NCBI GenBank assembly: GCA_036504095.1
Contig: DASXVS010000040.1
Location: 1 to 64,000 of the forward strand
From: Armatimonadota bacterium
Lineage (GTDB): Bacteria; Armatimonadota; DTGP01; JAKQQT01
Reading direction: 5' to 3'
DNA: 64,000 nucleotides
This document shows, one piece after another, positions 1 through 64,000 of this stretch (position 1 is the first letter of the stretch; every line of letters begins with the position of its first letter). Below the pieces are notes generated by a model. It was not told the origin of the DNA, searched no databases, and saw only the letters and a list, made by a program, of their open reading frames with translations. A program made the translations under genes and the position numbers.

Positions 1-125
1 GGTATTTCTTCTTCAGCATGGAAACCTCTCAAGCGCGAACGTCACTATCTACATTTTACGTCGCGCTCGAACCTGGCATCCATGGTAACCAAAATATTCA
101 AAACACACGCGTTGTGACCCAGCCT

Positions 126-160
126 GATTTCCTCATTTCCCTGTATCCCGGTTTTCCCCG
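126..160. repeat. Single-arm low-complexity word repeat downstream of the MoeB-like gene
   Basis: This pyrimidine-rich stretch (ATTTCCTCATTTCCC and following CCCGGTTTTCCCC) lies just past the stop of the minus-strand MoeB-like gene. Its words resemble the right arm of the palindrome at 57033-57127. No partner arm is visible here, so it may be a decayed half-element. The first 163 bases hold no gene I can support. Confidence 0.35.
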
Positions 161-163
161 GCG

Positions 164-1618
164 TCAGTACGTCGGCACGCTGGAGTCGATCTGCTGGCTC
201 CACGCGGTGATGCCGCCGGCGAGGTTCTTGACGTTGGTGTAGCCCAGAGACTTGAGGTAGTCGACGGCCATGCGGCTGCGCCCGCCCAATTTGCAGTGGA
301 TCACAACGTCGCCGTCCCGAGGAATCTCGGTATAGCGCTGCGGCAGGTCCCCCAGGGGGATCAAGGTAGACCCTCCAAGGCGCGCGATCTGATACTCACT
401 CGGTTCGCGCACGTCGAACACAATCGTGGGTGTTCCCGCATCCAGCCTCTGCTTCAGTTGCTCGACGGATATCTCGTCTGTCGCCAATGGTTCCTCCTTC
501 GTTTGGTTCAGGTGCGGCACGCCGCAAAACTCGTTATAGTCGATGAGCTCATGGATGGTTGGGTGTTCGCCACAGACCGGGCAGTCCGGGTTTTTGCGGA
601 GCTTGAGCTCGCGAATCTTCATCTCCAGTGCATCGAACAGGGCGAGGCGTCCGACCATCGTGTTGCCCTGCCCGATGATGAGTTTGATCGCTTCGTTGGC
701 CTGGAGGCAACCTACGATGCCCGGCAGGACCCCCAGAACGCCGCCCTCGGCGCAACTCGGCACCAGGCCGGGTGGGGGAGGCTCCGGATACAGGCACCGA
801 TAGCATGGGCCCTTCTCCGCCCAGAACACCGAAATCTGCCCGTCAAATCGGAAGATGCTGCCGTATACGTTCGGGATACCGAGCAGTACGCATGCGTCGT
901 TCACCAGGTAGCGCGTCGGGAAATTATCCGTGCCGTCCACGACGACATCGTAATCCCGGATGATCTCCATCGCGTTCTCGCTGGTGAGCGGCTCGTTGTA
1001 GGTGTTGATCGTGATGAACGGGTTGATCTGTTGAAGCCGCTGTTTGGCGGCCTCAACTTTCGGGAGCCCAACGTCATCCACGCCGAAGATCACCTGGCGG
1101 TGGAGGTTGCTGTCATCCACAACATCGAAATCCACCAGCCCGAGCGTCCCCACGCCAGCGGCGGCGAGGTACAACCCTACTGGCGAGCCGAGGCCGCCCG
1201 TACCAACCACGAGGACGCGCGATGCCTTGAGCCGTTTCTGCCCTTCTTCGCCCACCTCCGGCATGATCATGTGCCGGTTGTAACGGCGGTACTCTTCCTG
1301 CGAAAACGTGACACGATCGACTGCGGCCGCGTCCACGACATCCGTTCCCCCCGCGATGCTGGGGACGATGACAAGGGTGTCGCCTTCGTTCAACCGCGTC
1401 GCCGCGCCCTGCAAGGCGTCGATGTCGTCATCGTTGAGGAAAACCTTCACGAAACGGCGAAGGTTGCCCTCGCGGTCGAAAAACGACTTGCGCAGGTCAT
1501 CATATTTCGCGACGACCTGTTCCAGCACCGCGCCAACGGTGTGGCCTTCGGCCTGAACGGAATCCTGGTCGTCGGTGTACCGGCGAAGCGGCGCCGGAAT
1601 GGTGACTGTGACGGACAT
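164..1618 (-). CDS. moeB: MoaD/ThiS - MoeB/ThiF - rhodanese fusion, sulfur-carrier activating protein
   Basis: Three domains in one 484-residue chain. Residues 1-91 are a ubiquitin-like MoaD/ThiS sulfur carrier ending in VPSIAGG, with the C-terminal-type Gly-Gly at 90-91. Residues about 105-350 are an E1-like adenylyltransferase with the nucleotide loop GTGGLGSP at 139-146 and zinc-binding CYRC and CPVC pairs. The C-terminal 110 residues are a rhodanese with active-site Cys442 in CKLGGRS. In this family the E1 adenylates the carrier's terminal glycine, and the rhodanese supplies sulfur for molybdopterin, thiamin or cysteine synthesis. The start has a GAGGAGG ribosome site six bases upstream. 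Oddity: the carrier's Gly-Gly is internal, so it cannot be thiocarboxylated unless the chain is cut after residue 91. Which pathway it serves cannot be told from this window. Confidence 0.92.
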   Translation of the reverse strand: MSVTVTIPAPLRRYTDDQDSVQAEGHTVGAVLEQVVAKYDDLRKSFFDREGNLRRFVKVFLNDDDIDALQGAATRLNEGDTLVIVPSIAGGTDVVDAAAVDRVTFSQEEYRRYNRHMIMPEVGEEGQKRLKASRVLVVGTGGLGSPVGLYLAAAGVGTLGLVDFDVVDDSNLHRQVIFGVDDVGLPKVEAAKQRLQQINPFITINTYNEPLTSENAMEIIRDYDVVVDGTDNFPTRYLVNDACVLLGIPNVYGSIFRFDGQISVFWAEKGPCYRCLYPEPPPPGLVPSCAEGGVLGVLPGIVGCLQANEAIKLIIGQGNTMVGRLALFDALEMKIRELKLRKNPDCPVCGEHPTIHELIDYNEFCGVPHLNQTKEEPLATDEISVEQLKQRLDAGTPTIVFDVREPSEYQIARLGGSTLIPLGDLPQRYTEIPRDGDVVIHCKLGGRSRMAVDYLKSLGYTNVKNLAGGITAWSQQIDSSVPTY

Positions 1619-1710
1619 CGGGGCCTCCTCAAATAAACTTGACTAACACTACATGGATGTTAGGCTTTAATCGTCCATCCGTCAAACACCAGTGCGCCGC
1701 GTCCGGTTCC

Positions 1711-2508
1711 TCAGCCGCCTTTGCGGTGCGAGAGGAACCACGCGCCGAGGTCTTCGGTGCGGTACGCCCTGTCCCACGAATTGTGGTCCACACCCGGGTA
1801 AGTCGTGATCTTTGGCGCACCGCCCGCAGCCTTCACGGCGGCAACCAGATCCTGGGTCTCCTTGATCGGCACGACGGAATCGGCCTCGCCATGGAATGCC
1901 CACACTGGAGTGTCTTTCAGGGCAGTCCCGAACTCGCTGTCAGGGCCGTTGAAGGCAGGGAGGAGCCCTTTCGGAGTCTCGGTTTGAGGCCACTTGGATC
2001 CGCCGTACCCGCAGATGGGCGCGATGGCGGCCCAGAGGTCGGCGTGCCTGGCCCCGATCGCCCACGTTCCGTGTCCGCCCTGCGACAGGCCGGTCAGGTA
2101 CAGCCGCGAGCCGTCCACCTTGTAGTCCTTGCGCGCGGTCTTCAGCATCTGCATCAGGGCGCCGTCGTATTGCTCCCACGCGTACTTCACGTCCGGCTTC
2201 TGCGGGATAATGACGATGAACGGCCACTTCGCGACGTCCAGCATGATGGCGGTCCCGATGCCCTGCATCACCGGCCTCCAGCCATCCGAGCCGCATTCGC
2301 CGGCGCCGTGCAGGAACATGATCAGCGGCCACGCCTTGGTGGCGTCGTAGTTTTCGGGGACGTAAACCACGTAGGGGTAGTCTTTCTTGTCAAGCGTGAG
2401 TTTCTTGAACAGGAATCCGGTCTCAACCGGCTTTGGCGCGGCGTCGGCCGCGGAAGCGATGGACGCCAGTGCCATGCCGGCGAAAAGGACGGATGTGATG
2501 TTGTGCAT
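1711..2508 (-). CDS. Secreted alpha/beta-hydrolase (carboxylesterase / PHB-depolymerase-like)
   Basis: A 265-residue serine hydrolase with a signal peptide (MHNITSVLFAGMALASIASA). The nucleophile elbow is GLSQGGHGTW. The likely acid is the Asp of HGEADSVVP and the catalytic base the His of GVDHNSWD, giving a Ser-Asp-His triad in the right order. HGAGECG near residue 90 fits an oxyanion loop. The start at 2508 was preferred to a longer reading because GGAGG sits six bases upstream and the signal peptide begins exactly there. It probably hydrolyses ester substrates outside the cytoplasm; the substrate is unknown. It ends about 90 bases before the MoeB-like gene on the same strand. Confidence 0.85.
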   Translation of the reverse strand: MHNITSVLFAGMALASIASAADAAPKPVETGFLFKKLTLDKKDYPYVVYVPENYDATKAWPLIMFLHGAGECGSDGWRPVMQGIGTAIMLDVAKWPFIVIIPQKPDVKYAWEQYDGALMQMLKTARKDYKVDGSRLYLTGLSQGGHGTWAIGARHADLWAAIAPICGYGGSKWPQTETPKGLLPAFNGPDSEFGTALKDTPVWAFHGEADSVVPIKETQDLVAAVKAAGGAPKITTYPGVDHNSWDRAYRTEDLGAWFLSHRKGG

Positions 2509-2581
2509 ACGAACCTCCAAAGGAATGAGTGGATTGCGCCATACGAAAAGTATGGCGGCAGATTCCGCGTGCGTCAAAACG

Positions 2582-3208
2582 TTACGCGGAAAGCGGAGCG
2601 TTCTCGAGTATACGCCATAGATACCAGCACCCCAGTGTGCGCCAGGGACGCCAGGGTTCCGCGATCTGGGCCATCGTTTCCGGACCCGGGCGCTCTTCCA
2701 GGCCGTACGCCCGCTTGAAGCCCTCGCGGATGCCCAGGTCGGCCACGGGGAGCACGTCCGGTCGGTTGAGATGAAACATGAGGATCATCTCGGCGGTCCA
2801 CCGCCCTATGCCCTTGACGGCGGTGAGTTCGGTGATGATGTCCTCGTCAGACAGCGCGTCCAGGCGATCCAGCTCCAACCGGCCGTCCAGGATGTGGGCG
2901 CAGAGATCGTGGACGTACGCGGCTTTGCCCCACGACAGGCCGCACGCGCGCATGGCGTCAAGTGGCGCCTCGACAACGGATTGTGGCGTCACTTGATCGT
3001 TGAACAGGGCCTTGAAACGGCCGAAGATCGTGGCGGCGGCCTTCACGCTCAACTGCTGGCACACGATGGCCTCGACGAGCCCCACGAAGATGTCCGGATC
3101 CGGTTGCATCGCGCACGGTGGGTTGGCGGCGATGATCGCCGCCAGGGTGGGATCGACGGCCGTCAGGTGCGCCACACCGTCGCTCCATCTATGTGGGGTT
3201 TCAGCCAT
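2582..3208 (-). CDS. DNA-3-methyladenine glycosylase II (AlkA-type HhH-GPD)
   Basis: A 208-residue base-excision-repair glycosylase. The helix-hairpin-helix reads VKGIGRWTAEMILMF, and the catalytic aspartate lies in PVADLGI, the usual spacing for AlkA enzymes that remove alkylated purines. There is no C-terminal iron-sulfur cluster, which argues against an EndoIII/MutY identity. The ATG at 3208 overlaps the stop of the upstream CPBP protease by eight bases, suggesting translational coupling; a GTG at 3229 is possible but has no ribosome site. The N-terminal beta domain of E. coli AlkA is absent, as in the short bacterial members. Confidence 0.88.
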   Translation of the reverse strand: MAETPHRWSDGVAHLTAVDPTLAAIIAANPPCAMQPDPDIFVGLVEAIVCQQLSVKAAATIFGRFKALFNDQVTPQSVVEAPLDAMRACGLSWGKAAYVHDLCAHILDGRLELDRLDALSDEDIITELTAVKGIGRWTAEMILMFHLNRPDVLPVADLGIREGFKRAYGLEERPGPETMAQIAEPWRPWRTLGCWYLWRILENAPLSA

Positions 3209-4226
3209 GGTGGGATGCAAACAGAACACCGAACGCGACGGCGTTGTTCACCGCGTGGGTTGTCATGGACGCGATGAGCGATCCGCTGCGGTGGTATGTC
3301 CACGCCAGAAGCATGCCTACCACGAAAAGGTCAATAAAGTTGAGCGGGTCGAGGTGGACGCCCGCGAAGAACAACGCGGACACAACGATGCCAAGCCGCA
3401 CCCGCCCTGCCGCGGCATATCTGCCGAACAGGAAGCCGCGGAAGAAATACTCCTCGCCCAGCGGCGCGAGCGCCGTCCCCAGAACGAAGATGGCGATTTT
3501 GCCCCATAGCGGGAATTCGCGGGCCATCGCCATCGGGCCGTCGATATTCACATATGGGCCCACCACGCGCTCCAGGAACAGCGACCACGCCTCGCCAAAC
3601 ACGAGCGCGACGACCCCCATGCCAGCGCCAAAGAGAATCGATTTGCCGACCGGACCTCGGAAGAACGCCGGCACCGGTTCACCGCCTTCGCGCGTTCGCC
3701 GAAGAGCCCACGCGCACGCCAACAGGAATCCGGCTTCCGAAGCGATGAGTGATGCGATAAGGATGGCCGCCGTGACGGGATTTGATGCGAGGCGCGCGAG
3801 GAATCCGCTGGCGTCCAATCCTTCGTCCTTGGGTTCGCTGCGAGAGCCCACCACTTCGTAGCCCAGCGCCTTCGCAGGCGCCATTTTGCTGATGGCTTTG
3901 CCCGCGGCGATCTGATACTCGATGGAGACGAGATTCCCCCGGCGAACAACCGTGACCGATTGCATGCCGCCTTGCGAGGCAGCCCACCGGCGAAGCGGCG
4001 CGTCAGTCGGAGGCATAGACGAGCACCGGAACGTTTGGACGTACCTTGGCGGAGGGTTGAACGCCTCTTGTAGAGACCGGAAATTGAGCGCCACGATGGG
4101 AGCGGCCACCACCAGGTTGAGCATCAGCCCGATGAGCAGGGCCACCAGAGTATCGACGATGCTCTCGCCGAGCAGCGTGGAGTTGGAAGGCTTTGCCGGC
4201 GCGTCGAAGATGAAGGTGGTTTCCAT
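3201..4226 (-). CDS. CPBP-family intramembrane metalloprotease (CAAX protease-like)
   Basis: A 341-residue membrane protein with about six to eight hydrophobic segments. It carries the Abi/CPBP signature: PLGEEYFFRG (EExxxR), then HLDPLNF and HAVNN, which supply the histidine and asparagine ligands. Between the first transmembrane segment and the catalytic half, roughly residues 45-140 form a soluble extracytoplasmic insert. Members of this family cleave membrane or lipid-anchored peptides, but the substrate here is unknown. GAGGA precedes the ATG. It sits between the flavin reductase (25-base gap) and the glycosylase (8-base overlap), probably as one operon. Confidence 0.85.
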   Translation of the reverse strand: METTFIFDAPAKPSNSTLLGESIVDTLVALLIGLMLNLVVAAPIVALNFRSLQEAFNPPPRYVQTFRCSSMPPTDAPLRRWAASQGGMQSVTVVRRGNLVSIEYQIAAGKAISKMAPAKALGYEVVGSRSEPKDEGLDASGFLARLASNPVTAAILIASLIASEAGFLLACAWALRRTREGGEPVPAFFRGPVGKSILFGAGMGVVALVFGEAWSLFLERVVGPYVNIDGPMAMAREFPLWGKIAIFVLGTALAPLGEEYFFRGFLFGRYAAAGRVRLGIVVSALFFAGVHLDPLNFIDLFVVGMLLAWTYHRSGSLIASMTTHAVNNAVAFGVLFASHHG

Positions 4227-4250
4227 ATCGTCCTCAGGGGTCAGGGGAGG

Positions 4251-4901
4251 TTAGCGTTGCTCCACGGGCTTGGGTGACGGGTATTCCAGGCTGAAAGTTT
4301 CGCCGGGCTTCATGTAATCGTCGCCGAGGCCGCCCAGCGGGTTCCACGCCACCGCATCGGGTATTGACCCTTGGCCCATGCAGTCGCGCCGAACGTGGAG
4401 GCGCAGGACCTCGCCGACCACGATGGCGTGGTCCGGCTTCGGCTCGCCAAGGTCCACGATCTTGTATACCCGGCACTCCATGTGAATCGGCGCCTCCGCG
4501 ATCCGCGGAACGGGCTGGTCGGTCCCCGGCAGGGTGGTGAGGCCGGCGGCGTCTACCTCGCTGCGGTCCCGTGGGTAATCGGCGGCGGTGTGGTGCATCG
4601 CCTCGGCCATCTCGACCGACACGCAGTTGATAACGAAATGACCGTGCTCGCGGGCGTTGCGCAGCGTGTCCTTCTCCTCGCCGTTACGTGGGCCGATGCC
4701 GAACGCGATGAGCGGCGGCTCCGTGGCTACCCCCATGAAATTGCTGAACGGCGCGGCGTTGACGATTCCGCCCGGTCCGAGTGTGGTGATGAGCGCGATG
4801 GGCCGCGGCGAAATGCACGCGCCCATCACGACGCGCGCGACCTCCGGCTCCAGATCGCAAAGGGAAATGTGTTCGTAGTCGGTTTCTGTGAGTGGTTGCA
4901 T
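4251..4901 (-). CDS. Flavin reductase family protein (FMN-binding split barrel)
   Basis: A 216-residue flavin reductase-like protein of the split-barrel fold. The motifs VVMGACISPRPIALITT and APFSNFMGVATEPPLI match the FMN-binding core, and HFVINCVSVEMAEAMH follows as expected. Such proteins reduce FMN with NAD(P)H or act as flavin-dependent oxidoreductases. I chose the start at 4901 (MQPLTETDY) because the longer reading has low-complexity intergenic sequence upstream, and because a -10-like TACAAT ends nine bases before this ATG with no Shine-Dalgarno, suggesting a nearly leaderless message. A decayed copy of this promoter and start lies at 5741-5834. Confidence 0.85.
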   Translation of the reverse strand: MQPLTETDYEHISLCDLEPEVARVVMGACISPRPIALITTLGPGGIVNAAPFSNFMGVATEPPLIAFGIGPRNGEEKDTLRNAREHGHFVINCVSVEMAEAMHHTAADYPRDRSEVDAAGLTTLPGTDQPVPRIAEAPIHMECRVYKIVDLGEPKPDHAIVVGEVLRLHVRRDCMGQGSIPDAVAWNPLGGLGDDYMKPGETFSLEYPSPKPVEQR

Positions 4902-4910
4902 GACGCGTTC

Positions 4911-4916
4911 ATTGTA
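4911..4916 (-). promoter_or_regulatory. Candidate -10 box for the flavin reductase gene, short or no leader
   Basis: On the minus strand TACAAT is followed by nine bases and then the ATG at 4901. No ribosome binding site fits between them. The same hexamer at the same distance is conserved in the decayed copy at 5828-5833. Confidence 0.5.
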
Positions 4917-5149
4917 GCGCTGCCAGAGGGCCGAGGGCTGAGGGCCAAGGGCTGGGAAATGCCAAGCGGAGCGCGGGCGACCCGCCCGCATCCGTTATCC
5001 AACCATTTACGGGCGCCGCGTCCGACCATCGACTCGCGAGGGACCAGCTACAAGGACGAAACGATGCCCGCGAGGAGGAGAGGCAGCCTCAGTGCTGACC
5101 CCATCGAGTACACAGGGTTGAGGTGGGATGTCCCACTCCAGCAGCCCGC

Positions 5150-5542
5150 TCAACTCGCCACTGGGGAGAGCGTGTTGGCGTCGCGGGCCAGAAGCCAGCG
5201 GCCGTCGGGCTGTTTGCGGTATATGGTGATCCGGTGACCGGCCAGTTTCATTGCTTCTCCGCCGGCACGCGGTGTCACGGACAACGAGTCGCGGCACACT
5301 GTGTAGGCGACTTCGCCGACGATCACGACCTCTTCCAACTCGCTGATGCAGCGAATCCGAGATTGCTGGTGGGCGGCCGAGAAGCCGACGGGGAATTCGT
5401 TCCGGCCGATCGGTGCTTGGCCCGGAATTAAGAACACGGCATCGTCCGCCATCAGGGCGAGCAAGCGGGCAAGATCGCCGGCGTTGACTGCATCAATCCA
5501 AGTGGTGTGCACTTCTCGGATAGCTCGTTCATCAGGTCCCAT
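5150..5542 (-). CDS. SnoaL/DUF4440-like protein
   Basis: A 130-residue single-domain protein of the NTF2-like superfamily. The opening helices (ERAIREVHTTWIDAVNAGD) and LMADDAVFLIPG are typical of DUF4440/SgcJ-type proteins, and the C-terminal strand HRITIYRKQPDGRWLLARD is the usual last sheet. Members are small-molecule-binding proteins or isomerase-like enzymes of mostly unknown role. The ATG at 5542 has GGAGG six bases upstream; a TTG two codons earlier is less likely. It separates the flavin reductase gene from its decayed duplicate. Confidence 0.8.
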   Translation of the reverse strand: MGPDERAIREVHTTWIDAVNAGDLARLLALMADDAVFLIPGQAPIGRNEFPVGFSAAHQQSRIRCISELEEVVIVGEVAYTVCRDSLSVTPRAGGEAMKLAGHRITIYRKQPDGRWLLARDANTLSPVAS

Positions 5543-5740
5543 CTGCAACCTCCATTGCCAAAACCAGTTTGATCCCGCGACAACCAGGGCGTCGGCCTTC
5601 GAAGAACAACGGTCTCGATCTTACCCCCTGCTTAGCTACTAAGAGGCTGCCAACGCATTTCAGGGTCGAGGCGTGCGACGACAAAGCTCCACCCAACTCG
5701 TCGCTGCCTGTTGGTTCTTACCTACACATACTCGCTAGCT

Positions 5741-5834
5741 AATCACTACGCGCTCGTGGCAAGATTCCAGGCTGACGACCCCGTGACAAACGTAGTTCGT
5801 TTCCGTGAGTGGTTGCCTGACGCGCCAATTGTAG
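5741..5834 (-). pseudogene. Decayed copy of the flavin reductase promoter and 5' end
   Basis: The minus strand reads QPLTETNY where the intact gene at 4901 reads QPLTETDY, and the DNA similarity extends through the -10-like TACAAT (5828-5833) and about 30 bases further upstream. The position matching the intact start codon (5816-5818) is AGG instead of ATG, and the reading frame ends within about 30 codons after CHERVVIS, where the intact gene has VARVVMGACIS. Nothing of the remaining 180 codons is recognisable. It is best read as the remains of a duplication that spanned the DUF4440 gene. Confidence 0.75.
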
Positions 5835-5848
5835 CGCGCGGGGGAGGG

Positions 5849-6016
5849 CTGAGGGGGCAGGGCTGAGGGCTGTGGGAAAAGGCCGGCGCAGGCCGGGCGC
5901 CTCGCTCCGATTGGCTCAGGATGCTGGGGCACGGAATGGCCGGCGCGGAGGCCGGCCCCACATCAGGGTCTCAGGTCTCAGCCGTTTTGCCAGAGCCCTC
6001 AGCCCTGCCTCCTCAG
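5849..6016. repeat. Long inverted repeat of GAGGGCTGAGGG words before the SpoIIE gene stop
   Basis: The left arm 5849-5871 and right arm 5994-6016 are 23 bases long and complementary at all but one position, built from CTGAGGG/CAGGGCTGAGGGCT words. The right arm runs into the stop codon of the phosphatase gene. A second pair of GC-rich arms (GGCCGGCGCAGGCCGGGC and GGCCGGCGCGGAGGCCGGCC) is nested in the spacer. Together with the decayed gene copy this accounts for the 470-base gap between the DUF4440 and phosphatase genes. Confidence 0.75.
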
Positions 6017-7173
6017 CAATACTCGATGGTGACTTCCTTGCGCTGCTCGGTGAGGAAGTCGGCCAGTTCCCTGACCAGGTGCTTGCGGATGCTGATCGAT
6101 TTGGGCAGGAGCGGGTTCTGGTAATACTCATTGATCTGCTGGCCCACCAGGAAGTGGATGTGGTCGGCGCGCAGCAGATGCGTGGCCAGCAGGGTGGCGG
6201 CGTTGCGATCGTTGGGGAGCCGGCTGGGGTTCCCGTCGGCGTCTCGGAGGTACTCCAGCGCCCTGGACATCGTGAGAATGCCTTCGGTGAGAAGGTCGAC
6301 GCCGGGCAGGCTGCCGATGGGCGGGATGTCCTTGCGCAGGGATTTGAGGTCGGTCTGGACGATGTCGCCCATGTGGTCGGCCACGATATTGGACGTGGTG
6401 CCTCCGCAGACGATTTTCGTGCCGTTGAAGGCGAGGAAGCGCTCGACAATGGCGTCATCCTCGGCTTTTTCCAGGGGCGGACCGGTGAAGATCAGCAATC
6501 CCTTCTCGGGGCGGACGAAAACGCCGACGAACGTGGCGTCGTCACCGACCTCATCGCGGTAGAGGCTGCGGGTCTTGCCGATTACATCGCGGACCACATC
6601 GCGGGCGCACCAGTAGTGGGTGAGCCAGCGCTCCTCGATGTACCTGGCGATATTGTCCCAACCCCAGCCGAAGTTCAGGGCGACGCCCATACCGGCGTAG
6701 GGCACGCCGTCCGACATCGCGCCGAGAAAATCGCCCAGTTCAAGTTGTCCCTCGAACATCTTGACCTTGCGGCCGAGGATTTCAACCTCCTGGCGCTCCG
6801 TGGGCATGATCTTGCCGTGCCGGAAGTGGAACGTGGGCGGGTTGTCGAAATTGATGACCTTGAACGAGTGGTCCGTGTGGCTGATCTGGATGACGGTGAA
6901 TGTGGCGTAAGCGATATTGCGCACTTTGCAGGTCGGCAGCGTGCCGATGACCGTGCGCATCACTTCCTCGATGCCCACGTCGGCAGCGAGCATCGTGATG
7001 ATGATGACCGAGGTGAGCGTGGCAAGGATGTTCGCCTTGACGCCGCTGCCGAGGCCGTCGGAGAGAACGATGATTGTCTTCTCCTCGTCCCGGTGTACCT
7101 TCACCTTGTCGCCGCAAAGCGTCTCGTTCCGCTTGTTCAGGCTGGCCTCGAAGATGTCGAGGAAGTGCTCCAC
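6013..7173 (-). CDS. SpoIIE-type serine phosphatase of a redox-signalling trio
   Basis: A 386-residue protein. Residues 1-220 form a PP2C/SpoIIE phosphatase domain, with metal-site aspartates in IIVLSDGLGSGVKA near residue 40, GAMSDGVPYAG near 155 and VGDDATFVGVF near 215. Residues 225-386 form a second conserved domain containing VCGGTTSNIVADHMGD, of unknown function. The GTG start lies one base after the PAS gene's stop, so translation is probably coupled. Similar phosphatase/PAS/ferredoxin sets are found in [FeFe]-hydrogenase gene neighbourhoods of anaerobes (family knowledge recalled, not searched). No hydrogenase gene is visible here, so the partner protein is unknown. Confidence 0.82.
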   Translation of the reverse strand: MEHFLDIFEASLNKRNETLCGDKVKVHRDEEKTIIVLSDGLGSGVKANILATLTSVIIITMLAADVGIEEVMRTVIGTLPTCKVRNIAYATFTVIQISHTDHSFKVINFDNPPTFHFRHGKIMPTERQEVEILGRKVKMFEGQLELGDFLGAMSDGVPYAGMGVALNFGWGWDNIARYIEERWLTHYWCARDVVRDVIGKTRSLYRDEVGDDATFVGVFVRPEKGLLIFTGPPLEKAEDDAIVERFLAFNGTKIVCGGTTSNIVADHMGDIVQTDLKSLRKDIPPIGSLPGVDLLTEGILTMSRALEYLRDADGNPSRLPNDRNAATLLATHLLRADHIHFLVGQQINEYYQNPLLPKSISIRKHLVRELADFLTEQRKEVTIEYC

Positions 7174-7174
7174 G

Positions 7175-7672
7175 CTACACGACCCCTTCGTCGAGCATCT
7201 CGATCACCTTGAGGAGGCTCACCTTGGTCTCCGCGGTCGTCTCCCCCAACAGGCCGGCGATTTCCTGTGCCACCTTCATCTGGTTATCCACCACGCGAGT
7301 CACGTTCCGAAGCGCCTGCCGCTTCAGTTCACGCATCTCGTGCTCCTGGCGGCGTTCATGGGTCAGGTCGATCATGATGCAGGCGACGATGCCCTCATCC
7401 GTGATGGGGAAGATGACCTGCCTGACGTAGAGGTCGAAGCGGGGATACTCCCGCTCCTCGGCCGCCATGGCGGAGTTGCTCTCCCACACGCTCCGGAAGT
7501 CCGACAGGTCATCCATGAACTCCGCGGCATCGTGGCCGATAAGCTCGTCCGCCGTTGCCTTGAACATGGCGCAGAGCGCGGGGTTGACAACCCGGATGAC
7601 CATCCCGGCGTCGACGACAAGCAGGCCGTTAGGGTCATAGTCCCAGAGCAGTTCCCATAGAGTCTTGTTCAT
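7175..7672 (-). CDS. PAS-domain sensor protein, partner of the SpoIIE phosphatase
   Basis: A 165-residue cytosolic protein. Residues about 10-110 are a PAS domain (NGLLVVDAGMVIRVVNPAL, then VRQVIFPITDEGIVACIMID). Residues 110-165 form a long helix that could dimerise or pass a signal (THERRQEHEMRELKRQALRN). There is no histidine-kinase ATPase domain, so this is a receiver of signal, not a complete kinase. It lies between the [2Fe-2S] protein (15-base gap) and the phosphatase (1-base gap). I infer that the PAS domain or the iron-sulfur partner reads redox state and sets phosphatase activity. Confidence 0.8.
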   Translation of the reverse strand: MNKTLWELLWDYDPNGLLVVDAGMVIRVVNPALCAMFKATADELIGHDAAEFMDDLSDFRSVWESNSAMAAEEREYPRFDLYVRQVIFPITDEGIVACIMIDLTHERRQEHEMRELKRQALRNVTRVVDNQMKVAQEIAGLLGETTAETKVSLLKVIEMLDEGVV

Positions 7673-7687
7673 AAGCTTGGTGATGCG

Positions 7688-7948
7688 CTATCGGAGGAAC
7701 GGCAGTATCTTGAGGCGAAACTGCCGTTCAACATTGCCGGGGTTCAGGTGTTTGAAGACCCGTTCCCCGAACTTGACGACGATGCCTTCCGTGCAGGGGC
7801 CGAGGCAGAAGGCGCCCTTGAGCTCAATGCTATCGGCCAGGCCGTTGTCCTCCAGCAATTGCTGCAGTTTCGGCAGCATATCGTAGACCCCGGCCTGGTG
7901 GCAGGCGGAGCCCATACAGAGGAACAGGTCTCGTTTGGTTGGAGCCAT
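7688..7948 (-). CDS. Thioredoxin-like [2Fe-2S] ferredoxin (NuoE-like)
   Basis: An 86-residue protein with the four cysteines of thioredoxin-like [2Fe-2S] ferredoxins: C11 and C16 (CMGSAC) and C48 and C52 (CLGPC). The N-terminal strand RDLFLCMGSACHQAG and VKFGERVFKHLNPGNV match the family fold. It is shorter than NuoE because it lacks the N-terminal helical bundle. It likely acts as an electron carrier or redox sensor for the downstream PAS and SpoIIE proteins. A GTG at 7975 would add nine residues but has no ribosome site, so the ATG at 7948 is preferred, with moderate certainty. Confidence 0.83.
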   Translation of the reverse strand: MAPTKRDLFLCMGSACHQAGVYDMLPKLQQLLEDNGLADSIELKGAFCLGPCTEGIVVKFGERVFKHLNPGNVERQFRLKILPFLR

Positions 7949-7985
7949 AGCGCTTTTCCCAGATGCCTTTGTCACGCCGGCCGCA

Positions 7986-8801
7986 TCACGCTGCCAGCCA
8001 GACCTTCAGGTCATCAACGGTCCTGCGGATGTCCTCGCTCTGCTGCGGCCCCGAGATCTCGCGCTCGATGATGAGGTCTCCATCGAAGCCGATCTCCTTG
8101 AGGCGCTTGATGAACTCCGGAAATCGCACGGCGCCCAGGCCTGGCCGGACTTCGTTGCCCAGTTCCTGCGGATCGGTGGGATAGAGGCCGTCCTTCACGT
8201 GGACGTTGGTCACGTATTTGCCGAATACGTCCAGCGAGTCGATCGGGTTGCCCTTCCCATAGAGGATGAGGTTGGCCGGGTCCAGGTTGACGCCGAGGTT
8301 GTCTGTGCCGATGTGCTTGATGGTGCGCAGAAGGACGATGGGGGTCTCCTGCCCGGTTTCAAACCAGAAGCCCAGGCCCAGGTTCTTGCAGTAGTTGGCC
8401 ACGTCGCGAAGGGCAACAACGACTTCGGCGAATGCGGGGTCGGTAAGGTTCTCCGGGATGAATCCGGCGTGCGTGATGATGGCCGGAGCGCCGCAGGCCG
8501 CGGCAAAATCCGCGCCTTTCTTCAGTTGCTTCACGCGCATCGCGCGATAGGCGGGCGGCACGAGGCCAAGCGTGATGGGGCCCTCGGTGAAGTTCCAGGC
8601 TGCCGGTCCCGTCCACCCGGCCCACACCGCGCAGACTCGGACGCCTGTGCGCGCCGATTCCGCCTTCACGGTCTCCGCGGCCACCGGGGTCGCCTGTGAG
8701 TAGTCCCAGACCCCCAGTTGGCAGACCTTGAGACCGAACTGCTCCACGTGATCGAAACACTTGCCACCATTGCGCAGCGAGTTGAATACGCCGATTTCCA
8801 T
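7986..8801 (-). CDS. Sugar phosphate isomerase/epimerase-like TIM barrel (xylose-isomerase-like)
   Basis: A 271-residue AP-endonuclease-2/xylose-isomerase-like TIM barrel. Metal-site residues can be seen in ITHAGFIP, FWFETGQE, NLDPANLI, VHVKDG and the C-terminal IIEREISG. These enzymes epimerise or isomerise sugars and inositol derivatives; the substrate is not evident. AGGAGG lies 12 bases before the ATG at 8801 and directly against an ATG at 8813, so the start could be either. It is the first gene of the operon leading into the [2Fe-2S], PAS and phosphatase genes. Confidence 0.8.
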   Translation of the reverse strand: MEIGVFNSLRNGGKCFDHVEQFGLKVCQLGVWDYSQATPVAAETVKAESARTGVRVCAVWAGWTGPAAWNFTEGPITLGLVPPAYRAMRVKQLKKGADFAAACGAPAIITHAGFIPENLTDPAFAEVVVALRDVANYCKNLGLGFWFETGQETPIVLLRTIKHIGTDNLGVNLDPANLILYGKGNPIDSLDVFGKYVTNVHVKDGLYPTDPQELGNEVRPGLGAVRFPEFIKRLKEIGFDGDLIIEREISGPQQSEDIRRTVDDLKVWLAA

Positions 8802-8828
8802 GCGAAGACCCATCCTCCTGAAGCCAGA

Positions 8829-8864
8829 TATGAGCGTGGCGGCATTATACCGTCCACGCTCATA
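8829..8864 (-). promoter_or_regulatory. Inverted repeat enclosing the -10 box of the redox operon
   Basis: Perfect 11-base arms TATGAGCGTGG (8829-8839) and CCACGCTCATA (8854-8864) flank a 14-base spacer. On the minus strand the spacer contains TATAAT (8844-8849), about 30 bases before the AGGAGG of the isomerase gene. A repressor or activator bound to the two arms would cover the -10 box. No clear -35 is visible 17 bases upstream, as expected for a regulated promoter. The rest of the 230-base divergent gap to the DUF1259 gene shows nothing else I can name. Confidence 0.65.
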
Positions 8865-9033
8865 ATAGACACCCTTCGAGCGCGGAAAAGGGGCACTGAG
8901 CGAGGGCAGCGAGTGATAAGTCCAAATTGGGTATGAAATCAGCGGAGAAACGTGGACCGACCGGACTGCGCATGCCGATCTCCGGACCGGGCGGCGATGT
9001 TTCACCGGGAGACTCTAAAGCGAGGAGGAAGGG

Positions 9034-10014
9034 ATGAAGAAGCATGCGATAATCGTCCTGACGGCCGTGAGCCTGGGATGGCCGGGTCTGGCTCAGGATG
9101 TTCCTGCGATGCCGAAAGGCTACGCCGATGCGATGTCGATCGTCGGCAAAACGGGCGATTTCAAGGATAACGTCTTGAAGCTCAGTGTTCCACGCAGTGA
9201 CCTGAAGGTGACCGTGGATGGCGTGGAGACGCCGACGGCATTCGGATTTGGCGGCTGGATCGCGATGACCAAAGGCGATGGCGGCAAGGACGTGATGATG
9301 GGGGATCTGGTTTTGCTGCAGGATGAAGTAAACCCCGTTATGTCCGCGTTGCTGGACAACGGCTTGGAGGTGACGGCGCTGCACAACCACTTCTTCTGGG
9401 AGCAGCCGCGCATCTTCTACATGCACGTTCATGGTTACGGAACCGCGAGCGATCTCGCCCGGCGCGTGAAGGCGGCGCTTGACCTGATCGGCAAAATCAA
9501 GGTACGCGAAGCGCAGTCGGCAGAAAGGTCCGCGCCCGGAGGCGCGGTCGCCGGCACAATCGACACTGCGAAGATCGATCGCATCGTTGGCCATAACGGC
9601 GACCGGAATGGGGCGGTATACAAGATCACGATCGGACGATCTGATCTGAACGTCAAGGAGATGGGCGCCACGATCAACAGCCGAATGGGTCTCAACACCT
9701 GGGCGGCGTTCTTCGGATCCGATGACAACGCTGTTGTCGCTGGCGACGTGGCGATGCTTGAAAATGAAGTCACACCGGTTCTGAAGGCCTTGCGCAAGAA
9801 CGACCTCAACGTCGTGGCGATACACCATCACATGATCGGCGCCAGGCCGATGATCATTTTCCTCCATTACTGGGGAAAGGGAACCACCGAAAAACTGGCC
9901 ACCGGTATCAGAGCGGTGTTGAGCGAGATCGGCAAACCAGTCGGGCAGGCCGGCGGAATGCCCATGGGTGGTGACGCGAACCCGGGACAGGCATCCGAGA
10001 CCGGTAAGCTCTAG
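9034..10014 (+). CDS. DUF1259 (LppY/LpqO-like) secreted protein with two tandem domains
   Basis: A 326-residue exported protein with a signal peptide ending near SLGWPGLAQ. Two copies of the DUF1259 fold follow, at about residues 25-155 and 170-305. The first has GDLVLLQDEVNPVMSALL and VTALHNHFFWEQPRIFYMHV; the second has GDVAMLENEVTPVLKALR and VVAIHHHMIGARPMIIFLHY. The conserved His-rich segment followed by H-x-H/HY could bind a metal, but that is inference. Function is unknown across the family. GAGGAGGAAGG precedes the ATG. A hairpin terminator follows at 10102. Confidence 0.83.
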   Translation: MKKHAIIVLTAVSLGWPGLAQDVPAMPKGYADAMSIVGKTGDFKDNVLKLSVPRSDLKVTVDGVETPTAFGFGGWIAMTKGDGGKDVMMGDLVLLQDEVNPVMSALLDNGLEVTALHNHFFWEQPRIFYMHVHGYGTASDLARRVKAALDLIGKIKVREAQSAERSAPGGAVAGTIDTAKIDRIVGHNGDRNGAVYKITIGRSDLNVKEMGATINSRMGLNTWAAFFGSDDNAVVAGDVAMLENEVTPVLKALRKNDLNVVAIHHHMIGARPMIIFLHYWGKGTTEKLATGIRAVLSEIGKPVGQAGGMPMGGDANPGQASETGKL

Positions 10015-10101
10015 ACATCGGGACGAACGGCCTGGGCCGTCTGGAGAGGCGCCGGTGGATTGCGCCGCTTGCGACCTGAATCCTCATCTTGCCGAATAGC
10101 G

Positions 10102-10137
10102 AGTGGCCGCCCTCCCGGACGGCCACTTGCTTTTTAC
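10102..10137 (+). terminator. Rho-independent terminator after the DUF1259 gene
   Basis: Arms AGTGGCCG (10102-10109) and CGGCCACT (10120-10127) are perfectly complementary, with a ten-base loop, and are followed by TGCTTTTTAC. It lies about 90 bases past the stop and also separates this gene from the convergent repeat protein. Confidence 0.8.
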
Positions 10138-10181
10138 TCACAGAGCACCCTCTCTGCATCAAGAGAATCGCGGGGATAGTG

Positions 10182-13100
10182 TTACGGGTTGGCTTCGAGG
10201 CCCTTCACCTTTCGGGCGATCCGGGCGGCATCCATGATATCGATCGCGCCGCTTGAACTACCCGTCGTGACGATGTCGTAGAGCACAACTTCGAGGGATG
10301 TGGCCTTATCAATGCCGGCCGCCCGCCGTAACGCCTTGGACACGTCGCCGATCACAAACGCCGCTTTGGCGACGTTGAATGGTGCGCTGTCAGCGCCCGT
10401 CAACGTTCCGCTGGAGCCGGAAAGGACATAGGCAGAACCGGGAAGGTCGATCGCCAGGTTGGTGAAGGTGGCCACGCCGTTCACCGCGCTCACAGTAGTG
10501 GTCCCGGAAAGCGTGGCCGCGCTCATTCCCGTCCCCGGTTTGATCGAGACTGTCACGGATCCCGTGTAAGCCGGCACGAGATTGTCTTCGGCGTCCTTGA
10601 CGGTAAGAACCGGCTGCACGGTGAAGGCGGCGCCGGCGACCGCGCCGCCCGGCTGGAGAGCATATACCAGTTTGGTGGGCGTCTGCGCTACCACGAAGGC
10701 CGCCGAGTCAGCCGATGTGAGAGTTCCGCTGGTCGCCGTGAGGACGTAGCCGGCGTTGGCCTTATCGATGGACAGGCCGCTGAAGGTTGCGACACCGGCG
10801 ACGGCGTTCACGGAGGTTGTTCCGGAGAGGATGGCGCCCGCCCGCCCGGTTCCGGCTTTGATAGCGACTGAAACCGAACCGGTAAAGGCTGTTACGACGT
10901 TGTTCTCAGCGTCCAGCACCTGGACGACAGGTTGAGTGGTAAACGCCAGACCTGCGGACGCTCCAGCGGGCTGGACGGAGTAGGCGAGCTTGGTGGGTGT
11001 CTGCGCCACCACGAAGGCCGCCGAGTCGGCGGATGTCAGCGTTCCGCTGGTCGCCGTGAGGACGTAGCCGGCGTTGGCCTTATCGATGGACAGGCCGCTG
11101 AAGGTTGCGACACCGGCGACAGCGTTCACGGAGGTTGTTCCGGACAGAACCGCGCCCGGGCGGCCGGTTCCGGCGTTGATAGCGACTGACACCGAACCGG
11201 TAAAGGCCGTTACGACGTTGTTCTCAGCGTCCAGTACCTGTACAGCGGGCTGGGTAGTGAACGCGATTCCCGCTGAAGCCCCCGCCGGCTGGATGGAGTA
11301 GGCGAGCTTGGTGGGTGTCTGCGCCACCGCGAAGGCGGAGGTTGACCCTGGGGTGAGCGTGCCTGAGGAAACTGTCAGTACGTAACCCGTACCGGCTTTG
11401 TCGAGCGCCAGGTCTGTGAAAGCCGCCGTGCCACCTGTAATGGGAACGCTCAGTGTGCCGCTCAGTATGGCTCCCGCGCGGCCGGTGCCGTCCTTGATGG
11501 CCACGGTCGCCGTTCCGGTGTACGATGCCACCAGGTTGTTTTCCGCATCGCGGATTTCGATCGCTGGCTGGGTGGTGAAGGCGACTACAGCCGCCGCGCC
11601 TGAGGGCTGAACGGTTACGGCTACCAGTGTCGGGGTCTGGAGAACGTCAAAGGCCGGCGAATCTCCAGGAGTCAGCGATCCGCTGGATGCGGTCAGGACG
11701 TAGCCGGTGTTGGCCTTGTCGATGGAGAGTCCGGTGTAAGTTGCCGTGCCGTGCACCGCGCTGACAGTTGACGCGCCGGACAGAATCGCGCCCGGGCGGC
11801 CCGTGCCCGCCTTGATGGCGACCGTCACCGATCCGCTGTAATCCCACTTCCTCGTGCCGTCAAGGTTCCGGGCTTCCACTGCCACCGGGGGCCACGGCAG
11901 TCCGGCGGACGCGGCGGCCGGTGGGCCCGTGAAGAAGAGCAGCCCCGGAGTGTCGACAAGCGGGCCGCTCGCGACGACGTTGTTCACTCCCCCTGAGAGG
12001 CCGGGAACAGCGTTGCCTGATTCGGTTGTGTAGGCAACGTACCTGCCATCCTGGCTCATCGCCGTATCATGATTATTCCCGTTGAGTTGGGCGCCCGTGC
12101 TGGAGAGTGAAGCGCGCATCGTGGTGGCGCCCGCTGTGTCGCGCACCAGCACGTCCAACAGCCCGTTGTTCTTGCCGGGCACAGCATTCGGCGAATCCGT
12201 TTCAAAGGCTACGTAGCGCCCATCGGCGCTCATGACCGCGTGCCTGGAGTCGTTGGCGAGTTCGGTTCCGGTGGGGTCCACCGAAATGCGCACCGTCGTG
12301 AGCGCTGTCCTGTCGCGTACGAACACATCCACGGATGTGTTGGTGTCGCTTGCGATCAGATTGTCGGCCCCTGACTCGAAAGCCACGAGGTTGCCGTCCG
12401 CGCTGATCGCGGGCACACTGCAGCCCTGGTTAGCCTGGGAGCCGTCGTTCCCGATGGAAGCGCGTTCTGTCGTGTTGGCGTTGCGATCGCGGACAAAAAC
12501 ATCGCCGCCGGCCTGGGTATCATTGGGCACGAGGTTGAGGGCAACGGACTGAAACGCCACGATTGATCCATCGGCGCTGATTGCCACCCCGCCCACGCCG
12601 CTGGCGCCGGCGCCGAGGGTGCCGTCTGTCGCGACGGAAACGAGGCTCAGAGTGCCGGTCGCGCGCTCAGCGACGTACACATCCGAAAGGCCGTTTGTGT
12701 CCGCGGGTATGAGGGCCGCCGTGCTCACAAACGCGATGAAATTACCGTTCGCGCTTATCACCGGTGCCGTTCCCGTGGCGATGAAGGTCGTTTGAGACGT
12801 CTGTGTGTCTCGCAGGTAGATGCCTTGCCCCTTGCCGGCAACGAGATTTGTCGCGGCGGATTCGAAAACTATGTAGCGGCCGTCAGCGGACATCCCCGGG
12901 TGCGTGCTCGCTCCATTTGCCTGAACGCCCGCCGAGGAGACGCTGATGCGCGTTGTCGTCGCCGTCTGGAGGTCACGAAGGAAGATGTCGTCCACGGCGT
13001 TGGTGTCCAACGCAATCAAGTTGGTTGCGCTTGAAACGAAGGCGATGAATCGGCCGTCGCCATTTACGCAGGGGAGCGAGCTGTTGTTGCTCCCCTCGAC

Positions 13101-13211
13101 GCCGGCAGGGGTAGCCGAAAGCAGGACTGTCCCTGCCCTGGCTCGTTCAGCCCCGCCGAGCAACATCGGGGCGGCAAGCAGGCAAAGGACGAAAATGCAG
13201 TGTCTTTGCAT
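10182..13211 (-). CDS. Large secreted protein: beta-propeller, five 106-residue repeats, dockerin-like tail
   Basis: A 1009-residue exported protein with a signal peptide (residues 1-26, cleavage near ERARA). Residues about 40-410 hold seven or so PD40/TolB-like blades, each with a form of SADGRYIVFES followed by DIFLRDLQT. Residues about 415-945 hold five consecutive 106-residue immunoglobulin-like repeats starting TPTKLAY and containing AENNVVTAFTGSVSVAI and GYVLTATSGTLT. The last 60 residues (DVSKALRRAAGIDKATS, then IDIMDAARIARKVKG) resemble a dockerin pair of helices. It is probably a surface or extracellular scaffold; no enzymatic site is seen. GGAGA precedes the ATG. Confidence 0.85.
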   Translation of the reverse strand: MQRHCIFVLCLLAAPMLLGGAERARAGTVLLSATPAGVEGSNNSSLPCVNGDGRFIAFVSSATNLIALDTNAVDDIFLRDLQTATTTRISVSSAGVQANGASTHPGMSADGRYIVFESAATNLVAGKGQGIYLRDTQTSQTTFIATGTAPVISANGNFIAFVSTAALIPADTNGLSDVYVAERATGTLSLVSVATDGTLGAGASGVGGVAISADGSIVAFQSVALNLVPNDTQAGGDVFVRDRNANTTERASIGNDGSQANQGCSVPAISADGNLVAFESGADNLIASDTNTSVDVFVRDRTALTTVRISVDPTGTELANDSRHAVMSADGRYVAFETDSPNAVPGKNNGLLDVLVRDTAGATTMRASLSSTGAQLNGNNHDTAMSQDGRYVAYTTESGNAVPGLSGGVNNVVASGPLVDTPGLLFFTGPPAAASAGLPWPPVAVEARNLDGTRKWDYSGSVTVAIKAGTGRPGAILSGASTVSAVHGTATYTGLSIDKANTGYVLTASSGSLTPGDSPAFDVLQTPTLVAVTVQPSGAAAVVAFTTQPAIEIRDAENNLVASYTGTATVAIKDGTGRAGAILSGTLSVPITGGTAAFTDLALDKAGTGYVLTVSSGTLTPGSTSAFAVAQTPTKLAYSIQPAGASAGIAFTTQPAVQVLDAENNVVTAFTGSVSVAINAGTGRPGAVLSGTTSVNAVAGVATFSGLSIDKANAGYVLTATSGTLTSADSAAFVVAQTPTKLAYSVQPAGASAGLAFTTQPVVQVLDAENNVVTAFTGSVSVAIKAGTGRAGAILSGTTSVNAVAGVATFSGLSIDKANAGYVLTATSGTLTSADSAAFVVAQTPTKLVYALQPGGAVAGAAFTVQPVLTVKDAEDNLVPAYTGSVTVSIKPGTGMSAATLSGTTTVSAVNGVATFTNLAIDLPGSAYVLSGSSGTLTGADSAPFNVAKAAFVIGDVSKALRRAAGIDKATSLEVVLYDIVTTGSSSGAIDIMDAARIARKVKGLEANP
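10723..11120 (-). repeat. Near-identical tandem repeat units inside the secreted repeat protein
   Basis: The 80 bases at 10723-10802 are identical to 11041-11120, exactly 318 bases (106 codons) apart. Encoded repeats 3 and 4 of the protein differ at only a handful of residues, whereas repeats 1, 2 and 5 are much more diverged. This marks a recent unit duplication or gene conversion. Confidence 0.9.
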
Positions 13212-13389
13212 TCTGGTTCTCCGGTTTGTTGGAATGACCGCGCGGTGGCGGAATTGACTATGTTAACGCGTTCCCCCGGGGAGGGAACCACGGATAAGTC
13301 CTGCTCGTACGCTGACCCGGACGTCCTCCTATTAGTTCCCGCCGGACCGCCCGCCGAAACATGCCCTCACACTGGCTCCGGATCAGGAA

Positions 13390-13418
13390 TTGACTTGCCG
13401 GAAGAGGGGTGCTAATAT
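13390..13418 (+). promoter_or_regulatory. Strong housekeeping-type promoter of the arginine cluster
   Basis: TTGACT at 13390-13395 and TAATAT at 13413-13418 are separated by exactly 17 bases, the best -35/-10 pair noticed in the window. Transcription should begin near 13424-13427, almost on the first base of the leader-peptide ATG, so the leader peptide is probably translated from a leaderless message. Confidence 0.8.
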
Positions 13419-13426
13419 GACCGCAA

Positions 13427-13495
13427 ATGGATACCAGTGTTGCATCGCAGTCTCGCCGCCCGCGTCGCAGGAGCCGTAATATACGTCCTGCGTAG
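13427..13495 (+). CDS. Arginine-rich leader peptide of the arg attenuator
   Basis: A 22-codon reading frame (ATG 13427, TAG 13493-13495) between the arg promoter and argB. Codons 9-20 read SRRPRRRSRNIR: seven arginine codons (CGC, CGC, CGT, CGC, AGG, CGT, CGT) in twelve. The Arg run overlaps segment 1 of the downstream RNA hairpins. Peptides of this kind serve only to stall the ribosome when charged tRNA-Arg is scarce. No Shine-Dalgarno is present, and the start lies eight bases from the -10 box, so leaderless initiation is likely. It is too short to be found by ordinary gene calling. Confidence 0.78.
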   Translation: MDTSVASQSRRPRRRSRNIRPA

Positions 13496-13581
13496 CCGTC
13501 GCGCGTGCCGATGTCATCAGAAGGTAGACCTTACAGACGTCACCTTGAGCCGCGGGGACACGCAGGAGTCCCGCGGCTTTT
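13466..13581 (+). promoter_or_regulatory. Transcription attenuator of argB: alternative hairpins and terminator
   Basis: Segment 1, CGCAGGA (13466-13472, in the Arg codons), pairs with segment 2, TCCTGCG (13486-13492). Segment 2 extended by one base (TCCTGCGT, 13486-13493) also pairs perfectly with ACGCAGGA at 13560-13567, which lies in the loop of a terminator. The terminator stem is GCCGCGGG (13549-13556) with CCCGCGGC (13570-13577), followed by TTTT (13578-13581). A ribosome stalled on Arg codons would mask segment 1, free segment 2 and block the terminator. A freely moving ribosome would let the terminator form. Confidence 0.75.
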
Positions 13582-13611
13582 CGCATTTTGGACAGAGCCT
13601 CACCAAAGCCA

Positions 13612-14481
13612 ATGATCGAATCCCAACAACAGAACCACGCCGCAATCCTCAGCCAGGCGCTGCCGTACTTCAAGGAGTATCACGGCGCAACCATCGTTGT
13701 GAAATACGGCGGAAACGCGATGGTGGACGACGACCTGAAGCGGGCAGTGATGGACGACATCGTGCTGCTCAGCCTGGTCGGCATCCGGCCGGTGCTCGTC
13801 CACGGAGGCGGGCCGGAGATATCCGAGACGCTGAAGCGGATGGGTAAGGAAAGCACGTTTGTCCACGGTTTACGGGTCACCGACAAAGAGACCGTTGAAG
13901 TCGTGGAGATGGTGCTCGCGGGCAAGACGAACAAGGGAATCGTGAGCCTGCTCCAGCGGGCCGGCGCCAAGGCGGTCGGACTCAGCGGGCGCGACGGCAA
14001 TCTGTTCGAAGCCCGAAAGATCCTGTCACGCGGCGTGGACGTTGGATTTGTGGGCGAGGTGACGAAGGTTAACCCGGAGATACTCGATGTGCTGGCCGCG
14101 GCCGGGTACATCCCGGTCATTTCAACCGTGGGAGAGGACGAGGACGGCGAGGCGCTGAACATCAACGCAGACCACGCGGCCGGGCAGATCGCCGCCGCGC
14201 TGGGCGCCGCCAAACTGGTGCTCCTCACTGACGTGCCGGGCGTCTATGAGGACTACAGCGACCCATCCACGTTCATCAGCGAAATGACTGCGGAGCGGGG
14301 CCGCCAGATGCTGGCCGGCGGGCAGGTGGACAAGGGGATGATTCCCAAGATGGAAGGCTGCCTGATGGCGTTGGATGGCGGCTGTCAGCGAGCGCACATC
14401 TTGGACGGTCGGGTGCCGAACAGCATCCTGACGGAGTTGTTCACGCACGAAGGCTGCGGAACGATGATCACGCCGGAATAA
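13612..14481 (+). CDS. argB: Acetylglutamate kinase
   Basis: A 289-residue amino-acid-kinase-fold enzyme that phosphorylates N-acetyl-L-glutamate, the second step of arginine synthesis. Conserved elements are VVKYGGNAM near the N-terminus (phosphate loop lysine), VLVHGGGPEIS, VGLSGRDGN, NINADHAAGQIA and MIPKMEGC. The N-terminal helix before VVKYGG (NHAAILSQALPYFKEYHG) is the type that mediates hexamer formation and arginine feedback in other acetylglutamate kinases, and EGCGTMI at the C-terminus matches the arginine-site segment. In cyanobacteria and plants this enzyme is also a P-II partner; a P-II gene is present at 38378, but any link is inference. It is the first structural gene behind the attenuator. 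Confidence 0.95.
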   Translation: MIESQQQNHAAILSQALPYFKEYHGATIVVKYGGNAMVDDDLKRAVMDDIVLLSLVGIRPVLVHGGGPEISETLKRMGKESTFVHGLRVTDKETVEVVEMVLAGKTNKGIVSLLQRAGAKAVGLSGRDGNLFEARKILSRGVDVGFVGEVTKVNPEILDVLAAAGYIPVISTVGEDEDGEALNINADHAAGQIAAALGAAKLVLLTDVPGVYEDYSDPSTFISEMTAERGRQMLAGGQVDKGMIPKMEGCLMALDGGCQRAHILDGRVPNSILTELFTHEGCGTMITPE

Positions 14482-14497
14482 ACCTGACAGGAGAAAA

Positions 14498-14617
14498 CCA
14501 TAAAGGCACAAAAAAAGTGATGAATTCGGAGTGATGAATGACTGAGGCTCGGCTAAGGCGCCTCGCCCGCGTTCGTTGCTCCATCTTCGTGTCTTTGTGC
14601 CTTTGTGGTGGATTTGG
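14498..14617. repeat. Intergenic composite repeat of CACAAAGGCAC and GATGAATGA words
   Basis: The outer arms ACCATAAAGGCACAAA (near 14498) and TTTGTGCCTTTGTGGT (near 14595) are complementary apart from one base. Inside lies TGATGAATTCGGAGTGATGA (14518-14537) continuing to 14541, whose reverse complement occurs exactly at 62796-62819. The outer word is the same as that of the perfect palindrome at 60018-60090. Confidence 0.7.
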
Positions 14618-14625
14618 ATTTTGGA

Positions 14626-15432
14626 ATGCCCGAGTTGCCTGAAGTCGAGGGGATGCGGCGGCGGTTGAAGCCGCTGATTCTTGGGCGGCGGATTGAATCC
14701 GCCGAAGACGTCAGCGGAACCGCGACGCGGTCGTTCACGGGAGTGCCCTTCGATGTTGGGGTCGTTGGCAGGCGGTTCACTGATACGGGACGGCGGGCGA
14801 AAAACCTGTTGCTGACGCTGGACTCTGGCGACACGCTGGTGATGCATTTCATGCGCAACGGGATGCTGGAATACGCTGCCACCGGCGAGGTGCGGGCGCC
14901 CCATACATGGGCCGTCCTGAGCCTCGACGACGGGATGGACCTTCGGATGCGGGACACGATGCGTGCCGGCCGGTGGTCGCTGTGCCCCGGCACGGACCTG
15001 AGCGCGGTGAACACGCTGCAGGGGCTGGGGCCGGAATACACGGACCCGGTGTTCAGCGTGGAATACCTGGCGAAACGCCTGAGCCGAAAAGCGCCGGTGA
15101 AAGCGCTCCTGACCGACCAGTCAGTGGTGAGCGGGATCGGCAACGCATATGCGCACGAAATCGCCTGGGAGGCGGGAGTGCGGCCTGACCGCCAGAGCGC
15201 TTCGCTGAATGACGGGGAGGCCGCCCGCCTGCATGCGGCCATCAGTTCGGTATTTGAGCGCGCGATCGAGGCACGCGTTTCGAGTCCGTTGAACATCATG
15301 GGCGACGAAGGTTGGGAAGTGGCGCGGATCCATCGCAGGAAGGGGCAGAAATGCCCGCGGTGCGGCGCCGGGATCGTGAGTGACAAACTGGGCGGCGGGC
15401 TGATTTACTATTGCGCGGGGTGCCAGAAGTGA
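14626..15432 (+). CDS. mutM: Formamidopyrimidine-DNA glycosylase
   Basis: A 268-residue Fpg/Nei enzyme that removes oxidised purines. It begins MPELPEVEGM, placing the catalytic Pro2 and Glu3 directly after the initiator. Other landmarks are the helix-two-turn-helix segment LTDQSVVSGIGNAYAHEI and a C-terminal zinc finger with CPRCG and YYCAGCQ. The start at 14626 is fixed by the need for an N-terminal proline; only a weak ribosome site precedes it. It overlaps the next small gene by four bases (GTGA) and interrupts the arginine genes. Confidence 0.93.
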   Translation: MPELPEVEGMRRRLKPLILGRRIESAEDVSGTATRSFTGVPFDVGVVGRRFTDTGRRAKNLLLTLDSGDTLVMHFMRNGMLEYAATGEVRAPHTWAVLSLDDGMDLRMRDTMRAGRWSLCPGTDLSAVNTLQGLGPEYTDPVFSVEYLAKRLSRKAPVKALLTDQSVVSGIGNAYAHEIAWEAGVRPDRQSASLNDGEAARLHAAISSVFERAIEARVSSPLNIMGDEGWEVARIHRRKGQKCPRCGAGIVSDKLGGGLIYYCAGCQK

Positions 15433-15827
15433 ACTTGCTGACGATTGCCGAACACGATGGCGGTTGGCTGGTCTCCGGAGACGATGCGCCGATCGGTTTC
15501 ATCGCGGCCGACCGCACGGTGGCGACGCCGTCTGGGGCGACCTACACAGTTCAAGGGCAACCGCCTCGGTTGGCGCTCGTTTCGGCCGACGGACATCCGC
15601 AGGTGACGTTGACCGTTTTGACGTTGAGGGACGAGAAAACCGGGGTGGAGTGGCGCCTGATCGAAGGTTGGCCGACGCGGGCTAGAGGAGGTATGCTCGA
15701 TCTCAATGAGATTTGGGCGCTTCCATTCTCGATGGAGGACGCGCAGTGGACCGTGCCGAACAGGGTGCGGCTGCTGCTTGCGTGGGCGCTAACAGAACCG
15801 GGCGCAGATGCCGCGGCAACACAATGA
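15429..15827 (+). CDS. Hypothetical protein translationally coupled to mutM
   Basis: A 132-residue soluble protein of no family I recognise. The first 60 residues look like short beta strands (VNLLTIAEHDGGWLVSGDD, IGFIAADRTVATPSG). The middle VTLTVLTLRDEKTGVEWRLI and the end WTVPNRVRLLLAWALTEP also suggest a small beta-rich domain with a C-terminal helix. The GTG start overlaps the mutM stop (GTGA), so it should be co-translated with mutM; argD follows after 59 bases. The pattern resembles small lipocalin-like or PH-like domains, but this is only an impression. Confidence 0.6.
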   Translation: MNLLTIAEHDGGWLVSGDDAPIGFIAADRTVATPSGATYTVQGQPPRLALVSADGHPQVTLTVLTLRDEKTGVEWRLIEGWPTRARGGMLDLNEIWALPFSMEDAQWTVPNRVRLLLAWALTEPGADAAATQ

Positions 15828-15886
15828 GTTGATATGGGGTGGCAACGGTGGATTGACCGCGCGCCATTCTCACGAAGGGACAGAAG

Positions 15887-17101
15887 ATGGGAACTATCAC
15901 AGCAAACGGACCGCTCACAGAACACGTCATATCGGATGACAAATCCGCGATCATGGGCACATACGGGCGCGTGCCCGTTGCTTTCGCGCGGGGCGAGGGG
16001 ATGCATCTGTGGGACGTTGAGGGCAACCGTTTCCTGGATATGGTGAGCGGCGGCCGCGCGGGCGGCGGACTGGGGCATTGCCACCCGAAACTCGTCGCGG
16101 CCATCCAGAAGCAGGCAGCAACGCTTTGCTACGTGAGCAACGACTATTACAGCCCCGTGCGGTCCGAGCTGGCGAAACGCCTCAGTGAAAAGACCCACGG
16201 CTACAAGGCGTTCTTTTGTAACAGCGGCGGCGAAGCCATTGAGGGCGCCATCAAGATAGCCCGGAAATGGGCGAAAAAGGCGAAGGGACCGGACGCTGTT
16301 GAGATTCTGACGGCCTACCAGTCGTTCCACGGCCGCACCTACGGGGCCATGAGCGCCACGGGCCAGGACAAGTACAAGGAGGGGTTCGAACCCATCGTGC
16401 CCGGCTTCCGGCATATGCGGTTCATGGACCGCCAGGTGGTCACGCAGAACATGCCTGACGATACGTGCGCTGTGATGCTCGAGACGGTCCAGGGCGAGAG
16501 CGGCGTGTACCCGGCGGGCAAGGAGTATCTTCAGGACGTACGCCGGCTGACCGCTCAGAAGAACGTACTCTTGATCCTCGATGAAGTTCAGGCGGGCTTT
16601 GGGCGATGCGGAAGCTTCTGGGCTTACGAGCAGGCGGAGGTTCAGCCGGACATCGTGACGCTGGCGAAATCGCTTGGCGGCGGACTGCCGATGGGCGTCT
16701 TCATGGCTCGGCCGGACGTGGCGGAAGTCCTGGGACCCGGAACGCATGGGAGCACGTTCGGCGGCAACCCATTGGCGTCCGCGGCGGCATTGGCCGCGCT
16801 GGATGTGCTGGACGAAGAGAATCTGGTCCAGAATGCGAAGGAAATGGGCGACTATTTCCGGCACAGCCTGGCCGGCCTCAAGCGGGAGGGCAAGCCGGTC
16901 AAGGAAGTCCGCGGTATGGGCCTGATGATAGGCGTTGAGCTGGTCGGCGTGAGCGCCACGCAGGTTCAAAAGAAGTGCCATGAGGCCGGGCTTTTGATCC
17001 ATACGGTCGGCGAGAACATACTGCGGATCCTGCCGGCGCTCATTGTGAAGAAAGAGCATATCGATGAGGCGGTGGGTATCATCGCTTCGTCGCTGGATTA
17101 G
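15887..17101 (+). CDS. argD: Acetylornithine aminotransferase
   Basis: A 404-residue class-III PLP aminotransferase that converts N-acetylglutamate semialdehyde to N-acetylornithine. Seen are FCNSGGEAIEGAIKIARKW (substrate and cofactor region), SFHGRTYGAMSATGQ, ILDEVQAGFGRCGSFWAYE (cofactor aspartate) and LAKSLGGGLPMG with the PLP lysine, followed by HGSTFGGNPLASAAAL. AAGGGA precedes the ATG by six bases. It sits between the mutM pair and the carbamoyltransferase fusion, all on one strand. Related enzymes act on ornithine or GABA, but the context favours argD. Confidence 0.9.
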   Translation: MGTITANGPLTEHVISDDKSAIMGTYGRVPVAFARGEGMHLWDVEGNRFLDMVSGGRAGGGLGHCHPKLVAAIQKQAATLCYVSNDYYSPVRSELAKRLSEKTHGYKAFFCNSGGEAIEGAIKIARKWAKKAKGPDAVEILTAYQSFHGRTYGAMSATGQDKYKEGFEPIVPGFRHMRFMDRQVVTQNMPDDTCAVMLETVQGESGVYPAGKEYLQDVRRLTAQKNVLLILDEVQAGFGRCGSFWAYEQAEVQPDIVTLAKSLGGGLPMGVFMARPDVAEVLGPGTHGSTFGGNPLASAAALAALDVLDEENLVQNAKEMGDYFRHSLAGLKREGKPVKEVRGMGLMIGVELVGVSATQVQKKCHEAGLLIHTVGENILRILPALIVKKEHIDEAVGIIASSLD

Positions 17102-17114
17102 GATACGGATCGTT

Positions 17115-17170
17115 GTAGTGCAGCCGCCCTCGGCTGTGGGTATCGGTCACAGCCGGGGCGGCTGTGCTAC
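17115..17170. repeat. Hairpin-forming repeat between argD and argF
   Basis: The left arm 17115-17138 (containing CAGCCGCCCTCGGCTGTG) and right arm 17148-17170 (containing CACAGCCGGGGCGGCTG) pair over about 20 positions with two mismatches and one bulge. The nine-base loop is GGTATCGGT. The right arm ends just before the AGGAGA ribosome site of the fusion gene. It could act as a processing or attenuation hairpin, or simply be another member of the intergenic palindromes. Confidence 0.7.
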
Positions 17171-17187
17171 ACAGGAGAGACACGAAT

Positions 17188-19158
17188 ATGTGGGAGAAAT
17201 TGACGGAGCGGTCGCGCCGGATTCACTACAAGGCGCAGGAAGAAGCGCACCGGTACGGCCACCCGAGTGTCGGGACGGAACACCTGCTGCTGGGCATCCT
17301 GGATGAGCCGGATTGCATGGCGGCGCGGGTTCTGGCCACCCTGGCCGGCGGCCTGGAGGCGGTACGGGTCCAGACGGTAGCCAGCATGCCGGTGGGCGCG
17401 GCGGCGCCGCACGCGCATCTTGGCTTTGCCCGGTCCGCCCGCCGCGCGATGGAACTGGCCCAGGAAGAGGCCATGCTGGAGACGGTCGATCACATTGCCA
17501 GCGGCCATCTGCTTCTGGGTGTCATACGCTGCCACGACGGCGGCGCTGCACAGGTCCTGTCCCGCTGCGGAGTCCACGTGAATGCAGTCCGGGAGGAGAT
17601 CCGGGCGGAGGCCCGTGGCGACAACGGATCGCCGGCCGGTGAAGACGCCCGGGTTCCCGAGCACACCTCTCCGAAAGCGCTGCCGCCGCTTGTGCGGTCC
17701 GCCATCGGCCGATCCTGGGACCATATGTCATACCGGGCCCGGTCGGCGGTGGAAGCCGGCATGACGGCCGCCGCATCGCGCGGGGAAACGCTGGTGACGC
17801 CGGAGCACCTCTTGTTGGGCATCGTGCAGGACGACGAAGGCGCCGCGGCGCGCGCGCTGGCACAGTTCGACGTATCCATTGTCGCCATTCGTACAAAACT
17901 GAACGCGATGCTCCCGCGAACGGGTGACCCGCGTCCGGTGGACCGCGAGATGGAACTGCGGAACACCACGGCGGAGGCGATCGCGCAGGGCGAATTGGCC
18001 GCCAGGGATTCAGGCGACGGTCAGATCACCACTCTCCGGCTGTTGCTGGGCATTGTTTCACGCCACGAGAATCCGGCCGCTGCTCTGTTGATGGAGGAGG
18101 GGATCACGCTGGCCGCGCTGAGATCCGTCTCCGAGGACCTGCATAAGGACCGAGGCCGCGAGCGCGCGGTGAACCCCGCCGAGCTTGCCGGGCTGACCCT
18201 GTCACAGTTGATCGTCCGCAGCCGCATGAAGGGGGCGAACGTGCTGCGTATCTCGGATCTCTATCCGGCGGACGTAGCGACGGTTTTTGCGGTAGCGGAG
18301 CGCCTGAAATCCCGGCGCCAGCGAGGGGGCTACGGAGATGATACTTCGACGATGCTCGCCGGAAAGACCCTGGCGCTCGTATTCCAGAAGCCTTCCCTCC
18401 GGACACGCGTGACGTTTGAAATCGCGATGACACAGTTGGGCGGGCATGCGATCCACCTCGGCCCGGACGAGATCGGCGTTGGAGAGCGTGAGGCGCCGGC
18501 GGACGTGGCACGGAACCTGGAGCGCTGGGTCGACGGAATCGTCGCCCGGACGTTCAAGCACGAGATGATCGAGGCACTGGTCTTGAACGCGGGCGTCCCC
18601 GTGATCAATGGCCTGAGCGACCTGGAGCACCCGTGCCAGGCTTTGGCCGACCTGTTTACGATGCGCGAGCGGTACGGCGAACTGAAAGGCCTTACGCTGG
18701 CGTACGTTGGGGACAGCAACAACGTTGCCCGCTCGCTGATGGAGCTCGCCGCGCGCACCGGCGTGCATATGCGCGTCGCTTCGCCCGAGGGGTATCACTT
18801 CGAGCAGGAGTTCCTGGACGAGATGAAGGCGCTGGGCGCCGTCAACGGAGCGATCATCGAAGCGATGGTCGACCCGAAAGCGGCCGTGACAGGCGCGGAT
18901 GCGGTGTACACCGATGTGTGGGCAAGCATGGGCCAGGAAGCGGAGACGGCAATTCGCAAGAAGGCATTTGCCGGCTATCAACTCAATATGGAGCTGATGT
19001 CACATGCAAAGCCGACGGCGATCGTGCTGCACTGCCAGCCGGCGCACCGTGGTGAGGAGATCTCCTCCGAAGCGCTGGACTGCCCGAACAGCGCGGTCTT
19101 CGACCAGGCGGAGAACAGAATGCACGTACAGAAGGCGCTCCTGGCGCTGACGATGTAG
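17188..19158 (+). CDS. argF: ClpC-type N-repeat domains fused to ornithine carbamoyltransferase
   Basis: A 656-residue chain. Residues 1-320 hold four Clp-N repeats with GTEHLLLG (30s), ASGHLLLG (105-112), TPEHLLLG (204-211) and TTLRLLLG (281-288); the first repeat (LTERSRRI, then AQEEAHRYGH) closely resembles ClpC. Residues about 349-656 are a complete ornithine carbamoyltransferase: carbamoyl-phosphate site SLRTR at 403-407, HPCQALAD, GDSNNVARSL and the ornithine loop DVWASMGQE. The catalytic HCLP motif reads HCQP (615-618). The enzyme makes citrulline from ornithine. ATG 17188 has AGGAGA upstream, and no ribosome site marks an internal start near the OTC domain, so the fusion appears real. 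No AAA+ ATPase domain is present. The role of the Clp-N part is unknown; binding of arginine or phospho-arginine is my inference. Confidence 0.92.
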   Translation: MWEKLTERSRRIHYKAQEEAHRYGHPSVGTEHLLLGILDEPDCMAARVLATLAGGLEAVRVQTVASMPVGAAAPHAHLGFARSARRAMELAQEEAMLETVDHIASGHLLLGVIRCHDGGAAQVLSRCGVHVNAVREEIRAEARGDNGSPAGEDARVPEHTSPKALPPLVRSAIGRSWDHMSYRARSAVEAGMTAAASRGETLVTPEHLLLGIVQDDEGAAARALAQFDVSIVAIRTKLNAMLPRTGDPRPVDREMELRNTTAEAIAQGELAARDSGDGQITTLRLLLGIVSRHENPAAALLMEEGITLAALRSVSEDLHKDRGRERAVNPAELAGLTLSQLIVRSRMKGANVLRISDLYPADVATVFAVAERLKSRRQRGGYGDDTSTMLAGKTLALVFQKPSLRTRVTFEIAMTQLGGHAIHLGPDEIGVGEREAPADVARNLERWVDGIVARTFKHEMIEALVLNAGVPVINGLSDLEHPCQALADLFTMRERYGELKGLTLAYVGDSNNVARSLMELAARTGVHMRVASPEGYHFEQEFLDEMKALGAVNGAIIEAMVDPKAAVTGADAVYTDVWASMGQEAETAIRKKAFAGYQLNMELMSHAKPTAIVLHCQPAHRGEEISSEALDCPNSAVFDQAENRMHVQKALLALTM

Positions 19159-19170
19159 CGGTTCCCGGTT

Positions 19171-19222
19171 TCGAGTTCCGAGTTTCGAGTTTCGAGCACG
19201 GCACCCGGAACTCGGAACTCGA
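19171..19222. repeat. Inverted repeat of TCGAGTTCCGAG words between argF and the GNAT gene
   Basis: Arms 19171-19187 (TCGAGTTCCGAGTTTCG) and 19206-19222 (CGGAACTCGGAACTCGA) are complementary over 17 positions with one mismatch. A further TTTCGAG unit lies in the spacer. It fills most of the 83-base gap and ends 20 bases before the next start codon. Confidence 0.8.
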
Positions 19223-19241
19223 TTTGAGAAGGATTGGAAAA

Positions 19242-19739
19242 GTGGTTGTGTGCGAGGCGGATACTGATTCATTGACGCTGCGGGCGGCGACCGAAGACGA
19301 TTCAAGCGCCATCGAGGCCGTCACACGGGCGGCGTACGAACGGCGCGCCGAACGCGTGCCGCCGTATAAGGCATTGTCGGAGACGACCGAGGATGTGCTG
19401 CGTCATCTCGCTCGAGGTGGGGCGATCGTTGTCGAATTGAACGGCGCCGTGGTCGGCGCTGTTCGCCACCGTGAACAACGCCCCGGCGCCCTGCTGCTGT
19501 ACCGTCTCGCCGTTCACCCCGATCACCAGCGCCGCGGTATCGGCCGGCGGCTGATGGCGGCCGTGGAGGACGTTGCCCGAAGCGGCGGCTACGAGGAGGT
19601 TCACCTTCACGCACGGCACACGTGTCCCGATCTGATCGCGACCTACGAACGCCTGGGCTACAGCGAGGTGAACGACCCCACGGAGCCCGACTACAACCAC
19701 CCGGTCTATCTGCTGATGTCGAAGACTGTCACGCCGTAG
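19242..19739 (+). CDS. GNAT-family N-acetyltransferase in the arginine cluster
   Basis: A 165-residue acetyl-CoA-dependent acetyltransferase. The acetyl-CoA loop is VHPDHQRRGIGRRLM (Q/R-x-x-G-x-G/A), preceded by ALLLYRLAV. The C-terminal ATYERLGYSEVND is the usual last motif. The GTG at 19242 has AAGGA eight bases upstream; a TTG at 19224 is less likely. Its place between argF and argG makes an arginine-related role such as N-acetylglutamate synthesis conceivable. However, the sequence looks like a general small-substrate GNAT, so no substrate is assigned. Confidence 0.8.
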   Translation: MVVCEADTDSLTLRAATEDDSSAIEAVTRAAYERRAERVPPYKALSETTEDVLRHLARGGAIVVELNGAVVGAVRHREQRPGALLLYRLAVHPDHQRRGIGRRLMAAVEDVARSGGYEEVHLHARHTCPDLIATYERLGYSEVNDPTEPDYNHPVYLLMSKTVTP

Positions 19740-19809
19740 TCGGGTGAAGATGCCCGGGACAACGGCGTTGGGCATGAACGCCCGACTTACTGATTGTGAG
19801 GAGATTTCA

Positions 19810-21000
19810 ATGAACGAAGTTGTGCTGATCTATTCTGGAGGGCTCGATACCTCCGTATGCATCCCGATGATGAAGGAAGATTATGGGTTTGACCACATCA
19901 TCACCGTTACGGTTGACGTGGGACAGCCGGCGGAGGACATCGCGGTGGCGGCCGAAAAGGCCAGGAAAATGGGAACCGAGCATTACACCGTGAACGCGGC
20001 CGACGAATTCGCCGCCGATTACTGCTTCCCCGCGATACGCGCCAACGCCATGTATCAGGGCGGCTACCCGGTGTCCACCAGTATCGCGCGCCCTCTGATC
20101 GCACTCAAGGCTGTTGAGATCGCGCAGCAGAAGGGCGTTAAGGCGTTTGCGCACGGATGCACTGGCAAGGGCAACGATCAACTGCGCATCGAGTTCATTG
20201 TTCGCACCTTGCTCCCGGACGCGAGGATCATCGCTCCCATGCGCGAGAAGAACATGACTCGCACCGAGGAAATCGAGTACGCGAAGGTCAAGGGTGTTCC
20301 TATCGGGCAGAGCGCCGAGAAGATATGGTCCATCGATGAGAACGTCTGGGGACGGAGCATTGAGGGCGGGCGCCTCGAGGAACCGGATTTCGCTCCGCCG
20401 GAAGAGATCTTCGAATGGACGGTCAGTCCGCAATCGGCGCCGGAAAAGCCGACCGATGTTGTGATCGGTTTCAAGGACGGCAACCCGGTCTCCCTCGACG
20501 GGGTGAAGATGAATCCGCTGACTCTTATCCGCGCGGCCCACAAGCTGGCCGGCGCGAACGGTGTCGGACGCATCGACATCATGGAAGACCGGATGCTGGG
20601 CCTGAAGGTCCGCGAGAACTATGAGTGTCCGGCCCCGGCGCTCCTGTATCCCGCTCACGCCGCATTGGAGGCCCTGGTATTCACGAAGGAAGAGCGTGCC
20701 TTCAAACGGATGGTCGATGATAAATGGGCCGACCTGGCGTATGCCGGCCTGTGGCTTGATCCGCTTAAGGCGGACCTGGATGCCTTCATCGCCAAGACCC
20801 AGGAACGCGTATCGGGCGAGGTGATTCTGCGCTTGTACAAGGGAAGCGTGACGGTCATCGGCCGCCGGAGCCCGAACGCGCTGTACAGCGAGGACCTGGC
20901 GTCGTTCGACAGCAAAACGTGGGACCAGCGCGACGGAGAGGCGCTGTGCAAGGCGCACGGCGCACAGGCCCGCATGGCCTGGCAAATCGCAAGCAAGTGA
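19810..21000 (+). CDS. argG: Argininosuccinate synthase
   Basis: A 396-residue ATP-dependent ligase that joins citrulline and aspartate. The PP-loop is LIYSGGLDTSVCI at the N-terminus, followed by ARPLIALKAVEIAQQKG, AHGCTGKGNDQLRIE and IGQSAEKIWSIDENVWG, all hallmarks of ArgG. Length is normal. GAGGAGA lies seven bases before the ATG at 19810; an upstream ATG is out of context because its residues are not conserved. An 11-bp hairpin follows the stop. Confidence 0.96.
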   Translation: MNEVVLIYSGGLDTSVCIPMMKEDYGFDHIITVTVDVGQPAEDIAVAAEKARKMGTEHYTVNAADEFAADYCFPAIRANAMYQGGYPVSTSIARPLIALKAVEIAQQKGVKAFAHGCTGKGNDQLRIEFIVRTLLPDARIIAPMREKNMTRTEEIEYAKVKGVPIGQSAEKIWSIDENVWGRSIEGGRLEEPDFAPPEEIFEWTVSPQSAPEKPTDVVIGFKDGNPVSLDGVKMNPLTLIRAAHKLAGANGVGRIDIMEDRMLGLKVRENYECPAPALLYPAHAALEALVFTKEERAFKRMVDDKWADLAYAGLWLDPLKADLDAFIAKTQERVSGEVILRLYKGSVTVIGRRSPNALYSEDLASFDSKTWDQRDGEALCKAHGAQARMAWQIASK

Positions 21001-21009
21001 GCATCCCTT

Positions 21010-21043
21010 CAGCGCTCCGGAACGCAATCGTCCCGGAGCGCTG
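21010..21043 (+). terminator. Perfect hairpin after argG, possible intrinsic terminator or processing stem
   Basis: CAGCGCTCCGG (21010-21020) pairs perfectly with CCGGAGCGCTG (21033-21043) over 11 bp with a 12-base loop. No T-run follows, so it may stabilise the 3' end or pause transcription without terminating it. Confidence 0.6.
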
Positions 21044-21061
21044 ACTCACGCGGAGGCCCCC

Positions 21062-22999
21062 ATGAACCGCATGCGTACGCGCTTAACAGTGTCTCTCTAT
21101 GCCGTTGGCTGCCTGTCCGGCGCGGCCTTCGCCGGGGTTCCAGGTGCCGCTCCGCTGCTGGCCACTGTGGTCAGGGCGGCCAACTCCGGAACGCCCCAAA
21201 CGGTTACCGGGGTGACGGTGGGCAATAAGACGCTCGGCTGGATCCCTGGCGCGGAAGGCCTCACCATTCGCAAGTTCTTTCAGCCGGACCCCTGGAAGGC
21301 CGCCACGCTGGAACCACCGTTCACCAACGGCGCTTCACTCGCGGTATTCCATACGTGGCACGCTCCGGAATCGGACGGCGACCACATTCACCCGCTCCTC
21401 AAGTCGGCGGCGGGCCTGAAGATCGGTCCCGAGATCGGTGAACGGGATACCCAGGGCTACCGCATCACTCACCATGACCTTTCCATACGCATCACCCCCC
21501 AGGCGAAGCGCGCCGATATCCGTGACTCGTTCACGATCGTGCCACTGAAGAACCCGCAACGGATCGCGTTTCTCCGGATATCGTCCGATTTCAAAGTCGC
21601 GTCGCTGCGTTCGGCCGGGAAAGCGATACCGTTCAGACAGGCTGGGGGCATTATCGCGGTTCCGGTGCCGAAGGGAAAGTCGGTCACGTTGGCAATGGCG
21701 TATTCCGGCGTGGTTGCCCACAAGATGATGAGTTCCATTACGCCCGACCTGGCCGTGTTGAGCGCGTATTACTATCCCACCCTCGGTCGTTTGCCGTCGA
21801 CGGCGGATGTCACAGCCGTTGTGCCCCGGGGCTGGTCGGTCGTGACACAGGGCGAGTTGGTACGGAGCGCATCGGACGCGAAGTCGGCGACTTTCACGTT
21901 CCACAACCCTCTGCCTGTGAACTACTTCACGCTGGATGCCGCACCCTATCAGATTACCCGGCGGCAGGTTGCCGGTCACACGCTGTACGCCTACCTTCTC
22001 AAATCACGCCCCGGATTCGCGGATTCCCTTCTCGATTCCGTCGCGCAGGCGCTTCCATACTTCGAGAAACGGTTCGGGCCGTATCCGTATACCCGCTACA
22101 GCGTTGTGGATGGCGGTGCGATCATGGGCTTCGTGGCGCTCGAAGGATACAGCATGGCGTCCTACGGCACTCTGACGCTTACCCCGAACGTCCTGGCGCA
22201 CGAGCTTGCCCATACGTGGTGGGGCGGCGTCGTCCCGAACACATATCTGCGTTCGTGGTGGAACGAGTCGTTCGCACGTTATTCGGACGAGGCGTTTTCC
22301 CGCATGCGCAACAATATTACCGAGCGCCACCCGACCGATCGCCCATGGTGGCCGCCGCTGCACGCGGTTGAGGCCGACTCGCTGCGCACCGCACGCGATG
22401 AGAGTTCGGTGAACGCGATCGCCTACGAGAAAGGGCGCGTGGTGCTTCGCCTGCTTGAGGATCAGGTGACGCAGCCGGCGTTCGACAAGTGCATTCGGGA
22501 GTTCGTGAAAGAGCGGCGCTCCGGGCTGGACACCGACTGGCCCGATTTCCAGCGCGCTGTGGAGCGGGTCACCGGAAGGAAATGGGGCTGGTTTTTCGAC
22601 CAGTGGGTGAATCGTAAGGGGTGGCCCCGGATTGAGTTCTCGAACGTCCGGGCCCGGTTGAACGAAGATGGGCAGTGGGAGGTGTCAGGTCGCGTTTCGC
22701 AGCCGTTGGACGTGTACATGTGCGAGGTCAAACTGCGGATGTCGGGCGCGTTCGACAAGAATGGAACGAAGACCGATTCGGCTTTCCCCATGCCGGACGC
22801 GTCGCTGGTATTGACTGACAATGACCGCCCATTCCAGTTCACGATGGACCATCTCCCGCAGAAGCTCCAACTCGATCCCGACCTCGACGTGCCGCGCTGT
22901 ATGGGCGTGGACGACATTGCATTGTTCGATAAGTTCGGCAACACCGTGATGCAGCACAGTCGCGAGGAAGCCGAGCCCTCGCCGTTTGGAGGAATGTGA
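21062..22999 (+). CDS. Secreted M1-family (gluzincin) aminopeptidase
   Basis: A 645-residue protein with a signal peptide ending near CLSGAAFA. The metallopeptidase core shows HELAHTWWGGVVP (HExxH, zinc and catalytic Glu) and NESFARYSDEAF, which supplies the third zinc ligand. MGFVALEGYS takes the place of the substrate-binding GAMEN segment. The C-terminal 130 residues form a beta-sandwich-like part. It probably trims N-terminal residues from exported peptides. GGAGG precedes the ATG. It is inserted between argG and argH, with its stop one base from the argH start, so it appears to be part of that transcript. Confidence 0.85.
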   Translation: MNRMRTRLTVSLYAVGCLSGAAFAGVPGAAPLLATVVRAANSGTPQTVTGVTVGNKTLGWIPGAEGLTIRKFFQPDPWKAATLEPPFTNGASLAVFHTWHAPESDGDHIHPLLKSAAGLKIGPEIGERDTQGYRITHHDLSIRITPQAKRADIRDSFTIVPLKNPQRIAFLRISSDFKVASLRSAGKAIPFRQAGGIIAVPVPKGKSVTLAMAYSGVVAHKMMSSITPDLAVLSAYYYPTLGRLPSTADVTAVVPRGWSVVTQGELVRSASDAKSATFTFHNPLPVNYFTLDAAPYQITRRQVAGHTLYAYLLKSRPGFADSLLDSVAQALPYFEKRFGPYPYTRYSVVDGGAIMGFVALEGYSMASYGTLTLTPNVLAHELAHTWWGGVVPNTYLRSWWNESFARYSDEAFSRMRNNITERHPTDRPWWPPLHAVEADSLRTARDESSVNAIAYEKGRVVLRLLEDQVTQPAFDKCIREFVKERRSGLDTDWPDFQRAVERVTGRKWGWFFDQWVNRKGWPRIEFSNVRARLNEDGQWEVSGRVSQPLDVYMCEVKLRMSGAFDKNGTKTDSAFPMPDASLVLTDNDRPFQFTMDHLPQKLQLDPDLDVPRCMGVDDIALFDKFGNTVMQHSREEAEPSPFGGM

Positions 23000-23000
23000 T

Positions 23001-24413
23001 ATGGCCCAGCAGATGTGGGGTGGCAGATTCGAGGGTCAATCCGATCCTCTGGCGCGGGAGTATGGAGACAGCCTGACGTTTGACAGGCGCCTCACGATGT
23101 ACGATCTCAATGGGAGCATCGCGCACGCGAATATGCTGGCGGCGCAGGGCCTGCTGGATGCGCGTGAGTTGGGTGAGATGGTGGAAGGCCTGGGCCGCAT
23201 CGGGGTGGAGTTCGCCGACGGGCAGTTCCCCCGTCGCGGCGCAGAGGACATCCACTCCGCCGTGGAGTCGCGCCTGCAGGAACTGATCGGCGCGTCCGCC
23301 GGCAAACTGCACACCGCCCGCAGCCGCAACGACCAGGTGGCGACCGACCTGCACCTCTTCGTCCTGGATTGGGGCACGCGAATCGGCCACGCAATCCGGG
23401 GACTGCAGAAAGCCATCGTGGAGATCGCGGCCGAGCACGTCGAGACGGTGATGCCCGGCTTCACCCATCTCCAGCCTGCGCAGCCCGTAACCCTGGCGCA
23501 CCACCTGCTGGCCTATTTCTGGATGCTCGAGCGTGACGCCGGTCGCCTGACGGACGCCTTGAACCGTTCGGCGATGTGTCCCCTCGGCGCCGCCGCACTC
23601 GCGGGCACCGCGTTCCCCGTTGACCGCTATGCAACCGCAGAGGAACTTGGGTTCGACGCGCCGTACCCGAACAGCATGGACGCCGTGAGCGATCGTGATT
23701 TCGCCATCGAGTTCCTTTCCTTCGCGGCGGTCTGTATCGCGCACATGTCGCGGCTGTGCGAGGAATTGATCCTTTGGAGCACGCCGCAATACGGATTTGT
23801 GGAGCTGAACGACGCGTACGCCACCGGCAGCAGTATCATGCCGCAAAAGAAGAACCCGGACCTGTGCGAACTCATTCGCGGCAAGTCGGGCCGGGTGTTC
23901 GGAAACCTGCAGGCGATCCTCGTAGTGCTCAAGGGTACACCGCTGGCGTACAATAAGGACTTCCAGGAAGACAAGGAAGCGTTGTTCGATTCCGTGGACA
24001 CGCTGTACCCGGCGATTGTCCTGATGGAATCGATATTGCGTTCAGCGGCTTGGAACACCGATCGACTGCGCGCCGCGGCAGCCGCGGGGTTCTCGGTGGC
24101 CACCGACCTGGCGGATCACCTCGCCATGCAGGGGCTGCCGTTCCGGCAGGCGCACGAAGTCGTCGGCAAGATAGTTCGCCAGTGCATTGAGCGAAATGCG
24201 GCTCTGGAATCGATGAGCAATTCGGACCTCAAGGCATTCTCTCCGTATTTCGCGGCTGACTATGTTGTGCCAACCGTGGAACAGAGCATCGCCTCCCGAA
24301 GCTCGTACGGAGGCACGGCGCCGGCGGCGGTGAGGGCGCAATTGGAAGAGGCGAGCGCTATCCTGGCGGCGGCTGAGGAGATTCACGAAGAGGACGGTGG
24401 CGAAAACGCCTGA
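23001..24413 (+). CDS. argH: Argininosuccinate lyase
   Basis: A 470-residue fumarase-superfamily enzyme that splits argininosuccinate into arginine and fumarate. It starts MAQQMWGGRFEG; other landmarks are HTARSRNDQVATDLHLF, MPGFTHLQPAQPVTLAHH and the signature loop GSSIMPQKKNPD with its catalytic serine. GGAGG lies eight bases upstream of the ATG, inside the end of the preceding peptidase gene. This is the last recognisable gene of the arginine cluster; argC and argJ are not in the window. Confidence 0.96.
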   Translation: MAQQMWGGRFEGQSDPLAREYGDSLTFDRRLTMYDLNGSIAHANMLAAQGLLDARELGEMVEGLGRIGVEFADGQFPRRGAEDIHSAVESRLQELIGASAGKLHTARSRNDQVATDLHLFVLDWGTRIGHAIRGLQKAIVEIAAEHVETVMPGFTHLQPAQPVTLAHHLLAYFWMLERDAGRLTDALNRSAMCPLGAAALAGTAFPVDRYATAEELGFDAPYPNSMDAVSDRDFAIEFLSFAAVCIAHMSRLCEELILWSTPQYGFVELNDAYATGSSIMPQKKNPDLCELIRGKSGRVFGNLQAILVVLKGTPLAYNKDFQEDKEALFDSVDTLYPAIVLMESILRSAAWNTDRLRAAAAAGFSVATDLADHLAMQGLPFRQAHEVVGKIVRQCIERNAALESMSNSDLKAFSPYFAADYVVPTVEQSIASRSSYGGTAPAAVRAQLEEASAILAAAEEIHEEDGGENA

Positions 24414-24460
24414 TTCAGGTCGAATTCTCGGCGCGTCGAACAAAGGGGTTGACGGTTCGG

Positions 24461-25825
24461 ATGAACCATACGATGAGTGCTCTCGGCCCAGAAAACTTGC
24501 GGGGTACGGCGCCGGCGAAATTGTCGCTGGTGTCACTCGGCTTTTTACCCGTGCTCGTCGCAGCGATCGCTCATCTTGCAGGCGGCCTGAATTCGCCGTG
24601 GCTGGGGCTGATGTACGTGCCGCTGGTGGCGGCGGGTTTCCGTTCCGTGGCCGTTGCGTTGACCATGGCGGGTTGGACTATGGTCTTGTACCTGGCCCTT
24701 TGGGCGGTTCACCCTGAATCCGCGCAATACGGGGTGTCTGGGCATTTGGTGCATCTTGCCACCTTCGTCGCCGTTGCTTTGGTGCCCCGCACGTTGATCG
24801 AGCGCGCGGACGCCCGACGGACCGATGTGGCCGATGACGCAGCGGCCGCGCGCACGGCTCTCGATGTCCAGCAGATGATGAGCGCCGCGTATGACCTGAA
24901 CATGACTCTCGACCTGGTGATCCTCAAGCAGCGCGAACTCCTGAAAACGGACGCCTGTGCGATTCTCCTGACCGAAGGCAGCTCATTGCGCGTTCGTGTA
25001 GCCAGCGGTATCGAAGGCGACGGGAGATCTGTGCGAATCTCCATACACGACGACGATCACGGCTGGACACCAAAGGACGGACGGCCGCAAGTGGTAGCGG
25101 ATACGTCGATTACCGCGACGCGGTACTCGGAAATAGATCCGCCTGCAAAATCGATACTCCTTGTTCCTCTGCTCGGTGTCGAGCGCCTGGTCGGTCTGCT
25201 GTACTTCGGAAGCCACCGGCCGGATGCGTTCACGTCTCACGCTGTGGACCGCGCGGAGGAGTTTTCGAACAGCGTGGTGTTTCCGGTTCAGCGGGCGTTG
25301 CTCGAGGAGGATCTCAGGCGCCTGGCGTTTACCGATGCTCAAACGTCGCTGTTCAACCACCGGCACTTTCAGGATCAGCTGGATGAGGAAGTGAGCAGGG
25401 CGCAGCGCTACGGCCGGGCCGTTTCGCTCATCCTGATGGACATCGACGATTTCAAGGTCTTCAATGATACCTTCGGCCACCCTGCGGGGGACCGTCTTCT
25501 CGCGGACCTAGCGCATACCCTGAAGGCCGATCTGCGAACGGTGGACATCGCCGCAAGGTACGGGGGCGAGGAGTTCGTCGTCATCTGCCCGGAAACACAG
25601 CGCGATCAAGCGATGATACTAGCTGAACGCCTCTGTGCTACCATAGCTGATGAACGATTCCACGTGGATGGAGGAGAGAGCCAACCCGTGACCGTGAGCA
25701 TCGGCGTGGCGTCATATCCACAGGACGCCCGCAACAAGACTGAACTTGTGGACGCCGCCGACCACGCGCTGTATGAAGCGAAGCGCCGCGGCAAGAACTG
25801 TGTCGTGCCATTTTCGGCGTCATAG
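24461..25825 (+). CDS. Membrane diguanylate cyclase with GAF domain
   Basis: About 454 residues. Residues 20-115 contain four or five hydrophobic segments, residues about 140-280 a GAF-like domain (LKTDACAILLTEGSS, then SILLVPLLGVERLVGLLYF), and residues 295-450 a GGDEF domain. The active site reads ARYGGEEFVVICPE (GGEEF), and RTVD five residues upstream forms an intact inhibitory I-site, so it should make c-di-GMP and be product-inhibited. The start is uncertain (ATG 24461 or 24473; a TTG at 24449 is possible). It follows argH by about 50 bases and may be read through from it. Confidence 0.87.
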   Translation: MNHTMSALGPENLRGTAPAKLSLVSLGFLPVLVAAIAHLAGGLNSPWLGLMYVPLVAAGFRSVAVALTMAGWTMVLYLALWAVHPESAQYGVSGHLVHLATFVAVALVPRTLIERADARRTDVADDAAAARTALDVQQMMSAAYDLNMTLDLVILKQRELLKTDACAILLTEGSSLRVRVASGIEGDGRSVRISIHDDDHGWTPKDGRPQVVADTSITATRYSEIDPPAKSILLVPLLGVERLVGLLYFGSHRPDAFTSHAVDRAEEFSNSVVFPVQRALLEEDLRRLAFTDAQTSLFNHRHFQDQLDEEVSRAQRYGRAVSLILMDIDDFKVFNDTFGHPAGDRLLADLAHTLKADLRTVDIAARYGGEEFVVICPETQRDQAMILAERLCATIADERFHVDGGESQPVTVSIGVASYPQDARNKTELVDAADHALYEAKRRGKNCVVPFSAS

Positions 25826-25837
25826 TGACTCCCGTTT

Positions 25838-26869
25838 ATGCCTCAAACCATGTCAACCCCTGACCCCGTATCAAACCCATCAAAAAGCAAACCGCGTCGA
25901 CCGGCGGCATTCCTGCAATATCGCAGCTCTATCGTCCTGGCCCTGATGTTCTTTGTCGCGGCGGGACTCTCCGACCGCTTTCTGACGCCGCGCAATCTGG
26001 TCCAGGTCATCAGCCAGAACTCGGTGGTCGGCATACTCGCGGTCGGGATGACCTTCGTGATCCTCGCCGCGGGAATCGATCTCAGCGTCGGCTCCATGAT
26101 GCTTTTTGCCGGGGTTGTGACCGCCGGGATATTGAAATCCGGGCAGGTCGCGCCGGGTTCGGCGATCGTGGCCTGCCTTGGAATCGGCGCTCTGCTCGGT
26201 CTTACAAACGGGATACTTGTCGCCGGGCTTCGCCTCCCGCCATTCATCGCCACGTTGGCGATGCAGGTTGGCGCGATCAGCATGGGGCAGCTCTACAGCC
26301 ATGGCTCCCCGATAATCATCGGCGACAAGCTGCCGCAGTCCATTCAGTTTTTCGACCTGTTCCTCTTCGCCCCCCCGGCGACCCAGCGCACGGACCCGCA
26401 TGCGTTCCCCGGGATTCCGATATCCGGCGTCATCTTCCTGCTTGTGGCGGTTGGCGCCTGGATCGTGCTCACTCGAACGCGATACGGACGCTACGTTTAC
26501 GCGCTGGGAGGCAGCCCCGAGGCGACCCGCCTCAGCGGCATCAACATACGGGTGATCGAAGCGTCCGTCTATGTCATCAGCGGAGCGTTGGCGGGCATAG
26601 CCGCGCTGGTCTACACAGCGCGACTACAGAGCGGACAGGCTCTCTATGGCCTCAACCTCGAGCTGGATGCCATCGCGGCGGCGGTGATCGGCGGCGCCAG
26701 CCTGATGGGAGGCGTCGGGACCATCGGCGGCACCGTCATCGGCGTGTTGTTCGTAGGCATTTTGATCAACGTCATGCAGCTAAGAAACGTCGATCCTTAC
26801 CTCCAGGGCGGCATCCGCGCTCTGGCAATTGTGATCGGAGTACTCATTCAGACGAAGCGCAAGAATTGA
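25838..26869 (+). CDS. ABC sugar transporter permease (RbsC-type)
   Basis: A 343-residue inner-membrane permease of the ribose/xylose family. The motif GIDLSVGSMMLFAGVV and the EAA-like region GGSPEATRLSGINIRV are diagnostic, followed by VIGGASLMGGVGTIGGTVIG. The first 25 residues are a proline- and lysine-rich cytosolic tail. It begins 12 bases after the cyclase stop. The usual RbsA ATPase is not next to it; a binding protein follows, then an ATPase and two permeases of another subfamily. Confidence 0.88.
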   Translation: MPQTMSTPDPVSNPSKSKPRRPAAFLQYRSSIVLALMFFVAAGLSDRFLTPRNLVQVISQNSVVGILAVGMTFVILAAGIDLSVGSMMLFAGVVTAGILKSGQVAPGSAIVACLGIGALLGLTNGILVAGLRLPPFIATLAMQVGAISMGQLYSHGSPIIIGDKLPQSIQFFDLFLFAPPATQRTDPHAFPGIPISGVIFLLVAVGAWIVLTRTRYGRYVYALGGSPEATRLSGINIRVIEASVYVISGALAGIAALVYTARLQSGQALYGLNLELDAIAAAVIGGASLMGGVGTIGGTVIGVLFVGILINVMQLRNVDPYLQGGIRALAIVIGVLIQTKRKN

Positions 26870-26950
26870 TTTCGGTGCGCGGGCTTCACTCCCCTCGGGG
26901 CGCGCCCGCCATTCTTCGGTAGACGTCGATACCCCCAGAAGGAGATTTCA

Positions 26951-27907
26951 ATGGTGAACAAGACAGTAATGCTTTCCGCGTTCGGCGTGGCACTCCTCGC
27001 CGGTTGCACTCCAAAGACGGCTCCAGGCAACGGAGCGCCGGCCGCCCCCGCCGGAAAAACCTTTGTGATCGGATACTCTCAAAGCACGTTGCAGGATCCA
27101 TGGCGCAAGGCCATGAACTCCGAACTGGAGGCTGAGGAGAAGCTGCATTCAAACGTCACCGTGAACAAGCAGGACGCGCAGAACGTGGCCAGCACTCAGA
27201 TCAACCAGGTGGAGACGCTCGATACACAGGGCATCGACGCGCTGATGATCAGCCCGAAGGAAAGCGGACCGCTGACGCCGGAAGTGAGCAAGATCTTCAA
27301 GAAGGGCATTCCTGTTATCCTCCTGGATCGCGGCATCGACGGTCCCAACTACACCACACTCGTTGGCGCGGACAACACGCTCATCGGCAAGCAGGCCGGC
27401 GAGTACGTCAAGTCCAAATTCCCCAATGGCGCCAGAATCGTTGAGATCGCGGGGATTCCGGACGCCACAGCGACCCGGGAACGCGCGAAAGGCTTCCGCG
27501 ACGGCCTCGGCGATCTGAAGAAATACCCGATCGTCGCCAGCCAGCCGGCGGACTACAAGCGGGGCCCCGCCATCGACGTCATGAACACCATCGTGACGGG
27601 CAACGACAACATCCAGGTGGTCTACGCGCACAACGACGAAATGGCGCTCGGAGCCGTCAAGGTCCTCAAGGACCGCGGGCTCCTGAAAAGCATCGCCGTC
27701 ATCGGTGTGGACGGCCAGAACGAAGCCATTGACGCCGTTGCCAAAGGTGATATGGCGGCGACCTTTGTGTATCCCCGACCGGGGGCCGAAGGTCTGAAGG
27801 CCGCGATCGCCGTGCTGGAAGGCAAGAAGGTCGAGAAGCGCATTACGCTGCCTACCATCCAGATCACAAAGGAAAACGCGGCGCAGTACCAGGGCAAGGG
27901 ATTCTAG
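26951..27907 (+). CDS. Sugar-binding lipoprotein (RbsB/periplasmic-binding family 1)
   Basis: A 318-residue lipoprotein with lipobox LLAGC (Cys18). The mature part is a type-I periplasmic binding protein: FVIGYSQSTLQDPWRKAMNS, GIDALMISPKESGPL, PVILLDRGIDGPNYTTLVGA and VYAHNDEMALGAVKVLKD. Such proteins deliver ribose, galactose, inositol or autoinducer-2 to RbsC-type permeases. GAAGGAGA precedes the ATG. Lying just after the RbsC-type permease, it is probably that permease's partner. Confidence 0.9.
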   Translation: MVNKTVMLSAFGVALLAGCTPKTAPGNGAPAAPAGKTFVIGYSQSTLQDPWRKAMNSELEAEEKLHSNVTVNKQDAQNVASTQINQVETLDTQGIDALMISPKESGPLTPEVSKIFKKGIPVILLDRGIDGPNYTTLVGADNTLIGKQAGEYVKSKFPNGARIVEIAGIPDATATRERAKGFRDGLGDLKKYPIVASQPADYKRGPAIDVMNTIVTGNDNIQVVYAHNDEMALGAVKVLKDRGLLKSIAVIGVDGQNEAIDAVAKGDMAATFVYPRPGAEGLKAAIAVLEGKKVEKRITLPTIQITKENAAQYQGKGF

Positions 27908-27914
27908 CCGCGGC

Positions 27915-27982
27915 GTTCAGTGTTCAGCATCCGCCGGGTGGGGTGAAAGATGCTCGCCGGATGCTGTATGCTGGATGCTGAC
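27915..27982. repeat. Imperfect inverted repeat of CAGCATCC/GGATGCTG words
   Basis: The left arm GTTCAGTGTTCAGCATCCG (27915-27933) matches the reverse complement of the right arm region 27958-27982 (words GGATGCTGTATGCTGGATGC) with gaps. It fills the 76-base gap between the binding-protein and ATPase genes, and the right arm abuts the ATPase ATG at 27984. No clear ribosome site remains there. Confidence 0.6.
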
Positions 27983-27983
27983 C

Positions 27984-29477
27984 ATGCCTCTGCTCCAACT
28001 GACCGATATCACGGTTCGCTACGGCGATTTCGCCGCTTTGGATGGCGTCTCCGCTTCCGTGCGCGCCGGCGCGGCCGTTGCGCTCCTGGGAGAGAACGGA
28101 GCGGGAAAATCCACCCTCTCGAAGGTCGCCTACGGGATGTGTCGCCCCGATCGCGGCGAACTGACGTGGGACGGCCGCCGCGTACACCTCAATGACCCGG
28201 CCGCCGCGCGCGCGATCGGCATCGGAATGGTGCATCAGCATTTCACCCTCGTGCCGGCGATGACGGTCGCGGAAAACCTCGCCCTTGCCGCTCCCGCACA
28301 TTCCAGCGTTGCGCCCCGCAAGATGCGTGAGGCGGCTCGAAACATGATGGACCGCATGGGTCTCCCGGTCGATCCGGATGCAATTGCCGGCCGTCTGCCG
28401 GTCGGTCTGCAACAACGTGTGGAAATCCTCAAGGCGCTCAGTATCCCGACGCGACTGCTCATCCTCGACGAACCGACGGCTGTGCTTGCTCCCAAAGAGG
28501 TCGAGGATCTATTTCGCGTGCTGGCCCGCCTGAGGGACGAGGGCGCCTCGCTCATCCTCATTACGCACAAACTCCCGGAAGCGCTGGCCATCGCGGACGA
28601 CGTCATCGTGCTTCGACGCGGGAAGGTGGAGCTTGCGGCGACGCGAGGAGAGGTTAACGAGGGCGTGCTCTCCTCGGCGATGATCGGCCGGGCGTTGTTT
28701 GCGCCGCAGCCTTTGGATCCAGCGGCTCCGGGCGATATGGTAATGGAAACTGGCGCGGCCGGCTTGGGTGGAATCCGGGCCGGCGAAACGGTTGGCGTGG
28801 CCGGCGTCGAGGGCAACGGGCAGACGGAACTGGCGGAAACGGTGGTCGGACTGCGACCGGATTTCGCGGTGCGTCTCAGCGAAAACGGACGGCTTGTGGA
28901 TGCTTCAAGATGGCCGGTGGCGCGCCGGCTTGGCTGGGGCATGGCGCACATTCCGGACGACCGGCATGCCGTGGCGCTTGCACTCACCATGTCAGTCAGC
29001 GAAAACCTGTTTCTGTCCGGGGACCGCTTGCCGCATCACGGTCCATGGGTAGACGCGCCGCGTATGCGCGCCGAGGTGGCGCGGATGATTGCCGAATACG
29101 ATATCCGGACGCCTAGCGCAGAGATGGCGGTCGGCGGCGTTTCGGGCGGTAACCAGCAGAAGGTGGTGGTGGCGCGCGAACTGGGGCGCCGCCCCCGGCT
29201 CCTTGTCGCGGTAAACCCGACCCGCGGGCTGGATGTATCCGCTACGGAATTCGTGCATAACGCCCTGAGGGACCACAGAGCCCGCGGCGGAGCGACCCTT
29301 CTGATATCGAGCGAGCTGGACGAATTGCTGACGCTTTCAGATCGCATCGCGGTGATGTATGATCGACGGATCGTCGGCTCGCTGTCGCCCGGGTCCACGG
29401 CGGATGACCGCGACGTTCTGGGAGGGATGATGCTCGGCAGATCGAGTGGCGCGCCGCCGTCCGGGGCGGCGCAATGA
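27984..29477 (+). CDS. Nucleoside/simple-sugar ABC transporter ATPase, two nucleotide-binding domains
   Basis: A 497-residue double ATPase of the YufO/BMP-type family. The first domain has Walker A LLGENGAGKSTL, the family-typical MVHQHFTLVPAMTVAENLAL, LPVGLQQRVEILKAL and LLILDEPTAVL. The second domain is shortened at its front, has the degenerate loop GVEGNGQTEL, then SGGNQQKVVVARELG and NPTRGLD. The ATG at 27984 is preferred to one at 27975 because family members begin PLLQLTDI. It overlaps the next permease gene by four bases (ATGA). Confidence 0.87.
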   Translation: MPLLQLTDITVRYGDFAALDGVSASVRAGAAVALLGENGAGKSTLSKVAYGMCRPDRGELTWDGRRVHLNDPAAARAIGIGMVHQHFTLVPAMTVAENLALAAPAHSSVAPRKMREAARNMMDRMGLPVDPDAIAGRLPVGLQQRVEILKALSIPTRLLILDEPTAVLAPKEVEDLFRVLARLRDEGASLILITHKLPEALAIADDVIVLRRGKVELAATRGEVNEGVLSSAMIGRALFAPQPLDPAAPGDMVMETGAAGLGGIRAGETVGVAGVEGNGQTELAETVVGLRPDFAVRLSENGRLVDASRWPVARRLGWGMAHIPDDRHAVALALTMSVSENLFLSGDRLPHHGPWVDAPRMRAEVARMIAEYDIRTPSAEMAVGGVSGGNQQKVVVARELGRRPRLLVAVNPTRGLDVSATEFVHNALRDHRARGGATLLISSELDELLTLSDRIAVMYDRRIVGSLSPGSTADDRDVLGGMMLGRSSGAPPSGAAQ

Positions 29478-30523
29478 GCCATTTGACCAGGGCGTATCGG
29501 TCATTCCTCCGGTCGGGACTATCTTCGGTAGTGATGTCCCTGGTCGCGGGGCTGCTGATCGGCGCTGTGGTGATTTTGGCCACAGGCGGCAGTGTTGCGC
29601 AGGCGTTTGCCGCCTTCCTCTCCGGCGCGTTAGGCGGGCGCTATGAGATCTCCGAAACGCTCGTGCGCGCAATTCCGTTGCTGTTCACGGGGTTGGCCGT
29701 TGCGGTCGCCTTCAGAGGTGGCGTGTGGAACATCGGTGCGGAAGGTCAGCTGCTTGCGGGCGCCACCGCCGTGGCCGCGCTGGGGCGGGCGGGCGAGGCG
29801 TGGCCTGCCTGGGCGCTCGTTCCCATGCTTTTCGTGGCCGCCGCGGCGGCGGGCGCGGCTTGGGGGGGCATCGCGGCGTTCCTGAAGGTCAAGCGCAACG
29901 TGCCGGAAGTCATCGCCACGATCATGTTGAACTTCCTGGCGCTGAACCTGGTAAGCGCGCTGATTCACGGACCGCTCATCGAAAAGGCGCGCTCCTATCC
30001 GCAGTCGGAGCCGCTTTCGCCGGCCGCAACGCTGCCGGTACTGGTCCCGCCGGCGCGGGTGCACGCCGGGCTATTCATTGCCATCGTCGTGGCGGCCGCC
30101 ATCGGCGTATGGCTCTTTCGTTCCGTGCACGGCTATCGCGTGCGTGTCGTGGGGCAGAACCTGAAGGCCGCCGAGGCCGCCGGCTTCGATCCGCCGCGGA
30201 TCATCTGGCACGTCTTCCTTCTGGGAGGGGCCATCGCGGGATTGGGGGGCGCCGTGGAAATGATGGGTGTGAACCACATACTCACGGATAGTTTTTCGCC
30301 GGGCTGGGGTTACACCGCGATAGCGGTCGCCCTCCTCGGGGAGTTGCGTCCGGCCGGTGTGTGCCTGGCGGCCCTCCTCTTCGGCGCGTTGGACGCGGGC
30401 GCGGGCGCGATGGAGGCGCAGGCCAACGTGTCGCATGTGGTCGCGCAGGTGGTGCAGGGTGTGGTCATATTCATCGTGGGCGTGCGGACGGCTTTGGCGG
30501 TGCGCGCCGCGAGGGAGACGTAA
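29474..30523 (+). CDS. ABC transporter permease, YufP-like
   Basis: A 349-residue permease with eight to ten hydrophobic segments. GGVWNIGAEGQLLAGAT and VVGQNLKAAEAAGFDPPRI are the conserved loops of the nucleoside (BMP) permease pair, and GWGYTAIAVALLGELRPAG is the characteristic C-terminal segment. It overlaps the ATPase gene by four bases and lies two bases before the second permease gene. The three genes should form one complex, but no BMP-family binding lipoprotein is in the window. Confidence 0.86.
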   Translation: MSHLTRAYRSFLRSGLSSVVMSLVAGLLIGAVVILATGGSVAQAFAAFLSGALGGRYEISETLVRAIPLLFTGLAVAVAFRGGVWNIGAEGQLLAGATAVAALGRAGEAWPAWALVPMLFVAAAAAGAAWGGIAAFLKVKRNVPEVIATIMLNFLALNLVSALIHGPLIEKARSYPQSEPLSPAATLPVLVPPARVHAGLFIAIVVAAAIGVWLFRSVHGYRVRVVGQNLKAAEAAGFDPPRIIWHVFLLGGAIAGLGGAVEMMGVNHILTDSFSPGWGYTAIAVALLGELRPAGVCLAALLFGALDAGAGAMEAQANVSHVVAQVVQGVVIFIVGVRTALAVRAARET

Positions 30524-30525
30524 CG

Positions 30526-31431
30526 GTGGATTTCCTCCACGGGGCGATGATTCTGGCGGCGCCGCTGCTCCTGGCGGCGCTGGGTGAACTGATTTCGGAA
30601 CGGGCGGGCGTGCTGAACATCGGCCTGGAAGGCATGATGCTCTGTGGCGCCCTCGCGGCGTTTATGGGCGCCCATGCGAGCGGTTCCGCAGTCGCCGGCC
30701 TGTTCGCGGCCGTCATCGCGGGAACCACGATGGCCGGCGTGTTTGCTCTGATGACGGTTGTTTTGCGCGCGGACCAGGTCATCACCGGAACCGGCGTCAA
30801 CCTCGTGGGGCTCGGTCTGACGGGCGCAATCTACCGGGCAGCATACTCGCTGTCGTCGGCCACGTTGTCGATTACGCCGTTGGGTCCCGTCAAATGGCCG
30901 ATCATCGGATCGATTCCGGTGATCGGACCCTTATTGTTCACCCAGAACCCGCTTGTGCCGGTCTCAATCGCGCTGGCTCCAATTGTCTGGTGGTTTCTGT
31001 ACCGTACGCGGACCGGCCTGATGCTGCGGGCGTGCGGCGAGAAGCCGGAGGCGGCGGACACGGCGGGCTACTCGGTGGTGCGCCTCCGCTTCCTGGCCGT
31101 TCTCATCGGCGGCGCGCTCGCCGGGCTGGGTGGCGGCTACCTTTCGGTGGCGCAGGGCAATACATTTGTGGAGGGGATGACGAATGGCAGGGGGTTCATC
31201 GCCCTCGCCCTGGTCATATTCGGGCGATGGAAGCCCTGGGGAATGGTGGCCGGCGCGCTGTTCTTCGGCGCAGCGGCCCAGTGCAAATACGCGCTGCCGG
31301 GAACCGGGATCGGCGTATCCCCACAAGTGATCGAAATGGTGCCGTACGCGGCAACTCTGTTGGCATTGGCGCTTCTGCGGCGCGACGGGGCTTCGGGCCC
31401 CGCGGCCCTGGCGAAGCCATATCGACGCTGA
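30526..31431 (+). CDS. ABC transporter permease, YufQ-like
   Basis: A 301-residue permease, the second subunit of the nucleoside-type transporter. The N-terminus ISERAGVLNIGLEGMMLCGA is the hallmark of this subunit. LRACGEKPEAADTAGYSV is the coupling loop, and GRGFIALALVIFGRWKPWG follows. GTG 30526 is preferred because GAGGGAGA lies eight bases upstream and the conserved N-terminus begins there; a longer frame overlapping the previous gene is spurious. The end of the gene is 34 bases from the M14 peptidase start. Confidence 0.86.
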   Translation: MDFLHGAMILAAPLLLAALGELISERAGVLNIGLEGMMLCGALAAFMGAHASGSAVAGLFAAVIAGTTMAGVFALMTVVLRADQVITGTGVNLVGLGLTGAIYRAAYSLSSATLSITPLGPVKWPIIGSIPVIGPLLFTQNPLVPVSIALAPIVWWFLYRTRTGLMLRACGEKPEAADTAGYSVVRLRFLAVLIGGALAGLGGGYLSVAQGNTFVEGMTNGRGFIALALVIFGRWKPWGMVAGALFFGAAAQCKYALPGTGIGVSPQVIEMVPYAATLLALALLRRDGASGPAALAKPYRR

Positions 31432-31465
31432 GCCGATAATGGCCGTTCGCGAAAGGAATCGGGAC

Positions 31466-33991
31466 ATGGACGCGACTTTGAGCACGGAATGGTTGAAAGC
31501 GGCCAAAGAGTACACGGCGCTGATGGCCTATGCGCCGGGCGAGCGGTTGAGCACGCCCGAACAGGTGGGGGCGGCGGTTCAGGGCATCGCGAAGAAACAC
31601 CCGAAGACGTGCTCGCTCGAAACATACGGCCATTCAGTCGAGGGCCGGCCGCTTCAACTGCTGACCATCGCCTCCGCAGTCAACAAACCGCGCCTGGGAG
31701 AGATTCGCAAGGCCAACCAGTCGATGGTCGCCAAGGCCTCCAATCCTCCCGTCGACTTGCCGGCGACGGTCTGGATCATCGCCAACGTGCACGGCGATGA
31801 GCACTCGACCGCCGAGGCCGCCGTCGCACTCGCCGCCTGCCTGGCCGATGGCTCCGACCCTCTGCTTTCCAACGCTGTTGTATGCATCGATCCGTGCCAG
31901 AATCCGGACGGTCGCGCGCGTTCGGTCAACTCCTATTACTCGCTATTCGGTTTGAAACCACGCCGCGATGCAGACGCCGCCGAGCATTGGGACCCGTGGG
32001 AAGGCGGACGCGGGAACCACTATTTCTTCGATATGAACCGTGACTGGTTTCCGCTGACCCAGCCCGAATCGCAGGCTCGGGTCAACGCGTTCCTGTCCTG
32101 GAGGCCTCAGGTCGTCGCGGATTTGCACGAAATGTGGTGGGATAGCCGCTTTTTCTTCCCTCCCCCGGCGCGCCCAATGAACCCTAACCTGGGCGAGCAC
32201 ATACTTCGCTGGTGGGAGCACATGGGGCGCCGGATCGGCAAGACATTCGATGCCAACGGCTGGGACTATTGGACCGGCGAGATATTCGACGCCTTTTTCC
32301 CGGGCTACGGGGAAGCATTCCCCTCAATCCACGGTTCGATCGGGATGACGTTTGAGCAGGCATCGGCGGCCGGCATCGAGGTTGAGCGCAAAGACGGAAC
32401 GCTCCTGACGTTTGAGGAGGCCATTCGGCACCACTTTGTGGCATCGCTGACGGTCTGCCGCGTCGCCGCGGAGCGGCGCGCCGATCTCTTGAAGGACACC
32501 GTGGAGTACTTCGCCGGCGCGGCGAAATCGATCCCCGATGCGGGCATCGCCGCCTACGTCTTCCCGGACTCTGGTTTCGGCACGCCCGCCGAACACCTTG
32601 CGAGCCTGCTCTCGGCGCAAGGCATCGTTGTAGAGCGCTTGAGGAAACGTACGGTTGTTGCGGCGCGGCCGTATGACGGCGGCGAGGAGGAAATGACGGA
32701 GTTCGACGCCGGCTCGATTATCGTCCGCCTGGATCAACCGGAAGGCCGCGCCGCTCGGGCGCTTCTGGAGCGTGAGACGGAGATCGATTCCGCGTTTGTT
32801 GCGGAACAAATGCGCCGCCTTGCCGAACGCATGCCGGCGGAGATATACGACCACACGGCTTGGTCGCTCCCTCTGGCGCTGGGAGTCCGCGCCTTCTCGC
32901 TCAAGGATGCAAACCTCACCGGTGAGCCGTGGAAACCCAGACCACTCAAGCCCGTCAGCCAACCGGAATACGGATTCCTGATCCGCTCTGACTCGATGGC
33001 GGCGCTCACAGTTCTATGCGGGTTGCTGAACGAGGGTGTGCGCGTTCACGTGGCGCGGAGGGATTTCGCAGTGGGCGGCCAGGATTACCGGAGTGGCACG
33101 TTCATCATCAAACAGAGCGATCAGCCCCTGCCGTGGGAGGACGTCTGCGGCAAGGTCGCAGCGGCCGCGACAGAATATGGCGCGGCACTCGTTGGTGTCG
33201 ATTCCGCGTGGACCGATGAGGGCATCAATCTGGGAAGCGACCATGTGGCGCTAGTGAAGCTCCCGAGGGTGGCCGTGCTCTACGCCGAACCAACATCGAC
33301 CCTGTCGTACGGCTGGATGGCCCACCTTTTCGAACAGCGCCTCGATCTTCCGTTCACCCCGGTCCGAGCGCATCGTCTGAAAGACGCCGACCTGCGCAAG
33401 TACGATGTCATCGTGCTTCCTGACGGCCGGAAGGAAGGCTACGCCGCGCATTTGGATGACGACCTCTGGAAAAATCTGCACGACTGGGTGCGGCAAGGCG
33501 GCACGCTGATCGCGATCGGGGGGGCGGCCGCCTGCATCGCCGGCAAGGGGAAGGACTGGACGACCAGCCGGGCCGTCACCGACCTGCGTGATGCCGGACC
33601 GGAGGCAAAGGCCGAAAAGGAAGAGATCGTCCCGCCGGAGTTCCGGCCGGAGAGGGTGCCGGGCGCCGCGCTCCGGGTGACGCTGGACCGCCACCAGTGG
33701 GCCACTCTGGGTTTCGGCGACGAGAGCCACGTGTTGTGCTCGACCGACCTTATACTGACTCCCAGCGTGGAAGGGCGAAATGCGGCGGTCTTCGTTCAGG
33801 AGAGCCGTCTGGTGCTGTCCGGGCTGGTGTGGGACAAGATGCGCCCGGCGATCGCCGGCAAGGCGTACCTGGTGGACGAGACGCAGGGAAAAGGGCACGT
33901 GCTGCTCTTCGCCGGTGATCCGAACCAGCGCGGCTACTGGGACGTGACCAGCCGCCTGTTCGCGAACGCAGTGCTGCTGGGACCAAGGTAG
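31466..33991 (+). CDS. M14-family zinc carboxypeptidase-like protein with amidotransferase-like C-terminus
   Basis: An 841-residue protein without a signal peptide. The M14 core lies in residues about 40-330: zinc ligands in NVHGDEHSTAE (HxxE), the substrate arginine in NPDGRARSVNSYY, and the third ligand in VVADLHEMWW. Residues about 600-700 contain PDGRKEGYAAHLDDDLWK and GGTLIAIGGAAAC, as in class-I glutamine amidotransferase-like folds found in large M14 proteins. AAGGAA precedes ATG 31466. It may degrade peptides, but the large family is poorly characterised and the import genes upstream are not clearly related. Confidence 0.82.
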   Translation: MDATLSTEWLKAAKEYTALMAYAPGERLSTPEQVGAAVQGIAKKHPKTCSLETYGHSVEGRPLQLLTIASAVNKPRLGEIRKANQSMVAKASNPPVDLPATVWIIANVHGDEHSTAEAAVALAACLADGSDPLLSNAVVCIDPCQNPDGRARSVNSYYSLFGLKPRRDADAAEHWDPWEGGRGNHYFFDMNRDWFPLTQPESQARVNAFLSWRPQVVADLHEMWWDSRFFFPPPARPMNPNLGEHILRWWEHMGRRIGKTFDANGWDYWTGEIFDAFFPGYGEAFPSIHGSIGMTFEQASAAGIEVERKDGTLLTFEEAIRHHFVASLTVCRVAAERRADLLKDTVEYFAGAAKSIPDAGIAAYVFPDSGFGTPAEHLASLLSAQGIVVERLRKRTVVAARPYDGGEEEMTEFDAGSIIVRLDQPEGRAARALLERETEIDSAFVAEQMRRLAERMPAEIYDHTAWSLPLALGVRAFSLKDANLTGEPWKPRPLKPVSQPEYGFLIRSDSMAALTVLCGLLNEGVRVHVARRDFAVGGQDYRSGTFIIKQSDQPLPWEDVCGKVAAAATEYGAALVGVDSAWTDEGINLGSDHVALVKLPRVAVLYAEPTSTLSYGWMAHLFEQRLDLPFTPVRAHRLKDADLRKYDVIVLPDGRKEGYAAHLDDDLWKNLHDWVRQGGTLIAIGGAAACIAGKGKDWTTSRAVTDLRDAGPEAKAEKEEIVPPEFRPERVPGAALRVTLDRHQWATLGFGDESHVLCSTDLILTPSVEGRNAAVFVQESRLVLSGLVWDKMRPAIAGKAYLVDETQGKGHVLLFAGDPNQRGYWDVTSRLFANAVLLGPR

Positions 33992-34038
33992 GGATGAACC
34001 GGAAAGGAGCCGGCTATAATGGCGGCTCCTATCGTGGT

Positions 34039-36945
34039 TTACTCCGAGACGATGATTCTGGGGTTCATCCCGGCCGCGATGAGCGACCAGAACGGGTCCT
34101 TCACGTCGCTGTATGCCCCGTACAGGCCGGTCGCGTGCCGGTCAAGGCGTATGATTACGGAGGCGTTGGTCCTTCGCGGGGCTGGAGCCTTGAGGAACGC
34201 GGGACCGTTGGCAAGGATGGCTTTCGTCGACGCACGAGCCGTGCCGTCCGGGTTAATGATCCCGTAATCGCTGTCCTCGCCGGTTCGGAAGCCGCCTGGA
34301 TACCACCACCAGTAGATCCCGTTGCTGCCCGAGGCGATCATCATGCGGTAGAACGTTGCCACCTGATCGCCCTGTTCCTTGAGGCTTTCGGGCGGCGCAT
34401 CATCCGTGCCGGGCTGCCAGGCGGATTTGCCTGCCTCCTTCCAGATGACGGGCAGGTTCGGGTTTGTGGCACGACCGTACGCAACCTCAAACCAGCCGTC
34501 CTTCGTGTGGTCCCAGGCGCCCATGCGTCCGTATCCCTCCGGCGCGAAGAAGTCCACAGCGTTACGGAGGCCGCGGAAATCGTATGGCAGATTGGCGTCC
34601 CAGTTGTAGGTCGGATTGCTGGTTTCCGTCATGCGGAAGGAGACCAGGTGATGTGGATCGACCGAACGGACCAGGCTGCGCGCACGGGAGTATCGCTGGC
34701 CGACAAGGTCGTCGGCAAACCGCCGGTAATCCACAACGTACTTCGTCCAGTCGCCGTCTGCAATGAGTTCGGCGTTTCCCGCTCCTTCGAGGATATTGCC
34801 TGCGATGCGAGGAGCGTAGTTCCATGCTTTCGTTGCCGCCTCAATCGAGCCGTACTTGCGCTCGACCCATTTCGTCCACAGCCCATCGTACTTCACGCGC
34901 TCGCTCCGTCCGCCGAAAAACGGCTCCCAGGCGAGGTCATAGGCGATGACAGTGTCGTTGTCCTTCAGCCGGTACGTTGTGATGAGCGGGCGGATCTGCT
35001 CCCAGAGGAAGTCCATCGGCGTCCCCGGCCGCAGGGATACGTCCGCCTTGAGTCCCCTTTCCCGACATTGCCGGAGGATGTCCAGCAGGTTTCCGGATTT
35101 CAGCGAGCGATCATAGACGAAGATGCTGACGGCGTTGAGCCCAAGCCGTTTGACGTTATCCAGATCCCGGGAGATGATCTCCGGGTCGTACGGCGCGGGA
35201 TCCAAGAAGAACTCGAAGTCCTTGTCGTCGTCCGGCCTGTCCCGCGCGACGCCGGATGACGGCATGTAATTGACGCCGTTGATCTTCCACGGCTTACCGT
35301 TCAGCCGGAACTGGCCGGCCTTCGTTGTGACGAACGAAGGCTTCGCTGGCGGCGCCCAAACGTGGATGTCCTGGGTGATGGAGTCGATCTGAGACCGGCC
35401 TTTCTCCAGAACGGTCAGTACCTTCCACGGTCCACTTGCACCCCGCGGAGGCATCCATGGGAGCCGCCTTACACGCACGTTGGCCGGCCACCGGTACCGC
35501 AAGGCAATGTGACCGGTTCTGCTATCCGTGATCGTCATCCCGATGTTGACGCCATCCACGCCGGGACCGACGGCATACGCGCCGATTCGCACCGGCTGCC
35601 CCGGGAAGTATGTGTACCAGTCGGAGCCTCCCTCAACGAGAAGTGGACCGCGCATCTTCTTCGACAAGGCCGTGAGACCGCGCACGAATCTTGGGTCGCT
35701 GACGATTCGGGGATCCGTGAACCCGAATAGAGCCCATACGCCGCGTCCATATCGAGCGCCGTTGTGAATGTACATCGCGCCGGGAGCGCCTCTCCAAGCG
35801 CCGCCTGCAGACTCCGCGGTGAGAAGGGGAACGAAGCGTACCCGGCGCCCCTTGTTGAAGCCGGCGCCAGATGGGCGTGGATGGGGAGATCGCAGTGAGA
35901 CCCCCGATGGCAGCAGGAACCGGGCGCCAAAGCCTTTGAGTGACGCGGCGCCGTGAACCGTGAACGACTTGTAGCCGGGGTATAGACCGTCGATCTCCTC
36001 TTCGGCGCTCAGCGCCGAAATGGGGGCCTCTTCCCTGGTCGCCGTGCCCGGGTTGCCCACCCAGTATTCCTGCCGTCCGCCGCCGGTGCTGGTATGCGAG
36101 AATGCCAGTCCAAAGCTCAATCGCGTCGCATTCGCCGGATTGAGGACGTCTCCGCCTCTCCCCCGGTTCGGGTTGCTGTTCCAGTACCGGAAGGCCGTCG
36201 GTGGCAACTCGTAGCGGCGCCATTCCCGGGTGAGAGGCACCGTGGCAATCCAGCGTGACCCGTCCTTCTCCTCCCACTCCACCGCCAGAGAGTTGGTCTT
36301 GGGCCCGCCCTTCGCGCAGAAAACCGTCACGCTGTCGCCGGGCCGGAATGGCTGGTCGATGGGTGGCGGACCGAACGTATCCCAGCTGGTGAGGTCCGGT
36401 ATGACGACGTGCAACGCCGCGTCCGTTCCGATATGGTCGATAGAGGCGACTGTCGGCGATGCCGGCGTGTTTGAAGACCGTGTCCACTTGGTGAGGTCGG
36501 AGGTGGCGAGATCGATGATGGGGTTGCCGGTCGGCGTCCATGCGGTCGTTCGTGCGTACTCATCGGCGTTGACGAACTTGCCCATGACCTTGAGGAGCGG
36601 GTACTTGCAGGCAGGCAGGCCGAAAGCTATGAGGTTGCCGCCACGGTGCAGAAATTCGTTCAACGGCTTGTGGAATGCGGCCGGCAGTGTTGTGGCGTCC
36701 TGAAGAGCCAGCAGCTCGAACGGCTTCAGGCTCGACGGGGCCAGCGCAGCGTCGAAATCGAGACGACGGACTGTATATCCCGCGCTACGTAGTGAGCTCT
36801 CAAGCGCGAGACCGGCCCGTGTCGGGTTGCGGTCGCAGACGAACGCGGCGGCAGGCCGCATCGGAGACGCGGCCTGCCCGATGGGGACTGCGATACACGA
36901 AACCACGGCGGCCGCGATTGACCGTGCGGCGATGGAGTGGGCCAC
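34039..36945 (-). CDS. Secreted glycoside-hydrolase-like protein (clan A TIM barrel)
   Basis: A 968-residue exported protein with a signal peptide ending near AVPIGQAA. Residues 30-130 resemble a glutamine-amidotransferase-like domain (FELLALQDATTLP, then FLHRGGNLIAFG). Residues 150-530 are beta-rich, and residues about 565-900 form a TIM barrel with INGVNYMPSSG, DNVKRLGLNAVSIFVYD, AYDLAWEPFFGG (candidate acid/base Glu) and LPVIWKEAGKSAW (candidate nucleophile Glu). This is the arrangement of clan GH-A beta-galactosidases and mannanases. The family number and substrate are not assigned. AGGAGG precedes the GTG start. It follows the STN-domain gene by 27 bases on the same strand. Confidence 0.75.
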   Translation of the reverse strand: MAHSIAARSIAAAVVSCIAVPIGQAASPMRPAAAFVCDRNPTRAGLALESSLRSAGYTVRRLDFDAALAPSSLKPFELLALQDATTLPAAFHKPLNEFLHRGGNLIAFGLPACKYPLLKVMGKFVNADEYARTTAWTPTGNPIIDLATSDLTKWTRSSNTPASPTVASIDHIGTDAALHVVIPDLTSWDTFGPPPIDQPFRPGDSVTVFCAKGGPKTNSLAVEWEEKDGSRWIATVPLTREWRRYELPPTAFRYWNSNPNRGRGGDVLNPANATRLSFGLAFSHTSTGGGRQEYWVGNPGTATREEAPISALSAEEEIDGLYPGYKSFTVHGAASLKGFGARFLLPSGVSLRSPHPRPSGAGFNKGRRVRFVPLLTAESAGGAWRGAPGAMYIHNGARYGRGVWALFGFTDPRIVSDPRFVRGLTALSKKMRGPLLVEGGSDWYTYFPGQPVRIGAYAVGPGVDGVNIGMTITDSRTGHIALRYRWPANVRVRRLPWMPPRGASGPWKVLTVLEKGRSQIDSITQDIHVWAPPAKPSFVTTKAGQFRLNGKPWKINGVNYMPSSGVARDRPDDDKDFEFFLDPAPYDPEIISRDLDNVKRLGLNAVSIFVYDRSLKSGNLLDILRQCRERGLKADVSLRPGTPMDFLWEQIRPLITTYRLKDNDTVIAYDLAWEPFFGGRSERVKYDGLWTKWVERKYGSIEAATKAWNYAPRIAGNILEGAGNAELIADGDWTKYVVDYRRFADDLVGQRYSRARSLVRSVDPHHLVSFRMTETSNPTYNWDANLPYDFRGLRNAVDFFAPEGYGRMGAWDHTKDGWFEVAYGRATNPNLPVIWKEAGKSAWQPGTDDAPPESLKEQGDQVATFYRMMIASGSNGIYWWWYPGGFRTGEDSDYGIINPDGTARASTKAILANGPAFLKAPAPRRTNASVIIRLDRHATGLYGAYSDVKDPFWSLIAAGMNPRIIVSE

Positions 36946-36972
36946 GGTAATCCTCCTGACCGGTCACCCCAG

Positions 36973-37722
36973 TTACTGTGGGAGGCTGCCGTCAAGCGGA
37001 ACGCGGTGGCGCTGGATCGCCTCACCTATCTGCTGCATCTGCTGCGGGGTGGAGTGTGTCATGAACTCCCTCATCAAGACCGCAATCTGGTCGGGTTGAA
37101 GGCTCTGCACGGCGGTGAACGCCTTGACGAGGCCGGGGTCATTGCGCGCTTCCGGGCTCATGATCCGGGCCATGGCTCCCTCCCGGGCTGTCTGGTCTTT
37201 GTCCGCCGCTTTCCTTCGAGCTTCCTCGCGGGCGGCTTTGATGGCGGCCGGATCGGCCTTCGTCTGAACGAGATAGACGCTCACCGAGCCCGCGGGAGCC
37301 GCGGCGGCGTTGGCCAGGGTGACAACCGTCGGCCCGGCAACCTGCACCTGAACGACACCGGCGCTCTTCAACGTGTCCGCTGCCAAAACGAGATCCGCCG
37401 CGTGGTCCGCCGTCAGGGAGTCCGCTTTCTCCGTGGGAACGGTGATGCGGCTCCAGCGGAGCCCGGCGGTTTGAGTGATGACGCTCAGGGCGCCCTCAAA
37501 CGAAATATCGTTCAGCGTTACCGTGAGCTTGCCGGTGACTTCGGTGCCGATGAGAAGCCTGGCGCCGCTCTGCTTCGCCATCGAGCGCAGTGTTTCGCGG
37601 ACGTCACCATCCACGGGATGAACCGAGACATTGCCGGGCAGAACCGGACTCTTGGCGGGTGCCTGGGCTAGCGCCGGCAATCCCACGCCGGCCAGCAACC
37701 CAAAGAGAGCAATCATTCTCAT
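36973..37722 (-). CDS. Exported STN-domain (secretin/TonB short N-terminal) protein
   Basis: A 249-residue protein with signal peptide MRMIALFGLLAGVGLPALAQ. Residues about 35-90 match the STN fold found at the front of secretins and TonB receptors (VRETLRSMAKQSGARLLIG, then DISFEGALSVITQTAGLRW). No secretin pore or beta-barrel follows. The remainder is a charged helical stretch (ADPAAIKAAREEARRKAADK) and a C-terminal region with LQPDQIAVLMREFM. It may be a periplasmic adaptor or a modified pilotin-like protein. AAGGAG precedes the ATG at 37722. It shares a transcript with the GH-like gene. Confidence 0.72.
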   Translation of the reverse strand: MRMIALFGLLAGVGLPALAQAPAKSPVLPGNVSVHPVDGDVRETLRSMAKQSGARLLIGTEVTGKLTVTLNDISFEGALSVITQTAGLRWSRITVPTEKADSLTADHAADLVLAADTLKSAGVVQVQVAGPTVVTLANAAAAPAGSVSVYLVQTKADPAAIKAAREEARRKAADKDQTAREGAMARIMSPEARNDPGLVKAFTAVQSLQPDQIAVLMREFMTHSTPQQMQQIGEAIQRHRVPLDGSLPQ

Positions 37723-37867
37723 ACGGAACTCCTTGGTGGTCTTGCGGCAACTATAGTTTGAGGGATGGGGCAGCGCCACAACATTATGAATGACGCCGAT
37801 ACGGGATTCAGAGTTCGGAGGCGGATATTTATCTGCCGTCCGTCCGCCGAATCCCGCCAAGGTTTTG

Positions 37868-38137
37868 ATCGTGCACCCTTCTCCGACGCACACGTTCCCG
37901 GGCGGGTCCCGTTACAGCCATTCCGGCCAGGCGACTCCGCAACACCCACCGGACACCCCACGCCGTTGCTACCTTCCGGTCCTGGCGGGGTTAGGGGGCC
38001 GATGTTGCGCGGGACCCGGCCATCAACATGGCCGCTCCGATCCGTTCCCGACAATGCGGCGCCTCGGTTGGGGATTCAACCCCGCTGAAGCAGATTGCGG
38101 GTCACAGGGTACTGCTAGTCCCCCGTCTAGCACGATC
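37868..38137 (-). ncRNA. ffs: Signal recognition particle RNA, long form with Alu domain
   Basis: The minus strand holds all landmarks of the long bacterial SRP RNA (about 270 nt). The 5' Alu part begins CGTGCTAG (38134-38127) and includes TACCCTGTGACCCGCAATC and GGGGTTGAATCCCC. The domain-IV apex reads CCAGGACCGGAAGGTAGCAA (37986-37967), the Ffh-binding loop with its GGAA. The 3' end is GGGTGCACG near 37871. GGGTCCCG (38017-38010) pairs with CGGGACCC (37911-37904), closing the S domain. These segments line up with the Bacillus subtilis RNA as I remember it. It explains most of the 655-base gap between the STN gene and the P-II gene. Confidence 0.92.
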
Positions 38138-38217
38138 AAACTGTTAATGCTGTCAGCAACGGTATTCTACCGCTTTTGGCGGGGGCGTGTCGAGGCGCGC
38201 GCCGGGCATCGAACGCG

Positions 38218-38262
38218 GTTACGCGTGACATGAAGTTAACATTTGCGCAACCGACGCGTAAC
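38218..38262. promoter_or_regulatory. Inverted repeat GTTACGCGT/ACGCGTAAC upstream of the P-II gene
   Basis: GTTACGCGT at 38218-38226 and ACGCGTAAC at 38254-38262 are perfect inverted copies 27 bases apart. TATGAT at 38273-38278 could be the -10 box of the P-II gene, which would place the repeat over the -35 region. The GTTAC/GTAAC half-sites recall nitrogen-regulator boxes, but the assignment is a guess. Confidence 0.5.
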
Positions 38263-38377
38263 ACCGCGCCACTATGATAGAGGCATCACGAGGATGGGTA
38301 AGATGGAAAGGCCCATCGATTAGTAAAGGGATTGCTCGCCCATTGCGGGCCAGGTTCTTCGAGCAAGGAGACGCCAA

Positions 38378-38719
38378 GTGACAAAGATTGAAGCGATTAT
38401 CAGGCCCGAGCGTCTGGACGCTGTGCAGGACGCATTGGACGACGTGGGCATTCACGGGATGACGGTCATCACCGTGCGGGGGCAGGGGAAACAGCGTGGC
38501 GTGACGCACCGCTATCGGGGCGCCGAATACACGGTGAACCTCCTCGAAAAGGTGAAGATCGAAGTGGTTGTCCCGGACCCCATGGCCGACCAGATCGCCG
38601 GCGCGATCGCCGCCGCCGCCCAGACCGGGGAGATCGGCGACGGAAAGATCTTCCTCACGCGGGTGGACAACGCGATCCGCGTACGTACAGGAGAGTCAGG
38701 GGATGCGGCCCTGATATAG
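38378..38719 (+). CDS. glnB: Nitrogen regulatory protein P-II
   Basis: A 113-residue trimeric signal protein that reads ATP/ADP, 2-oxoglutarate and, through partners, nitrogen status. The start TKIEAIIRPERLDAVQDAL, the T-loop GAEYTVNLLEKVKIEVV with the modifiable tyrosine (Tyr51-equivalent), and DGKIFLTRVDNAIRVRTGE near the C-terminus are diagnostic. GTG start with AAGGAG eight bases upstream. There is no amtB next to it, so glnB and glnK cannot be told apart. Known targets include glutamine synthetase control and acetylglutamate kinase; genes for both enzymes lie in this window. Confidence 0.95.
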   Translation: MTKIEAIIRPERLDAVQDALDDVGIHGMTVITVRGQGKQRGVTHRYRGAEYTVNLLEKVKIEVVVPDPMADQIAGAIAAAAQTGEIGDGKIFLTRVDNAIRVRTGESGDAALI

Positions 38720-39034
38720 ACCCTATCCCAACAGGCAGTGCGAGGCCCGAGTCCGGGCGAAAGGGCCATCGGGCACGGTGAGCGACCAGGCCGATGCCCC
38801 TTGCGGCCGATCGAAGCCCGCAATGTCATGGGATATGGCCTTAGGAGTTCGCGAATCCCATAGTCTCGCGGCGGCGGCGTGGCGCTGACCGCGATGAAGC
38901 CCCCTGGCGATTGTCCCCAATCCCGCCGGGGGGCTTCGCCCTGCGCCGGATACGGAATCCGCCTTTTCATACTCGCTGTTTCGGGGCGATACTAATGTAA
39001 CGTCTTCGATCGCCCCCGAAACTTGAGGTACTCC
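38720..39034. other. 315-base gap with several predicted RNA hairpins, including a 14-bp stem
   Basis: No gene is seen. GAAGCCCCCTGGCG (38896-38909) pairs with CGCCGGGGGGCTTC (38924-38937) over 14 bp with one G-U pair, followed on the plus strand by GCCCTGCGCC, not by a T-run. Upstream, ATGGGAT...ATCCCAT (near 38828 and 38855) and CATCGG...CCGATG (near 38767 and 38791) could form further stems. It could be the P-II terminator plus leader of the MFS gene or an unrecognised structured RNA. Confidence 0.45.
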
Positions 39035-40315
39035 GTGAGTTTGCCGGCCGAACAATCCCAACCGTCACCGCTGTCCGTCCTGGGGCAGAGGAACTTCCGC
39101 CTGTACTGGGGCGGCCAGTTGGTTTCCCTCACCGGCGGGTGGATGCAGCAGACCGCGATGGCGTGGGTCACGATGACCATCGTTCACTCGGCGATGGCGC
39201 TGGGGGTGATGAATGTCGTGGCGGCTATCCCGCCGGCGGTGCTGATGCTCCACGGTGGAGTGGCCGCGGACAAATTGGATAAGCGCCGGATCCTCATGGT
39301 CACCCAGACGCTCTTCATGGTTGTCTCCTTCGTACTGGCCTACCTGGTCTGGGCGCATCGACTGAGCTATTGGCACATCATCATCGCATCCCTGATCTCG
39401 GGAGTTGGGATGGCATTCGATCTGCCCGCGAACCAGGCTCTGGTGCCGGAACTGGTCGATCGCGAACAGATTCCGGCCGCGGTTCAGTTGAACCAGGCGA
39501 TCTTCCACGGCTCACGCATGATCGGTCCCGGTTTCGCGGGCGCGATGATCCGCTTCCTCGGCGAATACAGCGCCTTTGTTGCCAACGGGATCAGCTTTCT
39601 GCCCGTGATCGGCACGCTCGCGGTCATCCGCAGCATCCGCCCGTCCGAATCGCACGTGTCCGGTTCCGCCACGGAGGCGATGCGCGAAGGGTTTGCTTAC
39701 GTACGGGTGCGGCCGCAATTGTTGGCCCTGCTGGGTATGACCGCGCTGACGACGACCCTCGTATTCCCCAACTTCGCGATCCTGATGCCGTTCTACGTTA
39801 AGAACGTGCTCAAAATGGACGCGGCCGCGGTGGGCCTGGTGATGTCGGTTGGCGGCGGCGCGGCGTTCCTCTCGGCGATGTCGCTGCTCGTTGTCCCGGA
39901 GCAGAAACGGGTGACGAGGATCGGGCACGGCTTTGTGGGCATCTGTACGGCGATGATCATCCTCTGGGCCGGCCCGGCGCTGGGACAGACCGGCGTGCGA
40001 CCGGGGTCGTTGAACCTGGCGATGACTTGCCTCGGGGTGGCCGTTATGTCCGCATCCGTGACGTCGGCGCTCGGCCTTGGCGCAACCATCCTGCAGCAGA
40101 CGGTGCCGGACGAATTGAGGGGACGCGTGATGAGCCTGCAGAGCCTCACGTTCATCGGCATCATGCCGTTCGGAGCGCTCATGACAACCGCGCTGGTAGA
40201 TGCGATGACGATGCCCAATGAGTTATTGCTGGCGGCAGGCGTGTATGGTCTCGGCGCGGCGTACCTGCTAGGCAGACTCAAGAATGCACACGCTGAAGGG
40301 GCCACGGAAGGATGA
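39035..40315 (+). CDS. MFS transporter, EntS/MFS_3-type exporter
   Basis: A 426-residue 12-helix major facilitator protein. The opening LGQRNFRLYWGGQLVSLTGG and WMQQTAMAWVTM are typical of the enterobactin-exporter-like (DHA3) subfamily; VAADKLDKRRILMVTQ is the loop 2-3 motif. DELRGRVMSLQSLTFIGIMP in the second half is also family-typical. The substrate is unknown; such exporters carry siderophores or drugs. The GTG at 39035 has TGAGGT just upstream. Confidence 0.88.
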   Translation: MSLPAEQSQPSPLSVLGQRNFRLYWGGQLVSLTGGWMQQTAMAWVTMTIVHSAMALGVMNVVAAIPPAVLMLHGGVAADKLDKRRILMVTQTLFMVVSFVLAYLVWAHRLSYWHIIIASLISGVGMAFDLPANQALVPELVDREQIPAAVQLNQAIFHGSRMIGPGFAGAMIRFLGEYSAFVANGISFLPVIGTLAVIRSIRPSESHVSGSATEAMREGFAYVRVRPQLLALLGMTALTTTLVFPNFAILMPFYVKNVLKMDAAAVGLVMSVGGGAAFLSAMSLLVVPEQKRVTRIGHGFVGICTAMIILWAGPALGQTGVRPGSLNLAMTCLGVAVMSASVTSALGLGATILQQTVPDELRGRVMSLQSLTFIGIMPFGALMTTALVDAMTMPNELLLAAGVYGLGAAYLLGRLKNAHAEGATEG

Positions 40316-40462
40316 TCACAGCGGAGAGGGCTTGTAGTCCCTGTTATTGAGGCTATCGTTCGATTGCGCGGGCGGGCACACATTGCCTTTTATCGTCGAC
40401 GAGGCGATCGCCTGGACGGTGGTGTTAAGAAGTTGTAATATCACGGGTTGCGGTCGAGGCCA

Positions 40463-41755
40463 TCAGGCCACCATCTCCATAATGGCGGCCGCCAGTTTGT
40501 CCGGGTCGTGGCGGACGAGGTCGGTCTCGTTCAGGAAGTCGGCCGCCATCGCGTGGCAGCCCATCCCTTCCAGGCCCTCGAAGTCGGCGCGGACGGCGTG
40601 GGCTTGCTGTTCGGCGTAGCGCTCCAGTACCTCATGACTCGGAATCCCTATGTTGACGAGCGCCATCTCGATGATCCCTTTGCCGATGTGCTGCTCGATG
40701 GCGTTCACGTGATCGGCGGCGCTGAATCCCTCGGTCTCGCCCGGTTGGGTCATCACATTGCAAACGTAAATGCGGCGGGCGGACGTCGTTCGCAGCGCAT
40801 CCACGATGCCTGGGACCAGCAGGTTGGGGATGATGCTGGTAAAAACGCTCCCCGGTCCGATGATGACCGCGTCGGCCTCCGCGATAGCTTCCAGCGCTTC
40901 GTCCAGGGGCTGAACGTTCGACGGGTCGAGGGAAACCCGATGGATCGGGTTTCCGCCGGGGTGATGTCCGATGGCGCTTTCACCGCGCATCACCGTGCCA
41001 TCCGCCAACTCCGCGACGAGGCCGACCTGTTCCAGCGTGGAGGGCAGCACGCGGCCGCGAATCGCCAGGACCCGGCTCGTTTCGCGAATCGCCTCATCGA
41101 AACTGCCGGTCACTGCGCCCATGGCCAGCAGCAGCAGGTTGCCGAACGAATGGCCTGCGAGCCCTTCGCCTTTGCCTTCGAAACGGTATTGGAACAGGTC
41201 GGACATCAGGCCTTCGTTGTCCGCCAGGGCGACGAGGCAGTTGCGGATATCGCCCGGCGGCAGCACGTTGTACTCTCGCATCAGGCGGCCGGACGAGCCG
41301 CCGTCATCTGCAACGGTGACGATGGCGGTGAGGTTGCTGGTGTAGCGCTTCAGGCCGCGGAGCATGGTCCCCAGGCCGGTGCCGCCGCCAATGACCACGA
41401 TCCGCTGCCCGTGGGAGAGGTAGCGCTGGCGGTACACGAGCTCGCTGAGTCCCTCGGTACGATTCGGGGCAAGCACGTCGCTGATGGACCATACGATACG
41501 GAACACCGAGTACAGGACCGCCAGGATGCCCGCGATGATTAGCGCAACGCCCAGATGCGTGGAGAATGTCGACAGGTCTTGTCCGGTCTTGAGGAAGAGC
41601 CAGCGCGCCGCGTCATTGAGGTAGTCGACGACGTTCAGCCCGATGGCGAGGTAGGCGCCGACCGCCATGGAGACGATGCCGACGCCCATGAGAAAGAGCC
41701 AGCGCTTGACGCGCATGCCCGGGTACAACCATTTGAACAGCGAAATAACTCTCAT
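40463..41755 (-). CDS. yvcK: YvcK/CofD-like gluconeogenesis factor with N-terminal membrane anchor
   Basis: A 430-residue protein. Two hydrophobic segments near residues 18-42 and 65-90 (MGVGIVSMAVGAYLAIGL; GVALIIAGILAVLYSVF) precede a YvcK core starting VVIGGGTGLGTMLRGLKR, with TVADDGGSSGRLMREYNVLP, PPGDIRNCLVALAD and ADAVIIGPGSVFTSIIPNLL. YvcK binds UDP-GlcNAc and is required for growth on gluconeogenic carbon and for cell-wall balance in Gram-positives. The membrane anchor is an addition relative to B. subtilis YvcK. The order holin-like, rapZ, yvcK on one strand matches the widespread yvcJ-yvcK pair; the usual third partner whiA is absent. Confidence 0.9.
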   Translation of the reverse strand: MRVISLFKWLYPGMRVKRWLFLMGVGIVSMAVGAYLAIGLNVVDYLNDAARWLFLKTGQDLSTFSTHLGVALIIAGILAVLYSVFRIVWSISDVLAPNRTEGLSELVYRQRYLSHGQRIVVIGGGTGLGTMLRGLKRYTSNLTAIVTVADDGGSSGRLMREYNVLPPGDIRNCLVALADNEGLMSDLFQYRFEGKGEGLAGHSFGNLLLLAMGAVTGSFDEAIRETSRVLAIRGRVLPSTLEQVGLVAELADGTVMRGESAIGHHPGGNPIHRVSLDPSNVQPLDEALEAIAEADAVIIGPGSVFTSIIPNLLVPGIVDALRTTSARRIYVCNVMTQPGETEGFSAADHVNAIEQHIGKGIIEMALVNIGIPSHEVLERYAEQQAHAVRADFEGLEGMGCHAMAADFLNETDLVRHDPDKLAAAIMEMVA

Positions 41756-41756
41756 C

Positions 41757-41834
41757 GGATAGGGGTTACGGATTGGGGGCCAGGGAGAGGATAGGGGTTC
41801 CGGGATGAGGGGTCGCCCTCAGCCCTCAGCCCTG
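41757..41834. repeat. Intergenic word repeats GGATAGGGGTT and CCCTCAG
   Basis: GGATAGGGGTT occurs at 41757-41767 and 41789-41799. CCCTCAGCCCTCAGCCCTG at 41816-41834 is, on the other strand, the same word as the arms of the repeat at 5849-6016 (one mismatch in 19). Another CAGCCCTC follows. The repeats fill the gap between rapZ and yvcK. Confidence 0.65.
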
Positions 41835-41853
41835 TTCGCTCAGCCCTCTCACA

Positions 41854-42714
41854 TCAGCCTCCATAGGCCAGTTCCCGGTGCGTTAGCGTTACCCAATAGC
41901 CCAGGCTCTTCAAGAAGTCGGTGATTCGTTCGCCGAAATAGACGCTGCGATGCTGCCCGCCCGTGCAGCCGATGCCGACCGTGAGGTAGGCCTTGCCTTC
42001 GTCACGGTAGCACGGCACGGCGAACGCCAGGAGATCCTCGATATGCTTCAGAAACGTCTCGGCGCGCGGATCCTCGTCGATGTAGTCGCGGACCGCCTGG
42101 TCCAGGCCGCTCATGCTGCGGAGGGCCGGCTCCCAGTGAGGGTTTCGCAGGAATCGGAGGTCGAACACCAGGTCGGCGTCAATGGGCAGGCCGTACTTGA
42201 AGCCGAAGGAGACAACGGTGATCTGGAGACCGCCCGGGCGGTTTTCGGTGGCGTAGCGGGCGCGGAGGTCCGCGGCCAGGTCCCGTGTGGTGAGCCGCGA
42301 GGTGTCGATCACGCGGTCGGCGACATCCCGCACGGGAGCGAGTTTCGTGCGCTCCAGGGTGATGCTGGCCGCAACAGAGCCCGCCTTTTCGAACAGCGGG
42401 TGTTTGCGCCGGGTCTCCTTGAATCGCTTGATTAGGGCGTCTTCCGTGGCGTCGAAGTAGATGACCTCGATCTGGAATCCGGCCGCGCGCGCCTCGGCGA
42501 TTGCTTCGGGAAACGTGTCAAAGAAATGCCCGGCGCGCAAGTCCATCACGACCGCCATGTGCTCGATGTCACCCTGCGCCTGGCAGCGGCGCGCAAGATC
42601 GGTGAGCAATGCGGGGGGGAGGTTATCCACCCCGAAATAGCCCAGGTCCTCGAGTGTCCGCAGGGCCGCCGTGCGCCCCGCTCCGCTGATACCGGTGAGG
42701 ATGACCAGGCGCAC
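41854..42714 (-). CDS. rapZ: RNase adapter protein RapZ / YvcJ nucleotide-binding protein
   Basis: A 286-residue P-loop protein. The nucleotide loop is LTGISGAGRTAALRTLED (Arg in place of the usual Walker Lys, which is common in this family), followed by GYFGVDNLPPALL. The C-terminal domain contains VVSFGFKYGLPIDADLVFDL, RNPHWEPALR and VGIGCTGGQHRSVYF, the RapZ signature. In enteric bacteria RapZ controls GlmS synthesis through small RNA; elsewhere its role is nucleotide- or RNA-linked and tied to YvcK. The GTG start is one base after the upstream gene's stop. Confidence 0.93.
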   Translation of the reverse strand: MRLVILTGISGAGRTAALRTLEDLGYFGVDNLPPALLTDLARRCQAQGDIEHMAVVMDLRAGHFFDTFPEAIAEARAAGFQIEVIYFDATEDALIKRFKETRRKHPLFEKAGSVAASITLERTKLAPVRDVADRVIDTSRLTTRDLAADLRARYATENRPGGLQITVVSFGFKYGLPIDADLVFDLRFLRNPHWEPALRSMSGLDQAVRDYIDEDPRAETFLKHIEDLLAFAVPCYRDEGKAYLTVGIGCTGGQHRSVYFGERITDFLKSLGYWVTLTHRELAYGG

Positions 42715-42715
42715 G

Positions 42716-43129
42716 TCAGTCCTCGTCCTTTTTGCCCTTGTCGGCGTCGTGAACGAGGGCGGTCGCTACGGCGCTGATGATGCCCATGACCACGGATCCG
42801 AAGAGTCCCGCGCCGAACGTGTCGACGCGGAAGCCGTAGCCGAGCTGGTTAACCACCGCGGCCGCGAGCATGAACATCAGGGCGTTGATGACGAAGGAAA
42901 ACAGTCCCAGTGTAAGGCAGTTGAGCGGCGTCGTCAGGAATTTGAGCAGCAAACCGATGGTCGCGTTGACCACCGTGAGGACCAGCACCATGACGACCGT
43001 CGCGAATATGGCATTCGCCGGCTGGGCGCCGGCCTTGAAGCCGAGCCCCTCGATGCCCATCTTCTGTCCCAGCAGAACGGTGAGCCAGAGCGCCAAAGCA
43101 TTCATGACCAACCGAGTGATGAAACCCAT
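42716..43129 (-). CDS. Small membrane protein, phage-holin-4_2 family (DUF360/YvlD-like)
   Basis: A 137-residue protein with four hydrophobic segments: LVMNALALWLTVLLG, IFATVVMVLVLTVVNATIG, LGLFSFVINALMFMLAAAVV and GLFGSVVMGIISAVATAL. The pattern LTTPLNCLTLGLFSFVINA is diagnostic of the YvlD/holin-4_2 family, whose function is unknown and not related to lysis in most hosts. AAGGAAGGA precedes the ATG. It is the first gene of the operon with rapZ and yvcK. Confidence 0.85.
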   Translation of the reverse strand: MGFITRLVMNALALWLTVLLGQKMGIEGLGFKAGAQPANAIFATVVMVLVLTVVNATIGLLLKFLTTPLNCLTLGLFSFVINALMFMLAAAVVNQLGYGFRVDTFGAGLFGSVVMGIISAVATALVHDADKGKKDED

Positions 43130-43274
43130 GATTCGTCCTTCCTTCAGCGTGGTGGCAATTTGAGATTCAGTATATATCAAATCGGTTCTTGACACCGAGA
43201 TAGTGAGCCCGGGCTTCCGTGTCCGGCCGCAACCGCGCATAATGAAGAAGCACTTTCAGGGGGAGAATGCGCCG

Positions 43275-44285
43275 ATGAGCATCTGGGCGCCGGTGCGGAC
43301 AAGCGCTCCGGGACGCGGCGGGATTGCAGGCAACCCGTCGGATATGTACGGTGGCAGCATGTTGAGCTGCGCCACAAAGGCGCGCGCCGAATGCGCCATC
43401 TCGCCGGCAAACGCGCTGGCCCTGAGTGTTGGCGGAGAGGCCGCCGTCATCGCGAACGGAGACGACCTGGCGATGCACGGCGACAGACTGGACGTCGCCC
43501 GCGCGGCCCTGGCCGCTTTCGGGATCGATCCATTGCGAGACCATTTTGATCTGGAGGCGTCCACTGCCATCCCCATGCAGGCCGGCCTTGCCGGGTCAAC
43601 GGCCCTCGTCTGCGCCATCGTCGCGGCGCTTCAGGCCTCCAGTGGGAGCATGCAGCACGCCCACCACCTCGTGGAGACGGTGCGCGACGTGGAGATGAAC
43701 CACCTGGGCGTCCTCTGCGGATTCCAGGACGCCACCATGACGGTATTCGGCGGCCTTCGCTTCATCGATGTGCGCAACCGCGAGCAATTGAGGCAGGGCG
43801 TTGACGAGCCGTACGTGGTGGCGGAACGCCTCACTGCGCCCGCGTTTCCGTTCATCCTCGCACACACCGGCGTCAAACATCACTCCGGTACCGTGCATAC
43901 GAGCCTCCGCGACCGCTGGCTTGAAGGGGAGCCTGCCGTCGTGGCCGGCTACGCCCGTATCCAGCGCATCGCGCAGATGGGCAAGCGCGCATTGCTCGAC
44001 GCGGATTGGGAGCGCCTCGCCGCGCTGATGGCCGAAAACCACGCCATCCAGCGTGACCTGGGCGGATCGGGCGATTCCAACGAACGCCTGATACGCGCCG
44101 CATTGGACGCGGGCGCCCTGGCGGCCAAACTCGCCGGCGCCGGCGGAGGCGGCACGATCATCGCGCTGACCCACGAGCCGGAGCGGATCGGGAAGGCGCT
44201 GATGGACGCTGGCGCGGACACCCTGATTGAACTGGATCCAGAGGCCGCGGGCCTCGTTGTCGAACACCAGGAGAACCAAGCATGA
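43275..44285 (+). CDS. GHMP-superfamily sugar or isoprenoid kinase
   Basis: A 336-residue GHMP kinase. The ATP loop reads PMQAGLAGSTALVCAIVAAL, the C-terminal glycine-rich motif is KLAGAGGGGTIIAL, and the N-terminal segment SAPGRGGIAGNPSDMYGG corresponds to the substrate loop. GGNPSD-type N-termini are seen in glucuronokinase and arabinokinase-like members, so a sugar substrate is likelier than mevalonate. GGGGGAGA precedes ATG 43275. Its stop overlaps the start of the SGNH hydrolase gene (ATGA), so both are made together. Confidence 0.83.
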   Translation: MSIWAPVRTSAPGRGGIAGNPSDMYGGSMLSCATKARAECAISPANALALSVGGEAAVIANGDDLAMHGDRLDVARAALAAFGIDPLRDHFDLEASTAIPMQAGLAGSTALVCAIVAALQASSGSMQHAHHLVETVRDVEMNHLGVLCGFQDATMTVFGGLRFIDVRNREQLRQGVDEPYVVAERLTAPAFPFILAHTGVKHHSGTVHTSLRDRWLEGEPAVVAGYARIQRIAQMGKRALLDADWERLAALMAENHAIQRDLGGSGDSNERLIRAALDAGALAAKLAGAGGGGTIIALTHEPERIGKALMDAGADTLIELDPEAAGLVVEHQENQA

Positions 44286-45010
44286 ATCATCCCAGGATTG
44301 CCTGCCTGGCATTAGTTTCGTTGTGTGCCGTTCCAGCGATTGCTCAGACCGCCGGCGGACCAAAGCCCACGCCGGCCGGCAGCAAGGACTGGCCGGGCAA
44401 AGGGTATGCCGGCGCCTACCCGCTTTGGGTGGAGCGCCGTGCGGCATTCTGGAAAGACCGCGAGAAGGATCAGGGCGCCGTCGTATTCTTCGGCGACAGC
44501 ATCACCCAGGGCTGGCGGACGGTTGACAAGGCATTCCCGACGCTCAAAGTCGCCAACCGCGGAATCAGCAGCGATACCAGCAAAGGCCTGCTCTGGCGCC
44601 TTCAGGAAGACGTGCTGGACCTCCACCCGCGCGCCGTGGTTATGCTGATCGGCATCAACGACATCGCCGGAGGCGTAAGCCCGTCGGACGTCGCCTGGAA
44701 TATCCGGGCGATGGTGGATCGGATGCGCGCGGCCAACCCGAAAATGCCGGTCATCCTGTGCAAAGTGATGCCGTGGAAAGAGGTGCCGGGCAAATCGCCG
44801 TCGCGAGTGATGCAGACGAACGCGCTCATCGAGAGCATCGCCATCGGAAGGCCACAGGTCGCGGTGTGCGACACCTTCTCGCCGTTCGCCACGTCGGAAG
44901 GCGTCTGTCGCAAAGAGGAATTCCCCGACCTGCTGCACCCCAACGAAGCCGGCCACGTGAAGTGGACTGCCGCGCTCACGCCGGTCATGAAGAAGATGGG
45001 GATTCTGTGA
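44282..45010 (+). CDS. Secreted SGNH/GDSL hydrolase
   Basis: A 242-residue exported esterase with a signal peptide ending AVPAIAQ. Block I is VFFGDSITQGW (nucleophile Ser), block II has ANRGISSD, block III MLIGINDIAGG (Gly-x-Asn-Asp), and block V PDLLHPNEAGH (Asp-x-x-His). It is likely a carbohydrate esterase (deacetylase) or lipase-like enzyme. The ATG overlaps the kinase stop by four bases. It ends against a perfect-looking palindrome at 45010-45077 facing the convergent dehydrogenase gene. Confidence 0.9.
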   Translation: MNHPRIACLALVSLCAVPAIAQTAGGPKPTPAGSKDWPGKGYAGAYPLWVERRAAFWKDREKDQGAVVFFGDSITQGWRTVDKAFPTLKVANRGISSDTSKGLLWRLQEDVLDLHPRAVVMLIGINDIAGGVSPSDVAWNIRAMVDRMRAANPKMPVILCKVMPWKEVPGKSPSRVMQTNALIESIAIGRPQVAVCDTFSPFATSEGVCRKEEFPDLLHPNEAGHVKWTAALTPVMKKMGIL

Positions 45011-45077
45011 ATACAGAATGCAGAGTGATGAATGATGATTTCCGATATTCATCATTCATCACTCTGCATTCTGCATT
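45010..45077. repeat. 29-bp-arm palindrome of GATGAATGATGA and AATGCAG words between convergent genes
   Basis: Arms 45010-45038 and 45049-45077 are 29 bases each and complementary except for one position (AATACA against AATGCA), with a ten-base loop TTTCCGATAT. The words are AATGCAG and GATGAATGATGA. It fills the 71-base gap between the stops of two convergent genes and may serve as a shared, bidirectional 3'-end structure; there is no T-run. Confidence 0.9.
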
Positions 45078-45081
45078 TCCG

Positions 45082-46563
45082 TTACACGTCTATCTGGGCC
45101 TTCTGAACGGTGCCGCTGTAGTCCACGTACACGGTCTTCCACTCGCTGAAGACGTCCAACACCTGCTCGCCGCCTTCGCGGTGGCCGTTGCCTGTGGCGC
45201 GGGTGCCGCCGAACGGGAACTGGATCTCGGCGCCGATGGTCGCGGCATTCATGTAGAAGATGCCGGTGTAGACATCGCGGGCCGCGCGGAACGCGTTGTT
45301 GACGTTGGAGGTAAAGATGCTGGCGCTGAGCCCGAACTGGGTGTTGTTCGCGGCATCGATCGCTTCATCCAGGCTTCCGACCGGTATGATTACGGTCACC
45401 GGCCCGAAGATCTCTTCCTGGGCGATCCGCATGCCCGGCTTCACATCGCCGAACAGTGTCGGCTGCACGAAATTGCCGTCCGCCAGCGCGCCGCCGGACG
45501 CCATTCCGCCGCCGCAGAGCAGGGTTGCGCCCTCGGCCTTCCCGATCTCGATGTAGGAGACGATCTTCTTCGCCGCGGCCGCGTTGATCACGGGTCCAAC
45601 GTCGGTCGTCGCGAGGAGTCCGTCGCCGAGGCGCAGCGCTTTCGCGCGTTCGGTCATCTTTTTCGTGAACTCGGCCACGACGGCCTTGTGGACGATGATG
45701 CGCGAGCTCGCGGTGCAGCGCTGGCCGCTGGTGCCGAAGGCGCCCCATATGCAGCCATCGACGGCGAGGTCGAGGTCGGCATCATCCATGACGATGATCG
45801 CGTTCTTGCCGCCCATTTCCAGGCTCACGCGCTTGAAAGTGGGAGCGCAGCCGGAGCTGATGTCGCGGCCGACATCGCTGCTGCCCGTGAAGGAGACGAG
45901 ATCCACATCGGGGTGGCTCACCAGCGCCGCGCCGCACACGGAGCCGGGGCCGTGAACCAGGTTCAATGCCCCGCCGGGTATGCCGGCGTGCACCAGGATT
46001 TCCACAAGGCGCGTCGCGAGCAGCGGCGTGTCCGACGCCGGCTTGAAAACGACCGCGTTGCCCATCACGAGGGACGGCGCGAGCTTCCACACCGGGATGG
46101 CCGAAGGGAAGTTCCACGGGGTGATGAGGCCGCATACGCCGATGGGCTGGCGCTCGCACCAGGCCTGCTTGTTGGGAAGCTCGCACGGGGCGGAGTAGCC
46201 GTGGGCCCGACGGCCTTCTCCAGCGATGAAGTACATCATATCGATGGCTTCCTGAACGTCGCCGCGGGCTTCGCTGATGACCTTGCCCATCTCCCGCGTC
46301 ATTTCCTGCGCCAGTTCCTCTTTGCGGCGGACCATTTCCTCCGCGGCCTTGAAGAGAAACTCCGCGCGTCTCGGCGCCGGAACGAGCCGCCACGTCTTAT
46401 ACGCGGCGCGTGCGGACGCCACCGCGGCGTCGATCTCGGCCTTCCCGGACTTCGGGAACTCGCCAATCACATCGCCACGGTTCGCCGGGTTGAGATCCTG
46501 GAACGTTTCGCCGCTCTGCGCGGGCACCCACTCCCCATTTATGTAGTTCTTGAACTGCTTCAT
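45082..46563 (-). CDS. NAD(P)-dependent aldehyde dehydrogenase
   Basis: A 493-residue ALDH. The catalytic Glu lies in SLEMGGKNAIIVMDDADLDL, the catalytic Cys in GQRCTASSR, and the cofactor-binding segment in FTGSSDVGRDIS. PWNFPSAIPVWKLAPSLVMG is typical of the subfamily that oxidises short semialdehydes such as ketoglutarate semialdehyde; the exact substrate is not assigned. GGAGGT lies seven bases before the ATG at 46563. A perfect 16-bp palindrome overlaps the region immediately upstream and is the likely control site. Confidence 0.88.
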   Translation of the reverse strand: MKQFKNYINGEWVPAQSGETFQDLNPANRGDVIGEFPKSGKAEIDAAVASARAAYKTWRLVPAPRRAEFLFKAAEEMVRRKEELAQEMTREMGKVISEARGDVQEAIDMMYFIAGEGRRAHGYSAPCELPNKQAWCERQPIGVCGLITPWNFPSAIPVWKLAPSLVMGNAVVFKPASDTPLLATRLVEILVHAGIPGGALNLVHGPGSVCGAALVSHPDVDLVSFTGSSDVGRDISSGCAPTFKRVSLEMGGKNAIIVMDDADLDLAVDGCIWGAFGTSGQRCTASSRIIVHKAVVAEFTKKMTERAKALRLGDGLLATTDVGPVINAAAAKKIVSYIEIGKAEGATLLCGGGMASGGALADGNFVQPTLFGDVKPGMRIAQEEIFGPVTVIIPVGSLDEAIDAANNTQFGLSASIFTSNVNNAFRAARDVYTGIFYMNAATIGAEIQFPFGGTRATGNGHREGGEQVLDVFSEWKTVYVDYSGTVQKAQIDV

Positions 46564-46574
46564 GCACGTTACCT

Positions 46575-46590
46575 CCAACATATATGTTGG
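46575..46590. promoter_or_regulatory. Perfect 16-bp palindrome at the aldehyde dehydrogenase start
   Basis: CCAACATATATGTTGG (46575-46590) is an exact palindrome, 11 bases upstream of the ATG, and its last two bases are the first G's of the GGAGGT ribosome site. It is a strong candidate operator for a dimeric repressor. Confidence 0.65.
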
Positions 46591-46665
46591 GACACCGCGG
46601 GGGGTGGGGGCAACTTGCTTTGATGGCGGATGGGCGCGACCGACGACCTGTCTCGGTCGGAATCG

Positions 46666-48198
46666 TCACTCTTCGTCGTTGTCCGAGAGTGCCTTTGCCG
46701 CCCACAGTAACCCGGCCGCGGCGCCGACCGCTGCCAGCGTGTAGATGATCGGCTCCCGGTTGGCCCGCGCGTTACGATAGGTTGCCAGCGCCTTCCGTGT
46801 TGCCGGCCGCCCGGCGCGCGCTTCGAGCCAGCGTCGAGCAACGTTCTGGGAGGTGATGCTGAGCGTGGGGTAGACGTGCGGCAGATCGGCGATCGCCCTC
46901 ACCGAAAGCCCCTGGCGCATCGCGAGGGCCCATTCATGGATCATTTCCCCGGCGTTTGCGCCCAGGATATGGACGCCCAGGATGCGTCCGCGCCGACCGT
47001 CGGCGATGACCTTGATGAGTCCGGTCGTCTGATCCGTCGCGATGGCCCCGGCGTTTCGGGAGAATGGCTCGCGCAGGACGTCGATCTCCAGTCCCATGTC
47101 GCGGGCCTCTTCTTCGGTGAGGCCAAGATGGGCCAGTTGGGGCGTAGTGAATGTGGCCCAGCTGGTGGTGTCCGCCTCGGGCCCCGCGTCCATCGGCAGG
47201 AAGATGTTTCGTGCTACCCGGCGGGCCTGCTGTACGGCCAGATGGGCATATTGCAGGCTGCCACGCACGTCCCCGCAGGCCCAGACGTGCGGCCCGGTCG
47301 TGTGCAGGCGGGCGTCGGTCTTGACGCAGCGTGCCGAAACCTCGACGCCGGCTGCCCCGAGGTTAAGCCCATCCACGTTCGGCACCCTTCCGCCGGCCAG
47401 CAGGATCGTTTCGCAGCACGCTTCCGATGGGCCTCCAAATCCTCGCGTCAGCAGGGTATGGCATTTCTCGCCTGGCTGAACGGCCTCCAGGCAAGCGTCG
47501 AGGCGGATGTCCACGCCCTCGCCGCGGAGCGTCTCCACCAGCCACGATGTGAGTTCGATGTCATCGTGCTCAAGGATGCGGTCTCCCTCCTCCAGGAGGA
47601 TGACCCGGGTTCCGAGGCGCGCGAACGCCTGGGCGAGCTCGACGCCCACCTGGCCGGCCCCGATGATCGCGAGCGAATCCGGCGCCCTCTCGAGTTCGAA
47701 AATGCTGGATGTGGTGCGGTAACCTGCCTCCTCGAGGCCGGGCACGTCCGGGAGGGCGGGAGACGAGCCGGTGCAGAGGATGAAATCCTGAGCGGAGATC
47801 GAAACGCCATCCAACTGGATGGTGTCCTCAGCGACGAACCGGGCATTGCCGATGCTCACTTCCACGCCGGCGTGCTGGAGCTGCTTTTCGGTGTCGTCGG
47901 ACTCGCGAACCTGGTTCTGGACCTTGCGAACGTAGTCGAATGCCGAGGCGGAGGCGTCCGCCTGCACCGGACGGCCGGAAGAGATATCGCTGCCGGTCGC
48001 GATCGTGCGGGCGATCGTCGCGGCGTGGATCAATGCGGCGCTCGAGGGCGCTCCCCCGATATTACGTCGCCCTGACATCGGGCTTCGCTCGATAAGAAGC
48101 GTTCTCAACCCGTAGCCGGCCGATCTCAGCGAGGCCTCCACACCGGCCGGTCCGCCGCCAATCACCACCACGTCATAGTCGTGTCGTTGCCTGGACAT
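46666..48198 (-). CDS. Membrane-anchored flavoprotein of the disulfide-reductase family lacking the redox cysteines
   Basis: A 510-residue FAD/NAD(P)-binding protein. The FAD motif VVVIGGGPAGVEASLRSAG is at the N-terminus, the NAD motif LAIIGAGQVGVELAQAFARL in the middle, and WACGDVRGSLQYAHLAVQQ marks the second FAD segment. Where dihydrolipoamide dehydrogenases have CxxxxC, this protein reads RRNIGGAPSSAAL, so both cysteines are gone. The C-terminal interface reads HVYPTLSITSQ, lacking the HPTxxE base pair. Residues about 485-505 (YTLAAVGAAAGLLWAAKAL) form a single membrane helix. It may be a transhydrogenase or quinone-linked oxidoreductase. A GGGAGGGAGA-type ribosome site precedes the ATG. 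Confidence 0.83.
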   Translation of the reverse strand: MSRQRHDYDVVVIGGGPAGVEASLRSAGYGLRTLLIERSPMSGRRNIGGAPSSAALIHAATIARTIATGSDISSGRPVQADASASAFDYVRKVQNQVRESDDTEKQLQHAGVEVSIGNARFVAEDTIQLDGVSISAQDFILCTGSSPALPDVPGLEEAGYRTTSSIFELERAPDSLAIIGAGQVGVELAQAFARLGTRVILLEEGDRILEHDDIELTSWLVETLRGEGVDIRLDACLEAVQPGEKCHTLLTRGFGGPSEACCETILLAGGRVPNVDGLNLGAAGVEVSARCVKTDARLHTTGPHVWACGDVRGSLQYAHLAVQQARRVARNIFLPMDAGPEADTTSWATFTTPQLAHLGLTEEEARDMGLEIDVLREPFSRNAGAIATDQTTGLIKVIADGRRGRILGVHILGANAGEMIHEWALAMRQGLSVRAIADLPHVYPTLSITSQNVARRWLEARAGRPATRKALATYRNARANREPIIYTLAAVGAAAGLLWAAKALSDNDEE

Positions 48199-48426
48199 CT
48201 CCGTCTCCCTCCCTGGTAGCGCTGCACGGCCGCCTGGGCGGCCCCAATCACAATATCGGCACCACCAGTCAACGATTATACGTCTTCACGCCAAATCCGA
48301 CACAATTGGGAGGTACCCACACTGTAATCGGGGCCTGACGGGCGGGCTCTCGCGGAACGCTTCGGTGAATACGGCGGTTACGAACGCGGGTATTGTGGCG
48401 CTGAAACGGGCCACAAAGAGGATACA

Positions 48427-50649
48427 ATGTGTATCATCACCTCATCCCATCGTCTCGATTTCATGGCTATCAACGAACAATACTCACCGACGCCGCAGGT
48501 TCTCCAGGAAACGCTTACGCGCGTCTTCGGCTTTTCCAGCTTTCGGCCGGGCCAGGCGGAGGTCGTAGAGGCCGGGTTGGCCGGCGGTCGCGTTCTCGGG
48601 GTGATGCCAACCGGCGGAGGGAAGTCCCTGTGCTATCAGATCGCGAGTGTGCTCCGTCCAGGCGGCACGCTGGTCATTTCTCCTCTCATCGCCCTGATGA
48701 AGGATCAGGTTGACTCCCTGCAACGCGATACCGGCCTCAGAGTCGCCCTCCTGAATAGCTCCGTGAGCCGGGCGGCGCAATCCGCCGCCCTGGACGACTG
48801 GGTCGGCGGGCGCCTGGATCTCCTTTACACCGCGCCGGAGCGTTTCCGCAACAAGCGATTCCTGGACGCCCTGACAGATCGGCGCCCACAAGTCATCGCC
48901 ATCGACGAGGCGCACTGTGTGAGCCAGTGGGGCCACGATTTCCGGCCGGACTACCTGTTCCTGAAGACCGCGATCCAGCGCCTGTCCGTGCCGGTCGTCA
49001 TGGCGTTGACCGCCACCGCCACCCGCGAAGTCCGGCAGGATGTGCTGGCCCAGCTGGGTATCGAGGGCGCTCGCACGATCATCACGGGTTTCGACCGACC
49101 GAACTTGCGCCTGGAAGTCTTGCGGCTGGCAACTGAACGCGCGAAACGCGACAGCCTGCGGCGCCTGTTGGCCGGCCTGCAGGGCAGCGGAATCGTCTAC
49201 TGCGGCACCCGGAAAGAATCGGCGGCGACCGCCGAACTCATCCGATCCTTCGGGCGCACCGCGGAAATGTACCACGGTGAAATGGACGCCGCGGATCGCT
49301 CCGCCGTACAGACGCGCTTTATGGCCGGCCGGACCGAGATCGTCTGCGCAACAAACGCGTTCGGCCTCGGGGTCAATAAGGCCGACATCCGGTTCGTCAT
49401 CCATACGGCGCTTCCAGGCACACTCGAAGCGCTTTACCAGGAGATGGGACGCGCCGGGCGCGATGGCGAACACGCGGACTGCGTTCTGCTGTTCGCGCCG
49501 TCCGATCTGACTCTGCAGCGGTTCCTCATCCAGGCCTCAACGCCGACGAAGACCAATCTGGACGACCTCCATGCTTACCTGACTTCGCTGGGGGCTGAGG
49601 CGCGGTTTTCCTGGGCCGATTCCGCTCAGCGGCTGGGCGTATCCCAAACGCTCCTGAGGTCCGCACTTGGGGAGTTGGAGAAGGCCGGCTTGGCGCGGCG
49701 CAAGGCGGACACCGATTCGGGAGACGTGCGCGTGGAAATGCTGTTCGGGGCAAACCCCCAGTCTGCCCTGCAGCATCGCGCTCTCGAATTGGACAAAGTG
49801 CGCGCCAACAGGCTGAGGAAATTGCAGTCCGTGGAAGCTTACGCGCGATTGACGACATGTCGCCGGGCTTGCATCCGGCGGTATTTCGGAGAGGAACAGA
49901 TCCCGGACACGTGTACGAACTGCGACAATTGCCTCCATTCCCACCGCTCCGGCCGAGGCGGAACTCAGCCTTTCGCGCAACGTTCGTCCGAGGTCGCCAT
50001 GACCATCCTTCAGTGTGTCGGGCGGTATAGCGGCAAGATCGGCCGGACAACGGTCGTGAGGGTGCTGGCGGGCTCGAACGACAAGAGGATCGTCGCTCTG
50101 CAGGACTGGTACGCGGAGTATCATGGCCGCCTGAAGAACATTTCCCGTGCGGCTGTGGGCGCGGCTATGGACGAACTGCTCGAAGACGGATACATCGAGG
50201 CCGGGGTGATGACCCGGAACGAGTCGGCGCTTCCCGTGGTTCAGATTACGGCGCTGGGACGCCAGGTTCTGTCCGGACAGGCGCCCGCGCCGGCCGTAGC
50301 TGTCAGCGCTCCGAGGCTTGTCGGAGGAGACCCTGCCCGTTCCCCGGTTGAAGCGTTGACTGAGGCGGATATGGCACTGTTCGAGGCGCTACGGGCCTGG
50401 CGCATCGCAAGGGCCCGGGCGCTCGAAGGGCCCGCATACACGATCGCGAGCGACGCCGTATTGCGCGGCATCGCAGCGGTGCGGCCCGCGACGGAGGAGG
50501 AACTCCTCGCCGTGCGGGGGATGGGCCCCGGCCTGATGGCGAAATGGGGCGCCGACATATTGGCGGTCGTGAGACAGGCGTCGGGCGGCGCTGCATCATT
50601 GCCGGATGCACCCGGCAGAGTATACGATGACCACATGTCCGGCGCGTGA
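48427..50649 (+). CDS. recQ: ATP-dependent DNA helicase RecQ
   Basis: A 740-residue RecQ helicase. Motif I is VMPTGGGKSLCYQ, motif II IAIDEAHCVSQWGHDFRPDY, motif III ALTATAT, and motif VI MGRAGRDGEHADC. A RecQ zinc-binding region has CRRACIRRYFGEE and CTNCDNC, followed by a winged-helix part and a C-terminal HRDC-like domain (RGMGPGLMAKWGADILAVV). The family unwinds forked and recombination DNA. The first ATG (48427) follows AGAGG by five bases; ATG 48463 (MAINEQ) is an alternative. Confidence 0.95.
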   Translation: MCIITSSHRLDFMAINEQYSPTPQVLQETLTRVFGFSSFRPGQAEVVEAGLAGGRVLGVMPTGGGKSLCYQIASVLRPGGTLVISPLIALMKDQVDSLQRDTGLRVALLNSSVSRAAQSAALDDWVGGRLDLLYTAPERFRNKRFLDALTDRRPQVIAIDEAHCVSQWGHDFRPDYLFLKTAIQRLSVPVVMALTATATREVRQDVLAQLGIEGARTIITGFDRPNLRLEVLRLATERAKRDSLRRLLAGLQGSGIVYCGTRKESAATAELIRSFGRTAEMYHGEMDAADRSAVQTRFMAGRTEIVCATNAFGLGVNKADIRFVIHTALPGTLEALYQEMGRAGRDGEHADCVLLFAPSDLTLQRFLIQASTPTKTNLDDLHAYLTSLGAEARFSWADSAQRLGVSQTLLRSALGELEKAGLARRKADTDSGDVRVEMLFGANPQSALQHRALELDKVRANRLRKLQSVEAYARLTTCRRACIRRYFGEEQIPDTCTNCDNCLHSHRSGRGGTQPFAQRSSEVAMTILQCVGRYSGKIGRTTVVRVLAGSNDKRIVALQDWYAEYHGRLKNISRAAVGAAMDELLEDGYIEAGVMTRNESALPVVQITALGRQVLSGQAPAPAVAVSAPRLVGGDPARSPVEALTEADMALFEALRAWRIARARALEGPAYTIASDAVLRGIAAVRPATEEELLAVRGMGPGLMAKWGADILAVVRQASGGAASLPDAPGRVYDDHMSGA

Positions 50650-50661
50650 GAGGAGAACGAA

Positions 50662-51291
50662 GTGGCAACTATGGTCAGCATCGTCGGTATCGGAGGGTCG
50701 CTGGACGGCTCGTCCAGCAGCCTGGCCGCGTTGAAGATCACGATGGACGCGGCCGAAGCGGCCGGCGCGAGTACGATGGTCCTTGACCTTCACGATCTGA
50801 AGCTTCCGATGTACGAGCCTTCCCTTGAGGCAACGCCGTCCGTTCAGAAGCTAGTTTCGGCCGTTCGGGACGCGGATGGACTGGTCTGGAGCAGCCCGTT
50901 GTACCACGGGACGATCAGCGGGGCATTCAAGAACGCGCTGGACTGGCTCGAACTGCTTCGACGCGATGATCCGCCGTACCTGACCGATAAGGTCATCGGT
51001 CTCATCAGCACCGCGGGCGGCGCGCAGGGGCTTCAGGCGATCAACACGATGGAGTTTATCGTGAGGTCGCTGCGAGGCTGGACGATTCCGCTCGTGGTCC
51101 CGGTGGCAAACGCATGGCAGGCGTTTGAAGCGGACGGCCGGGCGAAGGACCCGGTCGTTGAAAAGCTGCTTCGTGCGCTGGGAAGCGAGGTCGTGCGGTC
51201 AGCCGGCGTGTTTGGAGCGGGCGGCGCCACAACGGCGGACGCTCAGGCGGCGGAAGGCGTTTTGAACCCGGTGTACTCGCCCGATGCGTGA
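50662..51291 (+). CDS. NAD(P)H-dependent FMN reductase
   Basis: A 209-residue flavodoxin-like enzyme. VSIVGIGGSLDGSSSSLAA is the FMN phosphate loop, VWSSPLYHGTISGAFKNALDW is the second FMN contact of the SsuE/azobenzene-reductase-like family, and GLISTAGGAQGLQAINTM follows. It probably reduces FMN or quinones. GTG start with AGGAG six bases upstream. It is 12 bases after recQ and likely part of its transcript. Confidence 0.87.
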   Translation: MATMVSIVGIGGSLDGSSSSLAALKITMDAAEAAGASTMVLDLHDLKLPMYEPSLEATPSVQKLVSAVRDADGLVWSSPLYHGTISGAFKNALDWLELLRRDDPPYLTDKVIGLISTAGGAQGLQAINTMEFIVRSLRGWTIPLVVPVANAWQAFEADGRAKDPVVEKLLRALGSEVVRSAGVFGAGGATTADAQAAEGVLNPVYSPDA

Positions 51292-51311
51292 GGGCCACGC
51301 GGATCGGGATG

Positions 51312-52676
51312 TCAGTCCGCCTGGCTTGAAACGCGCAAGATGTGGACGGTGCGAACCCGCCGCCCCTCCATGGCTTCAACGCGAAGCGTGTAGCCGTCGG
51401 CGGTCACCTGCTGTCCCTGCTCGGGCACCGCGCCGAGGCGCCACTGGATGAAGCCGGCCACGGTCTCCGCGTCCTCCGCCTCCAGCGCGATGTCCAGATC
51501 GCGCTCCAGATCGTCAAGGGTCACCCCGCCGTCAACGAGCCACGCATCTTTGCCTGCCGCCTGCACTTCCGGATGCTCGTGCTGGTGTTCGTCCTGGATG
51601 TCGCCGACGATTTCTTCCAGAACGTCTTCCAGCGTGACGATGCCGGACGTGCCTCCCCACTCATCCAGCACGAGCGCCATGTGGATGTGGGACGACTGGA
51701 ACTGTCTCAGCAGCGAGTCCAGAGCCTTGGTTTCGGGGACAACCAATATGTCGCGCCGCGCATCGCGGATGGTTGCGCCTTCCCGCCCCGCAACGGAAAG
51801 GAGGTCCTTGATGTGGACCATTCCGATCACCTGGTCCGCGTCTGGATCGCATAGCGGAAACCGGGTGTAGCCGGCGTCGTTGGCGCGTACGATGTTTTCG
51901 GCCAGCGACAGGGAGGTTGTCAGGTAGGCCATATCGACGCGCGGCACCATGATGTCTCGCGCATTCCGGTCTCCGATAATGATGGCATTTCTGGCCATTT
52001 CCGCTTCGTCGGCGCCCACGGCGCCGCGCGCTTCCGAGGACGACACGATGAGGTTGATCTCTTCGGGTGAGTGCACTTCCGCCTGCGAACGCGGGTCTAT
52101 CCCGAACAGGCGCAGCGCCGAGTGCGTCATCCCCGTGAGTATCCACACCGGGACGTACATCACCCGGTAAAAGAGCGTTACGAAGGGGGCCAGAATAACG
52201 GCCACGCGTTCCGCTCGCTGGATCGAGATGTATTTGGGTACCTGCTCGCCGAATACAACCTGCAGCGCGGCCATAACCGCGATGCTGAAGAAGAGGGCGA
52301 GAGTGTGTTCGTTGTCACTGCCCAGCGGCAGTTTCCGGAAGAGAGGTTCCAGCAGCCGGCTCATCGCGGGCTCGCCCATCTTGCCGAGAAGCAAGGTGGT
52401 GACGGTGACGCCGATCTGGGTGGCGCTGAGGAAATACCCCAGGCGGCGCTGCGCTGCCAGGGCGCTGCGAGCGCCTCGCGAGCCGTCTTCAGCCAACTCC
52501 TCAAGGCGGGTGGGGCGTGCCTTGACGATGGCGTACTCGGCGGCCACAAAAAACGCGCTAAGGGTGATTAAGAGCACAATGCCCACGCCGCTCAGCGCAT
52601 CGTGCAAATTAATGCCTGCCCATACTAGTGTCGCTGCGGGTTGAAGCCCGGTTGCGGACAGAACGTGTGCGTCCAT
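51312..52676 (-). CDS. CNNM/HlyC-CorC-type membrane protein with CBS pair
   Basis: A 454-residue protein. Residues about 15-200 form a DUF21 membrane domain (SAFFVAAEYAIVKARPTRL), followed by a CBS pair (FPLCDPDADQVIGMVHIKDL, then LDEWGGTSGIVTLEDVLEE) and a C-terminal CorC_HlyC domain (GFIQWRLGAVPEQGQQVT). This architecture is that of bacterial magnesium/divalent cation transport proteins related to CorC and CNNM. The start is ATG at 52676. It faces the FMN reductase gene 20 bases away. Confidence 0.9.
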   Translation of the reverse strand: MDAHVLSATGLQPAATLVWAGINLHDALSGVGIVLLITLSAFFVAAEYAIVKARPTRLEELAEDGSRGARSALAAQRRLGYFLSATQIGVTVTTLLLGKMGEPAMSRLLEPLFRKLPLGSDNEHTLALFFSIAVMAALQVVFGEQVPKYISIQRAERVAVILAPFVTLFYRVMYVPVWILTGMTHSALRLFGIDPRSQAEVHSPEEINLIVSSSEARGAVGADEAEMARNAIIIGDRNARDIMVPRVDMAYLTTSLSLAENIVRANDAGYTRFPLCDPDADQVIGMVHIKDLLSVAGREGATIRDARRDILVVPETKALDSLLRQFQSSHIHMALVLDEWGGTSGIVTLEDVLEEIVGDIQDEHQHEHPEVQAAGKDAWLVDGGVTLDDLERDLDIALEAEDAETVAGFIQWRLGAVPEQGQQVTADGYTLRVEAMEGRRVRTVHILRVSSQAD

Positions 52677-52952
52677 AAGGGGCGGCGATATGGCCTCGCC
52701 GTGGGCGCGACGGACGACGTCCAGACCGTTCTCCTCAACGGTGAAGGGACGCTGCCCGGGTTGCGGCGCTCAAAGTTTTGCCGCATCATCAGATATTATA
52801 ACACAGGGGGTAAGCGTGCGTCGTGCAATCTTCGGCGCGCCCCGTTTGGCCGCGGTGCCTGATCGGACGACTTGGGACGAGGCGTCGTCGCGGCGCATAC
52901 ACTGTAAGGGCGCCGGGCGCAAGCACTCCAAACGCGCTCCCTCGATCTGCTT

Positions 52953-55900
52953 ATGAAAACATTAAACATCGCATCCGCCTTGGCCGCGCTGTCGGTCACG
53001 ACCGGCGCCGCAACTGCAGCCGCGCCGATGAGCCGGGGCGCCTGGATATGGTCCCCGGGCCCTGAGAACCCCCGAAACCTGCACGCCTATTTCCGCAAGA
53101 CGTTCACGCTTTCGGCGCCGCCTTCGTCCGCGATCGTCCGGGTGACGGCGGATAACCGGTACGTCCTCTACGTCAACGGACAGCGCGTCTCGCGTGGCCC
53201 TGCCCGCAGCCACACGCGCTGGATGGCATACGAAACCCTGGACATCGCGAAATACCTGACGGCGGGGACGAATGCGCTTACCGCTGTCGTTGCGCATTAC
53301 GGAGAGCCCACCTTCCGCACGCAAAACGCGAGGGCAGGCTTCCTTCTGGAAGCCGATATCCGGGACGGCGCCAGGACCGTGGAGGTCCAGACCGACCAGA
53401 CGTGGAAATGCCTGCCGTCGGAAGCCTGGGCTCGCGACGTGGACAAAATGAGCCTCCAACTGGCATTTCCGGACGTCTTCGACGCGCGGAAAGAGCCGGT
53501 CGGATGGCGTGAGGTGGCGTTTGACGATTCCTCGTGGAAGCCCCCAACCGTCATCGGCCCGGCTGGGACCGCTCCTTGGACCGACCTGGCGCCCTCCGGC
53601 CTGCCGCCACAGATAGAGGAGCCACTCCGCCCTGCGGCCGTCGTGGACGTTCTCGCAGTCAAAGTACCGCCTCCGGCGGCGCAGATCGATATGGCGTCGT
53701 TCTTCGACCGCAAGGGTTGGGCCGTAGCGTATGCCAGCACGTGTCTCTACGTTCCAACCGCCCGCACTGTGACCCTCGAAATGGGCTGCGATGACGCGGC
53801 CAAAGTGTGGCTGGACGGCGGCCTGGTTCTGGAGCGGATCGACGGCGGCCCGGCCGCCGCGGCGCAGGCGGTCACGGAGGTCAAGCTTAAGGCCGGCTGG
53901 CATCGCGTGATGGTGAAAGTGGTCCAGGTGGTCGGCCAGTGGAAACTGTTCTTTGGCGTTTCCGGGCCGGGGGCGAAGGGCATCGTCCTGTCATCTGAAA
54001 AGGATGCCGCAAAACCGGGTTCCTGGCGCATTTCGCCGTTATACGAATTCGATGCCGCCAAGGGACTGCGTCCGGGATACGATCACGCATTCCCGCCGGA
54101 AACGGGTGGCGTGACACCCGAATGGACGCTGACCCAGGCGCCGATCACAACCATTCGTTCGATCGCGACCATTATGCGCACCGAACCGGTGCTCGGCAAC
54201 GGCACATCGCTTGTCGAAAACTCCGCAAGTCTCGCAACGGAAACCCCCGAAGCGACCTTCCAGTGCCGCGCGGGAAAGGACGGCGCGGTGCTGCTCGATA
54301 TGGGTCGCGAGGTGCTGGGATATCCCCGTGTCACGATCAGGGGCGCCCAGGGAGGCGAAATTGTCGATATGGGGTATGGCGAAGGGTTGGTCGGGCCGGA
54401 CGGCGCTTACGTGAGCCCCCGGAACGGTGCCAAGGGCCGGCTCAACCCGGAGTACAAAGACGTTGCCTACGCCGACCGGTTCATCTGCCGCCGCGGCGAC
54501 AACACCTTCGAGCCGACCGATAAGCGCGCTTTCCGGTACTGGCAGATAGAAATCCGGAACGCCGCGAAACCGGTGACGCTCGCGGAGGCCACGGTCGGGC
54601 TGGCCACTTACCCTGTCGCCTATCGGGGCGCGTTCGAGTGCAGCGACCCGATCCTCAATCGGATATGGAACATGGGTCGATGGACGCTCCAACTGAATAT
54701 GGATGACGCGTACACGGACTGTCCGTGGCGCGAGCGCGCGCAGTGGTGGGGTGACGCGCGCGTTGAATCGCTGGTGAACTATTACTGCTTTGGCGATACG
54801 GCCCTCATGCGCCGCGCGCTCGTCCAGGCGGCCCAGAGTCAGGACGCAGAGGGGATCGTTCGCGGTGTCTTCCCAACGGACTGGGATGGCGCGCGCCTGC
54901 CATCATTCTCATTGATGTGGGTCTATTCGCTCTGGGAGTACTATCTGTTCACGGGTGATTCGTCTCTGTTCGCGTCTATGACGCCGGTGATCGACCGACT
55001 GATGGGCTTTTTTCAGGCTCGGATGAGCGACGAAGGCGGACTCCTGAAAGACGTGCCATACTGGGTATTCATCGATTGGGCGCCGGGCATGGAGGTACAG
55101 CGCTTCGGTGTTTCGGGTCCGCTGAACTGCCTCTATTACCGGGCGCTGCTCGCCACGTCGGACATCGCGCGCGTCAGCGGCGACCCGGACAAGGCGTCGC
55201 GATACGCGGCAAAGGCAGCCGCCGTGAAAGCCGCCATCAACAACCTGCTGTGGGCGCCCGATGAACGCGTCTATATGGGCGCCATCGACAAGGGCAAGCG
55301 GATAGGCCCGCCGTCGCAGCATATGTCGAGCCTCGCCGTGGCGTTCGGCATCGCACCCCGGGAGCGTGCGGCGGACACGATGCGGCGCGCGGACACTGAT
55401 CCTCTTTCCGTCAAAATCGGTTCGCCCTATTTCTCATCGTTCTACCTGGACGCCCTGTACGCCATGGGACGGCATTCCGATGCCTTGGCGTACATCCGGA
55501 AGAACTGGGGCGGGATGCTGGACTGGGGCGCCACGACTTTCTGGGAGAAATGGGAGCCGACAGACAGCCTTTGCCACGGCTGGTCCGCTTGTCCGACAAA
55601 GGATTTACCGGCCCAATACCTCGGCGTTCGACCGACCTCGCCCGGTTGGGCTGAATGGGAAATCGCGCCGGCCTTCTGCGACCTGCAATGGGCGAAGGGC
55701 GTCGTTCCGACCGTGAAGGGTGACATCAAGGCGTCCTGGAAGCGCCAGGAGCGCGGCGTTGCTCTCACGCTCACCGTTCCCGGCGGTACAACCGGCCGCA
55801 TCGTTCTTCCGCGGAAGGAATGGGAGAGCGCCTCGTGGCGGGTAAACGGCAAGTCGCTGATTTCGTCTTCGGCCAAGCTGTCGAAGGTTGATGCGAGCTG

Positions 55901-55961
55901 GGTGTTAACGCTAGCCCAACCCGGTGACTATGATGTGGAAGTGACCGGCGGCCCCTCGTGA
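52953..55961 (+). CDS. Secreted alpha-L-rhamnosidase (GH78)
   Basis: A 1002-residue exported enzyme with a signal peptide. N-terminal beta-sandwich domains (YFRKTFTLSAPPSSAIVRVT, YVLYVNGQRVSRGPARS) precede an all-helical catalytic domain containing TDCPWRERAQWWGDARVE, with the conserved glutamates of GH78, then WVYSLWEYYLFTGDSSLF and GAYVSPRNGAK upstream. The C-terminal beta domain contains GGTTGRIVLPRKEWES. It should release rhamnose from plant or microbial polysaccharides outside the cell. The upstream 276 bases carry an AT-rich AGATATTATAAC that may be the promoter; no clear -35 was seen. Confidence 0.88.
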   Translation: MKTLNIASALAALSVTTGAATAAAPMSRGAWIWSPGPENPRNLHAYFRKTFTLSAPPSSAIVRVTADNRYVLYVNGQRVSRGPARSHTRWMAYETLDIAKYLTAGTNALTAVVAHYGEPTFRTQNARAGFLLEADIRDGARTVEVQTDQTWKCLPSEAWARDVDKMSLQLAFPDVFDARKEPVGWREVAFDDSSWKPPTVIGPAGTAPWTDLAPSGLPPQIEEPLRPAAVVDVLAVKVPPPAAQIDMASFFDRKGWAVAYASTCLYVPTARTVTLEMGCDDAAKVWLDGGLVLERIDGGPAAAAQAVTEVKLKAGWHRVMVKVVQVVGQWKLFFGVSGPGAKGIVLSSEKDAAKPGSWRISPLYEFDAAKGLRPGYDHAFPPETGGVTPEWTLTQAPITTIRSIATIMRTEPVLGNGTSLVENSASLATETPEATFQCRAGKDGAVLLDMGREVLGYPRVTIRGAQGGEIVDMGYGEGLVGPDGAYVSPRNGAKGRLNPEYKDVAYADRFICRRGDNTFEPTDKRAFRYWQIEIRNAAKPVTLAEATVGLATYPVAYRGAFECSDPILNRIWNMGRWTLQLNMDDAYTDCPWRERAQWWGDARVESLVNYYCFGDTALMRRALVQAAQSQDAEGIVRGVFPTDWDGARLPSFSLMWVYSLWEYYLFTGDSSLFASMTPVIDRLMGFFQARMSDEGGLLKDVPYWVFIDWAPGMEVQRFGVSGPLNCLYYRALLATSDIARVSGDPDKASRYAAKAAAVKAAINNLLWAPDERVYMGAIDKGKRIGPPSQHMSSLAVAFGIAPRERAADTMRRADTDPLSVKIGSPYFSSFYLDALYAMGRHSDALAYIRKNWGGMLDWGATTFWEKWEPTDSLCHGWSACPTKDLPAQYLGVRPTSPGWAEWEIAPAFCDLQWAKGVVPTVKGDIKASWKRQERGVALTLTVPGGTTGRIVLPRKEWESASWRVNGKSLISSSAKLSKVDASWVLTLAQPGDYDVEVTGGPS

Positions 55962-56034
55962 CGATAGGGCTGTTGGCCGACAATATGATGGGGTCAACCC
56001 CCGATCCCTGCAAGAACTGTTTGAAAGGCATTAG

Positions 56035-57024
56035 ATGGCACAACGTATCCGTACCGCGTCGGTCGCCCGCACCGCCGTTAGGCCGCATCCCCGCAATCCT
56101 CGTCCGGTAAACGACGCCCGCGTGGACGCGATGGTCGCTTCCTATGAATCCGATCCGTCGATCCTGGAGCGGCACCCTATCCTCGTTCAGGATGACGGAG
56201 GGATGCTGACCGTGGTCAGCGGCCACCACCGATTGATGATGGCGAATCGCCTGAAGCTGCCCGAAGTCTGGGTGGACATCTGGAGCATGAATGACGAGGA
56301 AGCCTATTTCGAACTCGTCCGCGCGAACGAACAGGAGCCGATGGACCTGCTTTCCTATGGCCTCCATTTTGTGCATATGCCGCAGAAGATGCTTCCTGGC
56401 GCCTACGCCAAGGCGATCGGACGCAGCGCCACGTTCGTGGCGGCGGCCCGCCGCGCCGCCGAGGTCTACGACAGCCTTCCGGGTGTTCTCAAGGCCCAGG
56501 TTGACGGCCAGGTGAGCGGCTGGACGCTGGCGCACGTGGGACGGGCCGATCCGTCTTCCTGGGAGGCTATCGTCGAGGAGGTTGTCGGCAATCGGCTTTC
56601 GCCGGGTCAAACGGAAGTGCTGGTGAACGAATATACCGGCGCAACGAAACGTCCCAATGCCGCGGCGCCGGACGGAGACCACGTGGACGACAACCCCTTC
56701 CTGGATGTCGCCAACGGCGCTGTCGCGCCGGCCAGCGAGGCCGAGCGCGAAGCCTTCCGCAAGGAGGCCCTCGCCGCCGCGGCGGAGCGGGACGCCGCTG
56801 AAGACGAGGGGATGTTCAAGCGGGGCGACACCGAGGCCGGGCGCCAGCCGAAAAAACTCAAGGCCGAGACCGGCGCCGACCCCCGCGAAGTGATGGGCGT
56901 GGTCATCCACATGTTCCGTGAAGTCCACGACCTCGTCTCGCGGATCAACACGAGAGACCTGGACGAAGAGCAGAAGCAGATCGCCCGCGAAATTCTCCTG
57001 GGCCTTTTGGACGCCCTCGGCTGA
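56035..57024 (+). CDS. ParB/Srx-like DNA-binding domain protein
   Basis: A 329-residue protein with a ParB N-terminal-type domain at residues about 10-110 (VRPHPRNPRPVNDARVDAMV, then VVSGHHRLMMANRLKLPEVW, the GxHR signature corresponding to GERR in ParB). A helical middle and a charged C-terminal tail (EAEREAFRKEALAAAAERDA) follow. No ParA-like ATPase is adjacent and the C-terminus is not that of chromosomal ParB, so this is an orphan ParB-like protein. Its targets are unknown. A palindromic repeat follows the stop. Confidence 0.75.
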   Translation: MAQRIRTASVARTAVRPHPRNPRPVNDARVDAMVASYESDPSILERHPILVQDDGGMLTVVSGHHRLMMANRLKLPEVWVDIWSMNDEEAYFELVRANEQEPMDLLSYGLHFVHMPQKMLPGAYAKAIGRSATFVAAARRAAEVYDSLPGVLKAQVDGQVSGWTLAHVGRADPSSWEAIVEEVVGNRLSPGQTEVLVNEYTGATKRPNAAAPDGDHVDDNPFLDVANGAVAPASEAEREAFRKEALAAAAERDAAEDEGMFKRGDTEAGRQPKKLKAETGADPREVMGVVIHMFREVHDLVSRINTRDLDEEQKQIAREILLGLLDALG

Positions 57025-57030
57025 TCCCCG

Positions 57031-57127
57031 ATGGGGAAATGGGGAAATCTGGAAACGGGGAGATGAGGAAATGCCCGAACATTTCCCCGTTTCCTCGTTT
57101 TCCCATTTCTCCATTGTCTCATTTCCC
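57031..57127. repeat. Imperfect palindrome of GGGGAAATGGGGAAA words after the ParB-like gene
   Basis: ATGGGGAAATGGGGAAATC at 57031-57049 and GGAAACGGGGAGATGAGG further on face CATTTCCCCGTTTCC and TTTTCCCATTTCTCC (57080-57112). The centre GAAATG CCCGAA CATTTC is perfect and the outer words pair with shifts. It occupies most of the 200-base gap before thrC. The remaining 100 bases show nothing I can assign. Confidence 0.65.
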
Positions 57128-57228
57128 TGGTTGACGGCGATGCGTTCGGGTCTTACCATGGACTTAACGCATTTTCGCGCGCGACTGCGCTCGCCCGGTG
57201 GTGGCGATGAAGGGATCCTGGCACAGTG

Positions 57229-58314
57229 ATGAACTCCTCGGTTGAATGGCACGGCCTGTTGAGGCATTATCGCGACTACCTTCCGGTTACCGATAAGACT
57301 CCGATCGTGTCGTTGTATGAAGGGGCCACTCCACTGATCCCCGCGCCGGCGATCTCGCGCCGTGTCGGGCATGGCGCGCGCGTTTATCTGAAATACGAGG
57401 GACTGAACCCCACGGGTTCCTTCAAGGATCGCGGGATGACGATGGCGATCAGCCACGCGGCCGAGGAGGGCGCGAAGGCTGTTTTATGCGCGTCCACGGG
57501 GAACACCTCTGCGAGCGCGGCGGCCTACGCGGCGCGCGCCGGGATGAAGTGTGTTGTGCTGCTCGAATACCACAAGGGCGCGATCGCGATGGGGAAGCTC
57601 GCCCAGGCGCTGATGCACGGCGCGTTGATTGTGCCCGTGGAGGGTAACTTCGACGAGTCCCTCCATCTTGCGCGAATCATGGAGCGAAAGTACCCGATCA
57701 CTCTGGTCAATAGCGTGAACCCGTACCGCATCGAGGGGCAGAAAACGGGCGCGTTCGAGATTGTGGACGTCCTGGGCCGCGCGCCTGACCTGCATTGCAT
57801 CCCGGTCGGTAACGCCGGCAATATCACGGCGTACTGGAAGGGGTACAAGGAGTACCACGAGCGTGGGAGGTCGGATTCCCTGCCGCGGATGATGGGCTTC
57901 CAGAGCGCTGGCGCGGCCCCGATCGTGCTAGGCCACCCGGTGCGCGAACCGCAGACGATCGCCACGGCGATTAAGATCGGAAATCCCGCTTCGTGGAAAC
58001 AGGCGGAAGCGGCCCGCGATGAATCAGGCGGCAGAATTGACATCGTTACCGATGAGCAGATATTGAACGCATACGGAATCCTCGCGAGGGAAGAGGGGGT
58101 GTTCTGCGAGCCCGCCAGCGCGGCGAGCGTTGCGGGCCTCCTCCAACTGGCCGAGCAGGGGTACTTCGAGACTGCGGACATTGAGAACCCCGTGATTGCG
58201 TGCGTGCTGACCGGGCACGGCCTGAAGGACCCCGACCGCGCCCTGGCGCAGGTGGCCCTTCCGGAGCCGGTCGCCGCGACTGAAGACGCCGTGGCGCGGG
58301 CCTGCGGATTCTGA
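57229..58314 (+). CDS. thrC: Threonine synthase
   Basis: A 361-residue fold-type-II PLP enzyme that converts O-phosphohomoserine to threonine. Seen are [32 protein letters not shown] with the PLP lysine, [17 protein letters not shown] and [19 protein letters not shown], and [15 protein letters not shown] near the end. The phosphate-binding and lid segments have normal length. GTG 57226 or ATG 57229 could start it; AAGGGA lies upstream. No other threonine genes are nearby. Confidence 0.92.
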
Positions 58315-58330
58315 TGGCGAGGCTGATGGT

Positions 58331-58336
58331 ATAATC
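58331..58336 (+). promoter_or_regulatory. TATAAT -10 box of the toxin-antitoxin pair
   Basis: A perfect TATAAT lies 17 bases before the ATG of the small upstream gene, with AGAGGT as ribosome site in between. A weak TTCTGA lies 14 bases upstream. The message would have a leader of about ten bases. Confidence 0.6.
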
Positions 58337-58352
58337 GCTCTAGAGGTGTGAC

Positions 58353-58583
58353 ATGGCTGTGATTCAACTTGAGGTCCCGGCATCCGTTGCCGAGTGGTAC
58401 CGCGAAATTGGGCCGGCTGACAAGGCCAATGATGGCGTGGACTTCCTCCTATGGTTGGAGGACCGGCAAAAGAGGCGCGAGGCCGGCACACAATTAGGCC
58501 CGATAATGGATGAGATCGGCCGGCAGGCGCAGGAGCGCGGGCTTACCCCCGATCTTCTAGAGGAAATTCTGCGTAATGAATAG
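58353..58583 (+). CDS. Probable antitoxin of a PIN-type toxin-antitoxin pair
   Basis: A 76-residue acidic and helical protein (AEWYREIGPADKAND, then LEDRQKRREAGTQLGPIMDE and ERGLTPDLLEEILRNE). It resembles the small partner genes that precede COG1569-type PIN toxins; the C-terminal helix is the likely toxin-neutralising part. No DNA-binding motif is obvious. Its last eight bases overlap the start of the toxin gene, the usual arrangement. A separate role cannot be excluded. Confidence 0.75.
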   Translation: MAVIQLEVPASVAEWYREIGPADKANDGVDFLLWLEDRQKRREAGTQLGPIMDEIGRQAQERGLTPDLLEEILRNE

Positions 58584-58989
58584 ACGGGTGGTCTTCGATA
58601 CCAGCGTCCTGGTTCGAGCCGTCGTGACTCCCCGGTCATGGAGCCGGCGGGCTCTGGATGTGGCTCGAACAGAAGACTGGCTGTTGGCATCGGAGGCGAC
58701 TCTCAACGAATTGAGCGAGGTTATGATGCGTCCGAAGTTCGATCGATTAGTCGATCTGCGGCTTCGGATTGCTTTCATTAAATTGTACGTGACGGCAGTG
58801 CAAATGGTGCCCATCCACCGCAGAGTAGCCTTCTGCCGAGATCCCAAAGACGATCTATTCCTCGAAGTCGCGATCAACGGCAGGGCTGATTGCGTCGTGA
58901 CGGAGGATGATGACATGATCGACATGTGCGCCATTGAGGGGATTCCTATACTCACGCCTGCCGCATTCCTCGATCTGAATGGTCCCTGA
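58576..58989 (+). CDS. PIN-domain toxin, COG1569 family
   Basis: A 137-residue ribonuclease-fold protein. The metal-binding acids are in VVFDTSVLVRAVV (Asp8), ASEATLNELSEV (Glu), CRDPKDDLFLEVA (Asp) and VTEDDDMIDM (Asp), all four present. Such proteins cut RNA in toxin-antitoxin systems. The start lies inside the last codons of the antitoxin gene. The base composition looks slightly lower in GC than its neighbours, fitting mobile origin, but no flanking mobile element is seen. Confidence 0.85.
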   Translation: MNRRVVFDTSVLVRAVVTPRSWSRRALDVARTEDWLLASEATLNELSEVMMRPKFDRLVDLRLRIAFIKLYVTAVQMVPIHRRVAFCRDPKDDLFLEVAINGRADCVVTEDDDMIDMCAIEGIPILTPAAFLDLNGP

Positions 58990-59004
58990 CGGTTGCTTCT
59001 CCAC

Positions 59005-60012
59005 ATGAACTTACTGCACATCGCCTCCGGCGAAGCGAACAGGGATATCTTCAACCCGATTTTCCGATCGGAAATTGCCCGCTTCGGAGAGCTGCGCATA
59101 GTTGAGGATGGCAGCTCGCTTTCCGGCGATGAACGCACCGCCTTGATACGCGGGTGCGACGTTCTGCTCACGGGTTGGGGCGCCGCGCCGGTTTCGGCCG
59201 CCGTCGCATCGGAGCCGGGGACCTTGCGATATGTCTGTCATATCACCGGCGAAATGCGCCGCACTGTTCCCATTGAGATCATCGACGCGGGCATTCCTGT
59301 CACCAATTGGGGCGATACTCCCGCGAGCGGGGTTGCGGAGGGCGCCATGGCGCTCCTGCTCGGCGCGGTGAAGGAGATTCACCTTCGCGTGAAGCACATC
59401 GAGCGCGGAGGCTGGGGCTTGGACCCCGCGACCCACGGCGGGACGCTGGAAGGGCTGAACGTGGGAATCTACGGTTTCGGGGCCATCGGCCGCCGGTTCG
59501 TGGACCTTCTGCGCCCTTTCGGTTCGACCATCCGGATATTCGATCCGTTCGCCGCGGGCCTCCCCGATGACTGTCTGCGCGTCTCCTCGCTGGAGGAGTT
59601 GTTCGATACGAGCGAGGCCATCGTCATTCACGCCGCACTTTGCGATGCAACCGCCGGGAGCGTGACCGCGGGCCTGTTGGCAAAGCTTCCTGATCACGGC
59701 GTTGTGGTCAACACCGCGCGCGGCGGCATCATCGATCAGGATGCGCTGTTCGCGGAACTCGAGTCAGGCCGCCTTCGCGCAGGGCTGGACGTCCTGGACC
59801 CGGACAGCCTGCCCGAAGACCACCCGGCCCGAGGTTGGGAGAACCTGATCCTGACCGGGCACCACATCGAGAACCCGTGGCCCTTGGATGGGCGCCCCGC
59901 GACCGCGCTGACACCAATGCAAAGGGTATGTGTCGAAAATCTGAGGCGTTTCGAGGCCGGCGAACCGCTCAAGTTCACGATGGATCGGACGCGATACCTC
60001 CTCAGCACGTAG
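59005..60012 (+). CDS. D-isomer-specific 2-hydroxyacid dehydrogenase
   Basis: A 335-residue NAD-dependent dehydrogenase. The NAD motif is GLNVGIYGFGAIGRRFVDLL, the substrate arginine lies in NTARGGIIDQDALFAELE, and the catalytic Glu and His occur in DPDSLPEDHPARG and ILTGHHIENPW. Related enzymes act on phosphoglycerate, glyoxylate or hydroxypyruvate; there is no ACT domain, so it is not SerA. ATG 59005 is preferred to the upstream TTG at 58993. It ends 5 bases before the perfect palindrome at 60018. Confidence 0.86.
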   Translation: MNLLHIASGEANRDIFNPIFRSEIARFGELRIVEDGSSLSGDERTALIRGCDVLLTGWGAAPVSAAVASEPGTLRYVCHITGEMRRTVPIEIIDAGIPVTNWGDTPASGVAEGAMALLLGAVKEIHLRVKHIERGGWGLDPATHGGTLEGLNVGIYGFGAIGRRFVDLLRPFGSTIRIFDPFAAGLPDDCLRVSSLEELFDTSEAIVIHAALCDATAGSVTAGLLAKLPDHGVVVNTARGGIIDQDALFAELESGRLRAGLDVLDPDSLPEDHPARGWENLILTGHHIENPWPLDGRPATALTPMQRVCVENLRRFEAGEPLKFTMDRTRYLLST

Positions 60013-60017
60013 TCCGA

Positions 60018-60090
60018 ACTGGGAAACCACAAAGGCACGAAGGCACAAAGATCGGTCCTTTGTGCCTTCGTGCCTTTGTGGTTTCCCAGT
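60018..60090. repeat. Perfect 33-bp-arm palindrome of ACCACAAAGGCAC words between convergent genes
   Basis: Arms 60018-60050 and 60058-60090 are exactly complementary over 33 bases, with the seven-base loop ATCGGTC. The arm repeats AAGGCAC twice. It lies between the convergent hydroxyacid dehydrogenase and glnA stops and may fold as a bidirectional 3'-end hairpin. The same word occurs at 14498-14617. Confidence 0.92.
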
Positions 60091-60100
60091 GCTGAGTACT

Positions 60101-61426
60101 CTACAGAACTCCGAAGTACTCGTTCTTCTCCCAGTCGGTCACCGTGGCGCGGAAGCGATCCCACTCAAGCTTCTTGTTCTTGATAAGCTTGTTGAAGCAG
60201 TGGTCGCCCAGTGCCTTTTTGAGGAGTTCGCTGCCTTCAGCGGCGGCGATCGCGAGATCCAGGTCGCCGGGAAGAGTGGCGATGCCCTGCTCGATTCTCT
60301 CTTCGTCCGTGAGGCGGTAAAGGTTGCCGCTGCTCATCGGCGGGCACTCGTAGCCCTTTTCGATTCCATCAAGGCCGGCGGCCAGCATCGCGGCGAACGC
60401 GAGGTACGGGTTGCAGGCAGGATCCGGGCTGCGCAGTTCGATGCGCGTTGCGTTTTCCCTGCCGGGCTTGTATCCGGGGATGCGGATTAGGTCGCTGCGG
60501 TTCTTAACGGCCCAACTCACGTAAACCGGGGCTTCATAACCGGGGACGAGGCGCTTGTACGAGTTTACCCACTGGTTCATCACGAGGGTGATCTCGGGGA
60601 TGTGCTTCATCAAGCCGGCGATGTACTGCCGCGCAATCTTGGAAAGGTGGACTTCATCCTTGGCATCGAAGAACGCGTTGCGATCGCCCTTGAACAGGCT
60701 TTGGTGAACGTGCATGCCGCTGCCGTTCTGTCCGCCAACGGGCTTGGGCATGAACGTGGCGTGAACGTTGTTCGCCAGCGCAACTTCCTTAACCACCAGC
60801 CGGTAGGTCATGGCGTTGTCCGCCATCGTCAGGGCGTCCGTGTAGCGGAGGTCGATCTCGTGCTGGCTGTGGGCGACTTCATGGTGGCTGTACTCTACGC
60901 CGATACCCATCTCTTCCAGGGCCATCACGGTGTCGCGGCGCAGGTCGTGGGCAACGTCAACGGCCGTCTGGTCAAAGTAGCCGCCCTCATCGAGCGGCGT
61001 GGGGTCATTGGCGCCCTTGAAGTAGAAGTACTCCAATTCCGGTCCCACGTAAAAAGTGAAGCCCAGGTCCGCGGCGCGCTTAAGCTGGCGGCGCAGGATG
61101 TAGCGCGGATCGCCTTCGTACGGGGTGCCATCGGCCGCGTTCTTGATATCGCAGAACATGCGGGCCGTGGGAACGTCTCCGAAGGGGATCAGGCAGAAGG
61201 TCGATGGGTCCGGCATAGCGATCATATCGGATTCGTCGATTCGGGCAAAGCCTTCGATCGAGGAACCGTCGAAGCCCATGCCTTCTTCCATCGCGTTCGC
61301 AAGTTCATCGCGGGTAATGGCCACAGACTTCAGGAAGCCCAGAATGTCCGTGAACCACAGCCTGATGAAACGGATGTCCAGGTCCTTTGCCTGGCGCAGC
61401 ACGTATTCGGTGTCTTTGGTGCTCAT
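60101..61426 (-). CDS. glnA: Glutamine synthetase type I
   Basis: A 441-residue enzyme that assimilates ammonium into glutamine. Landmarks are GFDGSSIEGFARIDESDMIA, MPDPSTFCLIPFGD, VGPELEYFYF, the ATP/glutamate site GSGMHVHQSLFKG, and RSPDPACNPYLAFAAMLAAG. Its length and lack of the adenylylation-type insert point to the GSI-alpha group, regulated by feedback or protein partners. The start at 61426 (MSTKDTEYVL) was chosen because the open frame upstream carries no GlnA residues and is antisense to the desulfurase gene. Confidence 0.95.
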   Translation of the reverse strand: MSTKDTEYVLRQAKDLDIRFIRLWFTDILGFLKSVAITRDELANAMEEGMGFDGSSIEGFARIDESDMIAMPDPSTFCLIPFGDVPTARMFCDIKNAADGTPYEGDPRYILRRQLKRAADLGFTFYVGPELEYFYFKGANDPTPLDEGGYFDQTAVDVAHDLRRDTVMALEEMGIGVEYSHHEVAHSQHEIDLRYTDALTMADNAMTYRLVVKEVALANNVHATFMPKPVGGQNGSGMHVHQSLFKGDRNAFFDAKDEVHLSKIARQYIAGLMKHIPEITLVMNQWVNSYKRLVPGYEAPVYVSWAVKNRSDLIRIPGYKPGRENATRIELRSPDPACNPYLAFAAMLAAGLDGIEKGYECPPMSSGNLYRLTDEERIEQGIATLPGDLDLAIAAAEGSELLKKALGDHCFNKLIKNKKLEWDRFRATVTDWEKNEYFGVL

Positions 61427-61576
61427 CAAAACCACTCTCTTTCGGAAGCGCTGGGCGGCCCGGGGAAAGGGCCGCTGCTTGGTACTCTCGCGGGGATTTT
61501 CCCGCCCGAGAAACATCGTAGCACCCAAAGGTTTCCAATACGTTACACGATGCGGCAATTGGGGAACCACGCCCGA

Positions 61577-61582
61577 TAGAAT
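61577..61582 (+). promoter_or_regulatory. -10 box placing the cysteine desulfurase on a leaderless message
   Basis: TAGAAT is followed by six bases and then the ATG at 61589, so transcription should begin on the start codon. No ribosome site is present. This is the classic TANNNT-N6-ATG arrangement of leaderless genes. Confidence 0.6.
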
Positions 61583-61588
61583 GAAATC

Positions 61589-62740
61589 ATGACTTATTTC
61601 GATCACGCGGCAACCACGCCTCTGGCGTCGGAGGTGCTGGAGGAGATGATGCCGTTCCTCACGGCGGCCTACGGCAACCCGTCCAGCATCCATTCTCTTG
61701 GGCAGGAAGCCAAGTGCGCTCTGGACGTCGCGCGCGACCGCGTTGCCGGCCTCTTGCACGCTCAGGCCCGCGAAATCGTATTCACTTCCGGGGGAACCGA
61801 GGCGGACAACCTGGCGATACGCGGGTCGCTGTGGCAGAACGAAAACAAGGGACGCCACTTGGTGGTCTCGTCCATCGAGCACGAGGCCGTACTGGACACG
61901 GCGGAGAGCATGCGCGTTCTCGGCTGGGACGTTACGCTCCTTCCGGTGGATCGCGCCGCCGTCGTTCAACCGGACGCTTTGAAGGACGCGATGCGCCCCG
62001 ACACCACCCTGGTGTCCGTGATGACGGCGAACAACGAGGTGGGGACGATCCAGCCGATCGCCGAACTCGCCGCGATAGCGCATGAAGCCGGCGCGCTGTT
62101 CCATACCGATGCGGTTCAGGCGATTGGGGCGATTGATGTCGCTCCGAACGAGATGGGTGTGGATCTGCTGAGCCTCAGCGGGCACAAGCTGTACGGGCCG
62201 AAGGGCATCGGCGCGTTGTGGGTGCGCCACGGTATGCGCCTGGCGGTTCAGATGACGGGTGGGGGACAGGAACGCGAGCGCCGCAGCGGCACGGAGAACG
62301 TGGCGGCCATCGTCGGACTGGGCAAGGCGTGTGAAATGGCCGCGGAGGGACTGCTGAACGGGGCGCCTGGGCGCCTCTCCGCGCTGCGCGACCATCTGAT
62401 ATCCGGTTTGATGTCCGCCGTTCCCGGCGCCGTCCTCACGGGACACCCCTCTCGGCGTCTGCCGGGAAGCGCGAGTTTCCTCTTCCCCTGGGTAGAGGGC
62501 GAGGCTATCCTGCTGAACCTCGACTTCGAGGGCTTCTGTGTGAGCAGCGGCAGCGCGTGCAGCGCCGGCGCCATCGAACCGAGCCACGTGCTCCTGGCGA
62601 TGGGCTTCAGCCCGGATGATGCGCGCGGCGCGCTGCGATTGACGCTCGGTCGTGATAACACGGAAGCGGACGTCGATCGACTGCTGGGCGTGCTTCCGGG
62701 AATCGTCCAGCGGCTTCGAGACCTGCGGCCCGGCGGCTAA
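61589..62740 (+). CDS. iscS: Cysteine desulfurase (NifS/IscS type)
   Basis: A 383-residue PLP enzyme that takes sulfur from cysteine for iron-sulfur clusters, tRNA thiolation or molybdopterin. It begins MTYFDHAATTPLASEV; the PLP lysine lies in SLSGHKLYGPKGIGAL, and the catalytic Cys in FCVSSGSACSAGAIEPSH. The loop around the active Cys is of the group-I (NifS/IscS) type. It is divergent from glnA. No iscU or iscR is adjacent, so nifS and iscS cannot be told apart. Confidence 0.92.
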   Translation: MTYFDHAATTPLASEVLEEMMPFLTAAYGNPSSIHSLGQEAKCALDVARDRVAGLLHAQAREIVFTSGGTEADNLAIRGSLWQNENKGRHLVVSSIEHEAVLDTAESMRVLGWDVTLLPVDRAAVVQPDALKDAMRPDTTLVSVMTANNEVGTIQPIAELAAIAHEAGALFHTDAVQAIGAIDVAPNEMGVDLLSLSGHKLYGPKGIGALWVRHGMRLAVQMTGGGQERERRSGTENVAAIVGLGKACEMAAEGLLNGAPGRLSALRDHLISGLMSAVPGAVLTGHPSRRLPGSASFLFPWVEGEAILLNLDFEGFCVSSGSACSAGAIEPSHVLLAMGFSPDDARGALRLTLGRDNTEADVDRLLGVLPGIVQRLRDLRPGG

Positions 62741-62790
62741 GAGCGCCGGACGCCCCCCATCCCCCGCCGCCCTGGCTGCTGCTCTCCGCC

Positions 62791-62821
62791 ATTCATCATT
62801 CATCACTCCGAATTCATCATT
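62791..62821. repeat. Single arm of the GATGAATGATGA word repeat
   Basis: Positions 62796-62819 are the exact reverse complement of 14518-14541 (24 identical bases). ATTCATCATTCATCAC (62791-62806) also matches the arm of the palindrome at 45010-45077. No partner arm is present locally. It lies in the gap before the TPR gene. Confidence 0.8.
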
Positions 62822-62895
62822 CCCGCCCGAAATACCCTGCCAAATCCCTGGCCGTGGTGTGGAATAGTCCTGTAGACCAATAGGACGGAACACCC

Positions 62896-63684
62896 ATGGC
62901 AGCAAACACCAAAGAAATGAGCATGGCGGTTAATATCCCGCCCAACGCCCCCCAGCACGTTTACGCGGCCGCCGCGGAACAGGCGCTGGAGTGGGGCCGA
63001 GCCGATGGCGCGCTCGAGGTGAGCAATCTCGGGCTTTCCCGCCACCCTGCTTACACGGGGCTCCGCGTGTTTCGCGGCGAAGCGCTGATCAAGCATAACC
63101 GCTACAGTGAGGCCGAAGAGGATCTGCGCGCGGTGCTCGCCTCCGAGCCGCAGCATCCACGCGCCCTGAAAGCGATCTGCTATCTCCTGATGGACCGGCA
63201 GCGCTACCGTGAGGCCCTTGTCTTCCTTGAGCGCGCCGAATTCGTCATCATGGGCGATGCTGAGATCATCGAATGGCTGGGCGTTGCCGAACAGCGGGCC
63301 GGGCAGGAGCCCGAGGCGCCACCGCCGCCGCCCAGTTTCCTGTTCTCGCCCGAGGCTCAGAGCCGGGTCCAGGAAGTGCTTGCACTGAATGGCGTGAAGT
63401 CCGTGCTGCTGGAGTGCGGGGGCGACAACAGGCTGTTTGGTGAAACCTCCACTCCCGCCGCCGACGATCTGAAGCGCATGGGGGTGCTGGAGGCCAGCGC
63501 GGCCGGCGTGCTGCACGATTGTGGTTTCGGCGACCTGACCGACGTTTCCCTGCACAGCGAGGAGACCATCTGTACATCCCGGCGCGGTCCGAAAGGCGTC
63601 ATGAGAGTCGCCGCGGATGCGCAGCTTCGGGAGGGCCTCATTGCGTGGCATCTGACGAAGGCATTAGCGGAGGGTACCGCGTGA
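62896..63684 (+). CDS. TPR protein with C-terminal roadblock/LC7-like domain
   Basis: A 262-residue cytosolic protein. Residues about 20-130 hold three TPR-like helix pairs (YTGLRVFRGEALIKHNRYSE, AEEDLRAVLASEPQHPRALK, AICYLLMDRQRYREALVFLE). After a proline-rich linker (PEAPPPPP), residues about 155-255 fit a roadblock/LC7 fold (VQEVLALNGVKSVLLECGG). Roadblock domains bind small Ras-like GTPases and regulate motility or polarity (MglB in Myxococcus). The next gene starts in the overlapping GTGA and is also roadblock-like. Confidence 0.7.
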   Translation: MAANTKEMSMAVNIPPNAPQHVYAAAAEQALEWGRADGALEVSNLGLSRHPAYTGLRVFRGEALIKHNRYSEAEEDLRAVLASEPQHPRALKAICYLLMDRQRYREALVFLERAEFVIMGDAEIIEWLGVAEQRAGQEPEAPPPPPSFLFSPEAQSRVQEVLALNGVKSVLLECGGDNRLFGETSTPAADDLKRMGVLEASAAGVLHDCGFGDLTDVSLHSEETICTSRRGPKGVMRVAADAQLREGLIAWHLTKALAEGTA

Positions 63685-64000
63685 AAACAGTTTTGCAGAG
63701 TCTGAACAAGACGCCCGGCGTCCTCGGCAGCGCGTATCTGTGCGGCGAGACCGAAGTGGCGGATTTCGGAGAGGCGATCGGCGGAGCGGCGGCGTTGCCC
63801 CTGGCGCGTCGGGCCGCCGATGCCTGCAGGCGATGGGTTGAAGGTGGGGGCACACCGCTGGACGCCGCCGTATTTGTCGGCACGGAAGGACGCCTGGTGG
63901 TGCGAACCGCCGGTCAAGGCCACTTGGTGGCTTTTGCGGAGAACGACGCGGCTGCCGGGCTCCTCAAGATGAGGATGCGGGATGCCGCGGCGCAGATGAA
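63681..64000 (+). CDS. Roadblock/LC7-domain protein (partial, runs off the window)
   Basis: The GTG at 63681 overlaps the TPR gene stop (GTGA) and is open to the end of the window, more than 106 codons. The translation LNKTPGVLGSAYLCGETEV, then FVGTEGRLVVRTAGQGHLV and AGLLKMRMRDAA is a roadblock/LC7-type domain, like that at the end of the preceding protein. A Ras-like GTPase would be expected close by, outside the window. Confidence 0.7.
   Translation, partial: MKTVLQSLNKTPGVLGSAYLCGETEVADFGEAIGGAAALPLARRAADACRRWVEGGGTPLDAAVFVGTEGRLVVRTAGQGHLVAFAENDAAAGLLKMRMRDAAAQM

Follow-up and report, generated by a model that had tools for sequence, protein, structure and literature searches.

The window, by which we mean the whole 64,000-nucleotide stretch of Armatimonadota DNA analyzed here, carries a gene that encodes four Clp_N repeats fused in frame to an ornithine carbamoyltransferase (OTC). 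This fusion is genuine, selected, and recurrent in the phylum of the source organism. To our knowledge, Clp_N has otherwise been described almost exclusively as the receptor domain of Hsp100 unfoldases. The enzyme-Clp_N fusions described below suggest a previously undescribed way to link metabolic enzymes into protein quality control.

The fusion gene and its genomic setting

The fusion gene occupies positions 17,188 to 19,158 of the forward strand as a single stop-free open reading frame that translates to 656 amino acids, with an AGGAGA sequence resembling a ribosome binding site about 10 nucleotides upstream of its ATG at 17,188. Pfam detects Clp_N (PF02861) in four stretches of the protein, at 135.5 bits against a cut-off of 20.7, followed by OTCace_N at residues 351-494 and OTCace at residues 500-654. 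The initial reading of four Clp_N repeats joined in frame to a full OTC is therefore borne out by the uninterrupted frame and by both Pfam and NCBIfam, and the repeat motifs are as first described: GTEH (residues 29-32), ASGH (104-107), TPEH (204-207), and TTLR (281-284). These repeats are organized as two double domains. The first (residues 1-138; 17,188-17,601) is of the ClpC type, bears GTEH in repeat 1 and ASGH in repeat 2, and matches the sequences of solved ClpC N-domain chains with an E value of about 1e-24. The second (residues 177-313; 17,716-18,126) is more divergent and bears TPEH and TTLR. Identity between the Clp_N repeats of the window and the ClpC of the same genome is 42% or less. 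Pfam finds no AAA family in the fusion protein, whereas a ClpC/Hsp100 unfoldase is recognized by two AAA+ modules.

A linker that varies among relatives (residues 314-345; 18,127-18,222) leads into the OTC domain (residues 346-656; 18,223-19,155), which is complete and catalytically plausible. Specifically, the NCBIfam models for OTC exceed their cut-offs (NF001986, 396 versus 306 bits; TIGR00658, 360 versus 281 bits), residues 348-656 align with the Pyrococcus OTC across its entire length, and the carbamoyl-phosphate, ornithine, and HCxP motifs (PSLRTR at 402, EHPCQ at 480, DVWASMG at 576, and HCQP at 615) are intact and conserved over 123 OTCs. The window has HCQP where HCLP is usual; among the OTCs surveyed, this change is confined to two sequences, both of them fused, and no plain OTC shows it.

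A genome search identified the fusion as the only OTC in an assembly that is 98.6% complete; its other matches there are an aspartate-carbamoyltransferase-like gene, clpC, and a clpB-like gene. The surrounding cluster, as read from context, has the order argB, fpg, argD, fusion, GNAT-like ORF, argG, aminopeptidase-like gene, and argH. The forward strand thus carries the genes for acetylglutamate kinase (argB; 13,588-14,481), acetylornithine transaminase (argD; 15,887-17,101, directly upstream of the fusion), argininosuccinate synthase (argG; 19,744-21,000), and argininosuccinate lyase (argH; 22,986-24,413). Elsewhere in the genome (C63), the protein-arginine kinase gene mcsB (354 amino acids) lies directly before clpC (848 amino acids), so that both genes whose presence the earlier note had proposed to check are present, and they are adjacent. 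The ilvE gene adjoins this mcsB-clpC pair (L170:8455-9414, reverse strand).

Two trivial explanations for the architecture were ruled out. A sequencing or assembly artefact is contradicted by the sister genome G001, the only sampled relative from the same family, which has the identical architecture from end to end at 61% identity, and by the signs of purifying selection. Identity to this relative is 64% in the first double domain, 46% in the second, and 69% in the OTC domain. A frameshifted gene pair is likewise excluded for the source lineage. The earlier note held that the fusion would be undermined if close relatives had its parts as separate genes, split by a frameshift or a stop codon, but the nearest relative is fused throughout, and the adjoining separate genes that do exist in distant families are real and intact.

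Recurrence, selection, and origin of the fusions

Our sample comprised 181 genomes of the source organism's phylum, drawn by one OTC query, together with 61 relatives, and the DNA around 123 OTC genes was read. Clp_N-OTC fusions were found at 34 of these 123 loci, distributed over 11 of 34 families. The architecture is not unique to the window. Most fused OTCs carry one double Clp_N domain, those of family f1 carry two, and those of f18 carry three. The OTC of G021 (L062:5506-8730, reverse strand) has three double Clp_N domains and, in addition, a Clp_N gene just upstream.

At five further loci, a separate Clp_N gene lies close upstream of the OTC gene. In family f3, such a gene directly precedes OTC in three genomes: G003 and G017 have a four-repeat Clp_N gene 4 bp from OTC, and G030 has a two-repeat Clp_N gene whose frame overlaps that of OTC. 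Because a stop separates the two parts in all three, these were counted as adjacent genes rather than as fusions. In f8, a Clp_N gene is located 0.3-0.5 kb upstream of OTC in two genomes, and f6 combines a fusion with an additional Clp_N gene upstream of OTC. When the fused and plain states are mapped on the OTC tree, 12 changes result, at least six of which are forced by well supported branches. Many related genomes lack the fusion or have lost it.

ArgD-OTC fusions and PilB-N-like inserts were kept apart from the Clp_N fusions. ArgD lies N-terminal to OTC in one frame in 17 sequences, from 16 f13 genomes and G072 (for example, L054:6302-8545, reverse strand, and L084:4698-6809, forward strand), and constitutes a second type of OTC fusion in the phylum. 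Two fused OTCs of f22 (L098:4700-6547 and L136:3935-5794, both reverse strand) contain a region of about 170 amino acids between Clp_N and OTC. This region matches a Pfam type II/IV secretion ATPase family, exceeding the cut-off only in L136.

Two other phyla, reached through records labelled Acidobacteria and Clostridiales, yielded no Clp_N-OTC fusion among about 155 best OTC matches listed for each (about 310 in all); nearly all of these matches start in the linker or beyond it, and the Clp_N part is spanned by none. Two candidate fusions outside the phylum, G374 and G324, whose matches extended into the Clp_N part, were rejected, as their Clp_N genes sit on other contigs. A search of the open-access literature returned no paper on OTC with Clp_N or on OTC with Armatimonadetes, and no earlier description of the architecture in the literature covered.

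Comparison of close pairs of genomes shows purifying selection on the Clp_N part. Most pairs give dN/dS values of 0.02-0.16 for Clp_N (one f4 pair gives 0.31) and 0.04-0.08 for the OTC part; the Clp_N value sometimes equals that of OTC, and the linkers are more variable. For the pair G000 and G001, in which dS is near saturation, dN/dS is 0.23 in domain 1, 0.40 in domain 2, and 0.17 in OTC.

OTC is not the only partner of Clp_N. A non-exhaustive survey of 96 genomes, in which protein identities were deduced from Pfam families, revealed Clp_N joined to NadC (L191), RidA (L195), a PTPS/QueD-like protein (L196), proline racemase (twice; L211 and L215), a class IV, IlvE-like aminotransferase (L216), an ABM monooxygenase (L212), an ECF sigma factor (L219), and a HEAT protein (L224). 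Each of these partners occurs once or twice, compared with 34 loci for OTC. G012 carries Clp_N with a degenerate OTC copy (L194:1199-2668, forward strand) that has no recognizable active-site motifs, while a functional OTC is encoded elsewhere in that genome; this paralogue is possibly a pseudo-enzyme regulator.

Although a Clp_N tree built on 138 columns is poorly resolved, most of the supported placements of modules on other enzymes fall beside the ClpC of their own lineage. The NadC-fusion module groups with the ClpC of its own genome, G002, and the PTPS-fusion module with that of G009 (support 100). Similarly, the proline-racemase-fusion modules group with f8 ClpCs, one OTC module groups with the ClpC of its own genome, G021, and another with f22 ClpCs. 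The Clp_N modules of the window form long branches of their own. Modules that group with the ClpC of their own lineage imply that the 5′ end of clpC was taken up several times. In G148, a Clp_N-IlvE fusion lies right before clpC, and local duplication near clpC is a likely route to fusions of the Clp_N-IlvE type.

Pocket residues and the function of the Clp_N module

Pocket residues are numbered here after B. subtilis ClpC, whose sequence served as alignment reference. Residues Thr7, Glu32, and Glu106 are part of the phospho-arginine sites of ClpC, and R9 and R122, at or near these sites, touch its M-domain (PMC12583610). The OTC-fused modules retain Glu32 in 34 of 37 cases, Glu106 in 32 of 38, and Thr or Ser at position 7 in 36 of 37, with R9 present in 17 of 37 and R122 in 17 of 38. 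The corresponding counts among ClpCs of the phylum are 37, 36, and 37 of 37 for the first three positions, and 36 and 31 of 37 for the two arginines. This pattern suggests that the fused modules have retained the binding face and lost contacts internal to ClpC.

The window itself departs further from ClpC. Repeat 1 retains the threonine, arginine, and glutamate, and repeat 2 has replaced E106 with G and R122 with Q. Repeat 3 reads TPEH in the window and TPDY, with Asp, in G001, leaving the repeat-1 Glu as the only one common to both; in this family, the second double domain has for the most part lost its pocket residues. The earlier note suggested that a guanidinium group may still be bound at one site in each pair. 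Here this holds only for repeat 1, since the sister genome does not share the Glu of repeat 3. Furthermore, the organism's own ClpB (L004; an 898-residue ORF at C45 classed as ClpB by its length and its divergence from ClpC) has Glu-His at both sites. The motif is therefore not diagnostic of phospho-arginine binding, and Glu conservation was rejected as proof of guanidinium binding.

We propose that the fusion gene encodes a working OTC, which would convert carbamoyl phosphate and ornithine to citrulline, and that its N terminus would display the ClpC receptor domain twice, as a module acquired from the Hsp100 machinery of the organism itself. Because OTCs assemble as trimers or multiples of trimers, each particle would carry several Clp_N modules. 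These would serve as a docking module, not as an arginine sensor, by binding the targets of the ClpC N-domain: phospho-arginine-marked proteins, McsB or adaptors, exposed peptides, or ClpC. Docking of this kind would place the activity, stability, or location of OTC under the ClpC/McsB network. We give this coupling an even chance of being correct.

A generic role in docking would accord with the presence of the module on six or more other types of enzyme, and a tether to Clp or McsB-type systems, as first suggested for this gene, is still plausible given the in-frame fusion, the intact OTC, the adjacent mcsB and clpC genes, and the Glu residues that most fused relatives keep at the two sites. 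Several observations weigh on the other side. The Glu residues of ClpB leave phospho-arginine binding unproven, and pocket residues are lost from repeat 2 and most of domain 2, the domain with the higher dN/dS. The mcsB gene went undetected in four of 34 genomes with a fusion and in all three of the f3 genomes that encode Clp_N separately, and many relatives are without the fusion. Raw counts do associate the fusion with mcsB (30 of 34 fused versus 48 of 89 unfused genomes; Fisher p about 3e-4), but the median p across phylogenetically independent pairs is 0.5, and for this reason we do not claim a correlation.

If the module docks OTC, is it also a general device? The ClpC N-domain could be a plug that has been copied repeatedly from each organism's own clpC onto biosynthetic enzymes, thereby bringing them under phospho-arginine control by ClpC and McsB. 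We advance this broader reading tentatively. Several of the partner enzyme families form trimers or hexamers, and these could offer the domain in multivalent form to the ClpC ring, with its six-fold symmetry, or to proteins marked by phospho-arginine. If true, such fusions would represent a metabolic branch of the bacterial counterpart to ubiquitin signalling.

Other explanations must be weighed against docking. The pockets might bind the guanidinium group of the end product, as arginine or phospho-arginine, and allosterically inhibit or activate OTC. Such a sensor would agree with the fact that an arginine-pathway enzyme is by far the most common Clp_N partner in the survey and that most fused modules retain a pocket Glu. 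However, the same module resides on NadC, RidA, PTPS, proline racemase, IlvE, and ABM enzymes, which argues against an arginine-pathway device; the Glu is gone from repeats 2 and 4, and from repeat 3 of G001; and a plain OTC serves the pathway in many close relatives. Moreover, ClpC is activated by phospho-arginine but not by non-phosphorylated arginine (PMC12583610). The direct arginine feedback put forward in the earlier note is weakened by these findings, and we consider a sensor very unlikely. A similarly low probability attaches to the idea that the fusions are near-neutral by-products, in which the 5′ end of clpC is frequently duplicated in tandem and the copies are spliced, without function, onto neighboring genes. 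Free-standing Clp_N genes do occur beside clpC in several genomes, and both the G148 fusion and the ilvE gene of the source genome adjoin clpC or mcsB-clpC. Nevertheless, purifying selection on the module is at or near the level of the catalytic domain in several close pairs, and the same partner recurs across 11 families, for the most part at a distance from clpC.

Unlikely, but less readily dismissed, is a decoy function, wherein Clp_N on abundant oligomeric enzymes would sequester ligands or toxic cyclic peptides and so keep them from ClpC. Mimicry would need the repeated capture from a lineage's own ClpC that the tree indicates, the enzyme carriers are diverse, and there is experimental precedent in mycobacteria, where the partial ClpC homologue ClpC2 acts in this way on cyclomarin (PMC10030653). 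This reading leaves the strong bias toward OTC unexplained, and the modules of the window's family, with their long branches and low identity, have diverged further from their own ClpC than would be expected of a decoy. Alternatively, a hydrophobic groove of Clp_N might hold the OTC chain or set its oligomeric state, acting in cis as a folding aid or solubility handle. This would suit any enzyme partner and the short, variable linkers, and could dispense with the pockets, but closely related OTC domains manage without Clp_N, and the separate adjoining genes in f3 and f6 misfit strict action in cis. We judge such a role improbable as well.

The recurrence of Clp_N on or beside OTC, and its sporadic occurrence on other enzymes, predicts a direct link between protein quality control and the synthesis of amino acids or cofactors. 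The fusions are also natural ATPase-free versions of the ClpC receptor, which could help to tell residues needed for ligand binding from those needed only for ClpC assembly.

Relation to known systems

The N-terminal part of the fusion resembles the ClpC N-domains of B. subtilis, S. aureus, and M. tuberculosis in its double Clp_N fold, as judged by sequence, in the Glu32-type GTEH motif of repeat 1, and in coming from a genome where clpC and mcsB are adjacent. Unlike ClpC, it has neither AAA+ modules nor an M-domain and is joined to a biosynthetic enzyme; the second pocket is lost in the window, and contacts of the R9 and R122 type are relaxed across the fused set. The C-terminal part resembles the ArgF OTC of Pyrococcus furiosus (1A1S and 1PVV) in its complete catalytic domain and intact motifs, but is preceded by 345 additional residues and has HCQP in place of HCLP.

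Two other systems show a similar reuse of Clp_N. In mycobacterial ClpC2, likewise, another module has taken up a ClpC N-domain, with no ATPase (PMC10030653), but its N-terminal part dimerizes and binds DNA, and the protein represses its own promoter, whereas the partner here is a metabolic enzyme. In bacterial conflict systems, Clp_N repeats are fused to vWA proteins as rare variants (PMC7159879). There, as in the fusions described here, Clp_N is a portable accessory domain, although the partners and the context are different.
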